From Candidatus Nitrosacidococcus sp. I8 (GTDB lineage: Bacteria; Pseudomonadota; Gammaproteobacteria; Nitrosococcales; Nitrosococcaceae), in assembly GCF_945836005.1 (NCBI RefSeq), contig NZ_OX241534.1, positions 1,722,275 through 1,786,274 on the forward strand: 64,000 nt of DNA, given 5' to 3'. The notes beneath the pieces are model-generated. The model searched no databases and was not told the origin of the DNA. It saw only the letters and a program-made list of their open reading frames with translations. A program made the position numbers and the translations under genes. Within the stretch, counting starts at the first letter, position 1. Each line of letters begins with the position of its first letter. This document shows, in pieces, positions 1 through 64,000 of this stretch.

Positions 1-981
1 TCCCGCTTGTTTAAATGCGTCAGCAGCTTTTTTCCATTCTTTAGCTGCAAACCAAGATTCGGCAAGTCGCTCTAAATTTTTATCACTGGCTTCAATCGTG
101 CTGTTTGTAAATCCTGTTTGCAAAACTATTCCCGCTTTATAAGGCATATCGAGATAGCGATAAAAATCAGATAATCGGACTAAATCTGCTTCTTTAGTAG
201 TATCAATATGGGTTATTAATCCTTGTACTGCCAGTGTACGCTGTTTTTGATTCAATTCTGAATACACCGCTGTTAATTGCTGCCAGTATTCCTTCTTTTC
301 TGGGAATTTAGTGATTAAAATCTCTAGGATTTTAGTAGATTCAGGGTACTGCTTTAACTCTAACCGGGCGGCCAGGTTAAGCTGGTACCAATATTCTTTA
401 GGATCTTCGCTATGATTAATTGCAATGGTAATATGGGAAATTGTTTTGGTATATTTCTTTAGATGATAGTAAGCATTAGCTGCAAGTACATGGGCATCAG
501 TACTAGATTCCCCAATGGCTTCGTCTTTAAGCCAATCCTCTAAAAATATGACTGCTTCAGTATATCGCTCAGTAATAATATAGAGCTGACCAAGGGCATA
601 GTGCACGCTATTGTTTGCTTGATCAGGTAAAATTTTTAAATTTAAACTATTTTTGAACGTTTCAATAGCTTTGGGATAATTCTCTAAAGAAGAATAAGTA
701 TAGCCTAGCGTTTGTAATACCATTGCTTGTTCATAGCTTTTTTGTTGCCCTATTCCTTGAACTACTTGAAATAAATTCTTAAGGTTTTTAAGTGCAGTAC
801 TATACTCTTTTTTGTTTAATAGCTCATGAATTGAACTTAGAGATTCATAAGTACGAGGGCTTAATGCATATTTGGCTGCTGCAATTGCGGAATTAGATAA
901 GGTACTCAAAAATAGTGAATACCCTAATAATAGGATAAATTTTTTACTTAAAGAAATCTCTAAATACCTACTTATATTCAT
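1..981 (-). CDS. TPR-repeat exported protein of the TonB2 operon (C-terminus outside window)
   Basis: This reading frame is open from an ATG at 981 down to base 1, giving 327 codons without a stop, so the end of the protein lies outside the window. The N-terminus (about residues 1-35) has a lysine followed by a hydrophobic stretch ending in a small-residue segment, as in a signal peptide. The rest is a chain of helix pairs with TPR-like spacing, for example segments around YSSLENYPKAIETF, ALGQLYIITERYTEAVIF and WFAAKEWKKAADAFKQ. It lies downstream of tonB in the same direction, the usual place of the TPR partner in TonB2-type operons. Its role there is probably assembly or scaffolding in the periplasm; this is inferred from context. 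Confidence 0.8.
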   Translation of the reverse strand, partial: MNISRYLEISLSKKFILLLGYSLFLSTLSNSAIAAAKYALSPRTYESLSSIHELLNKKEYSTALKNLKNLFQVVQGIGQQKSYEQAMVLQTLGYTYSSLENYPKAIETFKNSLNLKILPDQANNSVHYALGQLYIITERYTEAVIFLEDWLKDEAIGESSTDAHVLAANAYYHLKKYTKTISHITIAINHSEDPKEYWYQLNLAARLELKQYPESTKILEILITKFPEKKEYWQQLTAVYSELNQKQRTLAVQGLITHIDTTKEADLVRLSDFYRYLDMPYKAGIVLQTGFTNSTIEASDKNLERLAESWFAAKEWKKAADAFKQAG

Positions 982-1001
982 AGATTGTAAGTCCAAACTT
1001 T

Positions 1002-1658
1002 TTATTGTGCTAAAGTGAAATCAATAGTTTGAGTTACACGTTGCTCGGAGACATCCTCTCCTTGTCTTTTAAATTTCCAACGTTTAATTGCCTGTAGTGC
1101 CGCTTGATCAAATACGCCAGGTGGGTGGGCTTCAATGATTTTTGGATCATGGACTAATCCATCTTTATCTACTGTAAATACAATAGTTACAGCACCTTCT
1201 ATTCCTTTGCGAGCCGCATTATAAGGGTATTCAGGGGGTATTCGTGCAATAGGGAATAAATCCCCATCTCCCACTATATCAGTTCCGGTGCCTAAGCTAC
1301 TACCTAAGGTATCTTCAAAATTCCCTAAATACGGCTCCATTTTACTTGCGAGTAAAGGAAGCTCAACACTAAGTGTAATACTAGGTAATGACGAGGGAGA
1401 TTTAGGTGTTGTGATTTGTTTCTGTAACGTAGCTATAGGTGGTGGATTTTTAGGAGTCAATGGCTTTTTAGGGAGCTCACGTTGTTTAGGGTGAGGAGGT
1501 TTTGGCTTTTCTCTTGGGGTTAAATGAGTAAAGTCGGTCAAGCGAATAGGATCTACCTTTTTAAGTTTTTCATGCTGTTCTTCTACCATAAAAGACATGA
1601 GCAAAAATAACCCAAGATTAATTAACCCAGCCGCAATAAAGGCAGTAGTATATTTCAT
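1002..1658 (-). CDS. tonB: TonB-family energy transducer (TonB2 type)
   Basis: A short TonB protein of 218 residues that transmits proton-motive force from ExbB/ExbD to outer-membrane receptors. One N-terminal membrane anchor (about residues 5-24) is followed by a Pro/Lys-rich periplasm-spanning stretch (about 47-75) and a C-terminal TonB domain (about 135-218). That domain carries the typical YPYNAARKGIEGAVTIVF and AALQAIKRWKFK segments. The short length matches TonB2 rather than the longer E. coli TonB. The ATG overlaps the exbD stop by one base, so translation is probably coupled. Confidence 0.92.
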   Translation of the reverse strand: MKYTTAFIAAGLINLGLFLLMSFMVEEQHEKLKKVDPIRLTDFTHLTPREKPKPPHPKQRELPKKPLTPKNPPPIATLQKQITTPKSPSSLPSITLSVELPLLASKMEPYLGNFEDTLGSSLGTGTDIVGDGDLFPIARIPPEYPYNAARKGIEGAVTIVFTVDKDGLVHDPKIIEAHPPGVFDQAALQAIKRWKFKRQGEDVSEQRVTQTIDFTLAQ

Positions 1659-2065
1659 TATTTTTGATTTGCAGCAATAGATATATCACTAATGCCCGCT
1701 AGTCGTACTTGGTCCATAACTTCAATGACTACCCCAGTTTTTGCACTTTTATCCGCAACAATGACTACTGAATTAATCTGCTTTTCTCCTTGTCCATGTT
1801 CAATAAAAGTACGTACCGAACGAATATCAATCTGTTTTTGATTTAACCAAATTTCATTATTATTACTTATAGTAATTGTGATATGTTCTTGTTCTTTACT
1901 AATGACCGTTTTTGCTGAGGGGCGACTGACTTCAACCCCAGATTCTTTAGTAAAAGAGGTAGTTGCAATAAAGAAAATAAGTAAAATAAATACCATATCA
2001 ATCATAGGAGTAAGATTGATATTGACTGCTGAATTACCCTGCCGATGACTATGTCGTGGTCTCAT
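1658..2065 (-). CDS. exbD: Biopolymer transport protein ExbD
   Basis: ExbD forms the proton channel of the TonB motor with ExbB. The 135-residue protein has a short cytoplasmic N-terminus, one membrane helix (about residues 22-41) starting with the NLTPMIDMVFILLIFF signature, whose Asp is the family's proton-carrying residue, and a periplasmic domain to the end. It sits between exbB and tonB with almost no spacing. The length is normal for the family. Confidence 0.93.
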   Translation of the reverse strand: MRPRHSHRQGNSAVNINLTPMIDMVFILLIFFIATTSFTKESGVEVSRPSAKTVISKEQEHITITISNNNEIWLNQKQIDIRSVRTFIEHGQGEKQINSVVIVADKSAKTGVVIEVMDQVRLAGISDISIAANQK

Positions 2066-2075
2066 ATGATTTTCC

Positions 2076-2594
2076 TTATCTTAGTAAATCCATAGTCTGT
2101 TCAATGGTGCGATCTACTCGATGTTCTAAATCAGCACTAAAGTATACGCCGGAAAGAGAGGTAACTAATCCTGCTAGGGTCGTAATTAAAGCAGTAGAAA
2201 TTCCCCCTGCAAACCCACGAGTATTGCCCGTACCAGAAACTGTCATTACATCGAACACTTCAATCATTCCAATTACTGTACCTAGTAGACCTAACATGGG
2301 TAATACCGCAGTTAAGCTTTTAATTAAAAGTAAAAATTGCTTTAGATGGTTGGTAATATCTGCAATCATTCCTTCTCTAATTTTTTGTGCATGCCAAGAA
2401 CGGTGTTTAGGCAGCTGTTCCCATAAACTAACTAGTTGCTGCAGTCTAGCAGGATGAAGAATAAACAAAAAATAATAGCGTTCAATAATTAGCATCCACA
2501 TAAAAAAGGAGGTAACTAAAATAAGCCATAGTACACTTCCTCCTTGCGCTAAAAATGAATTGATTTTAAACAATCCATCAGAGAACATTCCCAT
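2076..2594 (-). CDS. exbB: Small ExbB/MotA/TolQ-family proton channel protein
   Basis: A 172-residue ExbB2-like protein, the pentameric channel partner of ExbD. It has three predicted membrane segments: near the N-terminus (SVLWLILVTSFFMWMLII) and two around LTAVLPMLGLLGTVIGMIEV and ISTALITTLAGLVTSLSG, which carry the family's conserved glycine-rich helices. I place the start at ATG 2594 because a clear AGGAGA precedes it. The longer reading frame up to 2660 only adds residues unlike the family. The start overlaps the 3' end of the upstream gene by 17 bases, suggesting translational coupling. Confidence 0.9.
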   Translation of the reverse strand: MGMFSDGLFKINSFLAQGGSVLWLILVTSFFMWMLIIERYYFLFILHPARLQQLVSLWEQLPKHRSWHAQKIREGMIADITNHLKQFLLLIKSLTAVLPMLGLLGTVIGMIEVFDVMTVSGTGNTRGFAGGISTALITTLAGLVTSLSGVYFSADLEHRVDRTIEQTMDLLR

Positions 2595-4005
2595 GTTTGC
2601 TCTCCTGAAATCTATGTTGCTTTTCTGCCATCCAAGCAACAATAGCAGAACTTTCTTCATCTAAAATTTGAATAATTCGATTACTTTTACTGGCAAGACC
2701 ACTGTGAATAAGTAAAATAGGAATGGCAACAACTAATCCAATCACTGTCGTGACTAATGCTTCTGAAATTCCAGCAGACATCAGTTTAGGATCATTAGTT
2801 CCAAATAAGGTAATTGCTTGGAATGTTTCGATCATACCAGTTACTGTCCCCAGCAATCCAAGTAATGGGGCCACATCTGCTAAAATTGCTAAAGTAGGCA
2901 GTCCTCGTTCTATAGGAGGAATCTCTTTTAAAATAGCTTCATCTAATCTTAAGGTTAAAGTCTCTACATCTTCTTTTTCATTTTTATAAACACCTAAAAT
3001 TCGCCCTAAAGGATTATCTTGATTCGGTGTTTCTGTATGGCGTTGCTGCTCAATTTTTCTGTCAGTGATAGATAAGTAAATAAACCGTTGTAACGCAACT
3101 AAGAGACCGATAATTCCTAGAAATATAGTAATGTAACCAATCCAGCCGCCTTGATCAATTCTTTCCCTTAAATTTGGATTTTGTACTAATAAAGAGAGTA
3201 ATGTACCTCGACTTGGATCCACTGCTATAGGCAGTGCTTCATCTCCAGCGGCTTTTGCAAAATCTACAGCAATTCCTAGAAAACGAGCAGCAGGCTGGCG
3301 ACTAAGCTCTGCTAAACTAGAAACAGGCTCAGGAAGATAGCGTAAATATTTACCCTCAGAAACTGCGGTGAAAGTACCTACTCGGGTTACTTGTTTGTTT
3401 ATAATTTCCCCACCTACAGTAATCACCGGTGCCTGAAAAGTAACTACTTTCCCACTTTCTGTCATTTGCTCTTGTAGACTTAACCAAAGCTGACGTAGAT
3501 TATTAATGGTAGGAAGTTTATCTTTTTCTGCAATCACAGTAAGTGGAGCAGATCGATCTGGAAATTGTGCAGAAACTAAGGACTCATTTAGAATAGGTAG
3601 AAAATTTTGTGCTACTTTTTGTGCGGTTTCAAATAGCTCTTTTAGAGAACTAGAGCGTTCTCTGAGCTCAGCTTCATTTTCTGCTAGTATCTCTTCATTC
3701 TTTTTGAAAATCTCTCTTAATTCTTGCTCTCTTTGATCGGCAGCTACTAGATCAGATTTTGCTTTTTCTAATAATTCTTTCTGCTGGTTTCGATCAGATA
3801 GAAAATGCGACTCCCGTTCTGCATTAAGTTTTTTTTCTTGAATACCTTCCTGTCGTACCTGATTTAGGAGCTGATCTAAAGTCTTAGGAGTTTCCCCCCA
3901 AGAATTGATAGGCACAAGAAGAAATACTCCACTTAGAATAGAAAAAAATACTTTTATAAGCGAAGATTGGCTTGAATTTCTCATCACTTTTTTAAAATTA
4001 GCCAT
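2578..4005 (-). CDS. Large TtpC-like MotA/TolQ/ExbB protein with periplasmic coiled-coil domain
   Basis: A 475-residue protein. It has a signal-like N-terminus (about 16-37), a long coiled coil (about 45-130), a beta-rich periplasmic segment (about 150-260) and a C-terminal ExbB domain with membrane helices near 287-309, 371-395 and 411-435, including the LLGLLGTVTGMIETF signature. This arrangement matches TtpC of Vibrio TonB2 systems, a component required in addition to ExbB2/ExbD2. The start ATG at 4005 lies inside the last codons of the DUF3450 gene; a longer frame upstream lies entirely inside that gene and is unlikely to be used. Confidence 0.88.
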   Translation of the reverse strand: MANFKKVMRNSSQSSLIKVFFSILSGVFLLVPINSWGETPKTLDQLLNQVRQEGIQEKKLNAERESHFLSDRNQQKELLEKAKSDLVAADQREQELREIFKKNEEILAENEAELRERSSSLKELFETAQKVAQNFLPILNESLVSAQFPDRSAPLTVIAEKDKLPTINNLRQLWLSLQEQMTESGKVVTFQAPVITVGGEIINKQVTRVGTFTAVSEGKYLRYLPEPVSSLAELSRQPAARFLGIAVDFAKAAGDEALPIAVDPSRGTLLSLLVQNPNLRERIDQGGWIGYITIFLGIIGLLVALQRFIYLSITDRKIEQQRHTETPNQDNPLGRILGVYKNEKEDVETLTLRLDEAILKEIPPIERGLPTLAILADVAPLLGLLGTVTGMIETFQAITLFGTNDPKLMSAGISEALVTTVIGLVVAIPILLIHSGLASKSNRIIQILDEESSAIVAWMAEKQHRFQESKHGNVL

Positions 4006-4765
4006 GGCTGTTATATTTCTTTGGTGCTTGAATGGGAAGTAATAATAAATCCTCTGGTGCTTGTTTTTGTGCAATTAATAGTCCTTTAGTAATTGCTGTA
4101 CAATAAGAGTCAGGGACAGTTGCCCAGCCATGTTTTTGCTGATTCCAACGGCCACAGGTTTTATCATCTAGGGTGTGGAAAAATAAAGCAGTACGACCTA
4201 TACGTAGAAAATCAACAGTGCGGGACTTACCATCACTCATTGCTAAAATACCCCGATATGATTCAATCGTTTGCCCGTACTCTACCTCTACTTGATAGCT
4301 CTCAATAAGACGTCGGTACTTTTCAGAAAGAGAAATATCAGCTCGATTCATAAGGTCTTGAATCTGTTTTACTCTAGTACGACGCTCCTCTAGAAGAAAT
4401 GGAATATCTAAAGAAATGAATTGCTCTAGAGTAGAAACCATACGGAGCATAAGTGGTACAATTTCATGCCGAGTGGTTTCAATATCCTTTAACTCTTCTT
4501 GTAAAGTGGAGAATTCTTCAGCTTGGGAGTGAATTAGCTTTTCTAATTGATGGTTATAAGTATTTAAACTATCAAGTTGGGCGGTAACTTGGCGGTATTC
4601 AGCTAGTAAAGTTTGGGTTTCTTCTGAGAGTGTATTAATTTTTTGTTGAGATTTCTTTGCAGCTTGATTGGTATTTATCTGTGTTTGAATAGTTTCCTCT
4701 AGCGTGCTTTCTGCTTGGCAAATAAAAGAGCTAAAATAAATGAAGAAAAATAAGATATGCTTCAC
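3998..4765 (-). CDS. DUF3450 family periplasmic coiled-coil protein
   Basis: An exported protein of about 255 residues, first gene of the TonB2-type operon. A hydrophobic signal peptide (KHILFFFIYFSSFICQAES) is followed by a coiled coil of roughly 100 residues rich in Gln, Glu and Leu, then a globular C-terminal part. Such DUF3450 proteins are commonly encoded just before ttpC-exbB2-exbD2-tonB2; their biochemical role is unknown. I prefer the GTG start at 4765, which has a GGTGGG motif just upstream and gives a clean signal peptide. A TTG at 4777 is the alternative. Confidence 0.82.
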   Translation of the reverse strand: MKHILFFFIYFSSFICQAESTLEETIQTQINTNQAAKKSQQKINTLSEETQTLLAEYRQVTAQLDSLNTYNHQLEKLIHSQAEEFSTLQEELKDIETTRHEIVPLMLRMVSTLEQFISLDIPFLLEERRTRVKQIQDLMNRADISLSEKYRRLIESYQVEVEYGQTIESYRGILAMSDGKSRTVDFLRIGRTALFFHTLDDKTCGRWNQQKHGWATVPDSYCTAITKGLLIAQKQAPEDLLLLPIQAPKKYNSHG

Positions 4766-4827
4766 TGTTCCCACCAATATTGTTACTTAATAGAACTTTC
4801 TAATTACTTCTACTTTAATGTAAATAA

Positions 4828-4846
4828 AAATAATTATCAATAACAA
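4828..4846 (-). promoter_or_regulatory. Possible Fur box upstream of the TonB2 operon
   Basis: On the minus strand this stretch reads TTGATAATTATTTTTA. It matches about 12 of 14 specified positions of the 7-1-7 Fur consensus TGATAATnATTATCA. It lies about 65-80 bases upstream of the DUF3450 start, where an operator would be expected, and TonB2 systems in Vibrio are iron regulated. The region is very AT-rich, so chance is possible. Confidence 0.3.
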
Positions 4847-4871
4847 TTGATATAGAAATATAGTAATTTTT

Positions 4872-4965
4872 ATGCTCTAACTAAAATAGCTCTACCGATA
4901 TTACTATGCGTAATACCCGTTTTTTGCTATTTAAATAAAAATATAAAACTTGGTAGTTAGGGCAT
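4872..4965. repeat. Imperfect 12-bp inverted repeat enclosing about 70 bases
   Basis: ATGCTCTAACTA at 4872-4883 pairs with TAGTTAGGGCAT at 4954-4965, with one G-T wobble. CTACC and GGTAG inside the arms extend the possible pairing. It lies in the roughly 290-base gap between the rubredoxin stop and the start of the TonB2 operon, apart from which I see only the candidate Fur box. It could be a leader or 3' UTR structure. Confidence 0.35.
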
Positions 4966-5057
4966 ATTAAAGGATAGAGATAATTTTTATTATTAGAGTT
5001 ATTTATTTTAAAATCTAGTGAGAATACTACTGCTCTGATATTAGGGTAAATGGTAAT

Positions 5058-5222
5058 TTATACCTCTACCATTTCAAAATCATCTTTACTAGCTCCACAT
5101 TCTGGACAAACCCAGCTTTCTGGTACATCTTTCCACTTTGTCCCTGCTGGAATACCATCGTCTGGCCAACCCTCTACTTCATCATAAATAAAGCCACAAA
5201 TAATGCAAATATATCGTTTCAT
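5058..5222 (-). CDS. Rubredoxin
   Basis: A 54-residue protein starting at ATG 5222 and ending with TAA at 5058-5060. It has the complete rubredoxin iron site: Cys6-x-x-Cys9-Gly near the N-terminus and Cys39-Pro-x-Cys42-Gly near the C-terminus, plus the conserved Tyr, Trp and Pro core residues ([13 protein letters not shown]). Rubredoxins carry single electrons through one Fe(Cys)4 centre in the cytoplasm. It is divergent from thiE, with hemL further downstream, an arrangement I recall from other gammaproteobacteria. The redox partner is not evident here. Confidence 0.95.
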
Positions 5223-5318
5223 TTTTTATCCTTTGTTATAGTAAAAAATCTAATTTTATATCTATTTCTATAGAGCAAAACCTTATTAGGATTATACTAA
5301 AATTCGTAGTATTTGTTT

Positions 5319-5945
5319 ATGACACATTTAATTTATGGTCTTTATGCAATTGTAGATACGGGAGTAGTCTCTCCCAATCATTTTCACAATGCAGCATCTG
5401 AAGCATTATTAGGAGGTGCCAACTTAATTCAATATCGGGATAAGAATCAGAGTCCTAAACAACGCTATGAGCAAGCTACAGATTTACGCCAACTATGCAG
5501 TCAACATAATGTGCCATTAATTATTAACGATGATATTGAGCTCGCTGCCCAAGTTAAAGCAGATGGTGTTCACTTAGGAAAAAATGATGGTTCTCTTTTA
5601 GCTGCTAGGCAAGCTTTAGGAGAAAAAGCAATTATTGGAATTTCATGCTATAACGAACTATCCAGAGCAATTGCTGCTTGGGAAGCAGGGGCTAGTTATA
5701 TTGCTTTAGGTCGTTTCTTTCCCTCAATTACCAAGCCTAAACCTATTTTTGTTTCACTAGAACTATTAAAGGAAGTCCGGGAGAAGATACCTCTACCCAT
5801 TGTTGCGATTGGAGGAATTACACCACAAAACGCCCTGCCAATTATTCAAGGAGGAGCTGATGCAATCGCCGTTATTGGTGGAATTTTTCGCCATCAAAAC
5901 ATCCGCCACCAAGCCATGGCTTATAAAAAATTATTTCCAAGCTGA
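5319..5945 (+). CDS. thiE: Thiamine phosphate synthase ThiE
   Basis: ThiE joins the thiazole and pyrimidine moieties to make thiamine phosphate. The 208-residue TIM-barrel protein shows the expected signatures: IQYRDKNQS for pyrimidine diphosphate binding, IINDDIELAAQVKADGVHLGKND, the IIGISCY segment, and a C-terminal phosphate site in PIVAIGGITPQNA and ADAIAVIGGIF. I use ATG 5319 rather than the in-frame TTG two codons upstream. No TPP riboswitch signature (CTGAGA) is seen in the short upstream region. Confidence 0.95.
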   Translation: MTHLIYGLYAIVDTGVVSPNHFHNAASEALLGGANLIQYRDKNQSPKQRYEQATDLRQLCSQHNVPLIINDDIELAAQVKADGVHLGKNDGSLLAARQALGEKAIIGISCYNELSRAIAAWEAGASYIALGRFFPSITKPKPIFVSLELLKEVREKIPLPIVAIGGITPQNALPIIQGGADAIAVIGGIFRHQNIRHQAMAYKKLFPS

Positions 5946-6049
5946 GTATAATTTTTTTATAGATTTTATAATAGTAAAGTTCTATTTTCACGTTCAATAT
6001 GAAAGTAATTTTATCTAAAATAAAAAGTTGATATTTAGTTAATTTCTAT

Positions 6050-7744
6050 ATGTTTTCAACCAATACTACCTACTCTATATTCTATAGAGTATTTATAGTA
6101 GCTGTTTTTTATGCTCTGGGACAAAGTAGTTTTGCCCAAAATCAGGAAACATTGCTCTATCCTCAGATTAGTGAAATTCAACCTAGCCCTGTTATTGGCT
6201 CTTTGGAACGGCAATGGATAAGAGTTATAGGCAATCATTTTACTTCTAAATCTACAGTAACGCTCCATCTCGGCGAAAGAGTTTTTCCTATTCCTCCAGA
6301 GCGCGTAAAATTTATCAGTAGTACTGAATTAGCAATTTATATTAATGTTTCTACAAAACCCTCTCTATGGAAGATACAGGTTCACAATAAAAGCAAAAGT
6401 ACTACACCTTTTAATTTTAGCGTAGTAGATCTTGATCCTAAATCTGAGTTAAAACAACAAGGAGAAAAACTAGAAAGTGAACAAATACCAAATAATATAA
6501 GCATTTCTAAACAAAATAATGTTAAAGAATCAGAAAAAGGAAAAGAAATAGCATTATTAAATGAGAGGGAGAGAGGAATCCGTGAAGAAATGGATCAGGC
6601 AAAAGCAGCAATTTGGGAATTAAAAAAAGAAGTAGAAAAAGCTGCTACTGAAAAAGCGATCACGGAACAAGAAGCAGAAAAAAAATCACAACTGGCAAGT
6701 GCTGCTAAAGTACAAGTAGAGACTCTCCATGATATAGAAGACGGGATTCCAATTGACAGCAGCACTAAATCAAAAATTGAGGAATTAGCAGAGAAAGCTA
6801 AAACCTTTGCACAAGCTGCTATTGAAAGTAAAAGTAGACTCACTATTGCACAAACAAAAGAAGAATCCGCTAAGGAAAGGGTCGCAGAAAGTGAAGCTAA
6901 AATAGAAAAGTTAAGTGCAGCACTTACCCAATTGAAAAAACTAAAAGCTGATCAGCTTACTTGGATCGAAAAACTAATCAGCACTCTATGGATTATTGCT
7001 ATTAGTTTTATTGTCTGGCTGGTTAAGAAAATTATTGTAAAAAGATTTGAAAATCCAGAAATAGAGGAAGAAGAAATACAAGAGGGTAGTTCCCGGCTGA
7101 GAACCCTTGCGTTATTTCTAAATTGGTTTGGTACACTTCTTATTATTATAGTAGCACTTTATCTAATCTTGGATACATTTGGGATTAACATGGCTCCTAT
7201 TTTAGCTAGCTTAGGGTTTTTAGCTTTAGCTTTGAGTCTCGGAGGTCAACACTTAGTAAGAGATATTCTCCATGGTACGATTATCCTAATTGAGGGACAG
7301 TACAACATTAACGATGTAATTAGAGTAGAGGGAATTATTGCCAATGGATTTGCTGGGCGTGTAGAGAATATCAATTTACGCCGTACTCAATTAAGAGATA
7401 TGCGGGGTAATGCTATTTATATTCCTAATGGTGATATTCGAACAGTCACAAATTTTACCAAAAATTATGGAAAAATGGTGGTTGATATCGGAGTGCCATT
7501 TAAAGAAAATACTGATCGGGTCATGGAAATCATGGAAGAGGTCATGAAGGAGATGCGCCAAGGACCCAAGTACGAAAAATTAGTCAAAAATTTTGAAATG
7601 TTTGGCATTGAAAGCTTAAAGAAAGAAGAAATTACTATTCGTTGTCGCTTTAAAACAGTAGCAGGTAAACAATGGCTTGTTGCTCGGGAATATCGGCGAA
7701 GATTGAAAAATAGATTTGATAAATTTGGCATAGAAATTTCTTAA
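6050..7744 (+). CDS. MscS-family channel with N-terminal IPT/TIG domain and long coiled coil
   Basis: A 564-residue membrane protein. A signal peptide (about 1-29) precedes an Ig-like IPT/TIG domain (about 36-126: ISEIQPSPVIGSLERQWIRV ... TVTLHLGERVFPI). Then comes a charged coiled coil (about 155-300) and the MscS core: membrane helices near 307-328 and 353-375, a glycine/alanine-rich pore helix (about 383-400) and the cytoplasmic beta domain from about 410 (GQYNINDVIRVEGI, GRVENINLRRTQLRD). The MscS core gates in response to membrane tension or transports small solutes. A TIG domain in front of MscS is unusual; the coiled coil may connect it to the envelope. Function beyond channel activity is unknown. 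Confidence 0.85.
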   Translation: MFSTNTTYSIFYRVFIVAVFYALGQSSFAQNQETLLYPQISEIQPSPVIGSLERQWIRVIGNHFTSKSTVTLHLGERVFPIPPERVKFISSTELAIYINVSTKPSLWKIQVHNKSKSTTPFNFSVVDLDPKSELKQQGEKLESEQIPNNISISKQNNVKESEKGKEIALLNERERGIREEMDQAKAAIWELKKEVEKAATEKAITEQEAEKKSQLASAAKVQVETLHDIEDGIPIDSSTKSKIEELAEKAKTFAQAAIESKSRLTIAQTKEESAKERVAESEAKIEKLSAALTQLKKLKADQLTWIEKLISTLWIIAISFIVWLVKKIIVKRFENPEIEEEEIQEGSSRLRTLALFLNWFGTLLIIIVALYLILDTFGINMAPILASLGFLALALSLGGQHLVRDILHGTIILIEGQYNINDVIRVEGIIANGFAGRVENINLRRTQLRDMRGNAIYIPNGDIRTVTNFTKNYGKMVVDIGVPFKENTDRVMEIMEEVMKEMRQGPKYEKLVKNFEMFGIESLKKEEITIRCRFKTVAGKQWLVAREYRRRLKNRFDKFGIEIS

Positions 7745-7791
7745 CCTATTAAATATATTATATTTTCAACTATTGAGGCCCTAGATAGACT

Positions 7792-9072
7792 ATGGATCAT
7801 ACCAACAATTTATTTCAGCAAGCACAAAAATATATTCCTGGTGGAGTAAATTCCCCAGTACGCGCTTTTAAGGGCGTAGGTGGTGATCCTATTTTTTTCT
7901 CCCATGGTAAAGGTCCCTATTTGTACGATGTAAATGATCGTCCTTATATTGATTATGTTTGCTCATGGGGACCTTTAATTGTAGGTCATGCCCATCCAGA
8001 AGTGATTGGTGCAGTTCAAAGAGCAGCAGAGCAAGGCCTAGGTTTTGGGGCACCTACACCTGTTGAAGTAGAAATGGCAGAAACTCTTTGCCGTTTAGTA
8101 CCTAGCATGGATTTAGTTCGTATGGTGAGCTCAGGCACTGAAGCTACTATGAGTGCTATTCGATTAGCAAGAGGGTTTACCAAGCGGGATAAAATATTAA
8201 AATTTGAAGGTTGTTACCATGGACATGGAGATTCTCTATTAGTTAAAGCAGGTTCCGGAGCATTAACTTTAGGGGTACCTACTTCTGGAGGGATTCCTGC
8301 CATCGTTGCAGAACAAACAATTGTACTTCCTTATAATGATTTAGAAACGGTACAGAAAGCTTTTCGGCAATTTGGGAATGATATTGCAGCGGTTATTGTC
8401 GAGCCTGTAGCAGGGAACATGAACTGTATACTACCAAGTCTTGGTTTTTTAGCAGGCTTAAGGAAAATATGTAATGATTATGATACTGTTCTCGTTTTTG
8501 ACGAGGTTATGACTGGATTTCGAGTAGCATTAGGCGGAGCACAATCTCTCTATAATATTACTCCTGATCTTACTACCTTAGGAAAGGTAGTTGGTGGAGG
8601 ATTACCTGTAGCTGCATTTGGAGGGAAAAAAGAAATTATGGAAATGATCGCACCTTTAGGTCCCGTATATCAGGCGGGAACCCTCTCTGGCAATCCAGTC
8701 GCAATGGCTGCAGGGTTAGCCACATTAAAGTTGATTCAAGTTCCAGATTTTTACAAAAATTTAACTAATCAAACTCAAAAATTAATTCAAGGACTCCTTG
8801 CTCGAGCAGAAGCAGCAGGTATTCATATGACTGCAAATCAAGTAGGTGGTATGTTTGGTTTGTTTTTCACAGAAAAAAAAGAAGTGACAGATTACCATCA
8901 GGCTACCCACTGTAATTCCGAGCGTTTTAAATTTTTCTTTCATGAAATGCTCAAAGAAGGAATTTATTTCGCCCCATCTGCGTTTGAAGCAGGCTTTGTC
9001 TCTAGTACCCACGGAGATAAAGAAATAGAGGCTACCCACCTAGCAGCAGAAAAAGTATTTTCCCGAATTTAA
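7792..9072 (+). CDS. hemL: Glutamate-1-semialdehyde 2,1-aminomutase HemL
   Basis: HemL converts glutamate-1-semialdehyde to 5-aminolevulinate, the C5-pathway precursor of heme. The 426-residue class III aminotransferase shows the family features: [12 protein letters not shown] at the N-terminus, the [15 protein letters not shown] cofactor-phosphate site, [11 protein letters not shown], and the PLP-binding Lys265 in [12 protein letters not shown]. Length and residue numbering match E. coli HemL. It follows the MscS-like gene by 47 bases in the same direction. Confidence 0.97.
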
Positions 9073-9096
9073 TATTTTTTCTTTTTAATTCTTAAA

Positions 9097-9167
9097 GGAG
9101 ATAGTTTATTAATTTATGCTATCTCCCAACTCTATTTGGTTTATCTCTTGAATTTAATGGAGATAAA
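9097..9167. repeat. Two adjacent hairpins between hemL and uvrD
   Basis: GGAGATAG and CTATCTCC (9097-9126) form an 8-bp stem with a 14-base loop. TTTATCTC and GAGATAAA (9140-9167) form a second 8-bp stem. Both use the same GAGATA core, so alternative pairing between them is possible. Neither is followed by a clear T tract, so terminator function is uncertain. Confidence 0.4.
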
Positions 9168-9196
9168 GCAGCAAAAACCCTACTTATTAGTATTTC

Positions 9197-11365
9197 ATGG
9201 ATGTTTCCATTTCTCTACTACACTCTTTAAATAAGATTCAACAAGAAACTGTAAGTATTGCTCAGGGTCATTGTTTAGTACTTGCTGGTGCAGGCAGCGG
9301 AAAAACTCGAGTACTTACTCATCGAGTAGCATGGCTTGTTAAAAACCAAAACACCTCTCCGTTTAATCTTTTAGTAGTTACTTTTACCAATAAAGCTGCA
9401 GGAGAGATGCAAAAAAGAATAGAATCCCTTTTAGATCAATCTACCAAATCCCTATGGATAGGAACATTCCATAGACTCGCTCATCGTTTTTTGCGTATTC
9501 ACTATCAAGAGGCAAGGCTTCCTAAAGAGTTTCAAATTTTAGATTCTGAGGATCAATTCCGTTTAATTCGCCAAATTTTAAAAAATCACAACTTAACTGA
9601 TGAAACTAAGTGGTCTCCACGAAAAGTACAATGGTTTATTAACCATAATAAGGATAAGGGAGAATATCCTCAGCATATTCTAGATGATGGAAATCCAGAT
9701 ACCCAGAAAATGGTACAGATATATCTAGACTATCAAAGATACTGTGAACGAAATGGCTTAGTAGATTTTGCTGAACTATTATTACGATCCTATAAATTAT
9801 GGCAATACTACCCAGATTTACTTACACACTACCAAACTAGGTTTACTCATATCCTTGTTGATGAATTTCAAGATACTAATGCTATTCAATATGAATGGCT
9901 TCGACTATTAATTGGTCAACAGGGAACACTATTTGCGGTAGGTGATGATGATCAAGCGATTTATGGTTGGCGAGGTGCTCGAGTTGAAAATATCCAACAG
10001 CTTACCCATGATTTTCCTTCTATTCGCACTATTCGCTTAGAGCAAAATTATCGCTCTACCAGTACTATTCTTGCAGCTGCTAATGCTGTGATTTCTTGTA
10101 ATAAAGCAAGGCTAGGTAAAAACTTATGGACGGAGGATGAAAAAGGAATTCCTATTCAGATTTATAAAGGTTCTAATGAGCAAGAAGAAGCAAACTTTTG
10201 CCTTACTCAAATTTTAAGCTGGAAAAAACAGAAAGGCAGTTACGGTGATATAGCACTGCTTTACCGTACTAATGCTCAGTCTCGTATTTTTGAAGATCTT
10301 TTATTCCAGCATAAAATTCCCTATAGGATATATGGCGGATTGCGGTTTTTTGAAAGGTTGGAAATTAAAGATACCCTTGCTTACTTACGTTTTTTGATTC
10401 AAAGAGAGAACGACTCTGCATTTGGACGTATTATTAATATGCCTCCTCGAGGTATTGGTGCCCAAACCCTTTCTCAGATACGGGGATATGCTCAGAATCA
10501 AGCTATTTCTCTATGGCAAGCTACAATAAAACTTTTAGAGCAGAAATCTTTTACACCACGAAGCAATCACGCACTCAATAACTTTTGTCAATTTATTCAA
10601 GATATAGAAACAATATTTCAATCTAGCTCTTTAGCCCAGCTGACTGAATATATTCTTGAGAAAAGCGGTTTAGTTACACATTATGAAAAAGATAAAAGCG
10701 AGCGTGGCCAAGCTCGGCTAGATAATCTTAAAGAACTTATTCAAGCTATTGCCCAATTTCAACCTGAGGATTCAAATTCAGAAAGACTATCTTCATTTCT
10801 TGCCTATACTACCCTTGGAGAGGAGGATCCTAAACAAACACAGCAGACTAATACTTATGTGCAGTTGATGACATTACATGCAGCTAAAGGGCTAGAATTT
10901 CCTTTAGTTTTTATAGTAGGTATGGAAGAAAGTTTATTCCCAAATGCTCAATCTTTTTCTAATTCAAGTAAATTAGAGGAAGAGCGCCGCCTTTGTTATG
11001 TGGGGATGACACGAGCAAGATCTCAGCTCTATCTCACTTACGTAAATTGTCGCCGTCTCTATGGATCAGAAAGTTATCCTAAACCTTCTCGATTTATTTC
11101 TGAAATCCCTGATCAACTTACCCAAGGATTGGGGATGCACCAAGCTACAAACACTATCCAAATTTCTCCATCTACTTATTCTAAAGAAGAATCTCCAAAA
11201 AGTCTGCAATTTAGGAAGGGTCAGCGAGTACATCATCCTAAATTTGGAGAAGGTGTTTTATTAGCTATCATCGGAGAGGGTGAAACTGCAGAGGTAGAAG
11301 TAAAATTTTATTCCTTTGGGATAAAACAGCTAGCATTGATATACGCTAAGCTCCGATCTATTTAA
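9197..11365 (+). CDS. uvrD: DNA helicase II UvrD
   Basis: A 722-residue superfamily 1A 3'-to-5' helicase used in nucleotide excision and mismatch repair. Visible motifs: Walker A GAGSGKT at 31-37, TFTNKAAGEM, Walker B DEFQDT at 222-227, motif III GDDDQAIYGWRGA from 249, and motif VI RRLCYVGMTRAR near residue 600. The C-terminus has the basic QRVHHPKFGEGVLL segment that supports UvrD/PcrA rather than Rep. The length is normal. Confidence 0.93.
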   Translation: MDVSISLLHSLNKIQQETVSIAQGHCLVLAGAGSGKTRVLTHRVAWLVKNQNTSPFNLLVVTFTNKAAGEMQKRIESLLDQSTKSLWIGTFHRLAHRFLRIHYQEARLPKEFQILDSEDQFRLIRQILKNHNLTDETKWSPRKVQWFINHNKDKGEYPQHILDDGNPDTQKMVQIYLDYQRYCERNGLVDFAELLLRSYKLWQYYPDLLTHYQTRFTHILVDEFQDTNAIQYEWLRLLIGQQGTLFAVGDDDQAIYGWRGARVENIQQLTHDFPSIRTIRLEQNYRSTSTILAAANAVISCNKARLGKNLWTEDEKGIPIQIYKGSNEQEEANFCLTQILSWKKQKGSYGDIALLYRTNAQSRIFEDLLFQHKIPYRIYGGLRFFERLEIKDTLAYLRFLIQRENDSAFGRIINMPPRGIGAQTLSQIRGYAQNQAISLWQATIKLLEQKSFTPRSNHALNNFCQFIQDIETIFQSSSLAQLTEYILEKSGLVTHYEKDKSERGQARLDNLKELIQAIAQFQPEDSNSERLSSFLAYTTLGEEDPKQTQQTNTYVQLMTLHAAKGLEFPLVFIVGMEESLFPNAQSFSNSSKLEEERRLCYVGMTRARSQLYLTYVNCRRLYGSESYPKPSRFISEIPDQLTQGLGMHQATNTIQISPSTYSKEESPKSLQFRKGQRVHHPKFGEGVLLAIIGEGETAEVEVKFYSFGIKQLALIYAKLRSI

Positions 11366-11436
11366 TTATTCATAATTTCCCCCTATTTTTCCTTATATGT
11401 AGAGGGCATTAATTAATCAATTAAGAAAAGTAAATA

Positions 11437-11970
11437 ATGCTTTACCGCAGAATCAAGCTTTTCTGTATTTTTTTATTGTTTGCTACTCACTTTCAAATCG
11501 GTTGGAGTAAAATTCTATTAGGCTGGCTTGAATATATAGAATTTCCTGAATTAGGCATTGTAGCTAAAGCAAAAATGGATACGGGTACCTTCCTTTCTTC
11601 TCTTCATAGCATTGATAAAGAGTATTTTCAAAAAAATGGAGAAAAATGGGTGCGGTTTATCTTAGAAATAGAAAATCAACGTGCTAAGAAGAAACACAAA
11701 AAAACTCACCTAATAGTAGAACGACCCATTGAACGATTCACTTCGGTGATAAGCTCTAATGGCATAAGCAATCGTCGTCCAGTAGTGCTGATGACAATAT
11801 GCTTAGGGAATCAATTATATCAGGAGCAATTTACCCTCAATGATCGTAGCCATATGATTTATCCTATTTTAATAGGACGAAAAAGTATTGAGCATATGGG
11901 ATTAATTGATGTAAGCCACATCTATACGATGCAGCAGCCTCAATGCAATTCTAAGAATAATATTAATTAA
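11437..11970 (+). CDS. Retropepsin-like ATP-dependent zinc protease family protein
   Basis: A 177-residue protein with a probable N-terminal signal or anchor (about 6-24) followed by the PF05618-type domain. The key signature is MDTG at 47-50 followed by SSLH, the Asp-Thr-Gly motif shared with retropepsins. The C-terminal GRKSIEHMGLIDVSH segment is also typical. Members are labelled ATP-dependent zinc proteases, but the fold suggests an aspartic peptidase; no substrate can be named. It precedes the exported-module cluster in the same direction, separated by 77 bases. Confidence 0.8.
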   Translation: MLYRRIKLFCIFLLFATHFQIGWSKILLGWLEYIEFPELGIVAKAKMDTGTFLSSLHSIDKEYFQKNGEKWVRFILEIENQRAKKKHKKTHLIVERPIERFTSVISSNGISNRRPVVLMTICLGNQLYQEQFTLNDRSHMIYPILIGRKSIEHMGLIDVSHIYTMQQPQCNSKNNIN

Positions 11971-12047
11971 TAACGATATATTTTTTTATTTGTAGAAGTT
12001 TATAAAAACAATATATACTTAGTTTTCTAAAAAAAGTATCATATTTA

Positions 12048-13013
12048 ATGAGTAAAACCATGATTATCAAAATAAAGTTATATATATTATCGTTATTATC
12101 TTTAATTTTTTTCACTCACTCAGCTTTTGCAATACAATTTTATCCAGAAAATGGTTGGTGGTGGAATCCTCAACAATCTGGAAGTGGTTACAATATTGAA
12201 GTACAAAATGATACCCTGTTTGTTGCTACCTTTGTTTATGACAATCAGGGACAACCTACTTGGTTTTCAGGAAGTGCTAATAATTTAAGCAGCAGTGACA
12301 GCACTGTTATTGTTGCGCTACAAAAATCAGAGGGTGGTGCTTGTTTAGGCTGTACTTATACTGCCCCACAAACTGGAGATGCTGGTATTCCTCTTACCCT
12401 AAGCTTCACTGATGAAGGTCATGGCACGGTAGTGATTAATGGCCAATCTATTCCTATTGAGCGATATGATTTTGCCTATGGAGATGGATTGGCTATCCTC
12501 CAAGGATCGTGGGTTGTCAGTGCTCCCTTTACTTCTAGTACTACAACTGCCAGCGATTTTGGTTATACTGATATCCTTGCTTATACTCAGATGAGCAATG
12601 GCCAAGCATCGGGCCAGGGACTTGCAGGGCAAACTATCGTAGCCCAAGGAAGTAGTAATAATTCTTTTATTAGCCGTACCCAAGCATCTGCACAACAAGA
12701 TTTAGTTGCATCATTCATGTTAGTTGGGTTAAATACTATTTTTGGAACAGCGGCACTGGTCAATTCTAATGCTACTGATCAAGATATTAATACTGCATTA
12801 AATAATGCAGTAACTAATAACGCAATATTTATCGGCTATCGCTCTACTCCTATATTAGGACTACCTAGCAGCAATCAACAACCTACTTCTGTCAAAGCTC
12901 AGTCTATTAACGAATCTGCTAATAGTCCTATAAAGAATTTTCCTAAAGCAGAAAATTTAATAGATTCAATTAAGTTAGGAACTACTGGAATAGAAATTCC
13001 AAACTTTAATTAG
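12048..13013 (+). CDS. Exported WW-P-GYNIE module protein, paralogue 1
   Basis: A 321-residue secreted protein with a signal peptide (about 4-29, ending HSAFA). The first half carries ENGWWWNPQQSGSGYNIEVQ, LFVATFVYDNQGQPTWFSG and GGACLGCTY, then LSFTDEGHGTVVINGQSIPI. The second half repeats features seen in its paralogues: QDLVASFMLVGLNTIFGTA and an IFIGYR end. From memory, such WWNP..SG.G.N segments occur in many proteobacterial exported proteins without known function. The CxxC is not followed by His, so it is not a heme site. Ribosome binding is weak; an in-frame ATG at 12060 is an alternative start. Confidence 0.75.
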   Translation: MSKTMIIKIKLYILSLLSLIFFTHSAFAIQFYPENGWWWNPQQSGSGYNIEVQNDTLFVATFVYDNQGQPTWFSGSANNLSSSDSTVIVALQKSEGGACLGCTYTAPQTGDAGIPLTLSFTDEGHGTVVINGQSIPIERYDFAYGDGLAILQGSWVVSAPFTSSTTTASDFGYTDILAYTQMSNGQASGQGLAGQTIVAQGSSNNSFISRTQASAQQDLVASFMLVGLNTIFGTAALVNSNATDQDINTALNNAVTNNAIFIGYRSTPILGLPSSNQQPTSVKAQSINESANSPIKNFPKAENLIDSIKLGTTGIEIPNFN

Positions 13014-13042
13014 TTATTAATTTTTTTAGTGCATTGCTAATT

Positions 13043-13075
13043 TAGGCTACCCATCTATTTTTGGTGGGTAGCCTA
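13043..13075. terminator. Strong hairpin after paralogue 1
   Basis: TAGGCTACCCA at 13043-13053 pairs perfectly with TGGGTAGCCTA at 13065-13075 across an 11-base loop. It stands 30 bases after the stop codon. No uninterrupted T tract follows, so it may act as a weak terminator or an mRNA 3'-end stabiliser. Confidence 0.5.
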
Positions 13076-13207
13076 GATTGATTTATCCTGTTAAATTATC
13101 CACTTGTTATTAAAAATAGCTAGTTTAGGAGGGCTAGTAAAAGATATTGTTAAATATAAAATCAATATAAACATATAAAACCATTAATACCAAGAAAAAG
13201 AAAGTTT

Positions 13208-14064
13208 ATGAAAATAATCTATAAATTAATATTTAGTGTTTTTTTTTATTCTTTACTAAATATGCTACTGCAGTTTCTCCAGAAAATGGTTGGTGGCGAG
13301 ATTTTGACCAACCAGGAACGGGTTATAATATAGAAACTCAAGATAATACTTTATTTGTAACCATCTTTACCTACGACAGTCAGGGTAATCCTATCTGGTA
13401 TTCTGGATCTGGACCATTATCAGATGATATAACAACCATAAATCTTCTCCAGTCTGTTGGGGGATCTTGCTTTACTTGTGCTTACACGACAGCCACAACA
13501 AGTGATAGTGGTATAGAAATTACCTTTAGTTTTACCGATTCAGGTCATGGTAGTACCACTGTAAATAATCAAACCATCCCTATTGAGCCATTTAATTTTG
13601 GTTATGAAAAAAACGCTTTACGTATTATAGGTAACTGGACTATAAGTGCCCCTTTGATTACTAGATCAAGCGGCATTTACGGATTCTCTAGCGTAGTTTC
13701 ATATATTCCAAGTAGCGATTCAGTAATAGGTAAAAGCATATCTGGGAGTAGCCAATTATTCATTACAAAGGAAAATTCAGACGTATTTATTACAACCCTG
13801 CCAATCTCTAACCAAGAGAATTTAGTAGCTGCTTTTATATTTAATGGCTTAAATGAAATTCAAGGAAAAGCAGTGATACTTGATTCTGGTGCTACAGAGC
13901 AAGAAATGGGTAATGCACTTAATCAAGATGGAACCTTATTAATTGGGTTTCGAAATAATTTAATAATTAACACGCCATCTGATCAAAGCTCTAGTATGTC
14001 ACTCATTACGAATAGTCAGGTAGATACGGCTATTAAAAATATAGATTTTTCAGTAACTCCTTAA
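13208..14064 (+). pseudogene. Exported module protein, paralogue 2, with frame break at a T9 tract
   Basis: The ATG at 13208 opens a signal-peptide-like start (MKIIYKLIFSVFF), but the frame leaves the homologous frame at a run of nine T (about 13239-13247). One extra T would join it to FTKYATAVSPENGWW and the complete module that stays open to the stop at 14064. The main body retains all family features: DFDQPGTGYNIETQ, FTYDSQGNPIWYSG, GGSCFTCAY, FTDSGHG, and the ENLVAAFIFNGLNEIQGKA second half. The rest is intact and well conserved, so this may be a recent inactivation, a phase-variable state, a gene read by slippage, or a sequencing error in the homopolymer. Confidence 0.7.
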
Positions 14065-14076
14065 GGAAATATTGTA

Positions 14077-17000
14077 ATGAAGCGTATATTAATATTTTTT
14101 AGTTTTATTTTTGCTATCAATATATCTCATGCAGCTGCTATTGCTCCAGAGAGTGGTAAGTGGTGGAATCCTCAAAATCCAAATATAAGTTATAGCATTG
14201 AAGCACAAGATAATACCCTATCCATAGTTACTTTTACCTATGATGATCAAGGTAATCCTGAGTGGTACTCAGGCTTTGGTCAAGTTGCAGCAGATAGCTC
14301 AATAGCTATTGATTTATTTAAATCAGAGGGTGGATCTTGTATAGGCTGCTCATATGTCACTCCTACTCAAAGTGATAGTGGTACAGAGATATTGCTAAGT
14401 TTTACTGATTCAGGTCATGGTAACTTATCCATAGATGATCAGCTCATAACTATTGAAAGGTTTAATTTTAGCCAAAAAAGTAGTGAAGAGAGAATTTTAG
14501 GTAATTGGGTAGTTAGTGCACCGTTTGTAGGTCGAGAGGATGGATCTACTGGATATTCCGATATCGTCTCTTTTTCTGAAAATAATGGGGTTATCACTGG
14601 TGAGGGAATATTTAATCAGCTAGGATCTTTATCTCAATTAGATGAAAATGGAACATTTCTTAGTATTGTTCCTATCTCAACAGATAAGAATTTAGCAACT
14701 CTTTTTACTTTAAATGATATAAATACTTTTGTAGGTAAAGCCTCTATTTTAGATCCCAGCTTAACCCAACAAGAGATAATAGATATATTAAATAGCCAAG
14801 GTACACAAACGCTAGGCATTAGAGATAATACAGCAACCGATTTTAGGCTATCAGATATTAGCATAGCTTTTAATAATCTCGAAAATTTAACTTTATTGCC
14901 AGTATCTACAAATCAAAACTCTGTTAGTACACAATTTGGAAGTAGCACGATCCAAAGTGTAAGTACTACACAACCAGCTGATTCAGCAGCTATAAATGCT
15001 GGACTAGCAAATGCATTTAGTCAGTTACAGTTTGCTGCTTCCAATACAGCTGCACTTTTTGGCAGTGCATTAAACACTAGCCCTAATACTCTAGCATTAT
15101 CAGGTAGCCCTAATACTACTCTAGTATGGCATGGCACAGTTCTGACAACTCCTCCAACCTCTACAACTACAGAACCACCTCCACCTCAATCTTCAGCTTC
15201 ACCTCCACCTCAATCTTCAGCTTCACCTCCACCTCAATCTTCAGCTTCACCTCCACCTCAATCTTCGGCATCAACTGCTAGTTGTTCATCTTTTACCGGA
15301 TTTAAATCTACAGGTAGTTTACCTCAGCCATACCTGTGTTCAAATGGATTGGCTACTTTTGGTCAAATCTTTGATAGAGGTGTAGTACCTACAGGTAAGA
15401 CAATTACTACTCAATATGATACTCAGGTAGATATTAAGGCAAGATGGGATGACGGTAGCGTAAAACATGCAGTGATTACAGTAGATGGGCAACAAGGATT
15501 TATTAACTTTAGTATCATTAATCCTCCAGTTAGCCAAACAGCTGCAAATTATAGCGATCCGGGCACTACCCTAACTTTAACGAGCGGTCAAAATTATAGT
15601 AGTCAAGCTATGCCGTTAAAAACAACTTGGTTAAGTGGTCCTTTAGTAGTTGAGGAAATTTTAGAGGATCATAGCGATCCAAATCTTGTGGTACAGTTCC
15701 ATGTACGTCATTATAATAATGGATCTACTCGTACTGAAACAGTAGTTGAGAACTCTAAAGCTTATGCACCTCAGAATACTGTTACTTATACAGCACAGAT
15801 TACATCAGGTAGTGCTACCTTTAATACAGGGCAGCTTACTCACTATAAAGCACAACGTTGGCACCATGCACTTTGGTATAACAATCAAAAGCTAGATAAT
15901 TATGTTGTGCAAGACACACCCTATATGACACAGGTTGGGGTCATTGATAGATATCAAGCTAATATTCAACCCTCGCAGAGTTATTTGAGCAAAATGCGCC
16001 AATCTTGCGCACCTTTAAATAACTGCGAATACCTTGCCCAAATGGGAGATGCAGGCTTAAGTGAAATGATTGGTCCTCTACCGCGTTGGACTACCAGCTA
16101 TGTCACTTATCCACAGGATAAGCGCACTTTCACCTATATGCTGGCCGGTGATGACGGAATGGGAGCTTACGATATTCACTTTAGGGAGAATAATCAAAAC
16201 GGTACCTTAAGTAATACGGCACTTAATTACTATCCCTTAAGCATTGTTGAGCATCCTGGTGTTTCTTTAATCGCATGGATCTACTCTACCCCTCAAGATA
16301 AACTTCCTTGTAATCCAAGCCTTTGCACTGCAGCTGGAGTAGGTTATAAAAATGGAAACAGTAATAGTTGGGATAACTCTCATCAGCCTTCAACCGCTTT
16401 TATTCCTTACATGGTAACTGGCGATTACTACTGGATGGAAGAGTTAGCATTCGTTGTATCTAATAACCTTATATGGGGGCATCCAACTTATCGAGAAGGA
16501 AGTAAAGGTAATATAGATGGTACAATTAGCCAAGTACGAGGTAAAGCATGGACATTTAGAGAAATTGCTCATGGAGCATATTTATTACCTAATGAATCTT
16601 CAACAGCATACCCAACTACAAATGAAATTAACACAATACTAAATTATAATATTAATTTCTTCGTTACCTCTTATGCGAATAAGCAATGTATAACCATACC
16701 AGGTGTAACACAATCACCTGATTGTGCAAATAGTATTGGTCAATTATCAACAAGTACAACTTACCCTGGACCTTATAATAATGTGCCTAATTCATCTATT
16801 TCACCATGGATGCATAGTTACTTTGTTTGGGCAATGCAACATATTTATATGCTAGATCGCAGGGATAGCACAGTGCGTAATATACAACCGCTTGTCCAAT
16901 TTACTGCTCAATTAGAGCTTGGGATGTTTGGTCCTTACAACTCGACTGGTTATTGTTGGATAGTAGCAAGTGCTGATCGAGTCAGTGCCAAAGATGGTAG

Positions 17001-17376
17001 TGATAATTGGTTAGCTACTATTGCGGATATGTTTAATATATCTTTCCCTGATGCTATAGGAAAAACTTGCCCATCTGCGGATATGTCTCAAGCCTTAGGT
17101 AATAATTGGGCTGTCCTGCATGGTGGTCCTGACACACTTGATGCGAGCAAGCCAGCACGAATGTTTGCATCCTATGGAACTGCTGGTGATTATCCAGATT
17201 ATATGCAAATCGGTTTAGCAGCTGCTATTGACAGTGGTTCATCTGAAGCTACAAACTACGGATCAACAGCTTGGGCAAACTACAAATCGGAATACTACAA
17301 TGCACAACGTGAATCTGCTCATAATGATTGGCCTGTTTGGGCAGTAATACCACGTAGTCTTAACGCTAATAAGTAA
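14077..17376 (+). CDS. Large exported fusion: paralogue 3 module, Pro/Ser linker, lyase-like domain
   Basis: A 1099-residue secreted protein. A signal peptide (about 1-19) leads into the shared module (about 20-270: SGKWWNPQNPNISYSIEAQ, GGSCIGCSY, FTDSGHGN). A low-complexity region (about 280-400) ends in four 8-residue PPPQSSAS-type repeats at 368-399. The remaining roughly 700 residues begin with an RGVVPTGKTI ... ARWDDGSVKHAVITV stretch. This resembles the N-terminal RIFT-barrel of PcRGLX/YetA-like exo-polysaccharide lyases. It continues into a helix-rich, Trp/Tyr-rich region (RGKAWTFREIAHGAYLLP, WMHSYFVWAMQHIYMLDRR) that could be an alpha/alpha toroid. The enzyme assignment is inference. 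TAAGGA overlapping the previous stop is the likely ribosome binding site. Confidence 0.8.
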   Translation: MKRILIFFSFIFAINISHAAAIAPESGKWWNPQNPNISYSIEAQDNTLSIVTFTYDDQGNPEWYSGFGQVAADSSIAIDLFKSEGGSCIGCSYVTPTQSDSGTEILLSFTDSGHGNLSIDDQLITIERFNFSQKSSEERILGNWVVSAPFVGREDGSTGYSDIVSFSENNGVITGEGIFNQLGSLSQLDENGTFLSIVPISTDKNLATLFTLNDINTFVGKASILDPSLTQQEIIDILNSQGTQTLGIRDNTATDFRLSDISIAFNNLENLTLLPVSTNQNSVSTQFGSSTIQSVSTTQPADSAAINAGLANAFSQLQFAASNTAALFGSALNTSPNTLALSGSPNTTLVWHGTVLTTPPTSTTTEPPPPQSSASPPPQSSASPPPQSSASPPPQSSASTASCSSFTGFKSTGSLPQPYLCSNGLATFGQIFDRGVVPTGKTITTQYDTQVDIKARWDDGSVKHAVITVDGQQGFINFSIINPPVSQTAANYSDPGTTLTLTSGQNYSSQAMPLKTTWLSGPLVVEEILEDHSDPNLVVQFHVRHYNNGSTRTETVVENSKAYAPQNTVTYTAQITSGSATFNTGQLTHYKAQRWHHALWYNNQKLDNYVVQDTPYMTQVGVIDRYQANIQPSQSYLSKMRQSCAPLNNCEYLAQMGDAGLSEMIGPLPRWTTSYVTYPQDKRTFTYMLAGDDGMGAYDIHFRENNQNGTLSNTALNYYPLSIVEHPGVSLIAWIYSTPQDKLPCNPSLCTAAGVGYKNGNSNSWDNSHQPSTAFIPYMVTGDYYWMEELAFVVSNNLIWGHPTYREGSKGNIDGTISQVRGKAWTFREIAHGAYLLPNESSTAYPTTNEINTILNYNINFFVTSYANKQCITIPGVTQSPDCANSIGQLSTSTTYPGPYNNVPNSSISPWMHSYFVWAMQHIYMLDRRDSTVRNIQPLVQFTAQLELGMFGPYNSTGYCWIVASADRVSAKDGSDNWLATIADMFNISFPDAIGKTCPSADMSQALGNNWAVLHGGPDTLDASKPARMFASYGTAGDYPDYMQIGLAAAIDSGSSEATNYGSTAWANYKSEYYNAQRESAHNDWPVWAVIPRSLNANK
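15178..15273 (+). repeat. 24-bp minisatellite, four units, in the linker of the fusion protein
   Basis: Four tandem 24-bp units start with CCTCCACCTCAATCTTC at 15178, 15202, 15226 and 15250. The first three are identical in the part I compared, and the fourth differs in its last few bases. They encode PPPQSSAS repeats between the module and the C-terminal domain. The unit is a multiple of three, so copy-number change would alter linker length without breaking the frame. Confidence 0.9.
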
Positions 17377-17396
17377 TAAAAACTATCAAATCTTTT

Positions 17397-17429
17397 AAGG
17401 GATTTCTAATATTAGAGATCCCTTTTTTA
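17397..17429 (+). terminator. Rho-independent terminator after the large fusion gene
   Basis: AAGGGATTTCT pairs with AGAGATCCCTT, with one T-G wobble, followed directly by a T-rich tail. It lies about 20 bases after the stop codon. It implies that paralogue 4 starts from its own promoter or depends on read-through. Confidence 0.8.
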
Positions 17430-17451
17430 TTTGAGTTGAAAAGTAATAATA

Positions 17452-18351
17452 ATGAAAAATATATTTAACATAATAATTCTAACATTTTTTTCTTACAGTG
17501 TTTTTGCTGTAATGCCAGAAAATAGTTGGTGGTGGAATCCTCAACAATTTGGAGGTGGATACAATATTAAAATGGAAAACAATACTCTATTTATAGCTAC
17601 CTTTATTTACAACCAACAAAGACAACCTATTTGGTATTCAGGAAATATTGATAATATAGAGAGTAGTAAAAATACTATTACTATAGATCTTTTCGAGTCC
17701 CAAGGGGGCACTTGCTCAAGTTGTACTGATATAACAGTACAATCTCCCACTCATCCCGCTATGGAATTTACTTTAAGTTTTACCGATGAAAATCATGGAA
17801 TTATAATCTCTCAAAATCAGTCTATTCCTATTGAACGGTTTTATTTTAATAGCTCAGAGGGAATGACGAAAGTGGTAGGTGCTTGGTCGGTAAATTTACC
17901 TTATATAAAAAGAGAAAATGGAATTATTGGATTTGCAGATATAGTTTTTCTTTCACAAATTAACAGTCATCAAATTGTAGATAGAAGTTCTCGTACAATT
18001 ATCTCTCAAACAAATATACCAAATGTTTATGTAAGTTTAAATAAAACTTCAGAGAAACAGTATCTTGCAACAGTAAGTGTTTTACAGAGTTCAAACTTAT
18101 TATCTGGAATAGCTGCAATAGTAGATAGTACGGCTAGCATAGAACAAATAGATAATACACTTCAAAACAATGGGACATTAATGCTAGGTTATCGCAGTGG
18201 ATTTATTAAAAATTTAGATATTACTTATCCCCTGCCTCCACTACAAGATCAAGAGATAAGCACAATGAGCGTCCTACTTAACAAGCTTGCCAAATCAGTG
18301 GATTTTATACTTTTAAATAAGATTACTCATTTAAATACCATACAACACTAG
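17452..18351 (+). CDS. Exported module protein, paralogue 4
   Basis: A 299-residue secreted protein with a signal peptide (about 1-19, ending SVFA). It carries the cluster's shared module: ENSWWWNPQQFGGGYNIKME, FIATFIYNQQRQPIWYSG, GGTCSSCTD with the conserved CxxC, LSFTDENHGIIISQNQSIPI, then IVFLSQI and a GTLMLGYRSGF end. It is convergent with secF, only 15 bases apart. Of the four copies its second half looks most diverged. Function is unknown; surface or periplasmic binding is a guess from export and domain shape. Confidence 0.75.
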   Translation: MKNIFNIIILTFFSYSVFAVMPENSWWWNPQQFGGGYNIKMENNTLFIATFIYNQQRQPIWYSGNIDNIESSKNTITIDLFESQGGTCSSCTDITVQSPTHPAMEFTLSFTDENHGIIISQNQSIPIERFYFNSSEGMTKVVGAWSVNLPYIKRENGIIGFADIVFLSQINSHQIVDRSSRTIISQTNIPNVYVSLNKTSEKQYLATVSVLQSSNLLSGIAAIVDSTASIEQIDNTLQNNGTLMLGYRSGFIKNLDITYPLPPLQDQEISTMSVLLNKLAKSVDFILLNKITHLNTIQH

Positions 18352-18366
18352 TAAAGTATTTTTTTC

Positions 18367-19305
18367 TTAAACTATATTACCTTGATTAGGATCTCTGCGT
18401 TCTGCTTGGAAATGACTTTTGTTTACGCCTAAATAAAGAGCAATTGGGCTTGCAATATAGATAGAGGAATAAGTACCTACTACAATACCGATAATTAAAG
18501 CCAAAGAGAAATTATGAAGGGCTTTACCACCCAGAAAATAAAATACCACAAGTACCATTAAAGTAAGAGCACTGGTCATGATAGTGCGAGAGAGGGTATC
18601 ATTAATGGCTCGGTTTAATACCTCAATAGTAGTTGCTTTACGCAGTTTATGAAAGTTTTCTCGAATCCGATCAGCAATAATTACTGTATCATTTAGAGAA
18701 TAGCCAATTACTGCAAGGACTGCTGCAAGTACTGTTAAATCAAATTCCAGTTTAAAAAGTGAAAATACACCCAGAATTACTAAAACATCATGAACAAGGG
18801 CAACAATAGCCCCAACTGCGAATCGGTATTCAAATCGAAAAGTAACATAAATCAGAATACCTACCGCAGCGTAAAACATAGCTACCCAACCATCAGTGGC
18901 AAGTTCCTCCCCTACTTCTGGACCGACAAACTCCACACGTCGTAAATCGATGGAATAATTATTTCCTTGATTTAAGGCTTGTAGTATTTCATTGCCTACC
19001 TTTTCACCATTATTTTCTCCTTTTTGAGGCGCTAGACGAATCATCACTTCTCTAGTAGTGCCAAAGTGCTGTACAAGCACATCTTCGTACCCTTCTTTAG
19101 CTAAGGCACTGCGCACTTCTGATAAATCTGCAGGTTGATCGTAGCCTACTTCTATGAGTATTCCTCCCGTATAATCTAGTCCAAAATTAAGACCATAGAA
19201 GATTAAAAAAATAACTGAGAGTACATTTATGGCAGTAGATAGACTAAGTGCTATACGGCGTTTGCCCATAAAATCAAACTGGGTTTTATTCTTAAAAATT
19301 TCCAT
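18367..19305 (-). CDS. secF: Protein translocase subunit SecF
   Basis: SecF with SecD uses proton-motive force to complete Sec-dependent export across the inner membrane. The 312-residue protein has an N-terminal membrane helix followed by the GLDYTGGILIEV signature, a periplasmic P4-like domain, and five further membrane helices including AVIGYSLNDTVIIADRIREN. It is full length. secD, normally directly upstream, is absent: the upstream neighbour is a divergent RRM gene beyond a 358-base gap. Confidence 0.95.
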   Translation of the reverse strand: MEIFKNKTQFDFMGKRRIALSLSTAINVLSVIFLIFYGLNFGLDYTGGILIEVGYDQPADLSEVRSALAKEGYEDVLVQHFGTTREVMIRLAPQKGENNGEKVGNEILQALNQGNNYSIDLRRVEFVGPEVGEELATDGWVAMFYAAVGILIYVTFRFEYRFAVGAIVALVHDVLVILGVFSLFKLEFDLTVLAAVLAVIGYSLNDTVIIADRIRENFHKLRKATTIEVLNRAINDTLSRTIMTSALTLMVLVVFYFLGGKALHNFSLALIIGIVVGTYSSIYIASPIALYLGVNKSHFQAERRDPNQGNIV

Positions 19306-19431
19306 GGTATTTTTTAGATAATCACTGTGTGATGGATGATAATTTTAGAGGTTAATTATAAACGTAAAGAGAAAATATATACTAATTATAGCTAGGGAAA
19401 TTTTTTTGTTTATGCTATCCTCTGGCTTATT

Positions 19432-19637
19432 AGATACTGCTGTCTTAAATAACGCTGCTTAGGGTCAAATATATCAGTATCTGATCTATCTTTTCAATAA
19501 TGAGCATTTAAATGCTTATATTGATAGGCAACAATAAAGCGCTGTAGCTAAGGAATATATCTAGTTAATGCTGGATCAATCAAATCTTAATAGAGATGCC
19601 ATGAGTTAAGATTATGATGTTATTTGTCGCATGGCAT
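19432..19637 (+). other. Structured intergenic region upstream of the RRM gene
   Basis: This is most of the 358-base gap between secF and the RRM gene. I see no open frame worth calling. Three inverted repeats occur: AGATACTG (19432-19439) with CAGTATCT (19475-19482); the 14-base palindrome AGCATTTAAATGCT (19503-19516), flanked by CAATA and TATTG; and ATGCCATG (19596-19603) with CATGGCAT (19630-19637), followed by ATTTTT just before the RRM ribosome binding site. It could be a structured 5' UTR, an attenuator-like element or a small RNA gene. Confidence 0.4.
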
Positions 19638-19663
19638 ATTTTTAATATCAGGAATGTATAATA

Positions 19664-19963
19664 GTGAATATTTATGTTGGTAATCTACCTTATCAAGTAA
19701 CAGATGAGGATTTAAGAATTGCTTTCCAAGCTTACGGAGAAGTATCTTCAGCTACGGTGATCATGGATAAATTTTCAAACCGTTCCAAAGGATTTGGATT
19801 TGTTGAGATGGCAAAAAAAGAGGATGGAGAATCTGCAATTAAAGAATTAAACAATACAGATCTTAAAGGACGGCAAATCATTGTCAATGAGGCTCGCCCT
19901 AAAACTGACGCTCCCCGGCGTAATACTGGTAGAAGTTTTGGAGATCGTAGAGAAAGACATTAG
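19664..19963 (+). CDS. Single-RRM RNA-binding protein
   Basis: A 99-residue protein with one RNA recognition motif. Both RNP elements are clear: RNP2 is IYVGNL at 3-8 and RNP1 is KGFGFVEM at about 43-50. The C-terminal tail is short and Arg-rich (RRNTGRSFGDRRERH). Bacterial members of this family bind RNA and in some lineages are cold induced. The start is GTG with AGGAA upstream. The gene stands alone with a strong terminator behind it, and the upstream region has several hairpins that could mediate control. Confidence 0.93.
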   Translation: MNIYVGNLPYQVTDEDLRIAFQAYGEVSSATVIMDKFSNRSKGFGFVEMAKKEDGESAIKELNNTDLKGRQIIVNEARPKTDAPRRNTGRSFGDRRERH

Positions 19964-19997
19964 TTATTTATAAAAATAAAATTTATATCCCTTTCAT

Positions 19998-20033
19998 ACC
20001 GCCTATTGAGCTTTACAATAGGCGGTTTTTTAT
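19998..20033 (+). terminator. Rho-independent terminator after the RRM gene
   Basis: ACCGCCTATTG and CAATAGGCGGT form a perfect 11-bp stem with a 7-base loop, followed by a run of T. It stands 35 bases after the stop codon. Confidence 0.95.
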
Positions 20034-20129
20034 TAAAATAAATAATAGGTATAATCTATACCTAATTATTAATTAAATAATTATCCTCACCGAATACTTT
20101 ACAGACCTATCATTACTCTTAGAGTTTTT

Positions 20130-21992
20130 ATGGTACTTCGATTTCCCCTAAAAAATTCCCTAATATTTTTGTTCTTTAGCTTGGTTATCACCCTTATCCT
20201 GCTTACCATGTATATGGTAGATCGGCAATGGCTTAAATTAGCTGAAATGAGCCGAACTCTATCAGAGCAAGCACATGATGTACGTATTTTACGACAACAG
20301 CTAGCTCATATTGATAAGAATCAGCTGGAAACTACGCTTGTTAAAGAAGATAAAAATAAGTCTATCCCCAGTACTTTTAGCCGATCTTTCTATTCTACTG
20401 ATCAGCTAGATTATAGTACTGGAGATTGGTTAGTACAGGCGTTTAGTGCAGGGTTAAAAACCCTTACCCCTCTGATTTCTACTGACGCATATGCAGCAGA
20501 GATACAAAGCTATATTTTAGATTCTCTTCTTAATCGAAATCCAGAAACTCTAGAATGGGAAGGAATGCTTGCTCAAAATTGGGAAGTAAGCGATGATGGT
20601 CTTACATTTCGATTCTTTTTAAGAAAAGGGTTAACTTTTTCAGATGGACAGCCTTTAACTGCAAAAGATATAGCCTTTTCTTTTAACTTTATTATGAATC
20701 CTGTAATTGCAGCACCTAGAGAACGAGCTTATTACGATAAATTGGAAAGCGTGACTGCACTAAATAAAGATACAGTTGAATTTAAGTTTAAGGAGCCCTA
20801 CTTTAATAGCCTCGCTTTAGCAGGTGGATTACCCGTTTTAGCAAAACATTTTTACGAGCCTTACTTAGAGCGGCCGGAAAAATTTAATCAATCTAAAGGA
20901 TTACTTTTAGGTTCTGGTCCTTATCGATTAAAAGATCCTCAAAGCTGGCGACCCGATCAAGGGCTAGTGGAATTAGAGAGAAATTCTCGTTATTGGGGAC
21001 CTGTTCAGCCTCCAGTCGATAAACTACTTTGGAAAATCATTGCCAATGATAGTGCCCGTTTAACCACTTTTCGCAATGGGGATATTGATGTCTATGGAGC
21101 ACGTCCTTATGAGTATAAAAAATTATTAACTGATAAAACTCTAAAAAATCATAGCCAGTATTTTGAATATAGAAACCCCACAGCAGGCTATAATTATATC
21201 GCTTGGAACGAAGAAAAACAGGGAAAATCCACATTTTTTGCCGATAAGCTGGTACGACAGGCAATGACTCTCCTAACCGATCAAGAACGAATTATTGATC
21301 AGATTATGGCAGGTTATGCTGATCCTGCAGTAAGCCCATTTAATCTAAATAGCCCACAGCATGATCCAGCCTTAACACCACAAGCCTTTAATCTTGCTAA
21401 AGCAAAGGAATTACTAGCACAAGCTGGATATGTGGATCAGGATGGCGATGGAGTCATAGAAGATAGTAGTGGTCGTCCTTTTAAATTTAAGCTGGTTTTT
21501 TTTCAAGATATGGATGATACCAGGCGCATGGTATTACTCCTGAAAGATATCTACGCTCGTGCTGGCATACTGTTAAATCCAGAACCTACAGAGTGGCCGA
21601 TCATGTTGGATAAAATTAAGAATAGAGATTTTGATGCCATTACCTTAGGCTGGACGGGTGGGATTGAAACCGATATTTACCCCATGTTTCATAGTAGTCA
21701 AATTGTTTCTGGAGGAGATAACTATATTTCCTATCGTAATCCCAAATTAGATTCTTTAATTGAGAAAGCACGATCAACAGTGGATGAATCTGTTCGTATG
21801 TCCTTATGGCAAGCTTGCGAGCATATCCTTTATGAAGATCAACCTTATACCTTTCTTGTTCGTGGGAAGTCTTTGGTTTTTGTTGATAAAAGGATTAAAA
21901 ATTTAAATATTACTGGGCTTGGTTTAAATTTAGGTATGACTCCGATTGAATGGTATATTCCTAAAGCTGAACAAAAGTATACGCTACACTAG
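20130..21992 (+). CDS. Peptide/nickel-type ABC importer substrate-binding protein, membrane anchored
   Basis: A 620-residue family 5 solute-binding protein, the periplasmic receptor for the transporter encoded downstream. The N-terminus has one membrane helix (about 10-28) without a lipobox Cys, then a short coiled coil (about 30-60). The binding domain follows, with SYILDSLLNRNPETLEWEG, FLRKGLTFSDGQPLTAKDIAFSF and a C-terminal lobe ending near residue 600. E. coli OppA/DppA have a cleaved signal, so permanent anchoring is unusual. The substrate is probably an oligopeptide but cannot be fixed from sequence. Confidence 0.88.
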   Translation: MVLRFPLKNSLIFLFFSLVITLILLTMYMVDRQWLKLAEMSRTLSEQAHDVRILRQQLAHIDKNQLETTLVKEDKNKSIPSTFSRSFYSTDQLDYSTGDWLVQAFSAGLKTLTPLISTDAYAAEIQSYILDSLLNRNPETLEWEGMLAQNWEVSDDGLTFRFFLRKGLTFSDGQPLTAKDIAFSFNFIMNPVIAAPRERAYYDKLESVTALNKDTVEFKFKEPYFNSLALAGGLPVLAKHFYEPYLERPEKFNQSKGLLLGSGPYRLKDPQSWRPDQGLVELERNSRYWGPVQPPVDKLLWKIIANDSARLTTFRNGDIDVYGARPYEYKKLLTDKTLKNHSQYFEYRNPTAGYNYIAWNEEKQGKSTFFADKLVRQAMTLLTDQERIIDQIMAGYADPAVSPFNLNSPQHDPALTPQAFNLAKAKELLAQAGYVDQDGDGVIEDSSGRPFKFKLVFFQDMDDTRRMVLLLKDIYARAGILLNPEPTEWPIMLDKIKNRDFDAITLGWTGGIETDIYPMFHSSQIVSGGDNYISYRNPKLDSLIEKARSTVDESVRMSLWQACEHILYEDQPYTFLVRGKSLVFVDKRIKNLNITGLGLNLGMTPIEWYIPKAEQKYTLH

Positions 21993-21995
21993 CCT

Positions 21996-23372
21996 ATGCT
22001 AGCTTATATCATTCGTCGCTTGCTGCTTATGATTCCTACCTTACTTGGCATTACGATCGTTGTGTTTATTGTAATGGCAGCAGCACCGGGTGGTATTAGT
22101 ACTCAAAGTCTAATCGGTACCCAAAATTTAGAGCCTAAGGCAAAAAAAGCATTAGAAGATTATTATAATAAACTCTATGGATTGGATTCCCCCCCTACTG
22201 TTCAGTATCTTCGCTGGTTAAACAATATCTCTCCTATAGGATTTAGCTTAGATTCAGAAAATCAGTTTCGTAATTTTTCTCTTTGGAAAAGACCAAATTT
22301 AGGTACTAGCTTTCGCTACGGGAGACCTGTGTTAGATATTATTAAAGAGCGAGTCCCTATTACTTTGTTACTCAATACCCTTTCTCTGCCCCTGGTGTAT
22401 ATTTTTGCAATCACAATTGGTGTACATGCGGCAACTGAGCGAGGTAAAGCATTCGATATAGGATCAAATACTATCATGCTGGGATTATGGTCAGTACCTA
22501 CAATGCTTGCTGGAGTATTATTAATCGGCTTTCTTGCGAGTAATCAATATTGGCACTGGTTTCCTACAGCAGGATTAAGCACTCGTAAAGCATTAGATAT
22601 GCCTTTTTTACCCCACTGGCATTCTATCCAAGATGGGTTGTTATTCTTAACTATTTTTACTGTAAGTATCGTAGTAAGTATTTGGATCGCCCTATATCAT
22701 TCAATATTACTCCGATCTGCTATTTTAATTGGATTAGGCGTGAGTATTGGTATTTGGATGACAGCTCAGCTGCCTACGTTTTCTTTTAGAGTAGGTATTT
22801 TTCTAGGGACATTATTTGCATCTATCCTAGGTGGATTAGGTTATTTAAATCATATGATGCTACGGGTAAGCATAATGAGCATTTTTGGAGTAGTAGGAGG
22901 GATAGTTTTAGCCAATTATTGGGTAGGAGATTTTACCCGTGGATTTCTAGCTGATCGTATTTGGCATCTTATTTTACCTATTTTATGTTTAACTTATGGG
23001 AGCTTTGCTTTTCTTTCTCGTTTAACACGAACTGCAGTTTTAGAAAATCTAATGACAGATTATGCTAGAACTGCTAGAGCTAAGGGATTATCTGATGATG
23101 CAGTTTTATGGCAGCATGTATTTCCCAATAGCCTTTTACCACTCATTACAGTTTCTAGTTCTTTACTACCAAGCCTATTAGTCGGATCAGTGATTATAGA
23201 ATCTATTTTTTCTATTGAAGGAATGGGAAAACTAGCAGTGGAGGCGGTACAAGCTAGAGACCGAGAATTAGTACTTTCAATTACCTTAATTAGCGGATTA
23301 CTTACTTTAGTGAGCTACTTAATCTCTGATCTTTGCTACGCAATCGTTGATCCTCGAGTAAGCTATGATTAG
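21996..23372 (+). CDS. ABC importer permease, DppB/OppB-like with inserted membrane region
   Basis: A 458-residue inner-membrane permease. The N-terminus (MLAYIIRRLLLMIPTLLGI) and the C-terminal loop DYARTARAKGLSDDAVLWQH, which contacts the ATPase, are typical of DppB. Between about residues 212 and 318 there is an extra hydrophobic region with about four possible membrane helices that the usual roughly 340-residue permeases lack. It follows the binding-protein gene by 3 bases, so the genes are probably co-translated. Confidence 0.88.
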   Translation: MLAYIIRRLLLMIPTLLGITIVVFIVMAAAPGGISTQSLIGTQNLEPKAKKALEDYYNKLYGLDSPPTVQYLRWLNNISPIGFSLDSENQFRNFSLWKRPNLGTSFRYGRPVLDIIKERVPITLLLNTLSLPLVYIFAITIGVHAATERGKAFDIGSNTIMLGLWSVPTMLAGVLLIGFLASNQYWHWFPTAGLSTRKALDMPFLPHWHSIQDGLLFLTIFTVSIVVSIWIALYHSILLRSAILIGLGVSIGIWMTAQLPTFSFRVGIFLGTLFASILGGLGYLNHMMLRVSIMSIFGVVGGIVLANYWVGDFTRGFLADRIWHLILPILCLTYGSFAFLSRLTRTAVLENLMTDYARTARAKGLSDDAVLWQHVFPNSLLPLITVSSSLLPSLLVGSVIIESIFSIEGMGKLAVEAVQARDRELVLSITLISGLLTLVSYLISDLCYAIVDPRVSYD

Positions 23373-23375
23373 AAA

Positions 23376-24542
23376 ATGGCTACATCAAACGCTAAAAATT
23401 TGATTTCTTCCCAAAACCAAGCAAGTATTGCCGATCAAGTTTTTTCCCAATGGGGTGCTCGTTTAGGGTTGTTGTGGATTGGATTATTAGGTTTTTTCGC
23501 AATCTTTGCTCCGTTTTTGGCAAATAGCCATCCCTTACTTCTAAGCCAGAAAGAACAAATCAGTAGTCCTTTACTGTATTACTTTACACCTACTGATACT
23601 GTACTCATTGCACTATTTATTGTAGGTTTTATATTAATAATTGCAAAGTCCTCACTGCGAACTTGGCTATGGGTCTTAAGTGTTACCTGCGTTTTAGCAG
23701 GAGTACTGAGCTCATGGCTACTTCACTCGCCCGCCCTAACTATTTATGAGCAATACCGAGAGCAAGAATCTATAGGAAACTATGAGTGGGTTGTTCATAC
23801 CCCTATCCCCTATTCCCCTAAAGATTACCAGCGAGATAAAAGTGAATTAGGATTGCAACCGCCTAATAAAAATCACTGGCTAGGTACTGAAGAAAATAGT
23901 GCTGATGTGCTATCTCGTATGATTTATGCTTCTCGAGTGTCTTTAGGTATTGGTTTTGTTGCCACAAGTATTGCAATGGTGCTTGGCATAGCGATTGGTG
24001 GACTCATGGGGTATTTTTCTGGAATAGTAGATATGATAGGTATGCGTTTGATAGAAATTTTTGAAGCGGTGCCAACCTTGTTTCTATTACTTACCTTTGT
24101 TGCCTTTTTTGAACGTAGCCTATATATGCTTATGGTGATTATTGGTATTACTAGTTGGCCCGGTTATGCTCGCTATGTACGAGCTGAGTTTCTACGCTTA
24201 CGGCAACAGGACTTTGTTCAAGCAGCAATTGCTTGTGGTCTTCCTTTACGCTCTATTTTATTTCGCCACATGTTGCCAAATGGGATCGGGCCTATTTTAG
24301 TATCTGCAAGTTTTGGAATTGCCTCCGCGATTTTAGCCGAAGCAGTATTAAGTTTTTTAGGGTTAGGATTAGTGGATGATCCCTCTTGGGGGCAAATGCT
24401 TAATCAGGCAGTAAAATCTTCTATGTTTAATTGGTGGATGGCAGTTTTTCCAGGGGGGGCAATTTTTCTTACGGTATTTTCCTATAATTTAATTGGCGAG
24501 TCCTTACGTGATGCCCTTGATCCCTATCTAAAAAAATCATAA
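23376..24542 (+). CDS. ABC importer permease, DppC/OppC-like with inserted membrane region
   Basis: A 388-residue partner permease. The C-terminal half is standard: LGTEENSADVLSRMIYASRVSL, the coupling loop FVQAAIACGLPLRSILFRH, and a final FSYNLIGESLRDALDPYLKK. The N-terminal helix is followed by two additional hydrophobic segments (about 75-115) not found in the usual roughly 300-residue DppC. It starts 3 bases after the previous stop. Both permeases carry extra membrane material, which suggests the two evolved together. Confidence 0.88.
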   Translation: MATSNAKNLISSQNQASIADQVFSQWGARLGLLWIGLLGFFAIFAPFLANSHPLLLSQKEQISSPLLYYFTPTDTVLIALFIVGFILIIAKSSLRTWLWVLSVTCVLAGVLSSWLLHSPALTIYEQYREQESIGNYEWVVHTPIPYSPKDYQRDKSELGLQPPNKNHWLGTEENSADVLSRMIYASRVSLGIGFVATSIAMVLGIAIGGLMGYFSGIVDMIGMRLIEIFEAVPTLFLLLTFVAFFERSLYMLMVIIGITSWPGYARYVRAEFLRLRQQDFVQAAIACGLPLRSILFRHMLPNGIGPILVSASFGIASAILAEAVLSFLGLGLVDDPSWGQMLNQAVKSSMFNWWMAVFPGGAIFLTVFSYNLIGESLRDALDPYLKKS

Positions 24543-24568
24543 TAATACCTTCATTTCTATAATTTATT

Positions 24569-26239
24569 GTGCTACTCCAAGTTAATAATTTAAAAACCTA
24601 TTTTTATGGAAAAAGTAATGCAGTTAAAGCAGTAGATGGTGTAAGTTTTACCCTTAATAAGGGAGAAACTTTTTGTCTTGTGGGCGAATCAGGTAGTGGA
24701 AAATCTATTACTGCCTTATCTATTATTCAGCTTTTACCTAAGCAGATTAGTACGCACCCTGAAGGGTCAATTTTATTTAACTGGCAGCAAAGCGGTAATC
24801 ACTACCGACAGGTAGATTTACTAGCGTTATCTGAATTAGAAAAGCAGCACATTCGCGGCACTCGAATTGCTATGATCTTTCAAGAGCCTATGACTTGCCT
24901 TAATCCAGTGTTTACGGTTGGTGAGCAAATTATAGAGACTCTACGATTACACTTCCCTAACTTAAATAAAGCAGAAGCTCAAGAAAGGGCAATTAATGCG
25001 CTAGATCAGGTACGTATTCCAAACCCTAAGTTACGTATAAATGAATATCCTCATAGACTTTCCGGAGGACAACGTCAGCGGGTAATGATAGCTATGGCTA
25101 TAGTATGCGAGCCCGACTTACTTATTGCCGATGAGCCTACAACTGCTTTAGATGTTACCGTTCAGGCAGAAATTCTTACATTAATGCAAGAATTACAAGC
25201 TGAAAAGCAAATGGGGATTTTATTTATTACCCATGACTTTGGAGTGGTTTCTCAAATGGCACATAAGGTAAGTGTCATGAAACAAGGAAAAATTGTTGAA
25301 TCAGGCAATGTAAAAGAAGTACTCAATAATCCTCAACACCCCTATACTCGTCAATTACTTGCTGCACTACCAGAAAATCTACCTATAATAAAAAATCATA
25401 TACCTCAAAAAAGCACTATTTCCTCGGATATAGCGCAACCTCTATTAAAAGTGGAGAACCTACAAGTGCATTTTCCAATCCGTAAAGGCATATTTAGACA
25501 GATAGTTGGGCACATCCATGCCGTAAATAATGTCAATCTTACTATATCTATGGGTCAAATTTTAGGATTAGTTGGAGAATCTGGCTGTGGAAAAACTACC
25601 TTAGGGCGTGCGATTCTTCGCCTTGTAGAGCCTACAAGTGGGAAAATTTACTACAATGAATCTGACATTACTACCTTGAGTCACAGGGAGTTTAGATTCT
25701 ATCGAAAAGAATTGCAAATTATTTTTCAAGACCCTTTATCTTCTTTAAATCCTCGCCTTTCTATTGCAGCTACCCTAACTGAGCCTATGGCAGTACATAA
25801 AATTGGTAGCTCTTCTCAAGAACGCTTGGATCAAGCAGAAGATTTGTTAAAGCAAGTCCACTTAAGTAGCGATTATTTATGGCGTTATCCTCATGAGCTC
25901 TCTGGAGGGCAATGTCAGCGTATCTGTATTGCTCGTGCCTTAGCACTATCACCTAAATTTATTGTATGCGATGAAATTACTAGTGCTTTAGATGTATCTG
26001 TGCAGGCTGGAATACTAGAATTATTATTAGAACTACAAACAAGTAGAAGTTTAACCCTACTCTTCATCAGCCATAATATTAGCGTAGTGAAATATATTAG
26101 CGATGAATTTGCAGTTATGAAAGATGGAAATATTATTGAAAAAGGTCTTACACAGCAGATTTTTAATAATCCTAAACACCTGTATACTCAAAAATTACTT
26201 GAAGCAGTGCCTAAAATAAATAAAAAATTGTTACACTAG
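24569..26239 (+). CDS. Double ABC ATPase of the peptide importer (DppD-DppF fusion type)
   Basis: A 556-residue protein with two complete nucleotide-binding domains. The first has Walker A GESGSGKS and signature LSGGQRQR; the second, starting near residue 290, has Walker A GESGCGKT and signature LSGGQCQR. Both end in the HPYTR or HLYTQ element typical of oligopeptide transporter ATPases. It energises the two preceding permeases, like YejF or GsiA. The start is GTG at 24569. It is the last gene of the four-gene operon. Confidence 0.92.
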
Positions 26240-26259
26240 GCGATAAATTCTGTTTAGGA

Positions 26260-26335
26260 TGGTGGGCCGTGAAGGATTTGAACCTTCGACACACGGATTA
26301 AAAGCCCGGTGCTCTACCAACTGAGCTAACGGCCC
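26260..26335 (-). tRNA. tRNA-Lys (UUU)
   Basis: A 76-base cloverleaf on the minus strand. The acceptor stem GGGCCGT pairs with ACGGCCC, followed by A and an encoded CCA. The D arm reads GCTCAGTTGGTAGAGC, the anticodon loop is CTTTTAA with anticodon TTT, and the T arm has the GTTCGAATC loop. Its place next to queC and the tol-pal genes is conserved in other gammaproteobacteria. Confidence 0.97.
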
Positions 26336-26398
26336 ACAGAAATATAAAAGTACAATTTTACCTTAATTATTTAAAATCTCAAGCTATTAAGATAAATT

Positions 26399-27067
26399 TT
26401 AATAGTAAACTGTGGGATCTTTAATTCCAGCTTTTAAAAACCCTTTCTTACGAAGAGTACAAGCATCGCATATACCACAAGCACGTCGCTCATTATCTAC
26501 TTGATAACAAGAGATGGTATAGGAATAATCAAGTCCAAGTGCAATTCCTTGTTTAATAATTTCCTCTTTAGAGAGATTCATTAAAGGAGCTTGAATCCTA
26601 ATCTTCTTTCCTTCAATTCCTATTTTAGTTGCAAGATTAGCTAACTGCTCAAAAGTATTGATAAACTCTGGTCGGCAATCAGGATATCCAGAGTAATCTA
26701 TTGAATTTACCCCAATAAAAATATCTTGTGCCCCCAATATTTCAGCCCATCCTAGAGCAAAGGCAAGAAAAATGGTGTTTCGCGCCGGCACATAGGTAGC
26801 AGGAATTTGTCCTTTAGAAGCTCTAGGAATTGGAATAGTAGAATCAATAAGAGCAGATCCTCCCATATTGCCTAAATCAATATTAATAATCTTATGATCA
26901 GCTACTTTAAGGTATTGAGCTATTTCTTGTGCAGCTTTAAGCTCAACCTTATTTTTTTGGCCGTAATTAAAACTGATAGCATAGCAGGAATACCCTTGAG
27001 CACGAGCAGCTGCAAGCACAGTAGATGAATCTAATCCACCCGATAGTAGAATGACTGCTTTAGTCAT
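26399..27067 (-). CDS. queC: 7-cyano-7-deazaguanine synthase QueC
   Basis: QueC makes preQ0 from 7-carboxy-7-deazaguanine with ATP and ammonia, on the route to queuosine in tRNA. The 222-residue protein has the PP-loop SGGLDS at 9-14 and the C-terminal zinc motif of four cysteines in [18 protein letters not shown]. Length and motifs are normal. It follows queE with 2 bases between them. Confidence 0.97.
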
Positions 27068-27069
27068 AT

Positions 27070-27711
27070 TTATCTTCCAGGGATATCCCCCCAGAGATAC
27101 TTATGTAGTTGAATTTGCATTCTTACCTGTAATCCATCTTCTAAAATCCACCCTGCTAAATGGGTAGGATTTAGTTGATTATAACTAGGAGAAAAAAGTA
27201 TTTCATATTTTGAATCTAAACAGTACTTACGCAGAATAGATTTTGCCCAAATATAATCATTTCTACTGCAAAGCACGAATTTTATTTGATCATGAGTAAG
27301 TAAATAATCAATATTATGATATAAATTACGGGATTCTTCTCCAGACTCCGGAGTTTTTAGATCCATAATCTTAGTTACTCTAGTATCTACCTTTGAAATA
27401 TCTAAGGCACCACTAGTTTCTAAAGAAGTTTTATATCCTGAATCACAAAGCTGAGTTAAAAGTGTTAAACAAGAGGATTGCGCTAGTGGTTCACCACCAG
27501 TGACTGTCACATAAAGTGTATTAAATTCGGCAACTTTATGAATAATTTCTGATAAATTCCACCAATTGCCTCCTTGGAAAGCATAGCTAGTATCGCAATA
27601 GTGGCATCGCAGAGGGCAGCCTGTTAATCGAATAAATACAGTAGGAATTCCTACTGTGCTAGCTTCTCCTTGTAGAGAATAGAAAATTTCAGTAATTTTA
27701 AGTCGATTCAC
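27070..27711 (-). CDS. queE: 7-carboxy-7-deazaguanine synthase QueE
   Basis: A radical SAM enzyme converting carboxytetrahydropterin to 7-carboxy-7-deazaguanine. The iron-sulfur cluster motif Cys32-x3-Cys36-x2-Cys39 is seen in [15 protein letters not shown], and the N-terminal [20 protein letters not shown] is characteristic. At 213 residues it is the usual size. It lies between cpoB and queC in the same operon direction. Confidence 0.96.
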
Positions 27712-27728
27712 AAAATACTATAGAAAAA

Positions 27729-28499
27729 TTACTGTACCTTTTTAAGATATTCATCAGCAAGCTGGCGTGCCGTTGAGTTTGGGTACTCAGAAATTATTTT
27801 TTCAAATTTATCTTTTGCTTGATTCTTTTGAGATAATTCATAGTAGGAAATTCCCTGTTTTAAAATAGCATTAGGTACTTTTAAACTCTCCAGGTTATCA
27901 TTGATAAATGTTTGGAATGTACTAATTGATTCCTGAAAGTTTTGATTCATATAATAGGCTTCTCCAAGCCAATACTGTGCATCTGCCGATTTATTGCTTT
28001 CAGGATATTGTTTAGAAAATTTAGTAAATGCTGTAATTGCCTCTGTATAATGACCCTCTTGTAATACTCCTAGTGCATGTTGATATGCCTGATCGCTCAA
28101 GTCAGAATCGCTTGTAAAATTACTATTCTTAAAATTATTTTCTTCAGTGCTCTCATCTAAAGATTGATTACCTTCTAAAGTATTTAGCGACTCTATTCTT
28201 CGATCTAAATCAACATATAGTTCTCTTTGTTTGTTTTTTAAATTTTCAATCTCATATTGTAAATTTTCATTTTCTCCTTGAAGTTGGCGCACCTCCGATT
28301 CCAACTGATTTAACTGCGTGAGTAGTTTGGACAATCCCTGTCCTTGTATAATATTCTCCAAATGCTGTACGCGCTGTGCTAAATTTGCATTAGCTCCAGC
28401 CTCTATTACTTCAATACCACTGACTACAATAGGTAATTGAAATAAACAGATACCTCCTATAATGAACCATATATTTTTTATAAAATAGGATGGATTCAC
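27729..28499 (-). CDS. cpoB: Cell division coordinator CpoB (YbgF)
   Basis: A periplasmic partner of TolA that links Tol-Pal constriction with septal peptidoglycan synthesis. The 256-residue protein has a signal peptide (about 1-28), an N-terminal trimerising coiled coil (about 38-110) and three C-terminal TPR units (about 133-250: YQHALGVLQEGHYTEAITAF, AQYWLGEAYYMNQNFQESIS). It is directly downstream of pal, as in most gammaproteobacteria. Confidence 0.94.
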   Translation of the reverse strand: MNPSYFIKNIWFIIGGICLFQLPIVVSGIEVIEAGANANLAQRVQHLENIIQGQGLSKLLTQLNQLESEVRQLQGENENLQYEIENLKNKQRELYVDLDRRIESLNTLEGNQSLDESTEENNFKNSNFTSDSDLSDQAYQHALGVLQEGHYTEAITAFTKFSKQYPESNKSADAQYWLGEAYYMNQNFQESISTFQTFINDNLESLKVPNAILKQGISYYELSQKNQAKDKFEKIISEYPNSTARQLADEYLKKVQ

Positions 28500-28511
28500 T
28501 ATAGTTTCTTT

Positions 28512-29081
28512 CTATGGGTTAGTAGGATAAACAATTTCAACTCGGCGATTAAGCTTCCAAGCACTAATATTATGACCCTCTACTGCTGGATGTTCTTCTC
28601 CATAGCTGACCACTTTAACTTGATCTGCAGTAGCACCCATTAGGAGTATTAAGCTTTTTACTGTATCGGCTCTACGCTCTCCTAATGCTAAATTATATTC
28701 TCGAGCACCTTGCTCATCCGTATGACCTTCTAAAGTCGCTACAGTACCTGGATGCTTTGCTAAGTAATTACCATGGGCTTCAATAGCGACTCGATCATCT
28801 TCTTCAATTTCGCTACTATCAAATTTAAAATAAAATACGCGGGTTGCTAAAATACTGCTAGGATCAGTGAGCTCATCTCCTTCATACGTTGTACCATCAG
28901 ATATACCTGAGGCTGTAGCACCAGCACCTGATAAATCTTTAGTAGAATCCGAAGAATCTGATAAATTTTCAGTGGCAATTGCAGCAGCCTCATCCTTTTT
29001 GATCCCACTATCGTTTGCACATCCAGCAAGCCATAGAGCTGATATAAAAAGCACTGGAGTAAAGAAATGTATTCTTTTCAT
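28512..29081 (-). CDS. pal: Peptidoglycan-associated lipoprotein Pal
   Basis: An outer-membrane lipoprotein that holds peptidoglycan and binds TolB. The 189-residue protein has the lipobox LAGC (Cys21), a Ser/Asp-rich linker and a C-terminal OmpA-like domain with the meso-DAP binding segment TLEGHTDEQGAREYNLALG. The order tolB-pal-cpoB is standard. Confidence 0.97.
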   Translation of the reverse strand: MKRIHFFTPVLFISALWLAGCANDSGIKKDEAAAIATENLSDSSDSTKDLSGAGATASGISDGTTYEGDELTDPSSILATRVFYFKFDSSEIEEDDRVAIEAHGNYLAKHPGTVATLEGHTDEQGAREYNLALGERRADTVKSLILLMGATADQVKVVSYGEEHPAVEGHNISAWKLNRRVEIVYPTNP

Positions 29082-29113
29082 TGTAGTAATTCCTTAAACA
29101 ATTTAAATTAAAT

Positions 29114-30403
29114 TTAATGAGACCATGCAGGCTCCCGAACCTCATCACCGCGCTGTACTAAGCGCTGTTGAATCTTTCCATCACTAGAAACTGCAGCAAG
29201 TGCTCCACCTTTTTCGCCTACAGTCGCATAAATAATCATCTTACCGTTAGGAGAAAAACTAGGAGATTCATCCATTTTAGTTTGTGTTAAAGTTTGTAAC
29301 TTTTTACTTTCTAGATCTAATACAGCAATATGGAATGTTCCTGTATTTGCTTTATGAGTCACCGCAATATGTTGCCCATCCGGTGCAAAAGAAGCAGAAG
29401 TATTATATATCCCTTCATAAGTTAGGCGTTTCACTTCTCCGCCTGAAATTGGAATCTGATATAGTTGCGGCTGCCCGCCCCGATCAGATGTAAATATAAT
29501 CGTCTGCCCATTTGGAGACCAAGTAGGTTCAGTATCTATTGCTCCATTTTTAGTAAGCCTAGTAAATGTTTTTGTAATAAAATTATAAAGATAAATTTCT
29601 GGATTTCCATCTTTAGATAGCACTAAAGCTAAATTATTACCATCTGGAGACCAAGCAGGTGCACTATTAATACCAGGAAAAGCAGCAATGGATTGACGAT
29701 CGCCAGTGCGTAGCTCTTGGATAAAAATTTCTGACTGTTTACGCTCAAAAGAAACATAAGCAATTCTACTACCATCCGGAGACCAATCAGGAGATAAAAT
29801 AGGCTCCTTAGAGCGCAACACTGTACGTGGGTTTTGCCCATCCATATCGGAGATTTGCAACGTATATTCTTTTGCCCCTTGATTATTTGAGACTGCAACA
29901 AAGGCAATATGGGTAGTAAAAATTCCTTTTTCTCCAGTCAGGGTTTCATAAATTACATCTGAGATTTGATGGGCTAAATTTCGTAAATCTTCTGTCAGAA
30001 TATGATAGCGCCGTCCTATTAATTGTTCTCCTTTATATACATCAAATAATTGAAAACTTACATCATATTGATCTCTGCTTGTATTAGTAACGGTTCCAAT
30101 CACTAATCCCTCCGATCCTAATCTTCGCCAATCATAGAATTGAATTTCTGAGGCATCATGAGGTTGAGCAATTAATTCTCTATTCTCTAAAGGAGAGAAG
30201 CGTCCACTTAAAGCCAAGTCATTTCTAATAATTTCAGATACATTCTCTGGAGGTATACTTCCATCAGTTTTAAAAGGAACAATGGCAATAGGTAATGCTG
30301 CTTGAGTTCCGCCAGTAATTTCAATGGTAAGTACGGCAAATACTTTTGATGAACAAATGAGAAAAAAGATAATCCAAAGAGATTTTTTTATGTTATTAAT
30401 CAT
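29114..30403 (-). CDS. tolB: Tol-Pal system beta-propeller TolB
   Basis: A periplasmic protein that relays TolA energy to Pal. It has a signal peptide (about 1-23), an N-terminal alpha/beta domain and a six-bladed propeller built of repeated SPDWSPDGSRIAYVS, APAWSPDGNNLALVL and EPTWSPNGQTIIFTS units. I use ATG 30403, giving 429 residues; an in-frame TTG lies three codons upstream, overlapping the tolA stop. Confidence 0.96.
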   Translation of the reverse strand: MINNIKKSLWIIFFLICSSKVFAVLTIEITGGTQAALPIAIVPFKTDGSIPPENVSEIIRNDLALSGRFSPLENRELIAQPHDASEIQFYDWRRLGSEGLVIGTVTNTSRDQYDVSFQLFDVYKGEQLIGRRYHILTEDLRNLAHQISDVIYETLTGEKGIFTTHIAFVAVSNNQGAKEYTLQISDMDGQNPRTVLRSKEPILSPDWSPDGSRIAYVSFERKQSEIFIQELRTGDRQSIAAFPGINSAPAWSPDGNNLALVLSKDGNPEIYLYNFITKTFTRLTKNGAIDTEPTWSPNGQTIIFTSDRGGQPQLYQIPISGGEVKRLTYEGIYNTSASFAPDGQHIAVTHKANTGTFHIAVLDLESKKLQTLTQTKMDESPSFSPNGKMIIYATVGEKGGALAAVSSDGKIQQRLVQRGDEVREPAWSH

Positions 30404-30405
30404 TA

Positions 30406-31647
30406 TTAACAATTAGGGCAAAATTTAAAATTAAAACTTTTAAGCTGTTTTGCTGCTTCTTTATTTGCAGGAATAGGTAGAGGAGAGGCACGATAAACAG
30501 CAGCTTGTGCTGATCGATCAAACACCGGATCACCACTACTTTCAATTACCGTAACATTACTTACATCCCCGCTAGGAAGGAGATCGACTCGCAATACAGT
30601 CACCATATCATTTTGCACTCCGGGTGGGCGAACCCAATAGCGTTGAACCCGCATTTGTAGTTGGGGAATAAATCGCTCGATAGCCTCTCTGACTTGGGAT
30701 TCATTTTTTCTCTCAGAATCTATTCGATCCTGTAGATCTCTTTGTTTTCGCTCTGATTCAGCCTTTTGTTTGGCCTCTTCTTGAGCTTTCTTTTTAGCAA
30801 GCTCTGCCTGTCTTTGCTCTTCTTCTGCTTTTTTACGAGTTACCTCTTCGGCTTCTTTCTGCTTTTGCTCCGCTGCCTCTTTGGCTTTACGTTCAGCCTC
30901 TGCCTTTTGTTTTTTAGCCTCTTCTTGAGCTTTCTGTTTCGCAAGCTCTGCCTGCTTTTGCTCTTCTTCTGCTTTTTTACGAGCTACTTCTTCGGCTTCT
31001 TTCTGCTTTTGCTCCGCTGCCTCTTTGGCTTTACGTTCAGACTCTGCCTTTTGTTTTTTAGTCTCTTCTTGAGCTTTCTGTTTCGCAAGCTCTGCCTGCT
31101 TTTGCTCTTCTTCTGCTTTTTTACGAGCTACTTCTTCGGCTTCTTTCTGCTTTTGCTCCGCTGCCTCTTTGGCTTTACGTTCAGACTCTGCCTTTTGTTT
31201 TTTAGCCTCTTCTTGAGCTTTCTGTTTCGCAAGCTCTGCCTGCTTTTGCTCTTCTTCTGCTTTTTTACGAGCTACTTCTTCGGCTTCTTTCTGCTTTTGC
31301 TCCGCTGCCTCTTTGGCTTTACGTTCAGCCTCTGCCTTTTGCTTGAGCTCTTCTTGAGCTTTCTTTTTTTGCCTGAGGAGAGATAGCTGCTCCGATGCTA
31401 TATCTTTTTGTTTAATACTTTGAGGAATTTCTTTTTGCTCAGGAAAAATTAGATCTTTACTAATGACTGTAGCTTCTATGACAGACATAGAGGATATATT
31501 TCTGGGTTTGGAATGGTGAGGCCATTTTAGCTTTATTGCAAGCATTCCAATTAAGAGCCCATGTATCAATAAAGATAGTAAAAAAAAAGGTTGTTTTGTA
31601 TCCAAACTCTCTCTAAAAAAGCTGAGAGCTGATGACATTTTCATCAT
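30406..31647 (-). CDS. tolA: Tol-Pal energy-transducing protein TolA with 48-residue repeats
   Basis: TolA spans the periplasm and couples TolQR to TolB/Pal. The 413-residue protein has one membrane helix (about 20-38), a long Ala/Lys/Glu helical domain (about 90-310), and a C-terminal TolA domain with RVQRYWVRPPGVQND and GDPVFDRSAQAAVYRA. The helical domain consists largely of four near-identical 48-residue repeats, which is more regular than usual. The start overlaps the tolR stop by 4 bases. Confidence 0.95.
   Translation of the reverse strand: MMKMSSALSFFRESLDTKQPFFLLSLLIHGLLIGMLAIKLKWPHHSKPRNISSMSVIEATVISKDLIFPEQKEIPQSIKQKDIASEQLSLLRQKKKAQEELKQKAEAERKAKEAAEQKQKEAEEVARKKAEEEQKQAELAKQKAQEEAKKQKAESERKAKEAAEQKQKEAEEVARKKAEEEQKQAELAKQKAQEETKKQKAESERKAKEAAEQKQKEAEEVARKKAEEEQKQAELAKQKAQEEAKKQKAEAERKAKEAAEQKQKEAEEVTRKKAEEEQRQAELAKKKAQEEAKQKAESERKQRDLQDRIDSERKNESQVREAIERFIPQLQMRVQRYWVRPPGVQNDMVTVLRVDLLPSGDVSNVTVIESSGDPVFDRSAQAAVYRASPLPIPANKEAAKQLKSFNFKFCPNC
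30770..31345 (-). repeat. Four tandem 144-bp repeats inside tolA
   Basis: A shared 12-base marker (GCTTTTGCTCCG on the plus strand) occurs at 30861, 31005, 31149 and 31293, exactly 144 bases apart. The intervening sequence is nearly identical between units. Each unit encodes 48 residues of the TolA helix (KEAAEQKQKEAEEVARKKAE and following). Such close DNA identity indicates recent duplication or gene conversion. The repeat edges are approximate. Confidence 0.92.
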
Positions 31648-32075
31648 AAAGGTGATTCAGTGACTAAACCAACATGAGTTGCTCCTGCCTGTTGTAGTAG
31701 TGCCATTAATTTTACTACTTTCCCATAAGAAACTCGGCGATCTCCACCTACGAAAACTGGGGTATTTGGCTGACGATTTAATACTATGGAGATTTTATTG
31801 AAGAGATTAGCACTGGTAATAGGCTGTTCTTTTTTATTTCCAATATCAATATAGTACTGACCTTGGGCATCAATATTGACAAGCACAGGATCGAGATTAT
31901 CCGGGGTTTCCACTACTTCAGCTTCTGCTTGAGGTAATTCGACTTTTACCCCTTGTGTAAGCATAGGAGCAGTGATCATAAAAATCACTAACAGTACTAG
32001 CATAACGTCAATATAGGGCACAATATTGATTTCAGACATCAGCCGTCTTTTTCGCTCAAATCGTGTGGAGTACAT
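31644..32075 (-). CDS. tolR: Tol-Pal proton channel subunit TolR
   Basis: TolR is the ExbD-like partner of TolQ. The 143-residue protein has one membrane helix (about 17-38) with the NIVPYIDVMLVLLVIFMI signature, whose Asp is needed for proton movement, and a periplasmic domain. It lies 24 bases after tolQ and overlaps tolA. Confidence 0.97.
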   Translation of the reverse strand: MYSTRFERKRRLMSEINIVPYIDVMLVLLVIFMITAPMLTQGVKVELPQAEAEVVETPDNLDPVLVNIDAQGQYYIDIGNKKEQPITSANLFNKISIVLNRQPNTPVFVGGDRRVSYGKVVKLMALLQQAGATHVGLVTESPL

Positions 32076-32099
32076 ATCTATATTATTACAAGGTAAGTA

Positions 32100-32777
32100 T
32101 TAAGGTTTATACATTTGTCGTTGAAAAATAGAAAAAAGCTCCTCTGAAAAAGTATTATAACGGCTAATTAAACGATCGATCTCATTAGTATATCGATTAT
32201 AAGCAATTGTGGCAGGAATCGCTGCAAATAACCCCATTGCAGTAGCAACCAAAGCCTCTGCAATTCCGGGGGCAACCATAGCTAAAGTAGCTTGATGCAT
32301 ATTACCTAGCCCACGAAACGCACTCATAATCCCCCATACCGTACCAAATAGTCCAATATAAGGACTAATAGATCCTGCAGTTGCTAAAAAAGGTAAAGAA
32401 TCCTCTAAAATATCAATTTCTCGAATGAGAGAAATTCGCATTGCTCGCTGTATTCCTTCCAGTGCTGCGTTCTTCTCTATATTTTCTTCTTTATAAAGGC
32501 GTGTAAATTCTTTAAATCCTGAAAAAAATATTCCTTCAATCCCAATAAGTGGAGGCTCATGGGTAGATAATTGAGTGTATAAATTATTCAATGTCTGGCC
32601 TGACCAAAAATAATCTTCAAAACTATCTGCAGTACTCTTTGCTAACTGAAGCTCATTTCTTTTACGAAAAATAAGAGTCCAAGAAATAACTGAAATAATA
32701 AGTAAGATAAGCATGACTAGTTGAACTAATAAACTAGCCTCTAGAATTAAGTCAAAGACAGAAAGATGATTAGCCAT
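32100..32777 (-). CDS. tolQ: Tol-Pal proton channel subunit TolQ
   Basis: TolQ forms the ring of the Tol motor. The 225-residue protein has an N-terminal helix (about 15-37), a cytoplasmic loop and two further helices in SLPFLATAGSISPYIGLFGT and GIAEALVATAMGLFAAIPA, carrying family-conserved glycines. It heads the tolQRAB-pal-cpoB series, preceded by ybgC. Confidence 0.97.
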   Translation of the reverse strand: MANHLSVFDLILEASLLVQLVMLILLIISVISWTLIFRKRNELQLAKSTADSFEDYFWSGQTLNNLYTQLSTHEPPLIGIEGIFFSGFKEFTRLYKEENIEKNAALEGIQRAMRISLIREIDILEDSLPFLATAGSISPYIGLFGTVWGIMSAFRGLGNMHQATLAMVAPGIAEALVATAMGLFAAIPATIAYNRYTNEIDRLISRYNTFSEELFSIFQRQMYKP

Positions 32778-32806
32778 TTAATTATGATAATTACTTATTT
32801 ACAAAA

Positions 32807-33205
32807 CTAAAATAAAGCAGAAACTACTTTTTTTGGCATAGGACAAGGACGAAAAGTATGTGCATTAAGACAAGCTACTTTAACTGTTGCATGACAGAGA
32901 TTGTTATCATGATCCCGTTGTACTTTTTGCTCAAAATATAGGCTAGCACCGCCATATTTTAAAAGGCGAGTATACACTTTTAGGCAATCATTAAAGCGTC
33001 CAGGATGTAAATACTCTAACTGTATGGTACGTGCTACAAATATTACGCTATATTCATGATTTAATACATCTAAATCAAACCCTCGATCTCGAAGCCACTC
33101 AGTACGCCCCCGTTCCATAAATTTAAGATAATTTGCATGATATACTACCCCTCCGCTATCCGTATCTTCATAATAAACACGAATATTCAATATAGATTCG
33201 TTCAT
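32807..33205 (-). CDS. ybgC: Tol-Pal-associated acyl-CoA thioesterase YbgC
   Basis: A 132-residue hotdog-fold thioesterase. The 4-hydroxybenzoyl-CoA thioesterase signature is seen in YYEDTDSGGVVYHANYLKFM followed by ERGRTEWLRDRGFD, with the catalytic Asp in the first segment. E. coli YbgC acts on short or acyl-carrier-bound thioesters. It is the first gene before tolQ, its conserved place. Confidence 0.95.
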   Translation of the reverse strand: MNESILNIRVYYEDTDSGGVVYHANYLKFMERGRTEWLRDRGFDLDVLNHEYSVIFVARTIQLEYLHPGRFNDCLKVYTRLLKYGGASLYFEQKVQRDHDNNLCHATVKVACLNAHTFRPCPMPKKVVSALF

Positions 33206-33227
33206 CTATTAAAATAGTTCTAAAAAC

Positions 33228-34238
33228 CTATCCTATTGGACTTAACCCAAAATGGAGATAAGCACTCGAAGTTGCAACACGCCCTCTAGGGGTACGCATT
33301 AGAAACCCTTGTTGAATTAAAAATGGTTCTACCACATCCTCTAGTAATCCTCGATCTTCACCAAGAGCGGTAGCTAAATTATCCACTCCTACTGGACCAC
33401 CATGGAATTTTTCAATCATGATAAGTAATAATTTACGATCTATAGTATTAAGACCGTGGGTATCTACGTCTAACAAATCCAAAGCCTCTTGTACTACTTG
33501 TTGGCTCATTTGACCATTACTCTTAATATCGGCATAGTCTCGTACTCTTTTTAGTAAACGATTTGCAATTCTAGGTGTTCCTCGTGCACGATTACCTATC
33601 TCTAAAGCACCATTTTTATCTAAACTAATACTGAGTATCCGTGCAGCACGTTCAATAATTAACACTAAATCTTCAAGGGCATAAAATTCTAAATGTTGAA
33701 TTATGCCAAACCTATCTCGAAGCGGGGAGGTCAGCAATCCAGCCCTTGTTGTTGCACCAACTAAAGTAAAAGGAACTAAATCTAATTTGATCGATCGAGC
33801 TGCTGGACCTTCGCCAATCATAATATCAATTTGACCATCTTCCATGGCTGGATAAAGTACTTCTTCTACTACAGAATTTAATCGATGAATTTCATCAATA
33901 AAAAGTACATCTCTAGGATCCAAATTAGTTAATAATGCCGCTAGATCTCCAGGTCGCTCTAATACAGGACCAGAAGTTTGCCTTAAATTAACACCAAGCT
34001 CATGAGCGATAATATGGGAAAGAGTAGTTTTACCTAGTCCTGGTGGTCCAAAAATAAGTACATGATCTAAAGCTTCCCCTCGTGTACGGGCCGCAGAGAT
34101 AAAAATATCCATTTGTCGTCGCACTTTAGGTTGCCCGATATAGTCGGCTAGTCGTGTAGGGCGTATCGTATCAATAGAGCTTTCATTATCTACCCTCTTA
34201 GACGAAAGGATACTCTGGTTTGAGCTATGATTTTCCAA
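33228..34238 (-). CDS. ruvB: Holliday junction branch migration helicase RuvB
   Basis: The AAA+ motor that drives branch migration with RuvA. The 336-residue protein shows [11 protein letters not shown], Walker [10 protein letters not shown], Walker B FIDEIHRL, the GEGPAARS segment, sensor 1 [10 protein letters not shown] and the winged-helix C-terminus ending in [15 protein letters not shown]. It overlaps ruvA by 14 bases. Confidence 0.98.
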
Positions 34239-34821
34239 TAATTTGTAATGCCTGGCGAATAATTTCTGAGGTAGTTAGATCTGCAGTATTAATTTGGCGA
34301 ATAATCTCAAAAGATTCTTTTGGTTTATACCCTAAACTAATTAGGGCCTGTATCGAATCATTTATCACTTGGTTTAAATTATCTTGTGTACCATAAATTA
34401 ACTCACCTTCTTCTTCTGAATTACTCAATTTATCTTTCATTTCTAAAATAAGCCGCTCAGCTGTTTTCTTACCGATACCAGGTAATTTAATAAGGCGGGT
34501 AATATCTTTTTTGTAAATACATTGAATAAAGGTAGCTACATCTATGCTAGATAAAATAGCAAGAGCAAGTTTGGCACCGACACTATTTACTTTGATTAAA
34601 TGCCGGAATAGAGAGAGCTCTTTTTGATTAATAAACCCATAAAGTAAATAAGCATTCTCTCTAACTACAAGATGGGTATGGAGGGTAATTTCTGATCCGG
34701 TATCTGGGAGAGAAGTAAACGTGGATACAGGCACTTCTACTTCGTAACCTACCCCATGAACATCTAATAATAAAAAAGGAATTTTTCTTTCTAATAAAAT
34801 ACCCTGTAAGCGACCAATCAT
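34225..34821 (-). CDS. ruvA: Holliday junction DNA-binding protein RuvA
   Basis: RuvA binds four-way junctions and loads RuvB. The 198-residue protein starts with [11 protein letters not shown] and has the two helix-hairpin-helix segments, including [20 protein letters not shown], and a C-terminal RuvB-contact domain ([11 protein letters not shown]). It overlaps ruvC by 4 bases. Confidence 0.98.
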
Positions 34822-35351
34822 CGATAATAACGCCCTTTACCCCGTTTTTTTATTTTTTGGCTATAATCAATTTCAGAAAATATAAGTGCTGTATGGCTAT
34901 GACAAAATGCACAAGCAAGTGCATCTGCTTCATCTGCTGTAGGTGCTAGAGTAAGTTTAAGTAGTAATCGGATCATGTATTGCACTTGAGATTTAGTAGC
35001 ATGACCATGACCTACGACTGCTTGCTTAATTTGGGTAGGTGAATATTCAAAAATAGGCAATAATTTATTTGTTGCTGCACAGATAGCTGCACCTCTAGCT
35101 TGTCCTAACTTTAGGGCAGAGTCAGGATTTTTATACATAAAAACTTGCTCTATAGCTACCTCATGTGGGCAATACTCCTCAATAATAAAACTTATTTCAC
35201 GGAAAATAGTGCCTAGTCGTTCAGTAAAGGAACTACTTATACTGGTCTTGATATTCCCTACTTTAATATAATTTATTTTATTATCTATAATTTCTATGAG
35301 TCCATAACCAGTAATACGAGATCCTGGATCAATACCAAGAATTCTAGTCAT
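34818..35351 (-). CDS. ruvC: Crossover junction endodeoxyribonuclease RuvC
   Basis: RuvC resolves Holliday junctions. The 177-residue protein has the catalytic Asp in [14 protein letters not shown], Glu in HEVAIEQVF and the C-terminal acidic pair in [14 protein letters not shown]. Size and context (yebC-ruvC-ruvA-ruvB) are normal. Confidence 0.98.
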
Positions 35352-35395
35352 GAATCCTAAGTAAAATAATTCTATTTCAAAGTTAAGGCTAAATA

Positions 35396-36139
35396 TTAAG
35401 CTGAAGTGAGTACTTCTTGCGGAAAATTTGCATTACTATGTACTTGTTGTACATCATCTAAATCTTCTAATGCTTCAATCAATGCCATCATTTTTTCTGC
35501 ATCTTCTAGCTCTAAATTAACGGTTGTAGAAGCATACTGAATAATTTCTGCTTGCTCTGGCTTTAGTCCAGCCATCTCAAGCTCATTTTTTACAATTTCC
35601 CACTTTTCTGGTTGAGTAAAAACATCGATAGAGCCATCCTCGTTTATAACTACATCTTCAGCACCTACTTCAATGGCTATATCCATAATTTTATTTTCAT
35701 CACAACCAGCTAAATAACTCACTATTCCTTTTTTCTCAAATAAATAAGCAACTGAACCTTCTGTGCCTAAATTTCCACCTCTCTTGCTAAACACGTGGCG
35801 CACTTCACCGACAGTACGGTTTCTATTATCAGTCATACAATCTACCATGATGGCTACTCCGCAAGGACCATAGCCTTCATAACGTATCTCTTCGTAAGAT
35901 ATGCCCTCCATATCCCCTGTACCCCGTTGGATAGCCCGCTCTACCTTATCTTTTGGCATATTAGCTGCAAAAGCTTTATCTATAGCAGCACGTAACCTAG
36001 GGTTGCTCGCCGGATCTCCCCCTTCCATTCGAGCAGCTACAGTAATTTCTCGAATTAATTTGGTAAAAATTTTTCCTCGTTTCACATCCTGAGCACCTTT
36101 ACGGTGTTGAATATTTGCCCACTTACTATGTCCAGCCAT
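35396..36139 (-). CDS. yebC: YebC/TACO1-family protein
   Basis: A 247-residue three-domain protein beginning with the signature [18 protein letters not shown]. Family members have been reported as DNA-binding regulators and as translation factors that relieve ribosome pausing. The complete family pattern ([29 protein letters not shown]) is present. It precedes ruvC in the usual order. Confidence 0.96.
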
Positions 36140-36199
36140 ATTACAATCTTATTTTTATCTGTTCTCTATATCTATTAACTAAATAAATAATTTGAATTT

Positions 36200-37132
36200 C
36201 TAACTATCGATTATAGGTGTAAGCCATTCTGAATGGAAATCTCTTCGACCATAAACTTGATCAAAGTATAAAGTTTGTAATCGTTGGGTGATAGGTCCTC
36301 TAGAACCTAACCCAATAGATCTACCATCTAACTCCCTAATAGGGGTAATTTCTGCTGCAGTTCCAGTAAAGAATGCTTCATCAGCTACATAAACTTCATC
36401 TCGAGTAATCCGCTTTTCTCGAATAGAAATACCTAATTCTTGAGCTAGATGAAAAACTGTGTCTCGAGTAATACCATCTAATGCAGAAGTTAAATCAGGG
36501 GTATAAATGATATTGTCACGAATGATAAATATATTTTCACCACTACCTTCAGCCACGTATCCATCCGTATCTAATAGTAGTGCTTCATCACAACCTACTG
36601 AAAGAGCTTCTTGCAAGGCAAGCATGGAGTTTAAATAATTTCCATTAGCTTTAGCCTTACACATCATACTATTTACATAGTGACGAGCATAAGAGGAAGT
36701 TTTTACCTTAATTCCTTTTTCCATATTCTCAGCTCCTAAATAGGAGCCCCAAGACCATGCAGCAATCACTACATGAACTTTCAAGTTATCAGCTCGCAAT
36801 CCCATGCCTTCAGAACCATAAAAGCACATAGGACGGATATAAGCTGTATCTAGATGATTTTTCTCTACTACTAAGCATTGGGCTTTATTAAGAGTTTCTT
36901 TATCGTAAGGGATAGGTATATTTAAAATATGTGCAGAACGAAATAGACGATCCGTATGGTCTTTTAAACGAAATATTGCAGTTCCTAACTGGGTTTGATA
37001 AGCACGTACTCCTTCAAAAACCCCCATACCATAGTGTAAAGTATGGGTGAGTACATGAACCTTAGCCTCTCGCCAAGGTACTAGATTACCATCTAACCAG
37101 ATGACACCATCTCTGTCATCCATAGTATTCAT
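36200..37132 (-). CDS. ilvE: Branched-chain amino acid aminotransferase IlvE
   Basis: This class IV PLP aminotransferase makes valine, leucine and isoleucine from their keto acids. The 310-residue protein has the PLP Lys161 in CKAKANGNYLNS, the HTLHYGMGVFEGVRAY N-terminal segment and EGSGENIFII. A GGGAG motif 9 bases before ATG 37132 supports this start. It lies next to glnE, probably as one operon. Confidence 0.95.
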   Translation of the reverse strand: MNTMDDRDGVIWLDGNLVPWREAKVHVLTHTLHYGMGVFEGVRAYQTQLGTAIFRLKDHTDRLFRSAHILNIPIPYDKETLNKAQCLVVEKNHLDTAYIRPMCFYGSEGMGLRADNLKVHVVIAAWSWGSYLGAENMEKGIKVKTSSYARHYVNSMMCKAKANGNYLNSMLALQEALSVGCDEALLLDTDGYVAEGSGENIFIIRDNIIYTPDLTSALDGITRDTVFHLAQELGISIREKRITRDEVYVADEAFFTGTAAEITPIRELDGRSIGLGSRGPITQRLQTLYFDQVYGRRDFHSEWLTPIIDS

Positions 37133-37182
37133 TAATTTATTCTCCCTTTAATTATTTACCATTTATTCTACTCTAGAAATAC

Positions 37183-40083
37183 CTACGCTGTGAGTAACTT
37201 GACCCACAATGCTTGAATCTCACTACGCTCTCTGTCAAAGTATTTACATTCAATTAACTCATCTTGTTCTTGAAGGCTAAGACGGTTCGCTGCTGCACGG
37301 TAAGCACGATAAGAGTCTGTAAGTTTCTGACTGTCTTCTAAAGAAATTAATCCTATTTGAGCAAGTTCTTCAATGATACGGATATTATCTGGATATTTAA
37401 GCAAACTTGGGTGTTTATGAGACCAAGCAAGTACCCCATATTGTGCAATAAACTCTATATCAGCAATCCCTCCTCTACCTTGCTTTAGATCAAATAGATC
37501 TGGTTGACTCCGATCTAACTCGCTATGCATTTTGCTACGCATGCTACATATCTCAGTTTGTAATTCTTTTGGATTCCGCTGACGTGAAAGAATGTTATTT
37601 CGTAGTGTTGCAAAGCTAGTAGCAAGCTGTTTATCTCCAGCAATAAATCGTGCTCGAACTAAAGCTTGATGTTCCCAAATCCATGCTTGATTGTATTGAT
37701 AATCTTTATAAAATTCAAAACTATTTACTAAGAGTCCAGAAGTACCCCCAGGCCGAAGACGCATATCAATATCATATAACTTCCCCAAGGGAGTTAAAGT
37801 TTGTAGTATCTGGATGAGGTGCTGGCCTAAACGACTATAAAAAACAGTAGGATGTATTGTTTTCTGCTCTCTATTTATTGATTCATCAGTAAATACATCA
37901 TAGAGAAAAACTAAATCTAGATCAGAGCCATATCCAAGCTCATAGCCTCCTAATTTTCCATAACCAACTACAATAAAGCCACAGTGTTCCACTGTGCCAC
38001 TCTTAGCAATATTACAAGGATACCCATATTGATTTATTAAATACTGCCAGCTTAGTTCTAAGGATTTTTTTATAATAACTTCAGCAAGATAAGTCAAATA
38101 ATCTCCAATCCGCATAAGTGGTAAAGCCCCAGTAATATCAGCTACTGCTGCTCTTAGAGTTTCCCGATGACGAAAATGACGCAGCACATCCATTTTTTGA
38201 TCTAAATCGCTTGGGGTAGTGGATAGTAATTGCTCTAGATTTTCAGTCAGCTGATGAAATTTAGGAACCTGATAGAGAGTATTTGGGTTTAATAATTCAG
38301 CTAATAACACAGGGTAGTGCGTAAGTTGGCGGGCAATAAATGGACTAGCTATGCATAAATTAGCCAGTTGGGATATAACCTTAGGGTATTTTAACAATAG
38401 ATCAAAATATATGGGTTGTTTTGCAATAGCCTCTAATAAAATCACTAACCGTTGTAGACCCTGTTCTGGTTTTTCAATATGATTGATTATCTCTAATAAG
38501 AGAGGAATTAATTGTTTTAATTGTATTTGTCTTCTCTTACTAAGTGCTCGAATTGCCCAAGATTGTTCTAGTTGCTCTAACATTTCTACTATTTTTTTAG
38601 GATATGAATAATCTACTGGATTATTTAAGACGATACCTATAGATTCATTGGTATAGTGTGTAGATTGATCTTGCTTTAATAGTTCCTTCTTATCTGGATG
38701 GGTTTTATAATGTATATAGCTAGATGTGGTAAATAATTCCTCAAAATATTTTTGAATCTTATTCCGGTGGTGATTAAGTTCAATTGAAAAACTTTCCCAA
38801 TCTTCATACCCCATCGCAAAACTTAAACGTATTTGATTCTCTAAAGTAGCAGGAAGTGTGTGGGTTTGTTCATCTCGGTAGGCTTGAATACAGTTTTCAA
38901 CTTGGCGTAAAAATATATAGGCAGCTCGTAATTCATTACCTATATAACTAGGAAGATAGTTTTTTTTAATCAAGTAATTCAGGATAGAAAAAATATTTTG
39001 TTCCTGTAGATTAGGATCTTCTCCTCCATAAATTAGCTGGAAGGACTGAACAATAAATTCAATCTCACGGATTCCACCCAACCCTAGCTTAATATTAGAT
39101 TCATCTTTTTTTTGCTGCAATTCTTTGTTAATTAAGGATTTCATATCCTTTAAAGAGAGAATTATATTGGATTCTAGGTATTGGTGATAAGTAAATTTAT
39201 GTAAAATCTTTATTAGATGATCTTTTGCATATTGTTCGCCTACCACCGCTCTCATCTTCACCATAGCATAACGTTCCCAATCCCGACCCTGATATTGATA
39301 GTAGTTTTCTATTGCATCGAAGCTAGATACTAAAGGACCTGAGTCCCCATCAGGTCGTAAGCGAGTATCTACTCGAAATACAAATCCTTCAGGTGTTAAA
39401 TAAGAAAGAACACGAATTAAAGATCGGGCTAATCGAGTGAAATATTCCTCATTACTTATATTCTTTTTTTCACCTTGTGTTTCCCCTTCTTCGGGATAAA
39501 CAAAAATAAGATCAATATCTGAGGATAGATTTAACTCCCCTCCTCCTAGTTTACCCATAGCCAGTACTATCATCTTTTGAGAGTTATTAGAGAAACCACC
39601 ATAGGGAATACCTACCTGCTGAGTTTGCCAATAATGTAAGTAGGTTAAAGCACTGTTTAAACAGGCTTCAGCAAGTTTTGAGAGATCAATGAATATTTCT
39701 TCAATTTCTGCCCAATGGGTAAGATCGCGCCAAATAATCCGTACCATTTCTCGGCGACGAAAATGCCGTAATATAGCCATTAATTCTGATTCATGGCTAC
39801 CATCTGATAACAGTTGTTCTAACATATTGGGATATGTATTTACTTCATAAGATCGGAATAGATCCCCACTATCTTGTAAATCAGATAACAGGCTAGGTTG
39901 ATGAGCACAGCTCATTGCTACGTAATCACTAATTGCCCATACAAAGCAAAGAGTTTTTTCAATACGCTTATCAAAATCTAAACTTGTACTACCCAAGGTT
40001 CGTTGGAAACAAGAAAGATGATATTGAACCCTCCCTTGAAGAGCAGAGGGTAATTTATCAATGTATTTTCGCCAAACTATCAT
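37183..40083 (-). CDS. glnE: Bifunctional glutamine synthetase adenylyltransferase/adenylyl-removing enzyme
   Basis: GlnE switches glutamine synthetase off and on by adding or removing AMP in response to nitrogen status. The 966-residue protein contains two nucleotidyltransferase domains. The first has GGGELNLSSDIDL at about 180-192 and the second GGYELGYGSDLDL near residue 708, each with the metal-binding Asp pair. Full length is slightly above the usual roughly 950. It is divergent from copA. Confidence 0.97.
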   Translation of the reverse strand: MIVWRKYIDKLPSALQGRVQYHLSCFQRTLGSTSLDFDKRIEKTLCFVWAISDYVAMSCAHQPSLLSDLQDSGDLFRSYEVNTYPNMLEQLLSDGSHESELMAILRHFRRREMVRIIWRDLTHWAEIEEIFIDLSKLAEACLNSALTYLHYWQTQQVGIPYGGFSNNSQKMIVLAMGKLGGGELNLSSDIDLIFVYPEEGETQGEKKNISNEEYFTRLARSLIRVLSYLTPEGFVFRVDTRLRPDGDSGPLVSSFDAIENYYQYQGRDWERYAMVKMRAVVGEQYAKDHLIKILHKFTYHQYLESNIILSLKDMKSLINKELQQKKDESNIKLGLGGIREIEFIVQSFQLIYGGEDPNLQEQNIFSILNYLIKKNYLPSYIGNELRAAYIFLRQVENCIQAYRDEQTHTLPATLENQIRLSFAMGYEDWESFSIELNHHRNKIQKYFEELFTTSSYIHYKTHPDKKELLKQDQSTHYTNESIGIVLNNPVDYSYPKKIVEMLEQLEQSWAIRALSKRRQIQLKQLIPLLLEIINHIEKPEQGLQRLVILLEAIAKQPIYFDLLLKYPKVISQLANLCIASPFIARQLTHYPVLLAELLNPNTLYQVPKFHQLTENLEQLLSTTPSDLDQKMDVLRHFRHRETLRAAVADITGALPLMRIGDYLTYLAEVIIKKSLELSWQYLINQYGYPCNIAKSGTVEHCGFIVVGYGKLGGYELGYGSDLDLVFLYDVFTDESINREQKTIHPTVFYSRLGQHLIQILQTLTPLGKLYDIDMRLRPGGTSGLLVNSFEFYKDYQYNQAWIWEHQALVRARFIAGDKQLATSFATLRNNILSRQRNPKELQTEICSMRSKMHSELDRSQPDLFDLKQGRGGIADIEFIAQYGVLAWSHKHPSLLKYPDNIRIIEELAQIGLISLEDSQKLTDSYRAYRAAANRLSLQEQDELIECKYFDRERSEIQALWVKLLTA

Positions 40084-40178
40084 ATTTCGCTATAGAAAAT
40101 TTAGACTTTCTTTATAAATTAAGGTGGTAGGATAAAGTATTAAGAGGAATTTATATCTCTATTAAGGAGCATTCATAC

Positions 40179-42635
40179 ATGGTTGAAGCAGTAACTAATA
40201 CAATTCATGAGTCCTTGCCCAAGGATAATAAAACAGATACGAATAAGGAAAATAATACCTTTACTTTACCTATCCAAGGCATGACTTGTGCCAGTTGTGC
40301 AACTCGCTTAGAACGAGTACTCAATAAAGCACCCAGTATAGTAAGTGCACAAGTTAATTTAGCTTCAGAACAAGCGCGACTTACTTTTGATCCTAAATCT
40401 ATCTCTAAAGAAGAAATTTACCACACAATTACCCAAGCAGGTTTTTCTGTACCTACAGAAAATTTAGAATTTCAGGTGGGCGGTATGACTTGTACTGCTT
40501 GCACTGTACGCTTGGAAAAAGTATTAGAGCAACTGCCTGAAGTCCATGGAGTGACTGTAAATCTAGCTACTGAACGGGTAGTGGTTAAAATTGCAGAAGG
40601 AACTTTAAATAATACCCAGATTGTTTCTGCTATTGAAAAAGCAGGATTTACTGCTGAACCACTATCTAGCTTTGCAGAAAGAGAAGCACAAGAAAAGGAA
40701 AGAATAAAAATTAAAGAACAGCAGGAGTTAAGGCGATTATGGATTTCTACTTTGCTGACCTTACCTTTATCTCTGCCTATGTTATTTATGCCTTTTGGCA
40801 TCCATGCAGATTTACCCGCTTTTGCCCAATTTTTACTTGCTACCCCTATTCAATTCTGGATAGGCAATCGTTTTTACATTGGAGCTTATCGATCCCTTAG
40901 AGGCGGGATGGGAAATATGGATGTGTTGGTAGTGCTGGGTACTAGTGCTGCTTGGGGGTTGAGTGTCTGGAATATGCTATCCTCTACCGGCGAAGGGCAT
41001 TTATACTTTGAAGCCTCCGCTATGCTTATTACCCTAATTTTATTAGGAAAGTGGTTAGAAGGACGAGCTAAACGAAGTGCTGCTTCTGCTATACGCTCTT
41101 TAATGGCTCTTCGCCCTGATCAAGCACGAGTAGAACAAGATGGAAATTTCGTTGAAATGCCAGTAGATCAAGTGACGACTGATATGATCGTATTGATTCG
41201 CCCCGGGGAGCGGGTACCTGTTGATGGGATGATTTTAGAAGGAAGTAGTCAGATAGATGAATCCTTAATCACCGGTGAAAGCTTACCCGTGCTTCGGGAA
41301 CAGGGAGAAGTTGTTACTGGAGGATCTATTAATGGAGAGGGATTATTAAAAATTCGTGCTACTACTGTAGGATCTGAATCCACCTTAGCTCGAATTATTC
41401 ATCTAGTAGAAGACGCTCAAGCAAGCAAGGCACCAGTACAAAAACTAGTAGATAAGGTAACTCATGTTTTTATACCTGCTGTAGTAACTATTGCATTCAT
41501 AACTTTCCTTAGCTGGTGGTTTATAGACGGATCGGTAGAAATGGCATTTAGATCTGCTATTTCTGTACTCGTCATCGCTTGCCCGTGTGCTTTAGGGCTG
41601 GCAACCCCTACTGCTCTGATGGTAGGTACAGGGATAGCCGCCCGCCATGGTATTTTAATTCGAGATGCAGTAGCGTTAGAAAGTGCTCAAAATAGCAATA
41701 CAGTAGTATTCGATAAAACAGGTACTTTAACTGAAGGCCAACCAAGTGTTACTGAAATTTATCCTTTATCGGGTACCAAGGAAAAATTGCTGCAATTAGT
41801 GGCATCAGCCCAGCAAGGAAGCGAACATCCTCTTGCTAAAGCTATATTAAAAAAAGCAGGCGAGCAAACCCTCGTCTTATCTCAGCCGCAAAGTTTCCGT
41901 AACTTACCTGGACGAGGTTTTCAAGCAACTATTCAAGGGAGAGTTATTTTAGTCGGTAATCGTCGCTTAATGAAAGAGCACAGTATCGACCTATCCTCCT
42001 TATCTTCCCAAGGAGAAACTTTAGAATATCAAGGTCACACTTTGATGTGGGTTGCCTCACTTCAGCCCTTATCCCAATTATTGGGAATGATTGCAGTCTC
42101 TGATCCCATAAAGGAGATTGCTCGACAAGCAGTCAAATCCTTACAGGAGCAAGGAATTACTACCGTAATTCTCACAGGGGATAATCGTGGGGTAGCTCAA
42201 GTAGTAGCAGATAAGCTAGGAATTAATCAAGTCATTGCTGAGGTACTCCCCGAAGATAAAGCCAATCAAATTCAATCTCTTAAAAGCCAAGGTCGCCATG
42301 TAGTCATGGTAGGTGACGGAGTAAATGATGCACCTGCTTTAGCTGCTGCAGATGTGGGCATGGCTATGGGCACAGGTAGTGATGTGGCGATGGAAACAGC
42401 TGGAATTACTTTAATGCGAGGAGATCCCAGCTTGGTAGCGGCCGCTTTATCGGTTTCTCGGGTTACTTATAAGAAAATTCGCCAAAATCTATTCTGGGCT
42501 TTTGCCTATAATGTAATTGCAATTCCCTTAGCTGCTTTTGGAATGCTTAGCCCTGTGGTTGCGGGTGCTGCTATGGCTATGTCCTCAGTGAGTGTTGTCT
42601 CAAACTCATTACTTTTACGCCGTTGGCATCCATAA
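40179..42635 (+). CDS. copA: Copper-exporting P1B-type ATPase CopA
   Basis: CopA pumps Cu(I) out of the cytoplasm. The 818-residue protein has two N-terminal metal-binding domains (GMTCASC at 34-40 and GMTCTAC at 102-108), the transport motif CPC at 468-470, the phosphorylated DKTGT at 512-516, the SEHPLAKAI nucleotide-binding motif and the GDGVNDAPAL hinge. A good ribosome binding site (AAGGAG) precedes the ATG. I see no CueR-type dyad in the short upstream region. copZ follows. Confidence 0.96.
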   Translation: MVEAVTNTIHESLPKDNKTDTNKENNTFTLPIQGMTCASCATRLERVLNKAPSIVSAQVNLASEQARLTFDPKSISKEEIYHTITQAGFSVPTENLEFQVGGMTCTACTVRLEKVLEQLPEVHGVTVNLATERVVVKIAEGTLNNTQIVSAIEKAGFTAEPLSSFAEREAQEKERIKIKEQQELRRLWISTLLTLPLSLPMLFMPFGIHADLPAFAQFLLATPIQFWIGNRFYIGAYRSLRGGMGNMDVLVVLGTSAAWGLSVWNMLSSTGEGHLYFEASAMLITLILLGKWLEGRAKRSAASAIRSLMALRPDQARVEQDGNFVEMPVDQVTTDMIVLIRPGERVPVDGMILEGSSQIDESLITGESLPVLREQGEVVTGGSINGEGLLKIRATTVGSESTLARIIHLVEDAQASKAPVQKLVDKVTHVFIPAVVTIAFITFLSWWFIDGSVEMAFRSAISVLVIACPCALGLATPTALMVGTGIAARHGILIRDAVALESAQNSNTVVFDKTGTLTEGQPSVTEIYPLSGTKEKLLQLVASAQQGSEHPLAKAILKKAGEQTLVLSQPQSFRNLPGRGFQATIQGRVILVGNRRLMKEHSIDLSSLSSQGETLEYQGHTLMWVASLQPLSQLLGMIAVSDPIKEIARQAVKSLQEQGITTVILTGDNRGVAQVVADKLGINQVIAEVLPEDKANQIQSLKSQGRHVVMVGDGVNDAPALAAADVGMAMGTGSDVAMETAGITLMRGDPSLVAAALSVSRVTYKKIRQNLFWAFAYNVIAIPLAAFGMLSPVVAGAAMAMSSVSVVSNSLLLRRWHP

Positions 42636-42672
42636 TGGGGTGAGCTATATTAAATAATTTAGGAGAATTTCA

Positions 42673-42879
42673 GTGGAAAAAATTTATAAAGTGGGTGGTA
42701 TGACTTGCCAAGGTTGTGCTAGATCAGTCGAAAATGCCATTATTAATGCCCTGCCAGAGGCTACTGTAACTGCTAATTTAGAAAAAAAACAAGTAACGGT
42801 TACCGACATCAACAACGACACTTTAGTTGCTAAAGCCATAGAAGAAGCAGGTTTTGATTATGAGGGTGTAGTTGGCTAA
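42673..42879 (+). CDS. copZ: Copper chaperone CopZ
   Basis: A 68-residue single HMA-domain protein with the Cu(I)-binding motif GMTCQGC. It carries copper to CopA, matching its place 37 bases after copA. The start is GTG 42673 with TTTAGGAG upstream. The fold pattern and EEAGFDYEG end are typical. Confidence 0.95.
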   Translation: MEKIYKVGGMTCQGCARSVENAIINALPEATVTANLEKKQVTVTDINNDTLVAKAIEEAGFDYEGVVG

Positions 42880-42912
42880 TTCTAAGTCAAATTAAGTAGG
42901 TAATTCAAAGTT

Positions 42913-43998
42913 ATGAATGAAGTTTTAGTCAGCTTATATAGCGATACCCAAACCTTAGATGCGTAAGGAAATGATGGATGCTCCTGTAGGTGATGAGCAG
43001 CGAAGTGAAGATCCTACGGTAAATCGTCTTTGTGAAATAGCTGCTGATTTGATGGGTAAAGAGGCAGCTATTTTTTTACCTTCAGGCACCATGTGTAACG
43101 AAATTTCTTTGTTAGTGCATTGTCGCCCCGGGGATGAAATTATTACGGATTGTACCGCTCATATTTTCAATATGGAAGGTGGAGGTCCAGCTGCTTTAAG
43201 TGGTACTTCAATTTGTGCCCCTTGACGGAGAGCACGGAATATTTACAGCATGCTAGGTGATTAATAGCATTCGCCCCAAAAGGAGAGCACGGAATATTTA
43301 CAGCATGCTAGGTGATTAATAGCATTCGTTGCCCCAAAAGCTGCTATATGCCTAAATCTCGGCTCATTTGTATTGAACAAACTACTAATTTAGTTTAGGT
43401 GGCGGCGCTGTTTGGCCGCTAGCTACTATTCAAAAAATTGTAAAAATAGCTCAAGATCATCAACTTATTCTCCACTTAGATGGGGCAAGAATTTTTAATG
43501 CAACGGTTGCTACTGACATTGGTATTAAACAATATACTCAACCCTTTGATAGTGCTTAGTTTGATTTAAGTAAAGGATTAGGCTGCCCAGTGGGTGGCGT
43601 ACTTGCAGGAAACCGAGATTTTATTGAAGCAACTTGGTGGTGGAAACAACGCTTAGGAGGAGGCATGCGACAAGCAGGTATTTTAGCTGCAGCTGGTATT
43701 TATGCTTTAGAGCACAATATTAGTCAGCTTGCTAAGGACCATGAACATGCCCGCTTATTTGCTGAGAGTATTACGAACATTCCTGGGATCGCTCTTGATG
43801 TAGCAGGAATAGAAACGAATATTGTTTTCTTTGATGTGATGAGTACAGGCTTATCTGCCTTTGAAGTAAGCGAGCAACTCAAACCCCATGGGTGGGGCTA
43901 CAGGTAAATTCCAACTTCGAGCGGTAACTCATTTGAATATTTCTAAAAAAGATATAGAAACTGCAGTAGCGGCACTTAAAAAAGTAGTTGCTAGCTAA
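42913..43998 (+). pseudogene. Decayed low-specificity L-threonine aldolase
   Basis: Remains of a PLP-dependent aldolase that would cleave threonine to glycine and acetaldehyde. Recognisable pieces lie in order but in different frames: SLYSDTQTL at the start, MRKEMMDAPVGDEQRSEDPT from 42959, FLPSGTMCNEISLL, a RLICIEQTTN segment, HLDGARIFNA, the PLP-lysine region LSKGLGCPVGGVLAG, and FQLRAVTHLNIS at the end. Lesions: a frame change near 42957, a 55-base tandem duplication with stops at 43227-43340, a frame change near 43396, an in-frame TAG at 43557-43559, and a frame change near 43893. This many lesions rules out a sequencing slip. Confidence 0.92.
43227..43340 (+). repeat. 55-bp tandem duplication inside the aldolase pseudogene
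   Basis: Two direct copies begin with GGAGAGCACGGAATATTTAC at 43227 and 43282. They are almost identical; the second has three extra bases (TTG) before CCCCAAAA. The unit covers the GEHGIFTA coding segment of the former aldolase. No terminal inverted repeats are seen, so this is a simple duplication rather than an insertion element. Confidence 0.9.
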
Positions 43999-44004
43999 AT
44001 AATT

Positions 44005-44871
44005 ATGAGCAATGAACAAAAAGGGCTAATTCTTGGCTTTTTAGGTGTAGTTACTTTTGGATTTACTCTGCCTGTTACTCGTTTTACAGTAGTTTATTTT
44101 GATCCAATGTTTATTGGGCTGGGACGCGCAGTCGTAGCCTCTTTAGTTGCAGGGTTATTACTATTTGTGAGTAAAACTCCAATTCCTAGCAAAAAACAAA
44201 TAGGACAACTGTTTTTAGTAGCTTTAGGGGTAGTGATTGGATTTCCTTTACTCTCAGCTTGGGCGATGAGATCAGTACCTGCTTCTCATGGTGGTGTAAT
44301 TTTGGGCGTTTTACCCCTAGCTACTGCTATTATTGGTACTTGGTTTTCCCATGAAAAACCTTCTGTTACTTTTTGGCTCTTAGGCATATGTGGGGCATGC
44401 TTAGTAGGTATTTTCTCTGTATTACAAGGATTTAAAGAATTTATGTGGGGAGATCTAGGTTTATTTGCAGCTGCTTTACTGGCAGGAACTGGCTACGCTA
44501 TAGGGGGCATACTCTCTAAAGAGATAGGTGGTTGGAAAGTAATTTGTTGGGCATTGGTACTCTCTCTTCCTTTTATCTTACTTCCAGCTATCTACTATAT
44601 ACCTGATCACCCTAACCAATTTTCATTCATTGTTTGGGGTAGTTTTTTTTATTTAGCATTAGTTAGCCAATTATTTGCCTTTTTTCTTTGGAATAAAGGG
44701 CTAGTGCTAGGCGGTGTGGTGCGTACTAGCCAGCTTTTGTTGCTGCAACCATTTATTACGATTATTGCCTCTTATTTCTTAATAGGAGAGCAGATTGAAA
44801 CAATCACCATTGTTTTTGCCCTACTTGTTGTTACTGTAGTTGCATTTAACCGAAAAACTCCTATTCATTAA
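44005..44871 (+). CDS. EamA-family DMT transporter
   Basis: A 288-residue inner-membrane protein with ten predicted helices in two EamA repeats, of the drug/metabolite transporter family. Typical segments are FGFTLPVTRFTVVYFDPMF in repeat 1 and SQLFAFFLWNKGLVLGGVVR in repeat 2. Many such proteins export amino acids or metabolites; the substrate is not readable from sequence. It starts 6 bases after the aldolase pseudogene, so it may once have been expressed with it. Confidence 0.88.
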   Translation: MSNEQKGLILGFLGVVTFGFTLPVTRFTVVYFDPMFIGLGRAVVASLVAGLLLFVSKTPIPSKKQIGQLFLVALGVVIGFPLLSAWAMRSVPASHGGVILGVLPLATAIIGTWFSHEKPSVTFWLLGICGACLVGIFSVLQGFKEFMWGDLGLFAAALLAGTGYAIGGILSKEIGGWKVICWALVLSLPFILLPAIYYIPDHPNQFSFIVWGSFFYLALVSQLFAFFLWNKGLVLGGVVRTSQLLLLQPFITIIASYFLIGEQIETITIVFALLVVTVVAFNRKTPIH

Positions 44872-44875
44872 TTGA

Positions 44876-45532
44876 TTATCTACCTCTTTGCTGTGCCGCC
44901 AGCACTAAATTCTTTGCTCTTGCAATAGCCCGCTCTTTAGCTGAGAAAGCATCTCCAATAGATAAAAGTGCTTTTCCAGCTTGATACTTCTCTTCATTAG
45001 TGTGAGCTTTGTAGAATGGGCTTGATATTTGTTCTGTGACTAGCTTTTTTGCTCGATCTCTTCCTGTAGGTACTTCCATAATAGAGGGCTCTTCAATAAG
45101 TGCAGGATAGGAGTAAACTACTCCTTCAGCCATCCCTTTAAAAGCACCGATACCAAGTCCTAATACTCCGCCCATCAGATGGCCAGGTCCTGGTATTATA
45201 CTTCCTGCTGCCATTGCCCAACTTTTTGCGCCAAATCCAGCTTCTTCAAAAATATTAAAAGGAGCACGTATACCTAAATTACCTATTGCTTCGCCTGCTT
45301 CACAAAGTATTCTTATGGCTGATATCTTCTTAGCGCAATGGAGATAGTTTCTAGAATCTGCATTCCAAAGAAACATACCTTGGTCATTAGCCATATCAAA
45401 CGAATCAGAGATAGTATCTATTCCTGACGGAGAAACAGCAGATTGAATCTCTTCCGGTAATTTTGAATTATTTTCACCAGCAGGTACTGAGATAGCGGCA
45501 AACGACATTAAAAAAAATAGTAATGATCTCAT
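44876..45532 (-). CDS. Unrecognised exported glycine-rich protein
   Basis: I do not recognise this 218-residue protein. It has a signal peptide (about 1-18). A central hydrophobic Gly/Ala-rich stretch (about 100-137: AGSIIPGPGHLMGGVLGLGI) could insert in a membrane, and the basic C-terminal helix is rich in Ala, Lys and Arg. Two cysteines (near 66 and 77) flank a short segment and might form a disulfide. It is 30 bases downstream of another exported unknown in the same direction, so the two probably form an operon. Confidence 0.6.
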   Translation of the reverse strand: MRSLLFFLMSFAAISVPAGENNSKLPEEIQSAVSPSGIDTISDSFDMANDQGMFLWNADSRNYLHCAKKISAIRILCEAGEAIGNLGIRAPFNIFEEAGFGAKSWAMAAGSIIPGPGHLMGGVLGLGIGAFKGMAEGVVYSYPALIEEPSIMEVPTGRDRAKKLVTEQISSPFYKAHTNEEKYQAGKALLSIGDAFSAKERAIARAKNLVLAAQQRGR

Positions 45533-45562
45533 AGCAATAAATTATCTAAATTAGTTTCTGTT

Positions 45563-46171
45563 CTACACTTTTACTCCATTGTTTTTTGATTTAGAACGAT
45601 AGAATAAATAACCAACTAAACCAATTACGAAAAGGATAGCTATCATTATTCCAACCTTTTTTTCTTTAGAGAAAGATTCTTTCATTCCTACCCGCATAGG
45701 AATGGAAATGTCCTCTCCATCAATGGTTAGAATGGCAGCATATACTCCTTTTTCATCAAATACAGTTTGAGCTTCTATGAAGCCTGCTGCATAAGTTTTT
45801 TCTGGTACTGTAATTAGGGTCCTTTTCTCTGAAAGTTTACCTTCTTTTTTTCCCTGATCTATTTCTACAATTCGGAGCATAATTGGCTTCTTTCTTGCGT
45901 ATTCGTCTAAAAGATCAATAGAAATATAAGTGGCACCAATTTCAGGAAGATCTTGGCAATAATGTTGAAATGCCAATGATTTTGATTTTCCCTCTTCTGC
46001 TGCAGCTGGCTGATATGCGGTAAAGTGAATCACATAGTTTTTATCTTTTGTTAAGCAAGATAAATTTTCATAATCAGCTCCTTGAGACTGATTATTACCT
46101 TCTGCCCAAGTGTGAGTGGAATATACACTTGCTACTAATATAAAAACTATAAGTTGTAGAAATTTTTTCAT
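45563..46171 (-). CDS. Unrecognised exported protein with C-terminal membrane anchor
   Basis: A 202-residue protein with a signal peptide (about 1-23), a beta-rich periplasmic domain (about 30-168) and a C-terminal membrane helix (about 173-191) followed by basic residues, so the domain should face the periplasm. Two cysteines (near 39 and 72) could pair. The layout resembles small periplasmic, membrane-tethered accessory proteins such as PmoD/AmoD, but I see no convincing copper ligands and do not assign that function. Confidence 0.6.
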   Translation of the reverse strand: MKKFLQLIVFILVASVYSTHTWAEGNNQSQGADYENLSCLTKDKNYVIHFTAYQPAAAEEGKSKSLAFQHYCQDLPEIGATYISIDLLDEYARKKPIMLRIVEIDQGKKEGKLSEKRTLITVPEKTYAAGFIEAQTVFDEKGVYAAILTIDGEDISIPMRVGMKESFSKEKKVGIMIAILFVIGLVGYLFYRSKSKNNGVKV

Positions 46172-46342
46172 TACCTGCTCTCTAATAATCTAGCGTGTTT
46201 TTCATCGTAATAAATGAAGCAAATATAATTTTATTAATCAATAAGCCTAGCTACTTAAGATTTTTGAAATGATATGCAACCATAATAAGCTAGATTGATT
46301 TTAAGTGCTATCCCTCCATTATTGTTAAGAAGGAAGGGCAAG

Positions 46343-47380
46343 TTATCGAAAAAGATCCTTGCTTAATGCTTTTTTAGCGGCTTCCTGTTTAGTAATTAAA
46401 TCTTTACGTACAAGATCCGTAAGACATTGATCCAAAGTTTGCATTCCTATCCCTTGACTAGTTTGTATTGTAGAGTACATCTGAGAGATTTTATCCTCTC
46501 GAATAAGATTACGAATGGCTGGAGTGCCCATAATAATTTCATGGGCTGCTACTCTTCCTCCACCATTTTTTTTAAGAAGTGTTTGGGCAATAATCGCTTG
46601 CAATGATTCAGAGAGCATGGAGCGCACCATACCCTTTTCTGCTGCTGGAAAAACATCAATAATACGATCTATCGTTTTTGCCGCGGAGCTAGTATGAAGG
46701 GTACCAAATACTAAATGCCCTGTTTCTGCCGCTGTTAGAGCTAAACGAATAGTCTCTAAATCTCGCATTTCCCCAACCAGAATAACATCAGGATCTTCAC
46801 GCAACGCAGATCTTAATGCTTCATTGAAACCATGGGTATCTCGATGTACTTCTCGCTGGTTAATAAGACATTTTTTACTTTCATGAACAAATTCAATAGG
46901 ATCTTCAATAGTAAGAATATGAGCGTGCTCATTTTCATTCTTATAATTAATCATAGCAGCTAGGGTAGTAGATTTCCCTGATCCAGTAGGACCTGTCACT
47001 AACACTACTCCACGTGGATGATTTGAAATTTCCTTAAATTTTTCAGGAGCATTGATTTCCTCTAAACTAGGTATTTTAGAAGGAATGGTTCGAAGCACTG
47101 CAGCAGCTCCTCGGTTCTGAGTAAAAGCATTAACACGAAAGCGGGCAAAGCCAGGTAAGTTAATAGAAAAGTCTGTTTCCAGATTTTCTTCATACTCCTT
47201 CCGTTGTCTGTCATTCATGATATTGTAGAGCATAGAATAAACCTCTTTATGCTCTAAGACAGGTAAACTAAGTCGGTGAATATCTCCATCCATCCGTACC
47301 ATAGGGGGAAGTCCTGATGAAATATGCAAGTCAGAAGCTCCATTTTTAACAGTAAAAGCGAGTAGTGTATTAATATCCAT
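46343..47380 (-). CDS. pilT: Type IV pilus retraction ATPase PilT
   Basis: PilT is the hexameric motor that depolymerises type IV pili for twitching and DNA uptake. The 345-residue protein has Walker A GPTGSGKST at 130-138, Walker B DVILVGEMRD at about 198-207, and the His-box HLVFGTLHTSSAAKTIDR. It is divergent from yggS, a conserved arrangement. No pilU gene is next to it. Confidence 0.97.
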   Translation of the reverse strand: MDINTLLAFTVKNGASDLHISSGLPPMVRMDGDIHRLSLPVLEHKEVYSMLYNIMNDRQRKEYEENLETDFSINLPGFARFRVNAFTQNRGAAAVLRTIPSKIPSLEEINAPEKFKEISNHPRGVVLVTGPTGSGKSTTLAAMINYKNENEHAHILTIEDPIEFVHESKKCLINQREVHRDTHGFNEALRSALREDPDVILVGEMRDLETIRLALTAAETGHLVFGTLHTSSAAKTIDRIIDVFPAAEKGMVRSMLSESLQAIIAQTLLKKNGGGRVAAHEIIMGTPAIRNLIREDKISQMYSTIQTSQGIGMQTLDQCLTDLVRKDLITKQEAAKKALSKDLFR

Positions 47381-47480
47381 AGAATAAGAGGTAAAATTTG
47401 AATTTTTTATATCATATAGGGTAATTTACCCTCAATTTTTAAATAAAGTTTACAATAACTAGGAATAACTAAGAAGAAAT

Positions 47481-48176
47481 ATGGTAGATATTGCACAGCA
47501 ACTTGCCCAAGTCCATGAGCGTATTGCTCAAGCAGAACAACGCTTTAACCGAGTGCCCGGTAGCGTTTCTCTTTTAGCTGCTACAAAAACTTGCTCACCA
47601 GAGGCAATCTTAACTGCGGCTTCTTGCGGACAGCGAGTATTTGGAGAAAATTATTTACAAGAAGGTCTTACCAAAATTGAAGCATTGAAAAAAGAAAACT
47701 TTGAATGGCATTTTATTGGCCCCATTCAATCAAATAAAACTCGAGATATTGCAAGTCATTTTAGTTGGGTTCACAGTATAGATCGGTTAAAAGTCGCTCG
47801 AAGGTTGAGCGATCAACGGCCATCAGATCTGGGTGTATTAAACATATGTTTACAAGTTAAAATCAGTGATGAAACTTCAAAATCAGGTGTTCTCCCAGAG
47901 GATTTAATCAAATTAGCAAAAGAAGTAGCATTGATACCTAATCTCTCCCTAAGGGGGCTCATGACAGTACCTGCAATTACCCATGATTTTGAAGAACAGC
48001 GAAAACCTTTTAAGGTTTTATATAATCTATGGTGTGAGCTACGTAATATAGGATTTGAGTTAGATATTCTATCCATAGGGATGACAGATGATTTAGAAGC
48101 CGCTATCGCTGAAGGAGCGACTTTAGTTCGAGTAGGTACCGCAATTTTTGGATCTCGCCCTCAAAAAAGCGCATAA
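47481..48176 (+). CDS. PLP homeostasis protein YggS (PLPBP)
   Basis: A 231-residue alanine-racemase-like TIM-barrel protein that binds pyridoxal phosphate and buffers its free level without known catalysis. The PLP Lys is K36 in LLAATKTC, and the family segments FGENYLQEG, WHFIGPIQSNKTR and LSIGMTDDLEAAI are present. It leads the yggS-proC-yggT-yggU run. Confidence 0.95.
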   Translation: MVDIAQQLAQVHERIAQAEQRFNRVPGSVSLLAATKTCSPEAILTAASCGQRVFGENYLQEGLTKIEALKKENFEWHFIGPIQSNKTRDIASHFSWVHSIDRLKVARRLSDQRPSDLGVLNICLQVKISDETSKSGVLPEDLIKLAKEVALIPNLSLRGLMTVPAITHDFEEQRKPFKVLYNLWCELRNIGFELDILSIGMTDDLEAAIAEGATLVRVGTAIFGSRPQKSA

Positions 48177-48193
48177 ATCGTACATAGTTATAT

Positions 48194-49039
48194 ATGGAAT
48201 TAAAAAATGATCATACCCTTACCTTCATTGGCGGGGGAAATATGACATTTAGTCTTATCAGTGGTCTGATTACAACAGGATTTAGCCCTAAAAATATTTG
48301 GGTAACAGATCCAGATCCAAAAAAATTAGATTCCTTACATCAACACTTTGGCGTGCATATCACAGAAAACAACATTCAAGGGGCACAGTGTGCAGATGTG
48401 GTCGTGTTAGCAGTGAAACCCCAACAAATGAAAGGAGTTGCTACGGGATTAAATCATTTAATAGATAATAATCCTCTATGGTTAAGTATTGCAGCAGGTA
48501 TTAGAACTACAGACCTATCTAATTGGTTTAAAAAGCCAGTCCCTATTCTGCGTGCAATGCCTAATACTCCCTCTTCAGTACAAGCAGGTGCTACCGCTTT
48601 ATTTGCCAATAGGTACGTAAGTGTAGATCAGAAAAAATTAGCAGAATCTATATTTCAAGCGGTGGGATTAGTGCTTTGGTTAGAAGATGAAACCTTAATA
48701 GAAATTGTCACTGCCCTATCAGGAAGTGGTCCTGCTTATTTTTTCCTAGTGATGGAGGCTATGGAAGAGGCAGCTGTCAAGTTAGGGCTAGATCCACAAA
48801 GTGCTCGTCTACTTACTTTTCAAACTGCATTAGGGGCAGCTAAAATGGTAACTAATCATCAGGATCAAAGTGCTGCTATATTACGACAACAAGTTACTTC
48901 TCCTAAAGGGACAACAGAACAGGCTATTTTCTCTTTAGAAAAAGCAAATCTCAGAGAGATTTTTTTTCAAGCTTTACAAGCTGCTCATCACCGTGCTCAA
49001 GAATTAACCCAAGAATTGGGAGCAACCCATGATGCCTAA
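48194..49039 (+). CDS. proC: Pyrroline-5-carboxylate reductase ProC
   Basis: ProC catalyses the last step of proline synthesis with NAD(P)H. The 281-residue protein has the Rossmann motif FIGGGNMTFSLISGL and the catalytic-domain signature SGSGPAYFFLVMEAMEEAA. It overlaps yggT by 11 bases. Size and neighbours are normal. Confidence 0.97.
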   Translation: MELKNDHTLTFIGGGNMTFSLISGLITTGFSPKNIWVTDPDPKKLDSLHQHFGVHITENNIQGAQCADVVVLAVKPQQMKGVATGLNHLIDNNPLWLSIAAGIRTTDLSNWFKKPVPILRAMPNTPSSVQAGATALFANRYVSVDQKKLAESIFQAVGLVLWLEDETLIEIVTALSGSGPAYFFLVMEAMEEAAVKLGLDPQSARLLTFQTALGAAKMVTNHQDQSAAILRQQVTSPKGTTEQAIFSLEKANLREIFFQALQAAHHRAQELTQELGATHDA

Positions 49040-49595
49040 TCAATATTTCATCAATCCTTTAATATTCGCTATTGATATACTCTTTAGCTGCTATATTCTA
49101 GCAGTCATGTTACGCCTATTTCTTCAGTGGGTACGAACCGATTTTCATAATCCTGTTGCTCAATTTTTAATTACAATCACACAACCTACCCTTCGCCCTT
49201 TACGCCGTTATATTCCCCCTATAGGTAATATAGATACTGCTTGTATTACGTTATTACTGATCTTAGCACTAGTGAAGCTAGCTATTATTGCAAGTTTAAC
49301 TTTTGGAATCCCTTCTCTATTTACCCTATTGATGGCAAGTATTGGGGATCTTATTGGCATAGGGTTCAAAATTTTAGAAATAGCAATTATTTTTCGAGCA
49401 GTGTTAAGTTGGGTTATGCCAAATAGCTATAATCCTGCACTTATCCCTTTGTATTACCTTACTAATCCTACACTTGAATATATACGAAATTTTATTCCGC
49501 TTGTTAGTGGTATAGATTTATCGCCCATTATCGCTCTATTTGGTCTTGAAATGCTATCTATGTTTATAGATCCTCTATTCCCTCATTTTATATGA
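49029..49595 (+). CDS. YggT-family membrane protein
   Basis: A 188-residue inner-membrane protein with two YggT repeats. Each has paired hydrophobic helices around the VLRLFLQWVRTDFHNP-like and FRAVLSWVMPNSYNP signatures. The family has been linked to division or osmotic stress in some bacteria, but its biochemistry is unknown. It overlaps proC and yggU, suggesting co-translation. Confidence 0.93.
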   Translation: MMPNQYFINPLIFAIDILFSCYILAVMLRLFLQWVRTDFHNPVAQFLITITQPTLRPLRRYIPPIGNIDTACITLLLILALVKLAIIASLTFGIPSLFTLLMASIGDLIGIGFKILEIAIIFRAVLSWVMPNSYNPALIPLYYLTNPTLEYIRNFIPLVSGIDLSPIIALFGLEMLSMFIDPLFPHFI

Positions 49596-49894
49596 TTGCA
49601 CCTTCATGGTTTGAGCAAATACAAGATAGGATTATTTTACGTATACGTCTCCAACCTAATGCACGTCGCAATGAAATTTTAGGTATTCATGGAAATCAAA
49701 TTAAAATAAAAATAACTGCCCCTCCTATTGAAGGAAAAGCCAATCTTTATCTAATTGATTTTTTAGCAAAACTATTTAAGGTAAATAAAAGTAAGATTGA
49801 TATAGTTGCTGGAGCAACGAGTCGAGATAAACAGGTGTGTATTAATGGGATAACCGCACTACCTTTAGAATTAAGAGCTAAATTAGACTGCTAG
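49592..49894 (+). CDS. YggU/DUF167 family protein
   Basis: A 100-residue cytoplasmic protein with the family pattern: LRIRLQPNARRNEILG near the start, then IKIKITAPPIEGKANLYLIDFL and a GATSRDKQVCI C-terminus. Its role is unknown. Its 3' end overlaps the 3' end of the opposing transporter gene by 12 bases, so the two genes share coding DNA. Confidence 0.92.
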   Translation: MIAPSWFEQIQDRIILRIRLQPNARRNEILGIHGNQIKIKITAPPIEGKANLYLIDFLAKLFKVNKSKIDIVAGATSRDKQVCINGITALPLELRAKLDC

Positions 49895-51130
49895 CTTTTC
49901 TAGTTTACGTAATAATAACAACCCAGGTATAGCACATAGAGTACAGAAAAAGAAGAATAATACCCACCCTGAATATTCAGCGATAAACCCTGTAGGAGCA
50001 GCCATGATAACCCGGGGAATACCCATGAAACTTGAAAGTAAAGCATATTGAGTCGCTGTAAATTGTTTATGGGTTAAGCTGGCCATAAATGCAGCATAAG
50101 CAGTAGTTCCCATTCCAGAGGTAAAATTCTCAAAGCTCACTACTAAAATAAGAGTTAGTAAACCGTGGCTGGAAATAGCTAATAGAGAAAATCCTAGAAT
50201 GGATAGTCCTTGTAAGATTCCAAATATCCATAGTGCTCGATAAATACTAACCTTCAGCATTAATATTCCACCAAGTATTCCACCAAATAGGGTAGCACTT
50301 AACCCGAATCCTTTAACAATAAGTCCTATTTCAGAGGTGGAATAACCCAATGAGAGATAAAAAGGAATAGTCATATGACCTGCCATGCTATCTCCAAGTT
50401 TATAAAATAAGATAAAAAATAGTATAAGTAAGGCACTAGGTCGTGAAAAATACTCTTTAAATGGTGCAGTAATAGATTCTTTTATCCCTTTAGGAGTGTT
50501 AGCTAGAATTTGAGGTTCTGGAGCAAATAAAGTAGTGATCACGCCAACAAGCATGATTACTGTAAATAGGCGGTATACTTGAGGGAAAGTGATGTAATCG
50601 GCAAGGATTAATCCGCCTGCAGAAGCCACTAACATTCCTAAACGATAACCATTGACATAAAATGCAGAGCCTAAACCTAATTCATGATCCGCTAGGCTTT
50701 CCCTTCGATAAGCATCAATTATATTATCCTGTAGGGCTGAAAAAAAAGTAACCAGTAAGGCAACACTAGCTATAGTGGTACTATCAGTAGGATGGGTAAA
50801 ACTTAAGATAAATAATGTAATAATTAAACCTATTTGCGCCCATAATAACCAGCCTCGACGGCGGCCTAAATATTTAGGTGTATAACTATCTAATAGAGGT
50901 GCCCAAAGAAATTTTAAAGTATAGGGAAGGCCCACTAAAGAAAATAATCCAATCGTACTCAGATCTACATACTCTTTTTTCATCCAAGCTTGAAGTACCG
51001 ATCCCGTTAGTAATAATGGGAATCCACTTGCAAAACCCATGAAAAAAGCAATAATCATAGGAGTTGATGTGATGGCTTGGAAGAAAGTGTGCCAGTATGT
51101 AATTAAGCGGAAATGCTTATAGGCGTTCAA
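49883..51130 (-). CDS. AmpG-like major facilitator superfamily transporter
   Basis: A 415-residue inner-membrane protein with about twelve helices. The GFASGFPLLLTGSVLQAWMK start and the LKFLWAPLLDSYTPKYLGRR loop are typical of AmpG permeases, which import GlcNAc-anhydro-muropeptides for cell-wall recycling. A specific link to muropeptides is likely but not proved by sequence. It is divergent from pyrE with only 19 bases between the starts. Confidence 0.88.
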   Translation of the reverse strand: MNAYKHFRLITYWHTFFQAITSTPMIIAFFMGFASGFPLLLTGSVLQAWMKKEYVDLSTIGLFSLVGLPYTLKFLWAPLLDSYTPKYLGRRRGWLLWAQIGLIITLFILSFTHPTDSTTIASVALLVTFFSALQDNIIDAYRRESLADHELGLGSAFYVNGYRLGMLVASAGGLILADYITFPQVYRLFTVIMLVGVITTLFAPEPQILANTPKGIKESITAPFKEYFSRPSALLILFFILFYKLGDSMAGHMTIPFYLSLGYSTSEIGLIVKGFGLSATLFGGILGGILMLKVSIYRALWIFGILQGLSILGFSLLAISSHGLLTLILVVSFENFTSGMGTTAYAAFMASLTHKQFTATQYALLSSFMGIPRVIMAAPTGFIAEYSGWVLFFFFCTLCAIPGLLLLRKLEKLAV

Positions 51131-51149
51131 AATATATTTATTTAAAAAA

Positions 51150-51797
51150 ATGAAAGATTATCAGAAAGAATTTATTGAGTTCGCAATTGAAAGGAATATC
51201 CTTAAATTTGGAGAATTTACCTTAAAATCAGGAAGAATTAGTCCCTATTTCTTTAATAGTGGACTATTTAGTTACGGCAGTGATTTAGCTCATCTTGGAA
51301 GATTCTATGCTCATCGGATTGCTCAGGAAAATCTTAAATTTGATATTTTATTTGGCCCTGCTTATAAGGGGATTCCTTTAGTAACGGCTACCGCTATAGC
51401 TTTCTCAGAGAAATTTAAGCAAGATATAGGTTATGCATTCAACCGTAAAGAGCTAAAAGATCATGGAGAAGGTGGTACTATCATTGGTGCTCCTCTTGAT
51501 GGTCAAAAAGTACTTATCGTGGATGATGTAATTTCTGCTGGAACTTCAGTACGAGAATCTATTACACTGATAAAAGATGCAGGAGGAATTCCTATGGGAG
51601 TAGCTATTTCTTTAGATCGGCAGGAAAGAGGGAAAGATACCCAATCTGCAGTGCAAGAAGTTACTACTCAATATGGTATTCCAGTAATGAGTATTGCCTC
51701 TTTAACCCACTTAATTACTTTTTTATCAAAATCACCTAGTATGGAGCAATATTTAACTCAAGTACGAGCATATCGAAATCAGTACGGTGTAGAGTAA
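51150..51797 (+). CDS. pyrE: Orotate phosphoribosyltransferase PyrE
   Basis: PyrE converts orotate and PRPP to orotidine monophosphate in pyrimidine synthesis. The 215-residue protein has FTLKSGRISPYFFNSG, FGPAYKGIPL, the flexible loop YAFNRKELKDHGEGG and the PRPP signature VLIVDDVISAGTS. It is full length and convergent with argB. Confidence 0.97.
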   Translation: MKDYQKEFIEFAIERNILKFGEFTLKSGRISPYFFNSGLFSYGSDLAHLGRFYAHRIAQENLKFDILFGPAYKGIPLVTATAIAFSEKFKQDIGYAFNRKELKDHGEGGTIIGAPLDGQKVLIVDDVISAGTSVRESITLIKDAGGIPMGVAISLDRQERGKDTQSAVQEVTTQYGIPVMSIASLTHLITFLSKSPSMEQYLTQVRAYRNQYGVE

Positions 51798-51802
51798 GAT
51801 AT

Positions 51803-54149
<2,347 letters not shown>

Positions 54150-54196
54150 TTTATTTCTCCCAATTTTATTGGAGTAAGATGAGTTAAAAACTATAA

Positions 54197-54652
54197 TTAA
54201 TGTTTTCCTGTATGACCAAAACCTCCTTCACCTCGATGGCTAACAGTAAAGGATTCAACAGTCTCGAATGAAACTTGAACGATAGGGACAAATACCATTT
54301 GAGCAATCCGTTCCCCTACAGTAATAACAAAGGGATTAGATTCTCTATTCCAGCAAGAAATTAGAATTTCCCCTTGATAATCGCTGTCAATAAGTCCAAC
54401 CAAATTACCTAAAACAATACCATGCTTATGCCCTAGCCCAGAGCGAGGTAGTAGTACAGCAGATAGTGTAGGATCTGCAATGTATATCGCTAATCCTGTT
54501 GGAATAAGTTCTGTGGTATTTGGTAAAATCGTTAAATTATTAGAAATACAAGCCCGTAGATCTAATCCAGCTGATCCAGAAGTCGCATAATGAGGCAAAG
54601 GAATTTCGGTACCTAGGCGGGAATCTAAAATTTTAATTTGGATGTTTTTCAT
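54197..54652 (-). CDS. dut: Deoxyuridine triphosphatase Dut
   Basis: Dut removes dUTP and supplies dUMP. The 151-residue trimeric-type enzyme has all five motifs, including [40 protein letters not shown] and the C-terminal [10 protein letters not shown]. It overlaps the 3' end of coaBC by 20 bases. Confidence 0.97.
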
Positions 54653-55838
54653 AATAGCATCGGGCTATTTGTTGTATAAGTTTTTGAGCAAGTACTGTTT
54701 TTGGAAATAGAGGAAAATCTATCTCCCCTTTATCCCATATAACGGTACATTCATTTGCATCTACTTCAAATCCTTGATGATATCCAACTGGATTTGCCAC
54801 AATCATATCAAGATTTTTTACTATGAATTTAACTCTAGCATTTTTTTTATAATCTTCAGTCTCAGCAGCAAACCCTACTAAAAAAGGCTTATGAGGTTGC
54901 TCGCCAATTGTTTTTAGAATATCTGTAGTTTGTTCTAATTCTAATGTTATTTTTTTATCTATTTTTTTTATTTTTTGTGATGATATGTGAGTAGGCTGGT
55001 AATCCGATACTGCAGCACAACTAATAAAAATATCTGCTTTACTTATAAGTGATAACACCTGATCACTCATTTGTTGTACGGTATCTATTTTAATTTTTTG
55101 TATCCCGACAGGAGCATCCAAATTAGTAGGACCGCTAATTAGGGTTACTTGGGCTCCTGCAGCCTCTGCAGCTGCAGCTAAAGCATAGCCCATTTTCCCA
55201 GAACTCCGATTACTTAAGAAACGAACTGGATCTAAATATTCTCGAGTAGGACCTGCAGTAATTAAGACTGATAATCCTGTAAGATAAGGGTGGGTAAATA
55301 ACTTTGCTATTTGATAAATAAGTTCTTTAGGTTCAACCATTCTTCCTAAGCCCCACTCGCCACAGGCTTGGCTTCCGCTATTAGGTCCCCATATTTTTAC
55401 TCCTCGGCGAATTAAAGTAGCGATATTCTCCTGAACTGCTATAGCATGCCACATTTGCTGATTCATACTAGGGGCAATCGCAATAGGGGTAGTGGTAGCT
55501 AAACAAGTAGCAGTGAGTAAATCATAGCTGCGACCTTGAACAATTCGAGCAATAATATCTGCAGAAGCTGGGGCAATTAATATTAGATCTGCCCATCTGG
55601 CTAAAGCAATATGCCCCATAGCTAATTCTTGTGATGGATCCATAAGTTTAGTATGGACTGCTTTGCCACTTAGGGCTTGAAAAGTAAGCGGAGTAATAAA
55701 CTCCTGAGCAGCTTCAGTCATGATTACTCTAACTGCAGCACCTAAATCTCGTAATTTACGAATCAAATCAGCAGTTTTATAAGCTGAAATACTGCCACTA
55801 ACGCCGATTAGGATCCGTTTATCTCGAATTATTTCCAA
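54633..55838 (-). CDS. coaBC: Bifunctional phosphopantothenoylcysteine decarboxylase/synthetase CoaBC
   Basis: CoaBC carries out two steps of coenzyme A synthesis. The 401-residue protein has an N-terminal flavin-binding CoaC half ([37 protein letters not shown]) and a C-terminal CoaB half ([29 protein letters not shown]). It is complete and precedes dut as usual. Confidence 0.96.
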
Positions 55839-55861
55839 TTACTTTTCAGGAAATTTAGATT

Positions 55862-56518
55862 TTACTCTCTTTTCTTTTCAAAAGGATTAAGGCTAACCCT
55901 AGTTTCTGGGTCCAACACTAGCTTATCTCCTTTATGGAGGAGAGTAAAATTTAAGACCCCCCTTAAAGATCTTGGTCCAGAAAGCACAAACTTACTTTCT
56001 GATTCCTCATCAAATAGAGCTGATTCTAATGCTTCATCTACGGTGTAAGTAAGCTCTTGGGCGAGAAAATCATCATGGTTTGCTTGATTAAGTATACCCA
56101 TAAACCAGATTTGATTTTTAGTAGGTATCCCTATTCCATTTTCTGTAGCAAAAAAACCTTTCATCTGAGTGGATCCAAAAATTAATCCTTGAGGGCCATT
56201 TAAAAAATTATGTTCAAAATTTATGGTGCGAATCTGATTTGATGATTCAGTTGCTACAAAAGTAGTATGCCAAAATTCAATTGCATTGACGTGCTCTCTA
56301 CTTTTATCCAGGCAAATCTGTGGATTCTTGCCGTACTCACTAGAGATAACGTTAAATCCGGGATAATTCCCAGCGATATTAACACAGCTACTAGAGAGAT
56401 CTCCTGATTCTGCCATAGTCAGTATTTGTCCATAAATACTCGCAGTTAATCCGTAGGCATAGGGATGAGCCCCAAAATAAAACAATACACCTAGGATAGT
56501 AATTTGAAAAAATTTCAT
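55862..56518 (-). CDS. Unrecognised exported protein
   Basis: I do not recognise this 218-residue protein. It has a signal peptide (about 1-23). The mature part is mixed alpha/beta with two cysteines (near 45 and 68) and a segment MKGFFATENGIGIPTKNQIWFM that suggests beta strands. The C-terminus is charged (NPFEKKRE). It is 23 bases before coaBC in the same direction, so it may be the first gene of that operon, although nothing else ties it to coenzyme A synthesis. Confidence 0.6.
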   Translation of the reverse strand: MKFFQITILGVLFYFGAHPYAYGLTASIYGQILTMAESGDLSSSCVNIAGNYPGFNVISSEYGKNPQICLDKSREHVNAIEFWHTTFVATESSNQIRTINFEHNFLNGPQGLIFGSTQMKGFFATENGIGIPTKNQIWFMGILNQANHDDFLAQELTYTVDEALESALFDEESESKFVLSGPRSLRGVLNFTLLHKGDKLVLDPETRVSLNPFEKKRE

Positions 56519-56644
56519 TTAGCTTTTGTTTTTTATAATTTTAAAAATTAATTGGGTAGCCTATAAAACTAAAATAAATCAGAGTTTAAATTCTTAATCA
56601 GTTGTTATTTTATAGATTATTCAAGAATAAAAAAACAGAGCTTT

Positions 56645-56767
56645 ATGGATTATATACCAAAGATAGCTAGCTATGGCATACTCTATATAGGTAATTTTGG
56701 GTATGAAATCACTCAAATAAATCTTTTCTTAAGTAAAGATGTATTTAAGAAACTGCTTAAAAATTAG
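56645..56767 (+). CDS. Possible 40-residue ORF directly before the sulfide:quinone oxidoreductase gene
   Basis: An ATG at 56645 opens 40 codons ending in TAG at 56765-56767, 8 bases before the next start. Its stop lies within the ribosome binding site of the downstream gene, which would allow coupling. The peptide (MDYIPKIASYGILYIGNFGY...) has no recognised domain and its own ribosome binding site is weak. It may be chance in AT-rich leader DNA. Confidence 0.2.
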   Translation: MDYIPKIASYGILYIGNFGYEITQINLFLSKDVFKKLLKN

Positions 56768-56775
56768 GAGTATAT

Positions 56776-58029
56776 ATGGCAAATATGAAACATCATCAGA
56801 TCGTTATTGTTGGTGGTGGTGCTGCAGGTATCACAGTGGCAGCTTCCCTTAGAAGAAAGAAAGGGGGCAAAAAATTAGATATTGCTATTATTGAACCATC
56901 CAATAATCATTATTACCAGCCTGCTTTCACATTAGTGGGTGCTGGTGCATACTCTCTAGAAAAAACTCGCCGCTCTGAGAAAAGTTTAATTCCTTCTAAC
57001 GTAGAGTGGATTCAGGATTCTGTGACTAGTTTTAGTCCTCAAAATAATCAAGTGAAATTAGCCTCTGGGCAGCTTATAGACTATGACTATCTTGTGGTTT
57101 GCCCTGGGTTAGAATTAAATTGGGATAAAGTAGAAGGGTTAAAAGAAACTCTTGGCAAAAATGGAGTATGTAGTAACTATTCTCACGACTATGCACCTTA
57201 TACTTGGGAATGTATACAAGGGCTTAACCAAGGAGCAAAGGCTATTTTTACACAACCTCCACTTCCTTTTAAGTGCCCGGGAGCTCCACAAAAAATTGCC
57301 TACCTAGCTGCAGATCATTTACGCAAAAATAAAATAACGGAGTCTACGCTTTATTTTTGCACTCATGCACCCGTGATGTTTGGTGTACCGCTTTTCTCTA
57401 AAGAACTAGATAAGGTAGTTGCTCGCTATGGAATTCATGCTAAGTTTCAACATAATCTAGTTGCCGTAGATGGAAAGAATAAACAAGCCACTTTTGAAGT
57501 AATAGGCGGAGGTAAAACAGGAGAAAAAATTACTTTAGACTTTGATATTCTTCATGTTACCCCCCCTCAAAGCGCTCCAGAAGTAGTAAAATCTAGCCCA
57601 CTAGCTAACGAAGCAGGATACATAGATGTACACAAGCATTCTATGCAGCATACCCAATATAAAAATGTTTTTTCCCTTGGAGATGCTTGCTCTGCACCTA
57701 ATTCAAAAACTGCAGCTGCTGTTCGTAAACAGGCACCTGTTGTTGTAAAAAACCTATTACATCTCATTCAAGGTGGAGAAATAGAGGAAGGCTATGAAGG
57801 TTATGCTTCTTGCCCGCTCACTACAGGCTATGGAAAAATGATTCTAGCAGAATTTATTTATGGAGGAAAAGTGACCCCTACCTTCCCTTTAGATCCTCGT
57901 AAAGAGCGCTTACTTAATTGGTGGATTAAGGTAACAGGGCTTCCTATCTTATATTGGGATTACATGCTCAAAGGTTATGAATGGTTTTTTGCGTACAATA
58001 CTAATTACGAAGAGCCTAAAAAAGACTAA
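56776..58029 (+). CDS. Sulfide:quinone oxidoreductase, type II-like
   Basis: A 417-residue FAD-dependent membrane-associated protein that oxidises sulfide and reduces quinone. The FAD-binding GGGAAGIT is at 13-20. The two redox cysteines are seen as Cys167 in PFKCPGAPQ and Cys346 in ASCPLTTGYGK, the pair typical of type II SQR including the mitochondrial form. QPAFTLVGAGAY near residue 50 and a Trp/Tyr-rich C-terminus for membrane contact are also present. A clear TTAGGAG precedes the ATG. It is a single-gene unit with a terminator behind it. Confidence 0.9.
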   Translation: MANMKHHQIVIVGGGAAGITVAASLRRKKGGKKLDIAIIEPSNNHYYQPAFTLVGAGAYSLEKTRRSEKSLIPSNVEWIQDSVTSFSPQNNQVKLASGQLIDYDYLVVCPGLELNWDKVEGLKETLGKNGVCSNYSHDYAPYTWECIQGLNQGAKAIFTQPPLPFKCPGAPQKIAYLAADHLRKNKITESTLYFCTHAPVMFGVPLFSKELDKVVARYGIHAKFQHNLVAVDGKNKQATFEVIGGGKTGEKITLDFDILHVTPPQSAPEVVKSSPLANEAGYIDVHKHSMQHTQYKNVFSLGDACSAPNSKTAAAVRKQAPVVVKNLLHLIQGGEIEEGYEGYASCPLTTGYGKMILAEFIYGGKVTPTFPLDPRKERLLNWWIKVTGLPILYWDYMLKGYEWFFAYNTNYEEPKKD

Positions 58030-58048
58030 CCCTTAGAATACGGAAAGT

Positions 58049-58072
58049 ACAGTACAAGGAAGTACTGTTTTT
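58049..58072 (+). terminator. Rho-independent terminator after the sulfide:quinone oxidoreductase gene
   Basis: ACAGTAC and GTACTGT form a 7-bp stem around a 6-base loop, followed by TTTTT. It lies between the convergent oxidoreductase and RND genes. Confidence 0.85.
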
Positions 58073-58098
58073 CTAAAAGATAGACAGTTACTCTTACT

Positions 58099-61000
58099 CT
58101 ATGTAACTTCAAGAGTCTCTTCTGGCTTATGCTCTCTTGCTACAATTACATAAACTGCCGGCACAATAAATAAGGTAAAGAAAGTACCAATTCCTAACCC
58201 AGTAGCAATCATTAAACCGATTCCGTATCTACTTATTGCACCTGCACCTGTTGCCATAATTAACGGAATAACCCCTACTATCATGGAAGAGGTAGTCATA
58301 AGAATAGGACGAAGCCTGATGCTTGCTGCTTTTTCTACCGCTGCTCTTTTATTAAGCCCTTCATGCATCTGTAGCTGGTTAGCAAATTCTACAATTAAAA
58401 TCCCATTTTTTGCAATAAGACCAATCAATGTAATTAATCCCATCTCTGTATAGATATTTACAGTCGTAAACCCTAAAGCGAGGAATATTAAAGCACCTGC
58501 AATAGACATAGGTACTGACATAAGCACAATAATAGGATCTCGCCAGCTTTCAAATTGAGCAGCAAGTACAAGATAAATTACAATTAAAGCAAAAAAGAAA
58601 GTAATTGCAAGGGCATTTCCTTCTTGGGCATATTGACGTGATTCTCCTGCATAATCCCAGCTAAAGCCTCGGGGGAAAATTTCCCGTGCTTGCTCTTCTA
58701 AATAGGATAGAGCATCACCTATAGTGACTCCAGGGCTAGCAACTCCTTGCAAAGTTAATGCATTTAACTGCTGAAATTGGATTCTCTTACTAGGTACTAC
58801 CGTTTTTTCAAGGGAAACTAAGGTAGATAATGGAATCATTTCTCCACTTTTAATGCGGGTATAGTAATTTTCTAGCATATGCTCATCTAAGCGATAGCTA
58901 CGAATGACCTGAGGGATCACTTTATAGCTACGACCCTCTAAATCAAATCGATTTACCCAACGCTCACCTAGCATCGTAGTTAAATCCTCTCCGATATCTT
59001 CCATGGTGATACCTAAATCACCTGCAAGATCTCGGTTTACATTAATTGAAATTCGAGGCTGCTCATATTTAATAGATTTTTGCAAAAAAGAAAATTTACC
59101 ACTTTCCATGGCTCTTTCAAGTAATTCTTGAGCGACTTGATCTAAAGAAAGGAAATCTGTATCTGTTTCTACAATAAACTGAATAGGTGCTCCCCCTACT
59201 CCAGGTAGAGTTGGGCGATGATAGACAGAGATTTCATAGGCAGTAATGCCCTCCTGTAATCGCTGCTGTAAATCTGGTTGTATTTCCATTTGAGAGCGTT
59301 TACGCTGGGTAGGAGGATACATTTTAAATCCACCTTTAATGATATTAATATCTCCGCCCATCCCTAAGAGAACATAAATCTCCCTATACTCAGGAAGTGT
59401 TTTAGTAATTTCAAAAATCTGCTTGGCATAGATTTTATCGTAATCAATATTAGCTACCTCTGGCCCAGTGGCTTCAAATTCTACAACGCTCTGATCTTCA
59501 GCAGGGGCTAATTCCTTTTGCCCACTCATATATAGCGGATATAAGCTACACAGAACAAAAGCAGCAAAAATCATAATGAGCGGAATATGATTTAGGGTTC
59601 GATGTAAAACTCTTTGATAAAATTGAGCAAGCTGAGTAAGTAAGTGTTCCACCCATAGTTCAAACTTTCCTTTTTGATCAGCAGCTTTCAAAACCTTGGA
59701 AGACAGCATGGGAGATAGGGTAATAGCAACAATTCCAGAAATAATTACGGCGCAAGCTGCAGTAAATGCAAATTCAGTAAATAAAGTACCTACCAATCCT
59801 CCCATAAAGCCAATAGGGGCATAGACCGCAACTAAAGTGGTGGTCATGGCAATAATAGGTAATCCCAATTCTTGAGCTCCATCAAGAGCAGCTCTAAAGT
59901 GAGATTTACCCATTTCTAAATGGCGTTGAACATTTTCCACTACAATAATGGCATCATCTACTACTAAACCAATAGCAAGTACCATAGCAAGTAGAGTAAG
60001 CAGGTTAATAGAAAATCCTAGAGAAAGCATTAAAAAACCTGATCCTATTAAAGAAAGAGGTACAGCAATAGAAGGAATCAGGGCGGCACGTAATGATCCT
60101 AAAAATAGGAAAATTACAATAAGCACAATAGCAATCGCCTCCCCAAGCGTGTGAAATACTTCATCAACAGCCTCTGACATATAAATACTATAATCAGAGA
60201 CAATATCTAAGTTAATTCCAGGAGGAAGCTGTTTCTGTAACTCAGGAATTAATTTATGAACTTCATCTGCAACTTCAAGAGGGTTAGAACCAGGGGATTC
60301 CTCAATGCCTACGAAAATAACCAACTGATCATCGTGCCAATCGATAGCATTGTAGTCTTCCACATCTAATTTAGGATCGCCAATATCCTCAAGCCGAACA
60401 ATTGCTCCATTTTTTCCATAAACGACCAAATTACGATAGTCTTGCTCTTTGCTAATATTGGTACTACTAATCAAATTAACCGAATCATAACCTCCCTTTG
60501 TTTTACCTACACCAGAGATAAAGTTATTACTCTGTAACACCTTTTTTACATCACTACCTGTTACTCCTAAGGCAGCCATCCTCTGAGGATTAAGCCAAAT
60601 ACGCATGGCTGGAGATTTATCCCCTGAAAGGGTAACTTTACTTACTCCAGGAAGTGCTTGGATCTTCGGTTTGACCGATCGTAGTAGATAGTCTGTGACT
60701 TGATGCAATGGAGTGACATCACTGGAAAGGGCTAAATACATTAATGCAGTAGTTCGCCCCGTATTAGAATCAACTACGGGATTTTCTGTTTCTGGAGGAA
60801 AGAAAACAATTTGGCTGTTAACTTTAGCTTGAATTTCCGCAATAGCAGCACCTGGGTTATAGTTCAGCTCCATATGAGCTTCTATGGTGGATTTCCCTTC
60901 TATGCTGGTAGCAATGATATAGTCAATACCTTTTGCTTCAGCAATAGCCTGCTCTAATGGGGTGGTAATAAAACTATTAATAATTTCACTACTTGCCCCT

Positions 61001-61155
61001 GCATAAGTAGTAGTTACTGTAATTACGGTCGTAGTACTTGCTGGATATTGGCGTAATTCTAATAAAGTAAAAGCACGCAGCCCAATCAATAAAATAAGTA
61101 AATTAACAACGCTAGCAAATACTGGGCGACGGATAAAAAGATCAGTAAACTTCAT
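58099..61155 (-). CDS. RND-family efflux permease
   Basis: A 1018-residue AcrB-type proton-driven exporter of the inner membrane. Two internally related halves each have a large periplasmic loop. Membrane helix 4 has the essential Asp pair in GLVVDDAIIVVENV, and the N-terminus (FTDLFIRRPVFASVVNLLI) is typical of the multidrug (HAE1) class. The substrate cannot be named. It overlaps the adaptor gene by 4 bases; no outer-membrane TolC-type partner is in the window. Confidence 0.93.
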   Translation of the reverse strand: MKFTDLFIRRPVFASVVNLLILLIGLRAFTLLELRQYPASTTTVITVTTTYAGASSEIINSFITTPLEQAIAEAKGIDYIIATSIEGKSTIEAHMELNYNPGAAIAEIQAKVNSQIVFFPPETENPVVDSNTGRTTALMYLALSSDVTPLHQVTDYLLRSVKPKIQALPGVSKVTLSGDKSPAMRIWLNPQRMAALGVTGSDVKKVLQSNNFISGVGKTKGGYDSVNLISSTNISKEQDYRNLVVYGKNGAIVRLEDIGDPKLDVEDYNAIDWHDDQLVIFVGIEESPGSNPLEVADEVHKLIPELQKQLPPGINLDIVSDYSIYMSEAVDEVFHTLGEAIAIVLIVIFLFLGSLRAALIPSIAVPLSLIGSGFLMLSLGFSINLLTLLAMVLAIGLVVDDAIIVVENVQRHLEMGKSHFRAALDGAQELGLPIIAMTTTLVAVYAPIGFMGGLVGTLFTEFAFTAACAVIISGIVAITLSPMLSSKVLKAADQKGKFELWVEHLLTQLAQFYQRVLHRTLNHIPLIMIFAAFVLCSLYPLYMSGQKELAPAEDQSVVEFEATGPEVANIDYDKIYAKQIFEITKTLPEYREIYVLLGMGGDINIIKGGFKMYPPTQRKRSQMEIQPDLQQRLQEGITAYEISVYHRPTLPGVGGAPIQFIVETDTDFLSLDQVAQELLERAMESGKFSFLQKSIKYEQPRISINVNRDLAGDLGITMEDIGEDLTTMLGERWVNRFDLEGRSYKVIPQVIRSYRLDEHMLENYYTRIKSGEMIPLSTLVSLEKTVVPSKRIQFQQLNALTLQGVASPGVTIGDALSYLEEQAREIFPRGFSWDYAGESRQYAQEGNALAITFFFALIVIYLVLAAQFESWRDPIIVLMSVPMSIAGALIFLALGFTTVNIYTEMGLITLIGLIAKNGILIVEFANQLQMHEGLNKRAAVEKAASIRLRPILMTTSSMIVGVIPLIMATGAGAISRYGIGLMIATGLGIGTFFTLFIVPAVYVIVAREHKPEETLEVT

Positions 61156-62246
61156 GGCTCATCAGTATGTGGTATGGGTATTATTCTATTGTTAATTTTT
61201 ACTTTCTGGCCATTATGAAGTTTTAGCTGACCTGCAATAATCACTTGCTCCCCCTCTGTTAACCCTTTAACAATTTCTATCTGATCTCCATAAGCATCTC
61301 TTACTCGTACTGCTCTTTGGTGAGCGATAAAATCGTTGCCTTGTTTTTCAACTACATAAATCATCTCTCCATAGGGGTTGTAAGCAATTGCCATTTTAGG
61401 CACAGTAAGTGCCTGTTTTCTTTCAGGTAATAGAGTACTTACTTCAGAAAACATCCCTGGACGTAACAATAAATTAGGGTTATTCAAAGTAGCCCGAATT
61501 TTAATATTACGGGTTTGAGGATCAAAACCAGGATCAATAGCAGTAATATGGCCAATAAAAGCTCTATCGGGATAGCTTTTAACTTTTATGGAAATTTTTT
61601 GATTTATGGAGAGAAAAGAAAAATAACGCTCTGGAAGCATATAATCTACATAAATAGGATCTAGGGCTTGTAACAGTACAATAGGCGATCCAGGGGTTAA
61701 GTATTCGCCAAGATTCACTTGCCGTACCCCAAGTAAGCCAGAAAAAGGGGCCGTAATATGTTTTTTTTGAATTAAAGCACGTTTAGAGTCTACATTTGCT
61801 CTATCACTTTCTAGCTGTGCTTGGGTAATATCATAGTCAGATTGTGAAACTAGATCTCCCTTCACAAGTTGTGCATTGCGCTTTAGTTGCACTGATGCAA
61901 GGGCGTTCTGAGCAATCAATCCTCTTAGATCTGCTTGTTCGATACTATCATTGAGTTGTACTAAAAGAACTCCTTTTTCTACCCACTGTCCTGATTTGAA
62001 ATTTATTTTTGTGATCAGCCCTTCGATCTCGTTAGTAACATTTGTTCCTTGGATAGCTACTAAATTACCAATAGATTCTGCAACAGGTTGCCAACTATTT
62101 ATGTGTGCTTGTGTAGTGGCTACCGTAGCTAACGGAGAGGATACTATTGTATTAGTTTTATATTTTTCATAGTATTTCCAAGAGAAAAAAGCAATGCTTA
62201 CTAAGCAAATTAAAACTAAAAAAATAGTAATAGAGCGTTTTATCAT
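61152..62246 (-). CDS. RND efflux periplasmic adaptor (membrane fusion protein)
   Basis: A 364-residue adaptor that links the RND permease to an outer-membrane channel. It has an N-terminal membrane anchor (about 5-24), a lipoyl/barrel-sandwich domain (IKFKSGQWVEKGVLLVQLND with its partner ITAPFSGLLGVRQVNLGEYL), a short hairpin and beta-barrel and membrane-proximal domains. I prefer ATG 62246, which gives a compact anchor; an ATG at 62282 would add 12 residues. The downstream permease gene overlaps by 4 bases. Confidence 0.9.
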   Translation of the reverse strand: MIKRSITIFLVLICLVSIAFFSWKYYEKYKTNTIVSSPLATVATTQAHINSWQPVAESIGNLVAIQGTNVTNEIEGLITKINFKSGQWVEKGVLLVQLNDSIEQADLRGLIAQNALASVQLKRNAQLVKGDLVSQSDYDITQAQLESDRANVDSKRALIQKKHITAPFSGLLGVRQVNLGEYLTPGSPIVLLQALDPIYVDYMLPERYFSFLSINQKISIKVKSYPDRAFIGHITAIDPGFDPQTRNIKIRATLNNPNLLLRPGMFSEVSTLLPERKQALTVPKMAIAYNPYGEMIYVVEKQGNDFIAHQRAVRVRDAYGDQIEIVKGLTEGEQVIIAGQLKLHNGQKVKINNRIIPIPHTDEP

Positions 62247-62339
62247 AAGAAAGATGGCTACCTCTATCGCATTGACCGGCATAAAACACTAAAGAAAGGA
62301 CATATTACAAAACCATCTCAGCATATATGCCAAATTAAT

Positions 62340-62450
62340 CTGCAGTTGATAACTGCAGTGCTTTTAGCTATTTTTTAGCTAAAATTTATAGAATTAGAAA
62401 TAATAATTCCTGAAATAATATAGGACATAAAAACTAGTTTTTAAAACTAG
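62340..62450. repeat. Three palindromes in the gap between the efflux operon and tRNA-Pro
   Basis: CTGCAGTT/AACTGCAG (62340-62358, 3-base loop), TTTTAGCTA.../TAGCTAAAA (62362-62384) and CTAGTTTT/AAAACTAG (62434-62450, 1-base centre) lie within 111 bases. The gap from 62247 to 62476 holds no gene. The last could be an operator for a dimeric regulator; the first two could fold as hairpins. Confidence 0.5.
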
Positions 62451-62476
62451 GAAAGTCAAGTGTACTGTCTATTTGA

Positions 62477-62553
62477 TGGTCGGGGTGACTGGATTCGAAC
62501 CAGCGACTCCTGCCTCCCGAAGGCAGTGCTCTACCAAACTGAGCCACACCCCG
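62477..62553 (-). tRNA. tRNA-Pro (CGG)
   Basis: A 77-base cloverleaf on the minus strand. The acceptor CGGGGTG pairs with CACCCCG, followed by A and encoded CCA. The anticodon stem CTGCC/GGCAG encloses TTCGGGA, giving anticodon CGG. The T loop is GTTCGAATC. It lies just after ispB. Confidence 0.96.
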
Positions 62554-62558
62554 TTCTT

Positions 62559-63527
62559 TTAGTAAGCACGAGAAACAGCAAATTGTGCTAGATCTGATAA
62601 GGATTCTCGATAAAGTGAGTGAGGAATATATTCAAGTGCTTGAATGGCTTTCTGTGATTCCCGGTGAGCAGCCTCTGCTGTATAATCTATTGCTCCAGTA
62701 ACTTGAATAGCTTTAATAACTTGATTTAAATTTCCAAGCCCACCTTCTTTTATTGCATTAAAAATAATTTTAGATTCTAGCTCTGAACCATGGCGCATAG
62801 CATAAATTAACGGTAAGGTTGGTTTACCCTCTGCTAAATCATCACCAATATTCTTGCCTAAATCCTCACTTGAAGCACCATAATCCAGTACATCATCCGT
62901 AAGTTGAAATGCAGTGCCTAGATGCATACCATATGCAGCCATTGCTTTTTCTTCTATATCTGAAGCATTACAAAGTACTGCACCTAGCTGAGCGGCTGCT
63001 TCAAATAATTTTGCAGTCTTACTACGAATCACGTTTAAATATCGCTCTTCGGTAGTATCTGGATCATGGCAATTTAATAGTTGCATGACTTCCCCCTCTG
63101 CAATTGTATTTGTTGTATGGGCTAAGATTTCCATAACTCGCATACTGCCCACGCTAACCATCATTTCAAAAGCACGAGAGTAAAGAAAATCTCCTACTAA
63201 AACACTAGCTTCACTGCCCCAGATATTATTTGCTGTTTTCTGACCTCTTCTTAGCTGCGAAGAATCTACTACGTCATCATGTAATAGAGTAGCGGTATGG
63301 ATAAATTCGATAATAGTAGCAATATCAATATGATTTATACCCTTATAATTAAAAGCATGGGCACTCAGCAACACTACTATTGGGCGTAGCCGTTTACCAC
63401 CACTATTAATAATATAATGCCCTAATTGGTTGATAAGTACTACTTCAGAATGCAATTTTTGTTGGATCATACCATTAACAGATTGCATATCATTGGTTAT
63501 TAAATCGTATGTATGCTGTATATTCAA
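62559..63527 (-). CDS. ispB: Octaprenyl diphosphate synthase IspB
   Basis: IspB makes the long isoprenoid tail of ubiquinone. The 322-residue trans-polyprenyl synthase has the first Asp-rich motif LLHDDVVDSSQLRRG and the second in FQLTDDVLDY. The chain length (C40) is assumed from the family, not proved. It is divergent from rplU, the arrangement found across gammaproteobacteria. Confidence 0.95.
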   Translation of the reverse strand: MNIQHTYDLITNDMQSVNGMIQQKLHSEVVLINQLGHYIINSGGKRLRPIVVLLSAHAFNYKGINHIDIATIIEFIHTATLLHDDVVDSSQLRRGQKTANNIWGSEASVLVGDFLYSRAFEMMVSVGSMRVMEILAHTTNTIAEGEVMQLLNCHDPDTTEERYLNVIRSKTAKLFEAAAQLGAVLCNASDIEEKAMAAYGMHLGTAFQLTDDVLDYGASSEDLGKNIGDDLAEGKPTLPLIYAMRHGSELESKIIFNAIKEGGLGNLNQVIKAIQVTGAIDYTAEAAHRESQKAIQALEYIPHSLYRESLSDLAQFAVSRAY

Positions 63528-63621
63528 GAGAGCTTATTTTTCACCAAAAATTTGAGAGAATTTCATTATTACTGAATAGCATTATGCTATTGTCCATATT
63601 ATAATTATTTATTATAGTTTT

Positions 63622-63651
63622 TTGACTATTTTGTTAGAGTATTCTTAAGAT
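63622..63651 (+). promoter_or_regulatory. Possible sigma-70 promoter for rplU
   Basis: TTGACT at 63622-63627 and TAAGAT at 63646-63651 are separated by 18 bases and lie about 105 bases before the rplU start. The -35 element is near consensus and the -10 is moderate. Confidence 0.35.
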
Positions 63652-63755
63652 TATTTTTTACTTACATAAGATTAAATAGTTCTCTAGGGTAGCATAAACT
63701 CTAATATCCTGAATGATTCTAAATTAGTTTTTTAAAAAAAGGTAAGCATTCTGTT

Positions 63756-64000
63756 ATGTATGCAGTGATTAAAAGTGGTGGAAAGCAATATCGTGTTCAA
63801 GAAGGGGATACCCTTAAAATAGAAAAAATAGATGCTGATGAGGGTACTCAATTTATTCTCGATCAAGTATTGTTAATAGCCTCTGATGGTAGCACTCAAA
63901 TCGGTACTCCCTATATCGATAATGCAAAGGTAGATGCTACAGTAAAAAGCCATGGACGAGGAAAAAAAGTTAAAATTATTAAGTTTCGTCGTCGTAAGCA
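63756..64000 (+). CDS. rplU: 50S ribosomal protein L21 (3' end outside window)
   Basis: The frame starts at ATG 63756 with AAAGG upstream and is open to the window edge after about 81 codons. MYAVIKSGGKQYRVQEGD at the N-terminus and the basic HGRGKKVKIIKFRRRK segment identify L21. rpmA and obgE would be expected next. Confidence 0.97.
   Translation, partial: MYAVIKSGGKQYRVQEGDTLKIEKIDADEGTQFILDQVLLIASDGSTQIGTPYIDNAKVDATVKSHGRGKKVKIIKFRRRK

Follow-up and report, generated by a model that had tools for sequence, protein, structure and literature searches.

A lineage-specific tandem cluster of exported paralogues with a predicted two-barrel module, one copy fused to a phage-shared carbohydrate-enzyme-like family, in Candidatus Nitrosacidococcus sp. 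I8

Introduction

The lipocalin signature consists of a GxW motif on the first strand of the barrel and an arginine or lysine on the last. The exported proteins described here resemble lipocalins, DUF3598 (2o62) and BFA1 (5yvf) in that they are predicted to form a tandem pair of eight-stranded barrels marked by an initial GxW and an Arg in the last strand; however, searches revealed no sequence similarity to these families, the Foldseek scores are weak and the barrels are shorter. One of them, copy 3, also invites comparison with the PcRGLX-type exo-rhamnogalacturonan lyases (PF19501; PL26), in that its model has an N-terminal PcRGLX-type beta-domain followed by a helical toroid. This likeness extends to the first Pfam domain only and stays below the cut-off, whereas the central and C-terminal PcRGLX domains were not reported. 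A further comparison is with gp39 of EBPR siphovirus 1 and its IMG/VR relatives, which belong to the same family as copy 3 over nearly its entire C-terminus but differ in that most, by a simple rule, carry no signal peptide and lie beside head genes, and in that a search of viral contigs yielded no barrel module. Finally, the WWNP modules of S8 and RCC1 proteins (L031, L033, L034, L035, L058, L059) have the core domain in common with the copies studied here. Those modules are mostly paired and C-terminal with a GGQTL segment in place of GG.C..C, whereas the present copies are N-terminal, continue into a second domain and have GG.C..C.

The four-gene cluster and its setting

The window, that is, the whole 64-kb stretch of DNA analysed, has a GC content of 37% and belongs to a single-contig genome of 1.85 Mb that encodes amoA. 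Four adjacent paralogues lie on its forward strand at 12048–13013, about 13208–14064, 14077–17376 and 17452–18351, with a pairwise identity of 36–44% over roughly 250 residues (a difference of 56–64%). In this respect the original prediction of four adjacent same-strand paralogues held, and the motifs by which it had recognized them (WW..P and others) are present in the copies. Three extra copies are dispersed in the same genome, of which L005 is close whereas L006 and L007 are divergent; a TnpB/OrfB-like transposase gene, identified by eye only (L007:76-1194), adjoins one of the divergent paralogues.

Copies 1, 3 and 4 each form a complete gene, with a long intact frame and a readable signal peptide. 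Copy 1 encodes 321 residues comprising a signal peptide, two predicted beta-barrels and a disordered tail; its core module, or barrel 1 (GWWWNP ... IERYDF), for which the strands are predicted, spans 12144–12473, and its second domain, or barrel 2 (GSW ... GYR), spans 12504–12842. In the 1099 residues of copy 3, a signal peptide and the two-domain module (core at 14146–14469) are followed by a proline-rich linker, whose repeats encoding PPPQSSAS can be read in both sequence and translation at 15178–15270, and then by a carbohydrate-enzyme-like C-terminus. Copy 4 encodes 299 residues, a signal peptide plus the two-domain module, with its core at 17515–17847.

Copy 2 departs from this pattern, and a signal peptide on every copy, as first proposed, is therefore readable in copies 1, 3 and 4 only, copy 2 being frameshifted inside its signal peptide. 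The frame of the ATG at 13208 is not that of the module, which is open from 13237. The two frames meet at a T9 tract (13239–13247) within the signal peptide, and only one other A/T run of nine occurs in the 64 kb. The translation contains one internal stop, and 275 open codons remain after the shift. The core module of this copy (13279–13599) contains GWWRDF, departing from the consensus with WWRDF, and has proline in place of the terminal Arg. Faulty assembly, a mutation that became fixed or slippage at this site may each account for the frameshift. Because copy 3 starts 12 bp past copy 2, the two genes are probably co-transcribed, and the T9 tract, as a possible slippage site, could affect copy 3 as well.

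Terminator-like hairpins on the forward strand follow copy 1 (13038–13080; 18 pairs, weak tail) and copy 3 (17397–17424; with a T tail), which suggests three transcription units. Six terminator-like sites were found compared with 3.6 +/- 2.1 in shuffled sequences, a count that is not significant alone. Upstream, at 11437–11970, lies a gene for an exported retropepsin-like peptidase (PF05618), for which the nearest NCBIfam model, RloA3, scores below its cut-off; since this gene adjoins uvrD in the sister genus too, it is placed outside the cluster.

A widespread core module and its partners

A core profile was made solely from tandem modules of unrelated proteobacteria, with no window sequences included. 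This external profile finds all four copies, at iE 5.7e-28, 7.5e-21, 2.6e-20 and 1.3e-19 for copies 1 to 4, so chance similarity is excluded and the copies are indeed related. The core comprises about 108 residues and elsewhere occurs singly or paired. The shared region of some 240 residues described earlier is thus real but is not a single module; it is composed of this core and a second predicted barrel. In the window copies, as in L025-L029, L032 and L036, the core precedes a second domain with a G-F/Y-R-like end motif, and the module sits N-terminally, directly after the signal peptide, often making up the entire protein. The near-invariant core positions (P, GWWWN, GxG, Y, W and a terminal R) are all present in copy 1 and largely so in copies 3 and 4.

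Searches of Pfam, NCBIfam, PHROGs and PDB sequences with the module returned nothing credible, in agreement with the expectation of a family with no assigned function: the module falls in none of the sequence families of Pfam, NCBIfam or the PDB. Nor were there matches in the viral contigs or plasmids searched, and the papers listed by a literature search on the motif were all unrelated. Literature on the genus also turned up an S-layer protein, NpdA.

That related segments occur in many proteobacterial secreted proteins was borne out, in that the core is widespread among exported proteobacterial proteins. Within the class, its distribution is patchy with local expansions: it was counted in 5 of the 369 genomes drawn, with several matches in each, and the host genome itself is among the matches listed. 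A search for co-occurring domains, proposed with the original prediction, recovered diverse fusion partners, including an S8 peptidase in Nitrosococcus (genus inferred; L033 and L069 judged by eye), a trypsin-like peptidase, a 5'-nucleotidase, an endonuclease/exonuclease, a cupredoxin and, again by eye, RCC1 repeats. The core is a promiscuous accessory domain.

Predicted fold of the module

Structure prediction, also proposed at the outset, was run with AlphaFold on copy 1 from an alignment of 25 sequences. The resulting model has a mean pLDDT of 74, and it predicts a module of two eight-stranded antiparallel beta-barrels in tandem, a predicted fold with fairly good support. Barrel 1 (residues 8–111) is mostly modelled at 82–94, which is good confidence; barrel 2 (residues 125–237) is modelled with less certainty, and the final 54 residues form a disordered tail. 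Foldseek searches against the PDB matched the module with BFA1, DUF3598, lipocalin-like and designed barrels, nitrophorins, lipocalin-derived anticalins, pallilysin and factor-H-binding protein, all weakly (best E 6e-4, with modest to low TM-scores). The pair of signature positions, GxW and an Arg in the last strand, recurs in both halves of the module. The W and R of the second half are invariant over the seven paralogues of the genome and nine family sequences, and those of the first half are nearly invariant over a wide set, copy 2 being without the first-half Arg. Comparison of the profiles of the two barrels did not support their homology, and no Pfam or PDB sequence match ties the module to calycins. 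For both reasons, we term the module calycin-like and do not file it as a calycin.

The C-terminus of copy 3 and its phage relatives

The C-terminal region of copy 3 (15283–17373, forward strand; 697 residues) belongs to a family shared with phages. It is modelled with high scores (pLDDT 85.5, pTM 0.91) as a PcRGLX-type beta-domain (residues 22–198; about 15328–15876) and a helical toroid (residues 212–679; about 15916–17319). Foldseek comparison with the PDB returned GH15, GH78, GH94, GH88/105 and GH76 enzymes, as well as sugar epimerases, at weak E-values and low global TM-scores. PF19501 scores 19.8 bits on copy 3 itself, below the curated cut-off of 22.1, and matches 23 of 38 relatives at E <= 0.01, with gp39 of EBPR siphovirus 1 and one protein from a genome of another genus in the family (G001) exceeding the cut-off. 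On the evidence of the model, the Foldseek matches and PF19501 in the relatives, the architecture is carbohydrate-enzyme-like, in keeping with the original prediction that one copy is fused to a probable carbohydrate-active domain. An RmlA-like identity for this region was considered and rejected; its best E was 0.005, over a stretch modelled as part of the toroid.

Across the 38 sequences, invariant toroid residues include Y214, R301, H367, R419, W423 and R426. D279 and D364 recur in 33 of these sequences, and the toroid has no invariant carboxylate. As an invariant carboxylate pair is absent, lyase chemistry would be favoured over hydrolase chemistry.

The family has both bacterial and viral members. 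G001 encodes two relatives of about 1300 residues with a PcRGLX-type domain, of which the one scanned carries Kelch repeats; the pair are nearly identical and in tandem (L051:5421-13873), and two cytochrome P450-like genes follow. A further relative, with RTX repeats, resides on a Skermanella plasmid. Viral relatives were found at 61 loci (L093-L153), 60 of which were recovered by profile. Portal, major head or terminase genes adjoin several relatives in the phage loci examined, and one such locus also encodes a carbohydrate esterase. By a simple hydropathy rule, a signal peptide was not seen in 54 of the 60 phage relatives, which fits a role as virion proteins, whereas copy 3, judged from its sequence, is exported via its barrel half. 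Of the 38 members in the alignment, 37 come from viral contigs, and a PHROG match was obtained for none of the 38.

Evolution of the cluster

The locus was compared across species, as the original prediction had advised, and the sister genus has no syntenic cluster. The G001 genome (2.0 Mb; GC 41–46% in the stretches taken) holds the two blocks that flank the cluster, hemL-uvrD-retropepsin and secF-SBP, about 190 kb apart, which places the cluster at a rearrangement boundary; in the stretches read, no module gene was found beside either block. Four further genomes (G002-G005) are larger, at 3.4–4.1 Mb, with a GC content of about 50% where sampled. The four-gene cluster is lineage-specific. The tree does not support grouping the four tandem copies in one clade: two G001 genes nest inside the tandem set (support 91/93), and the four stay together in only 3% of bootstrap trees. 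Module genes broken by internal stops or frame changes are present in G001 (L056, L052) and G002 (L062). Together with the frameshift of copy 2, these broken genes in sister genera give the history of the family the look of birth-and-death turnover and not of a kept system. The earlier view that the copies had been kept is not supported on these grounds, and neither is that of a dedicated four-gene system, the cluster being lineage-specific and its core a promiscuous accessory domain. The locus does not amount to a new type of system.

Discussion

The best explanation of the locus, which we hold tentatively and a little short of an even chance, is a polymer-binding accessory barrel module with one polysaccharide-active fusion, copy 3. 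Under this explanation, the products would be exported proteins with two small calycin-like barrels in tandem, and barrel 1, the widespread accessory module, would most likely bind an extracellular or cell-surface polymer and so keep its partner in place. The stand-alone binders would be copies 1 and 4, joined by copy 2 if slippage restores its frame, and copy 3 would be the working enzyme, in which the barrels and the proline-rich linker tether a polysaccharide-active toroid, probably a lyase. The likely substrate would be exopolysaccharide from the aggregates that this acidophile forms. Growth takes place in flocs, aggregates and biofilm (PMC8115276), and large aggregates form at low pH (PMC13170337); against the polymer reading, the published transcriptome showed no regulation by pH of the genes for EPS production (PMC13170337). 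The paralogy, the limits of the domains, the fusions, the frameshift and the kinship with phage proteins are established, both folds are predictions, and polymer binding, lyase chemistry and substrate are inferences. Fusion to many types of secreted enzyme supports a targeting role for the module, but the partners are not all polysaccharide enzymes, which counts against a polymer as the target. It also counts against this explanation that, for the putative passage of the products across the outer membrane, two secretins were found but nothing matched the Pfam model of the type II secretion component GspL.

The same variety of partners could be explained if the module were an export, maturation or surface-anchoring tag and not a polymer binder, with the stand-alone copies acting as surface or matrix proteins. 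The occurrence of a C-terminal, often paired module on very different secreted proteins is consistent with such a tag. C-terminal sorting tags, however, are normally short and strictly C-terminal, whereas the module is N-terminal after the signal peptide in the window and in L025-L029, L032 and L036, where it is often the whole protein, and we consider a tag unlikely. The predicted eight-stranded barrels, with their GxW and last-strand Arg and with nitrophorins and anticalins among their PDB matches, raise the question of whether each barrel is instead a true calycin-type carrier of a small ligand (a lipid, haem, pigment or siderophore), the fused enzyme being incidental. Yet a core of about 108 residues is shorter than classical lipocalins, has no sequence match to any calycin, and is fused to hydrolases in a manner that fits targeting better than transport, all of which makes a carrier distinctly unlikely.

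The cluster might instead be mostly evolutionary debris, made of weakly selected duplicates that arose recently in this lineage, copy 2 having already decayed to a pseudogene. The frameshift in copy 2, the broken copies of the sister genera and the missing syntenic cluster in the sister genus are in line with this idea, but the long frames of copies 1, 3 and 4 are unbroken, copy 2 stays open for hundreds of codons past its shift, and copies that have diverged by more than half of their residues retain the same conserved positions; decay as the main explanation is likewise decidedly improbable. Least probable, and best regarded as a long shot, is a more far-reaching proposal: that the module is an undescribed calycin-type general extracellular targeting unit of proteobacteria, that copy 3 joins it to an undescribed phage-shared polysaccharide-lyase family exchanged between virions and the secreted proteins of bacteria, and that the T9 tract acts as a slippage switch for the pair formed by copies 2 and 3.

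Returning to the proposed polymer-binding module with its enzyme fusion, the locus is real and uncharacterised, and its worth lies in the unnamed accessory module and in the fusion of that module to a phage-shared carbohydrate-enzyme-like family. Here is a secreted domain carried by proteases, nucleases and a polysaccharide-active-like enzyme whose partners are annotated without it, because no curated family exists. The C-terminus of copy 3, in turn, connects bacterial secreted proteins to a phage family that lies outside PHROGs. If it is a depolymerase, it would offer a testable handle on the exopolysaccharide of acidophilic nitrifier aggregates and on the sharing of enzymes between phages and bacteria.
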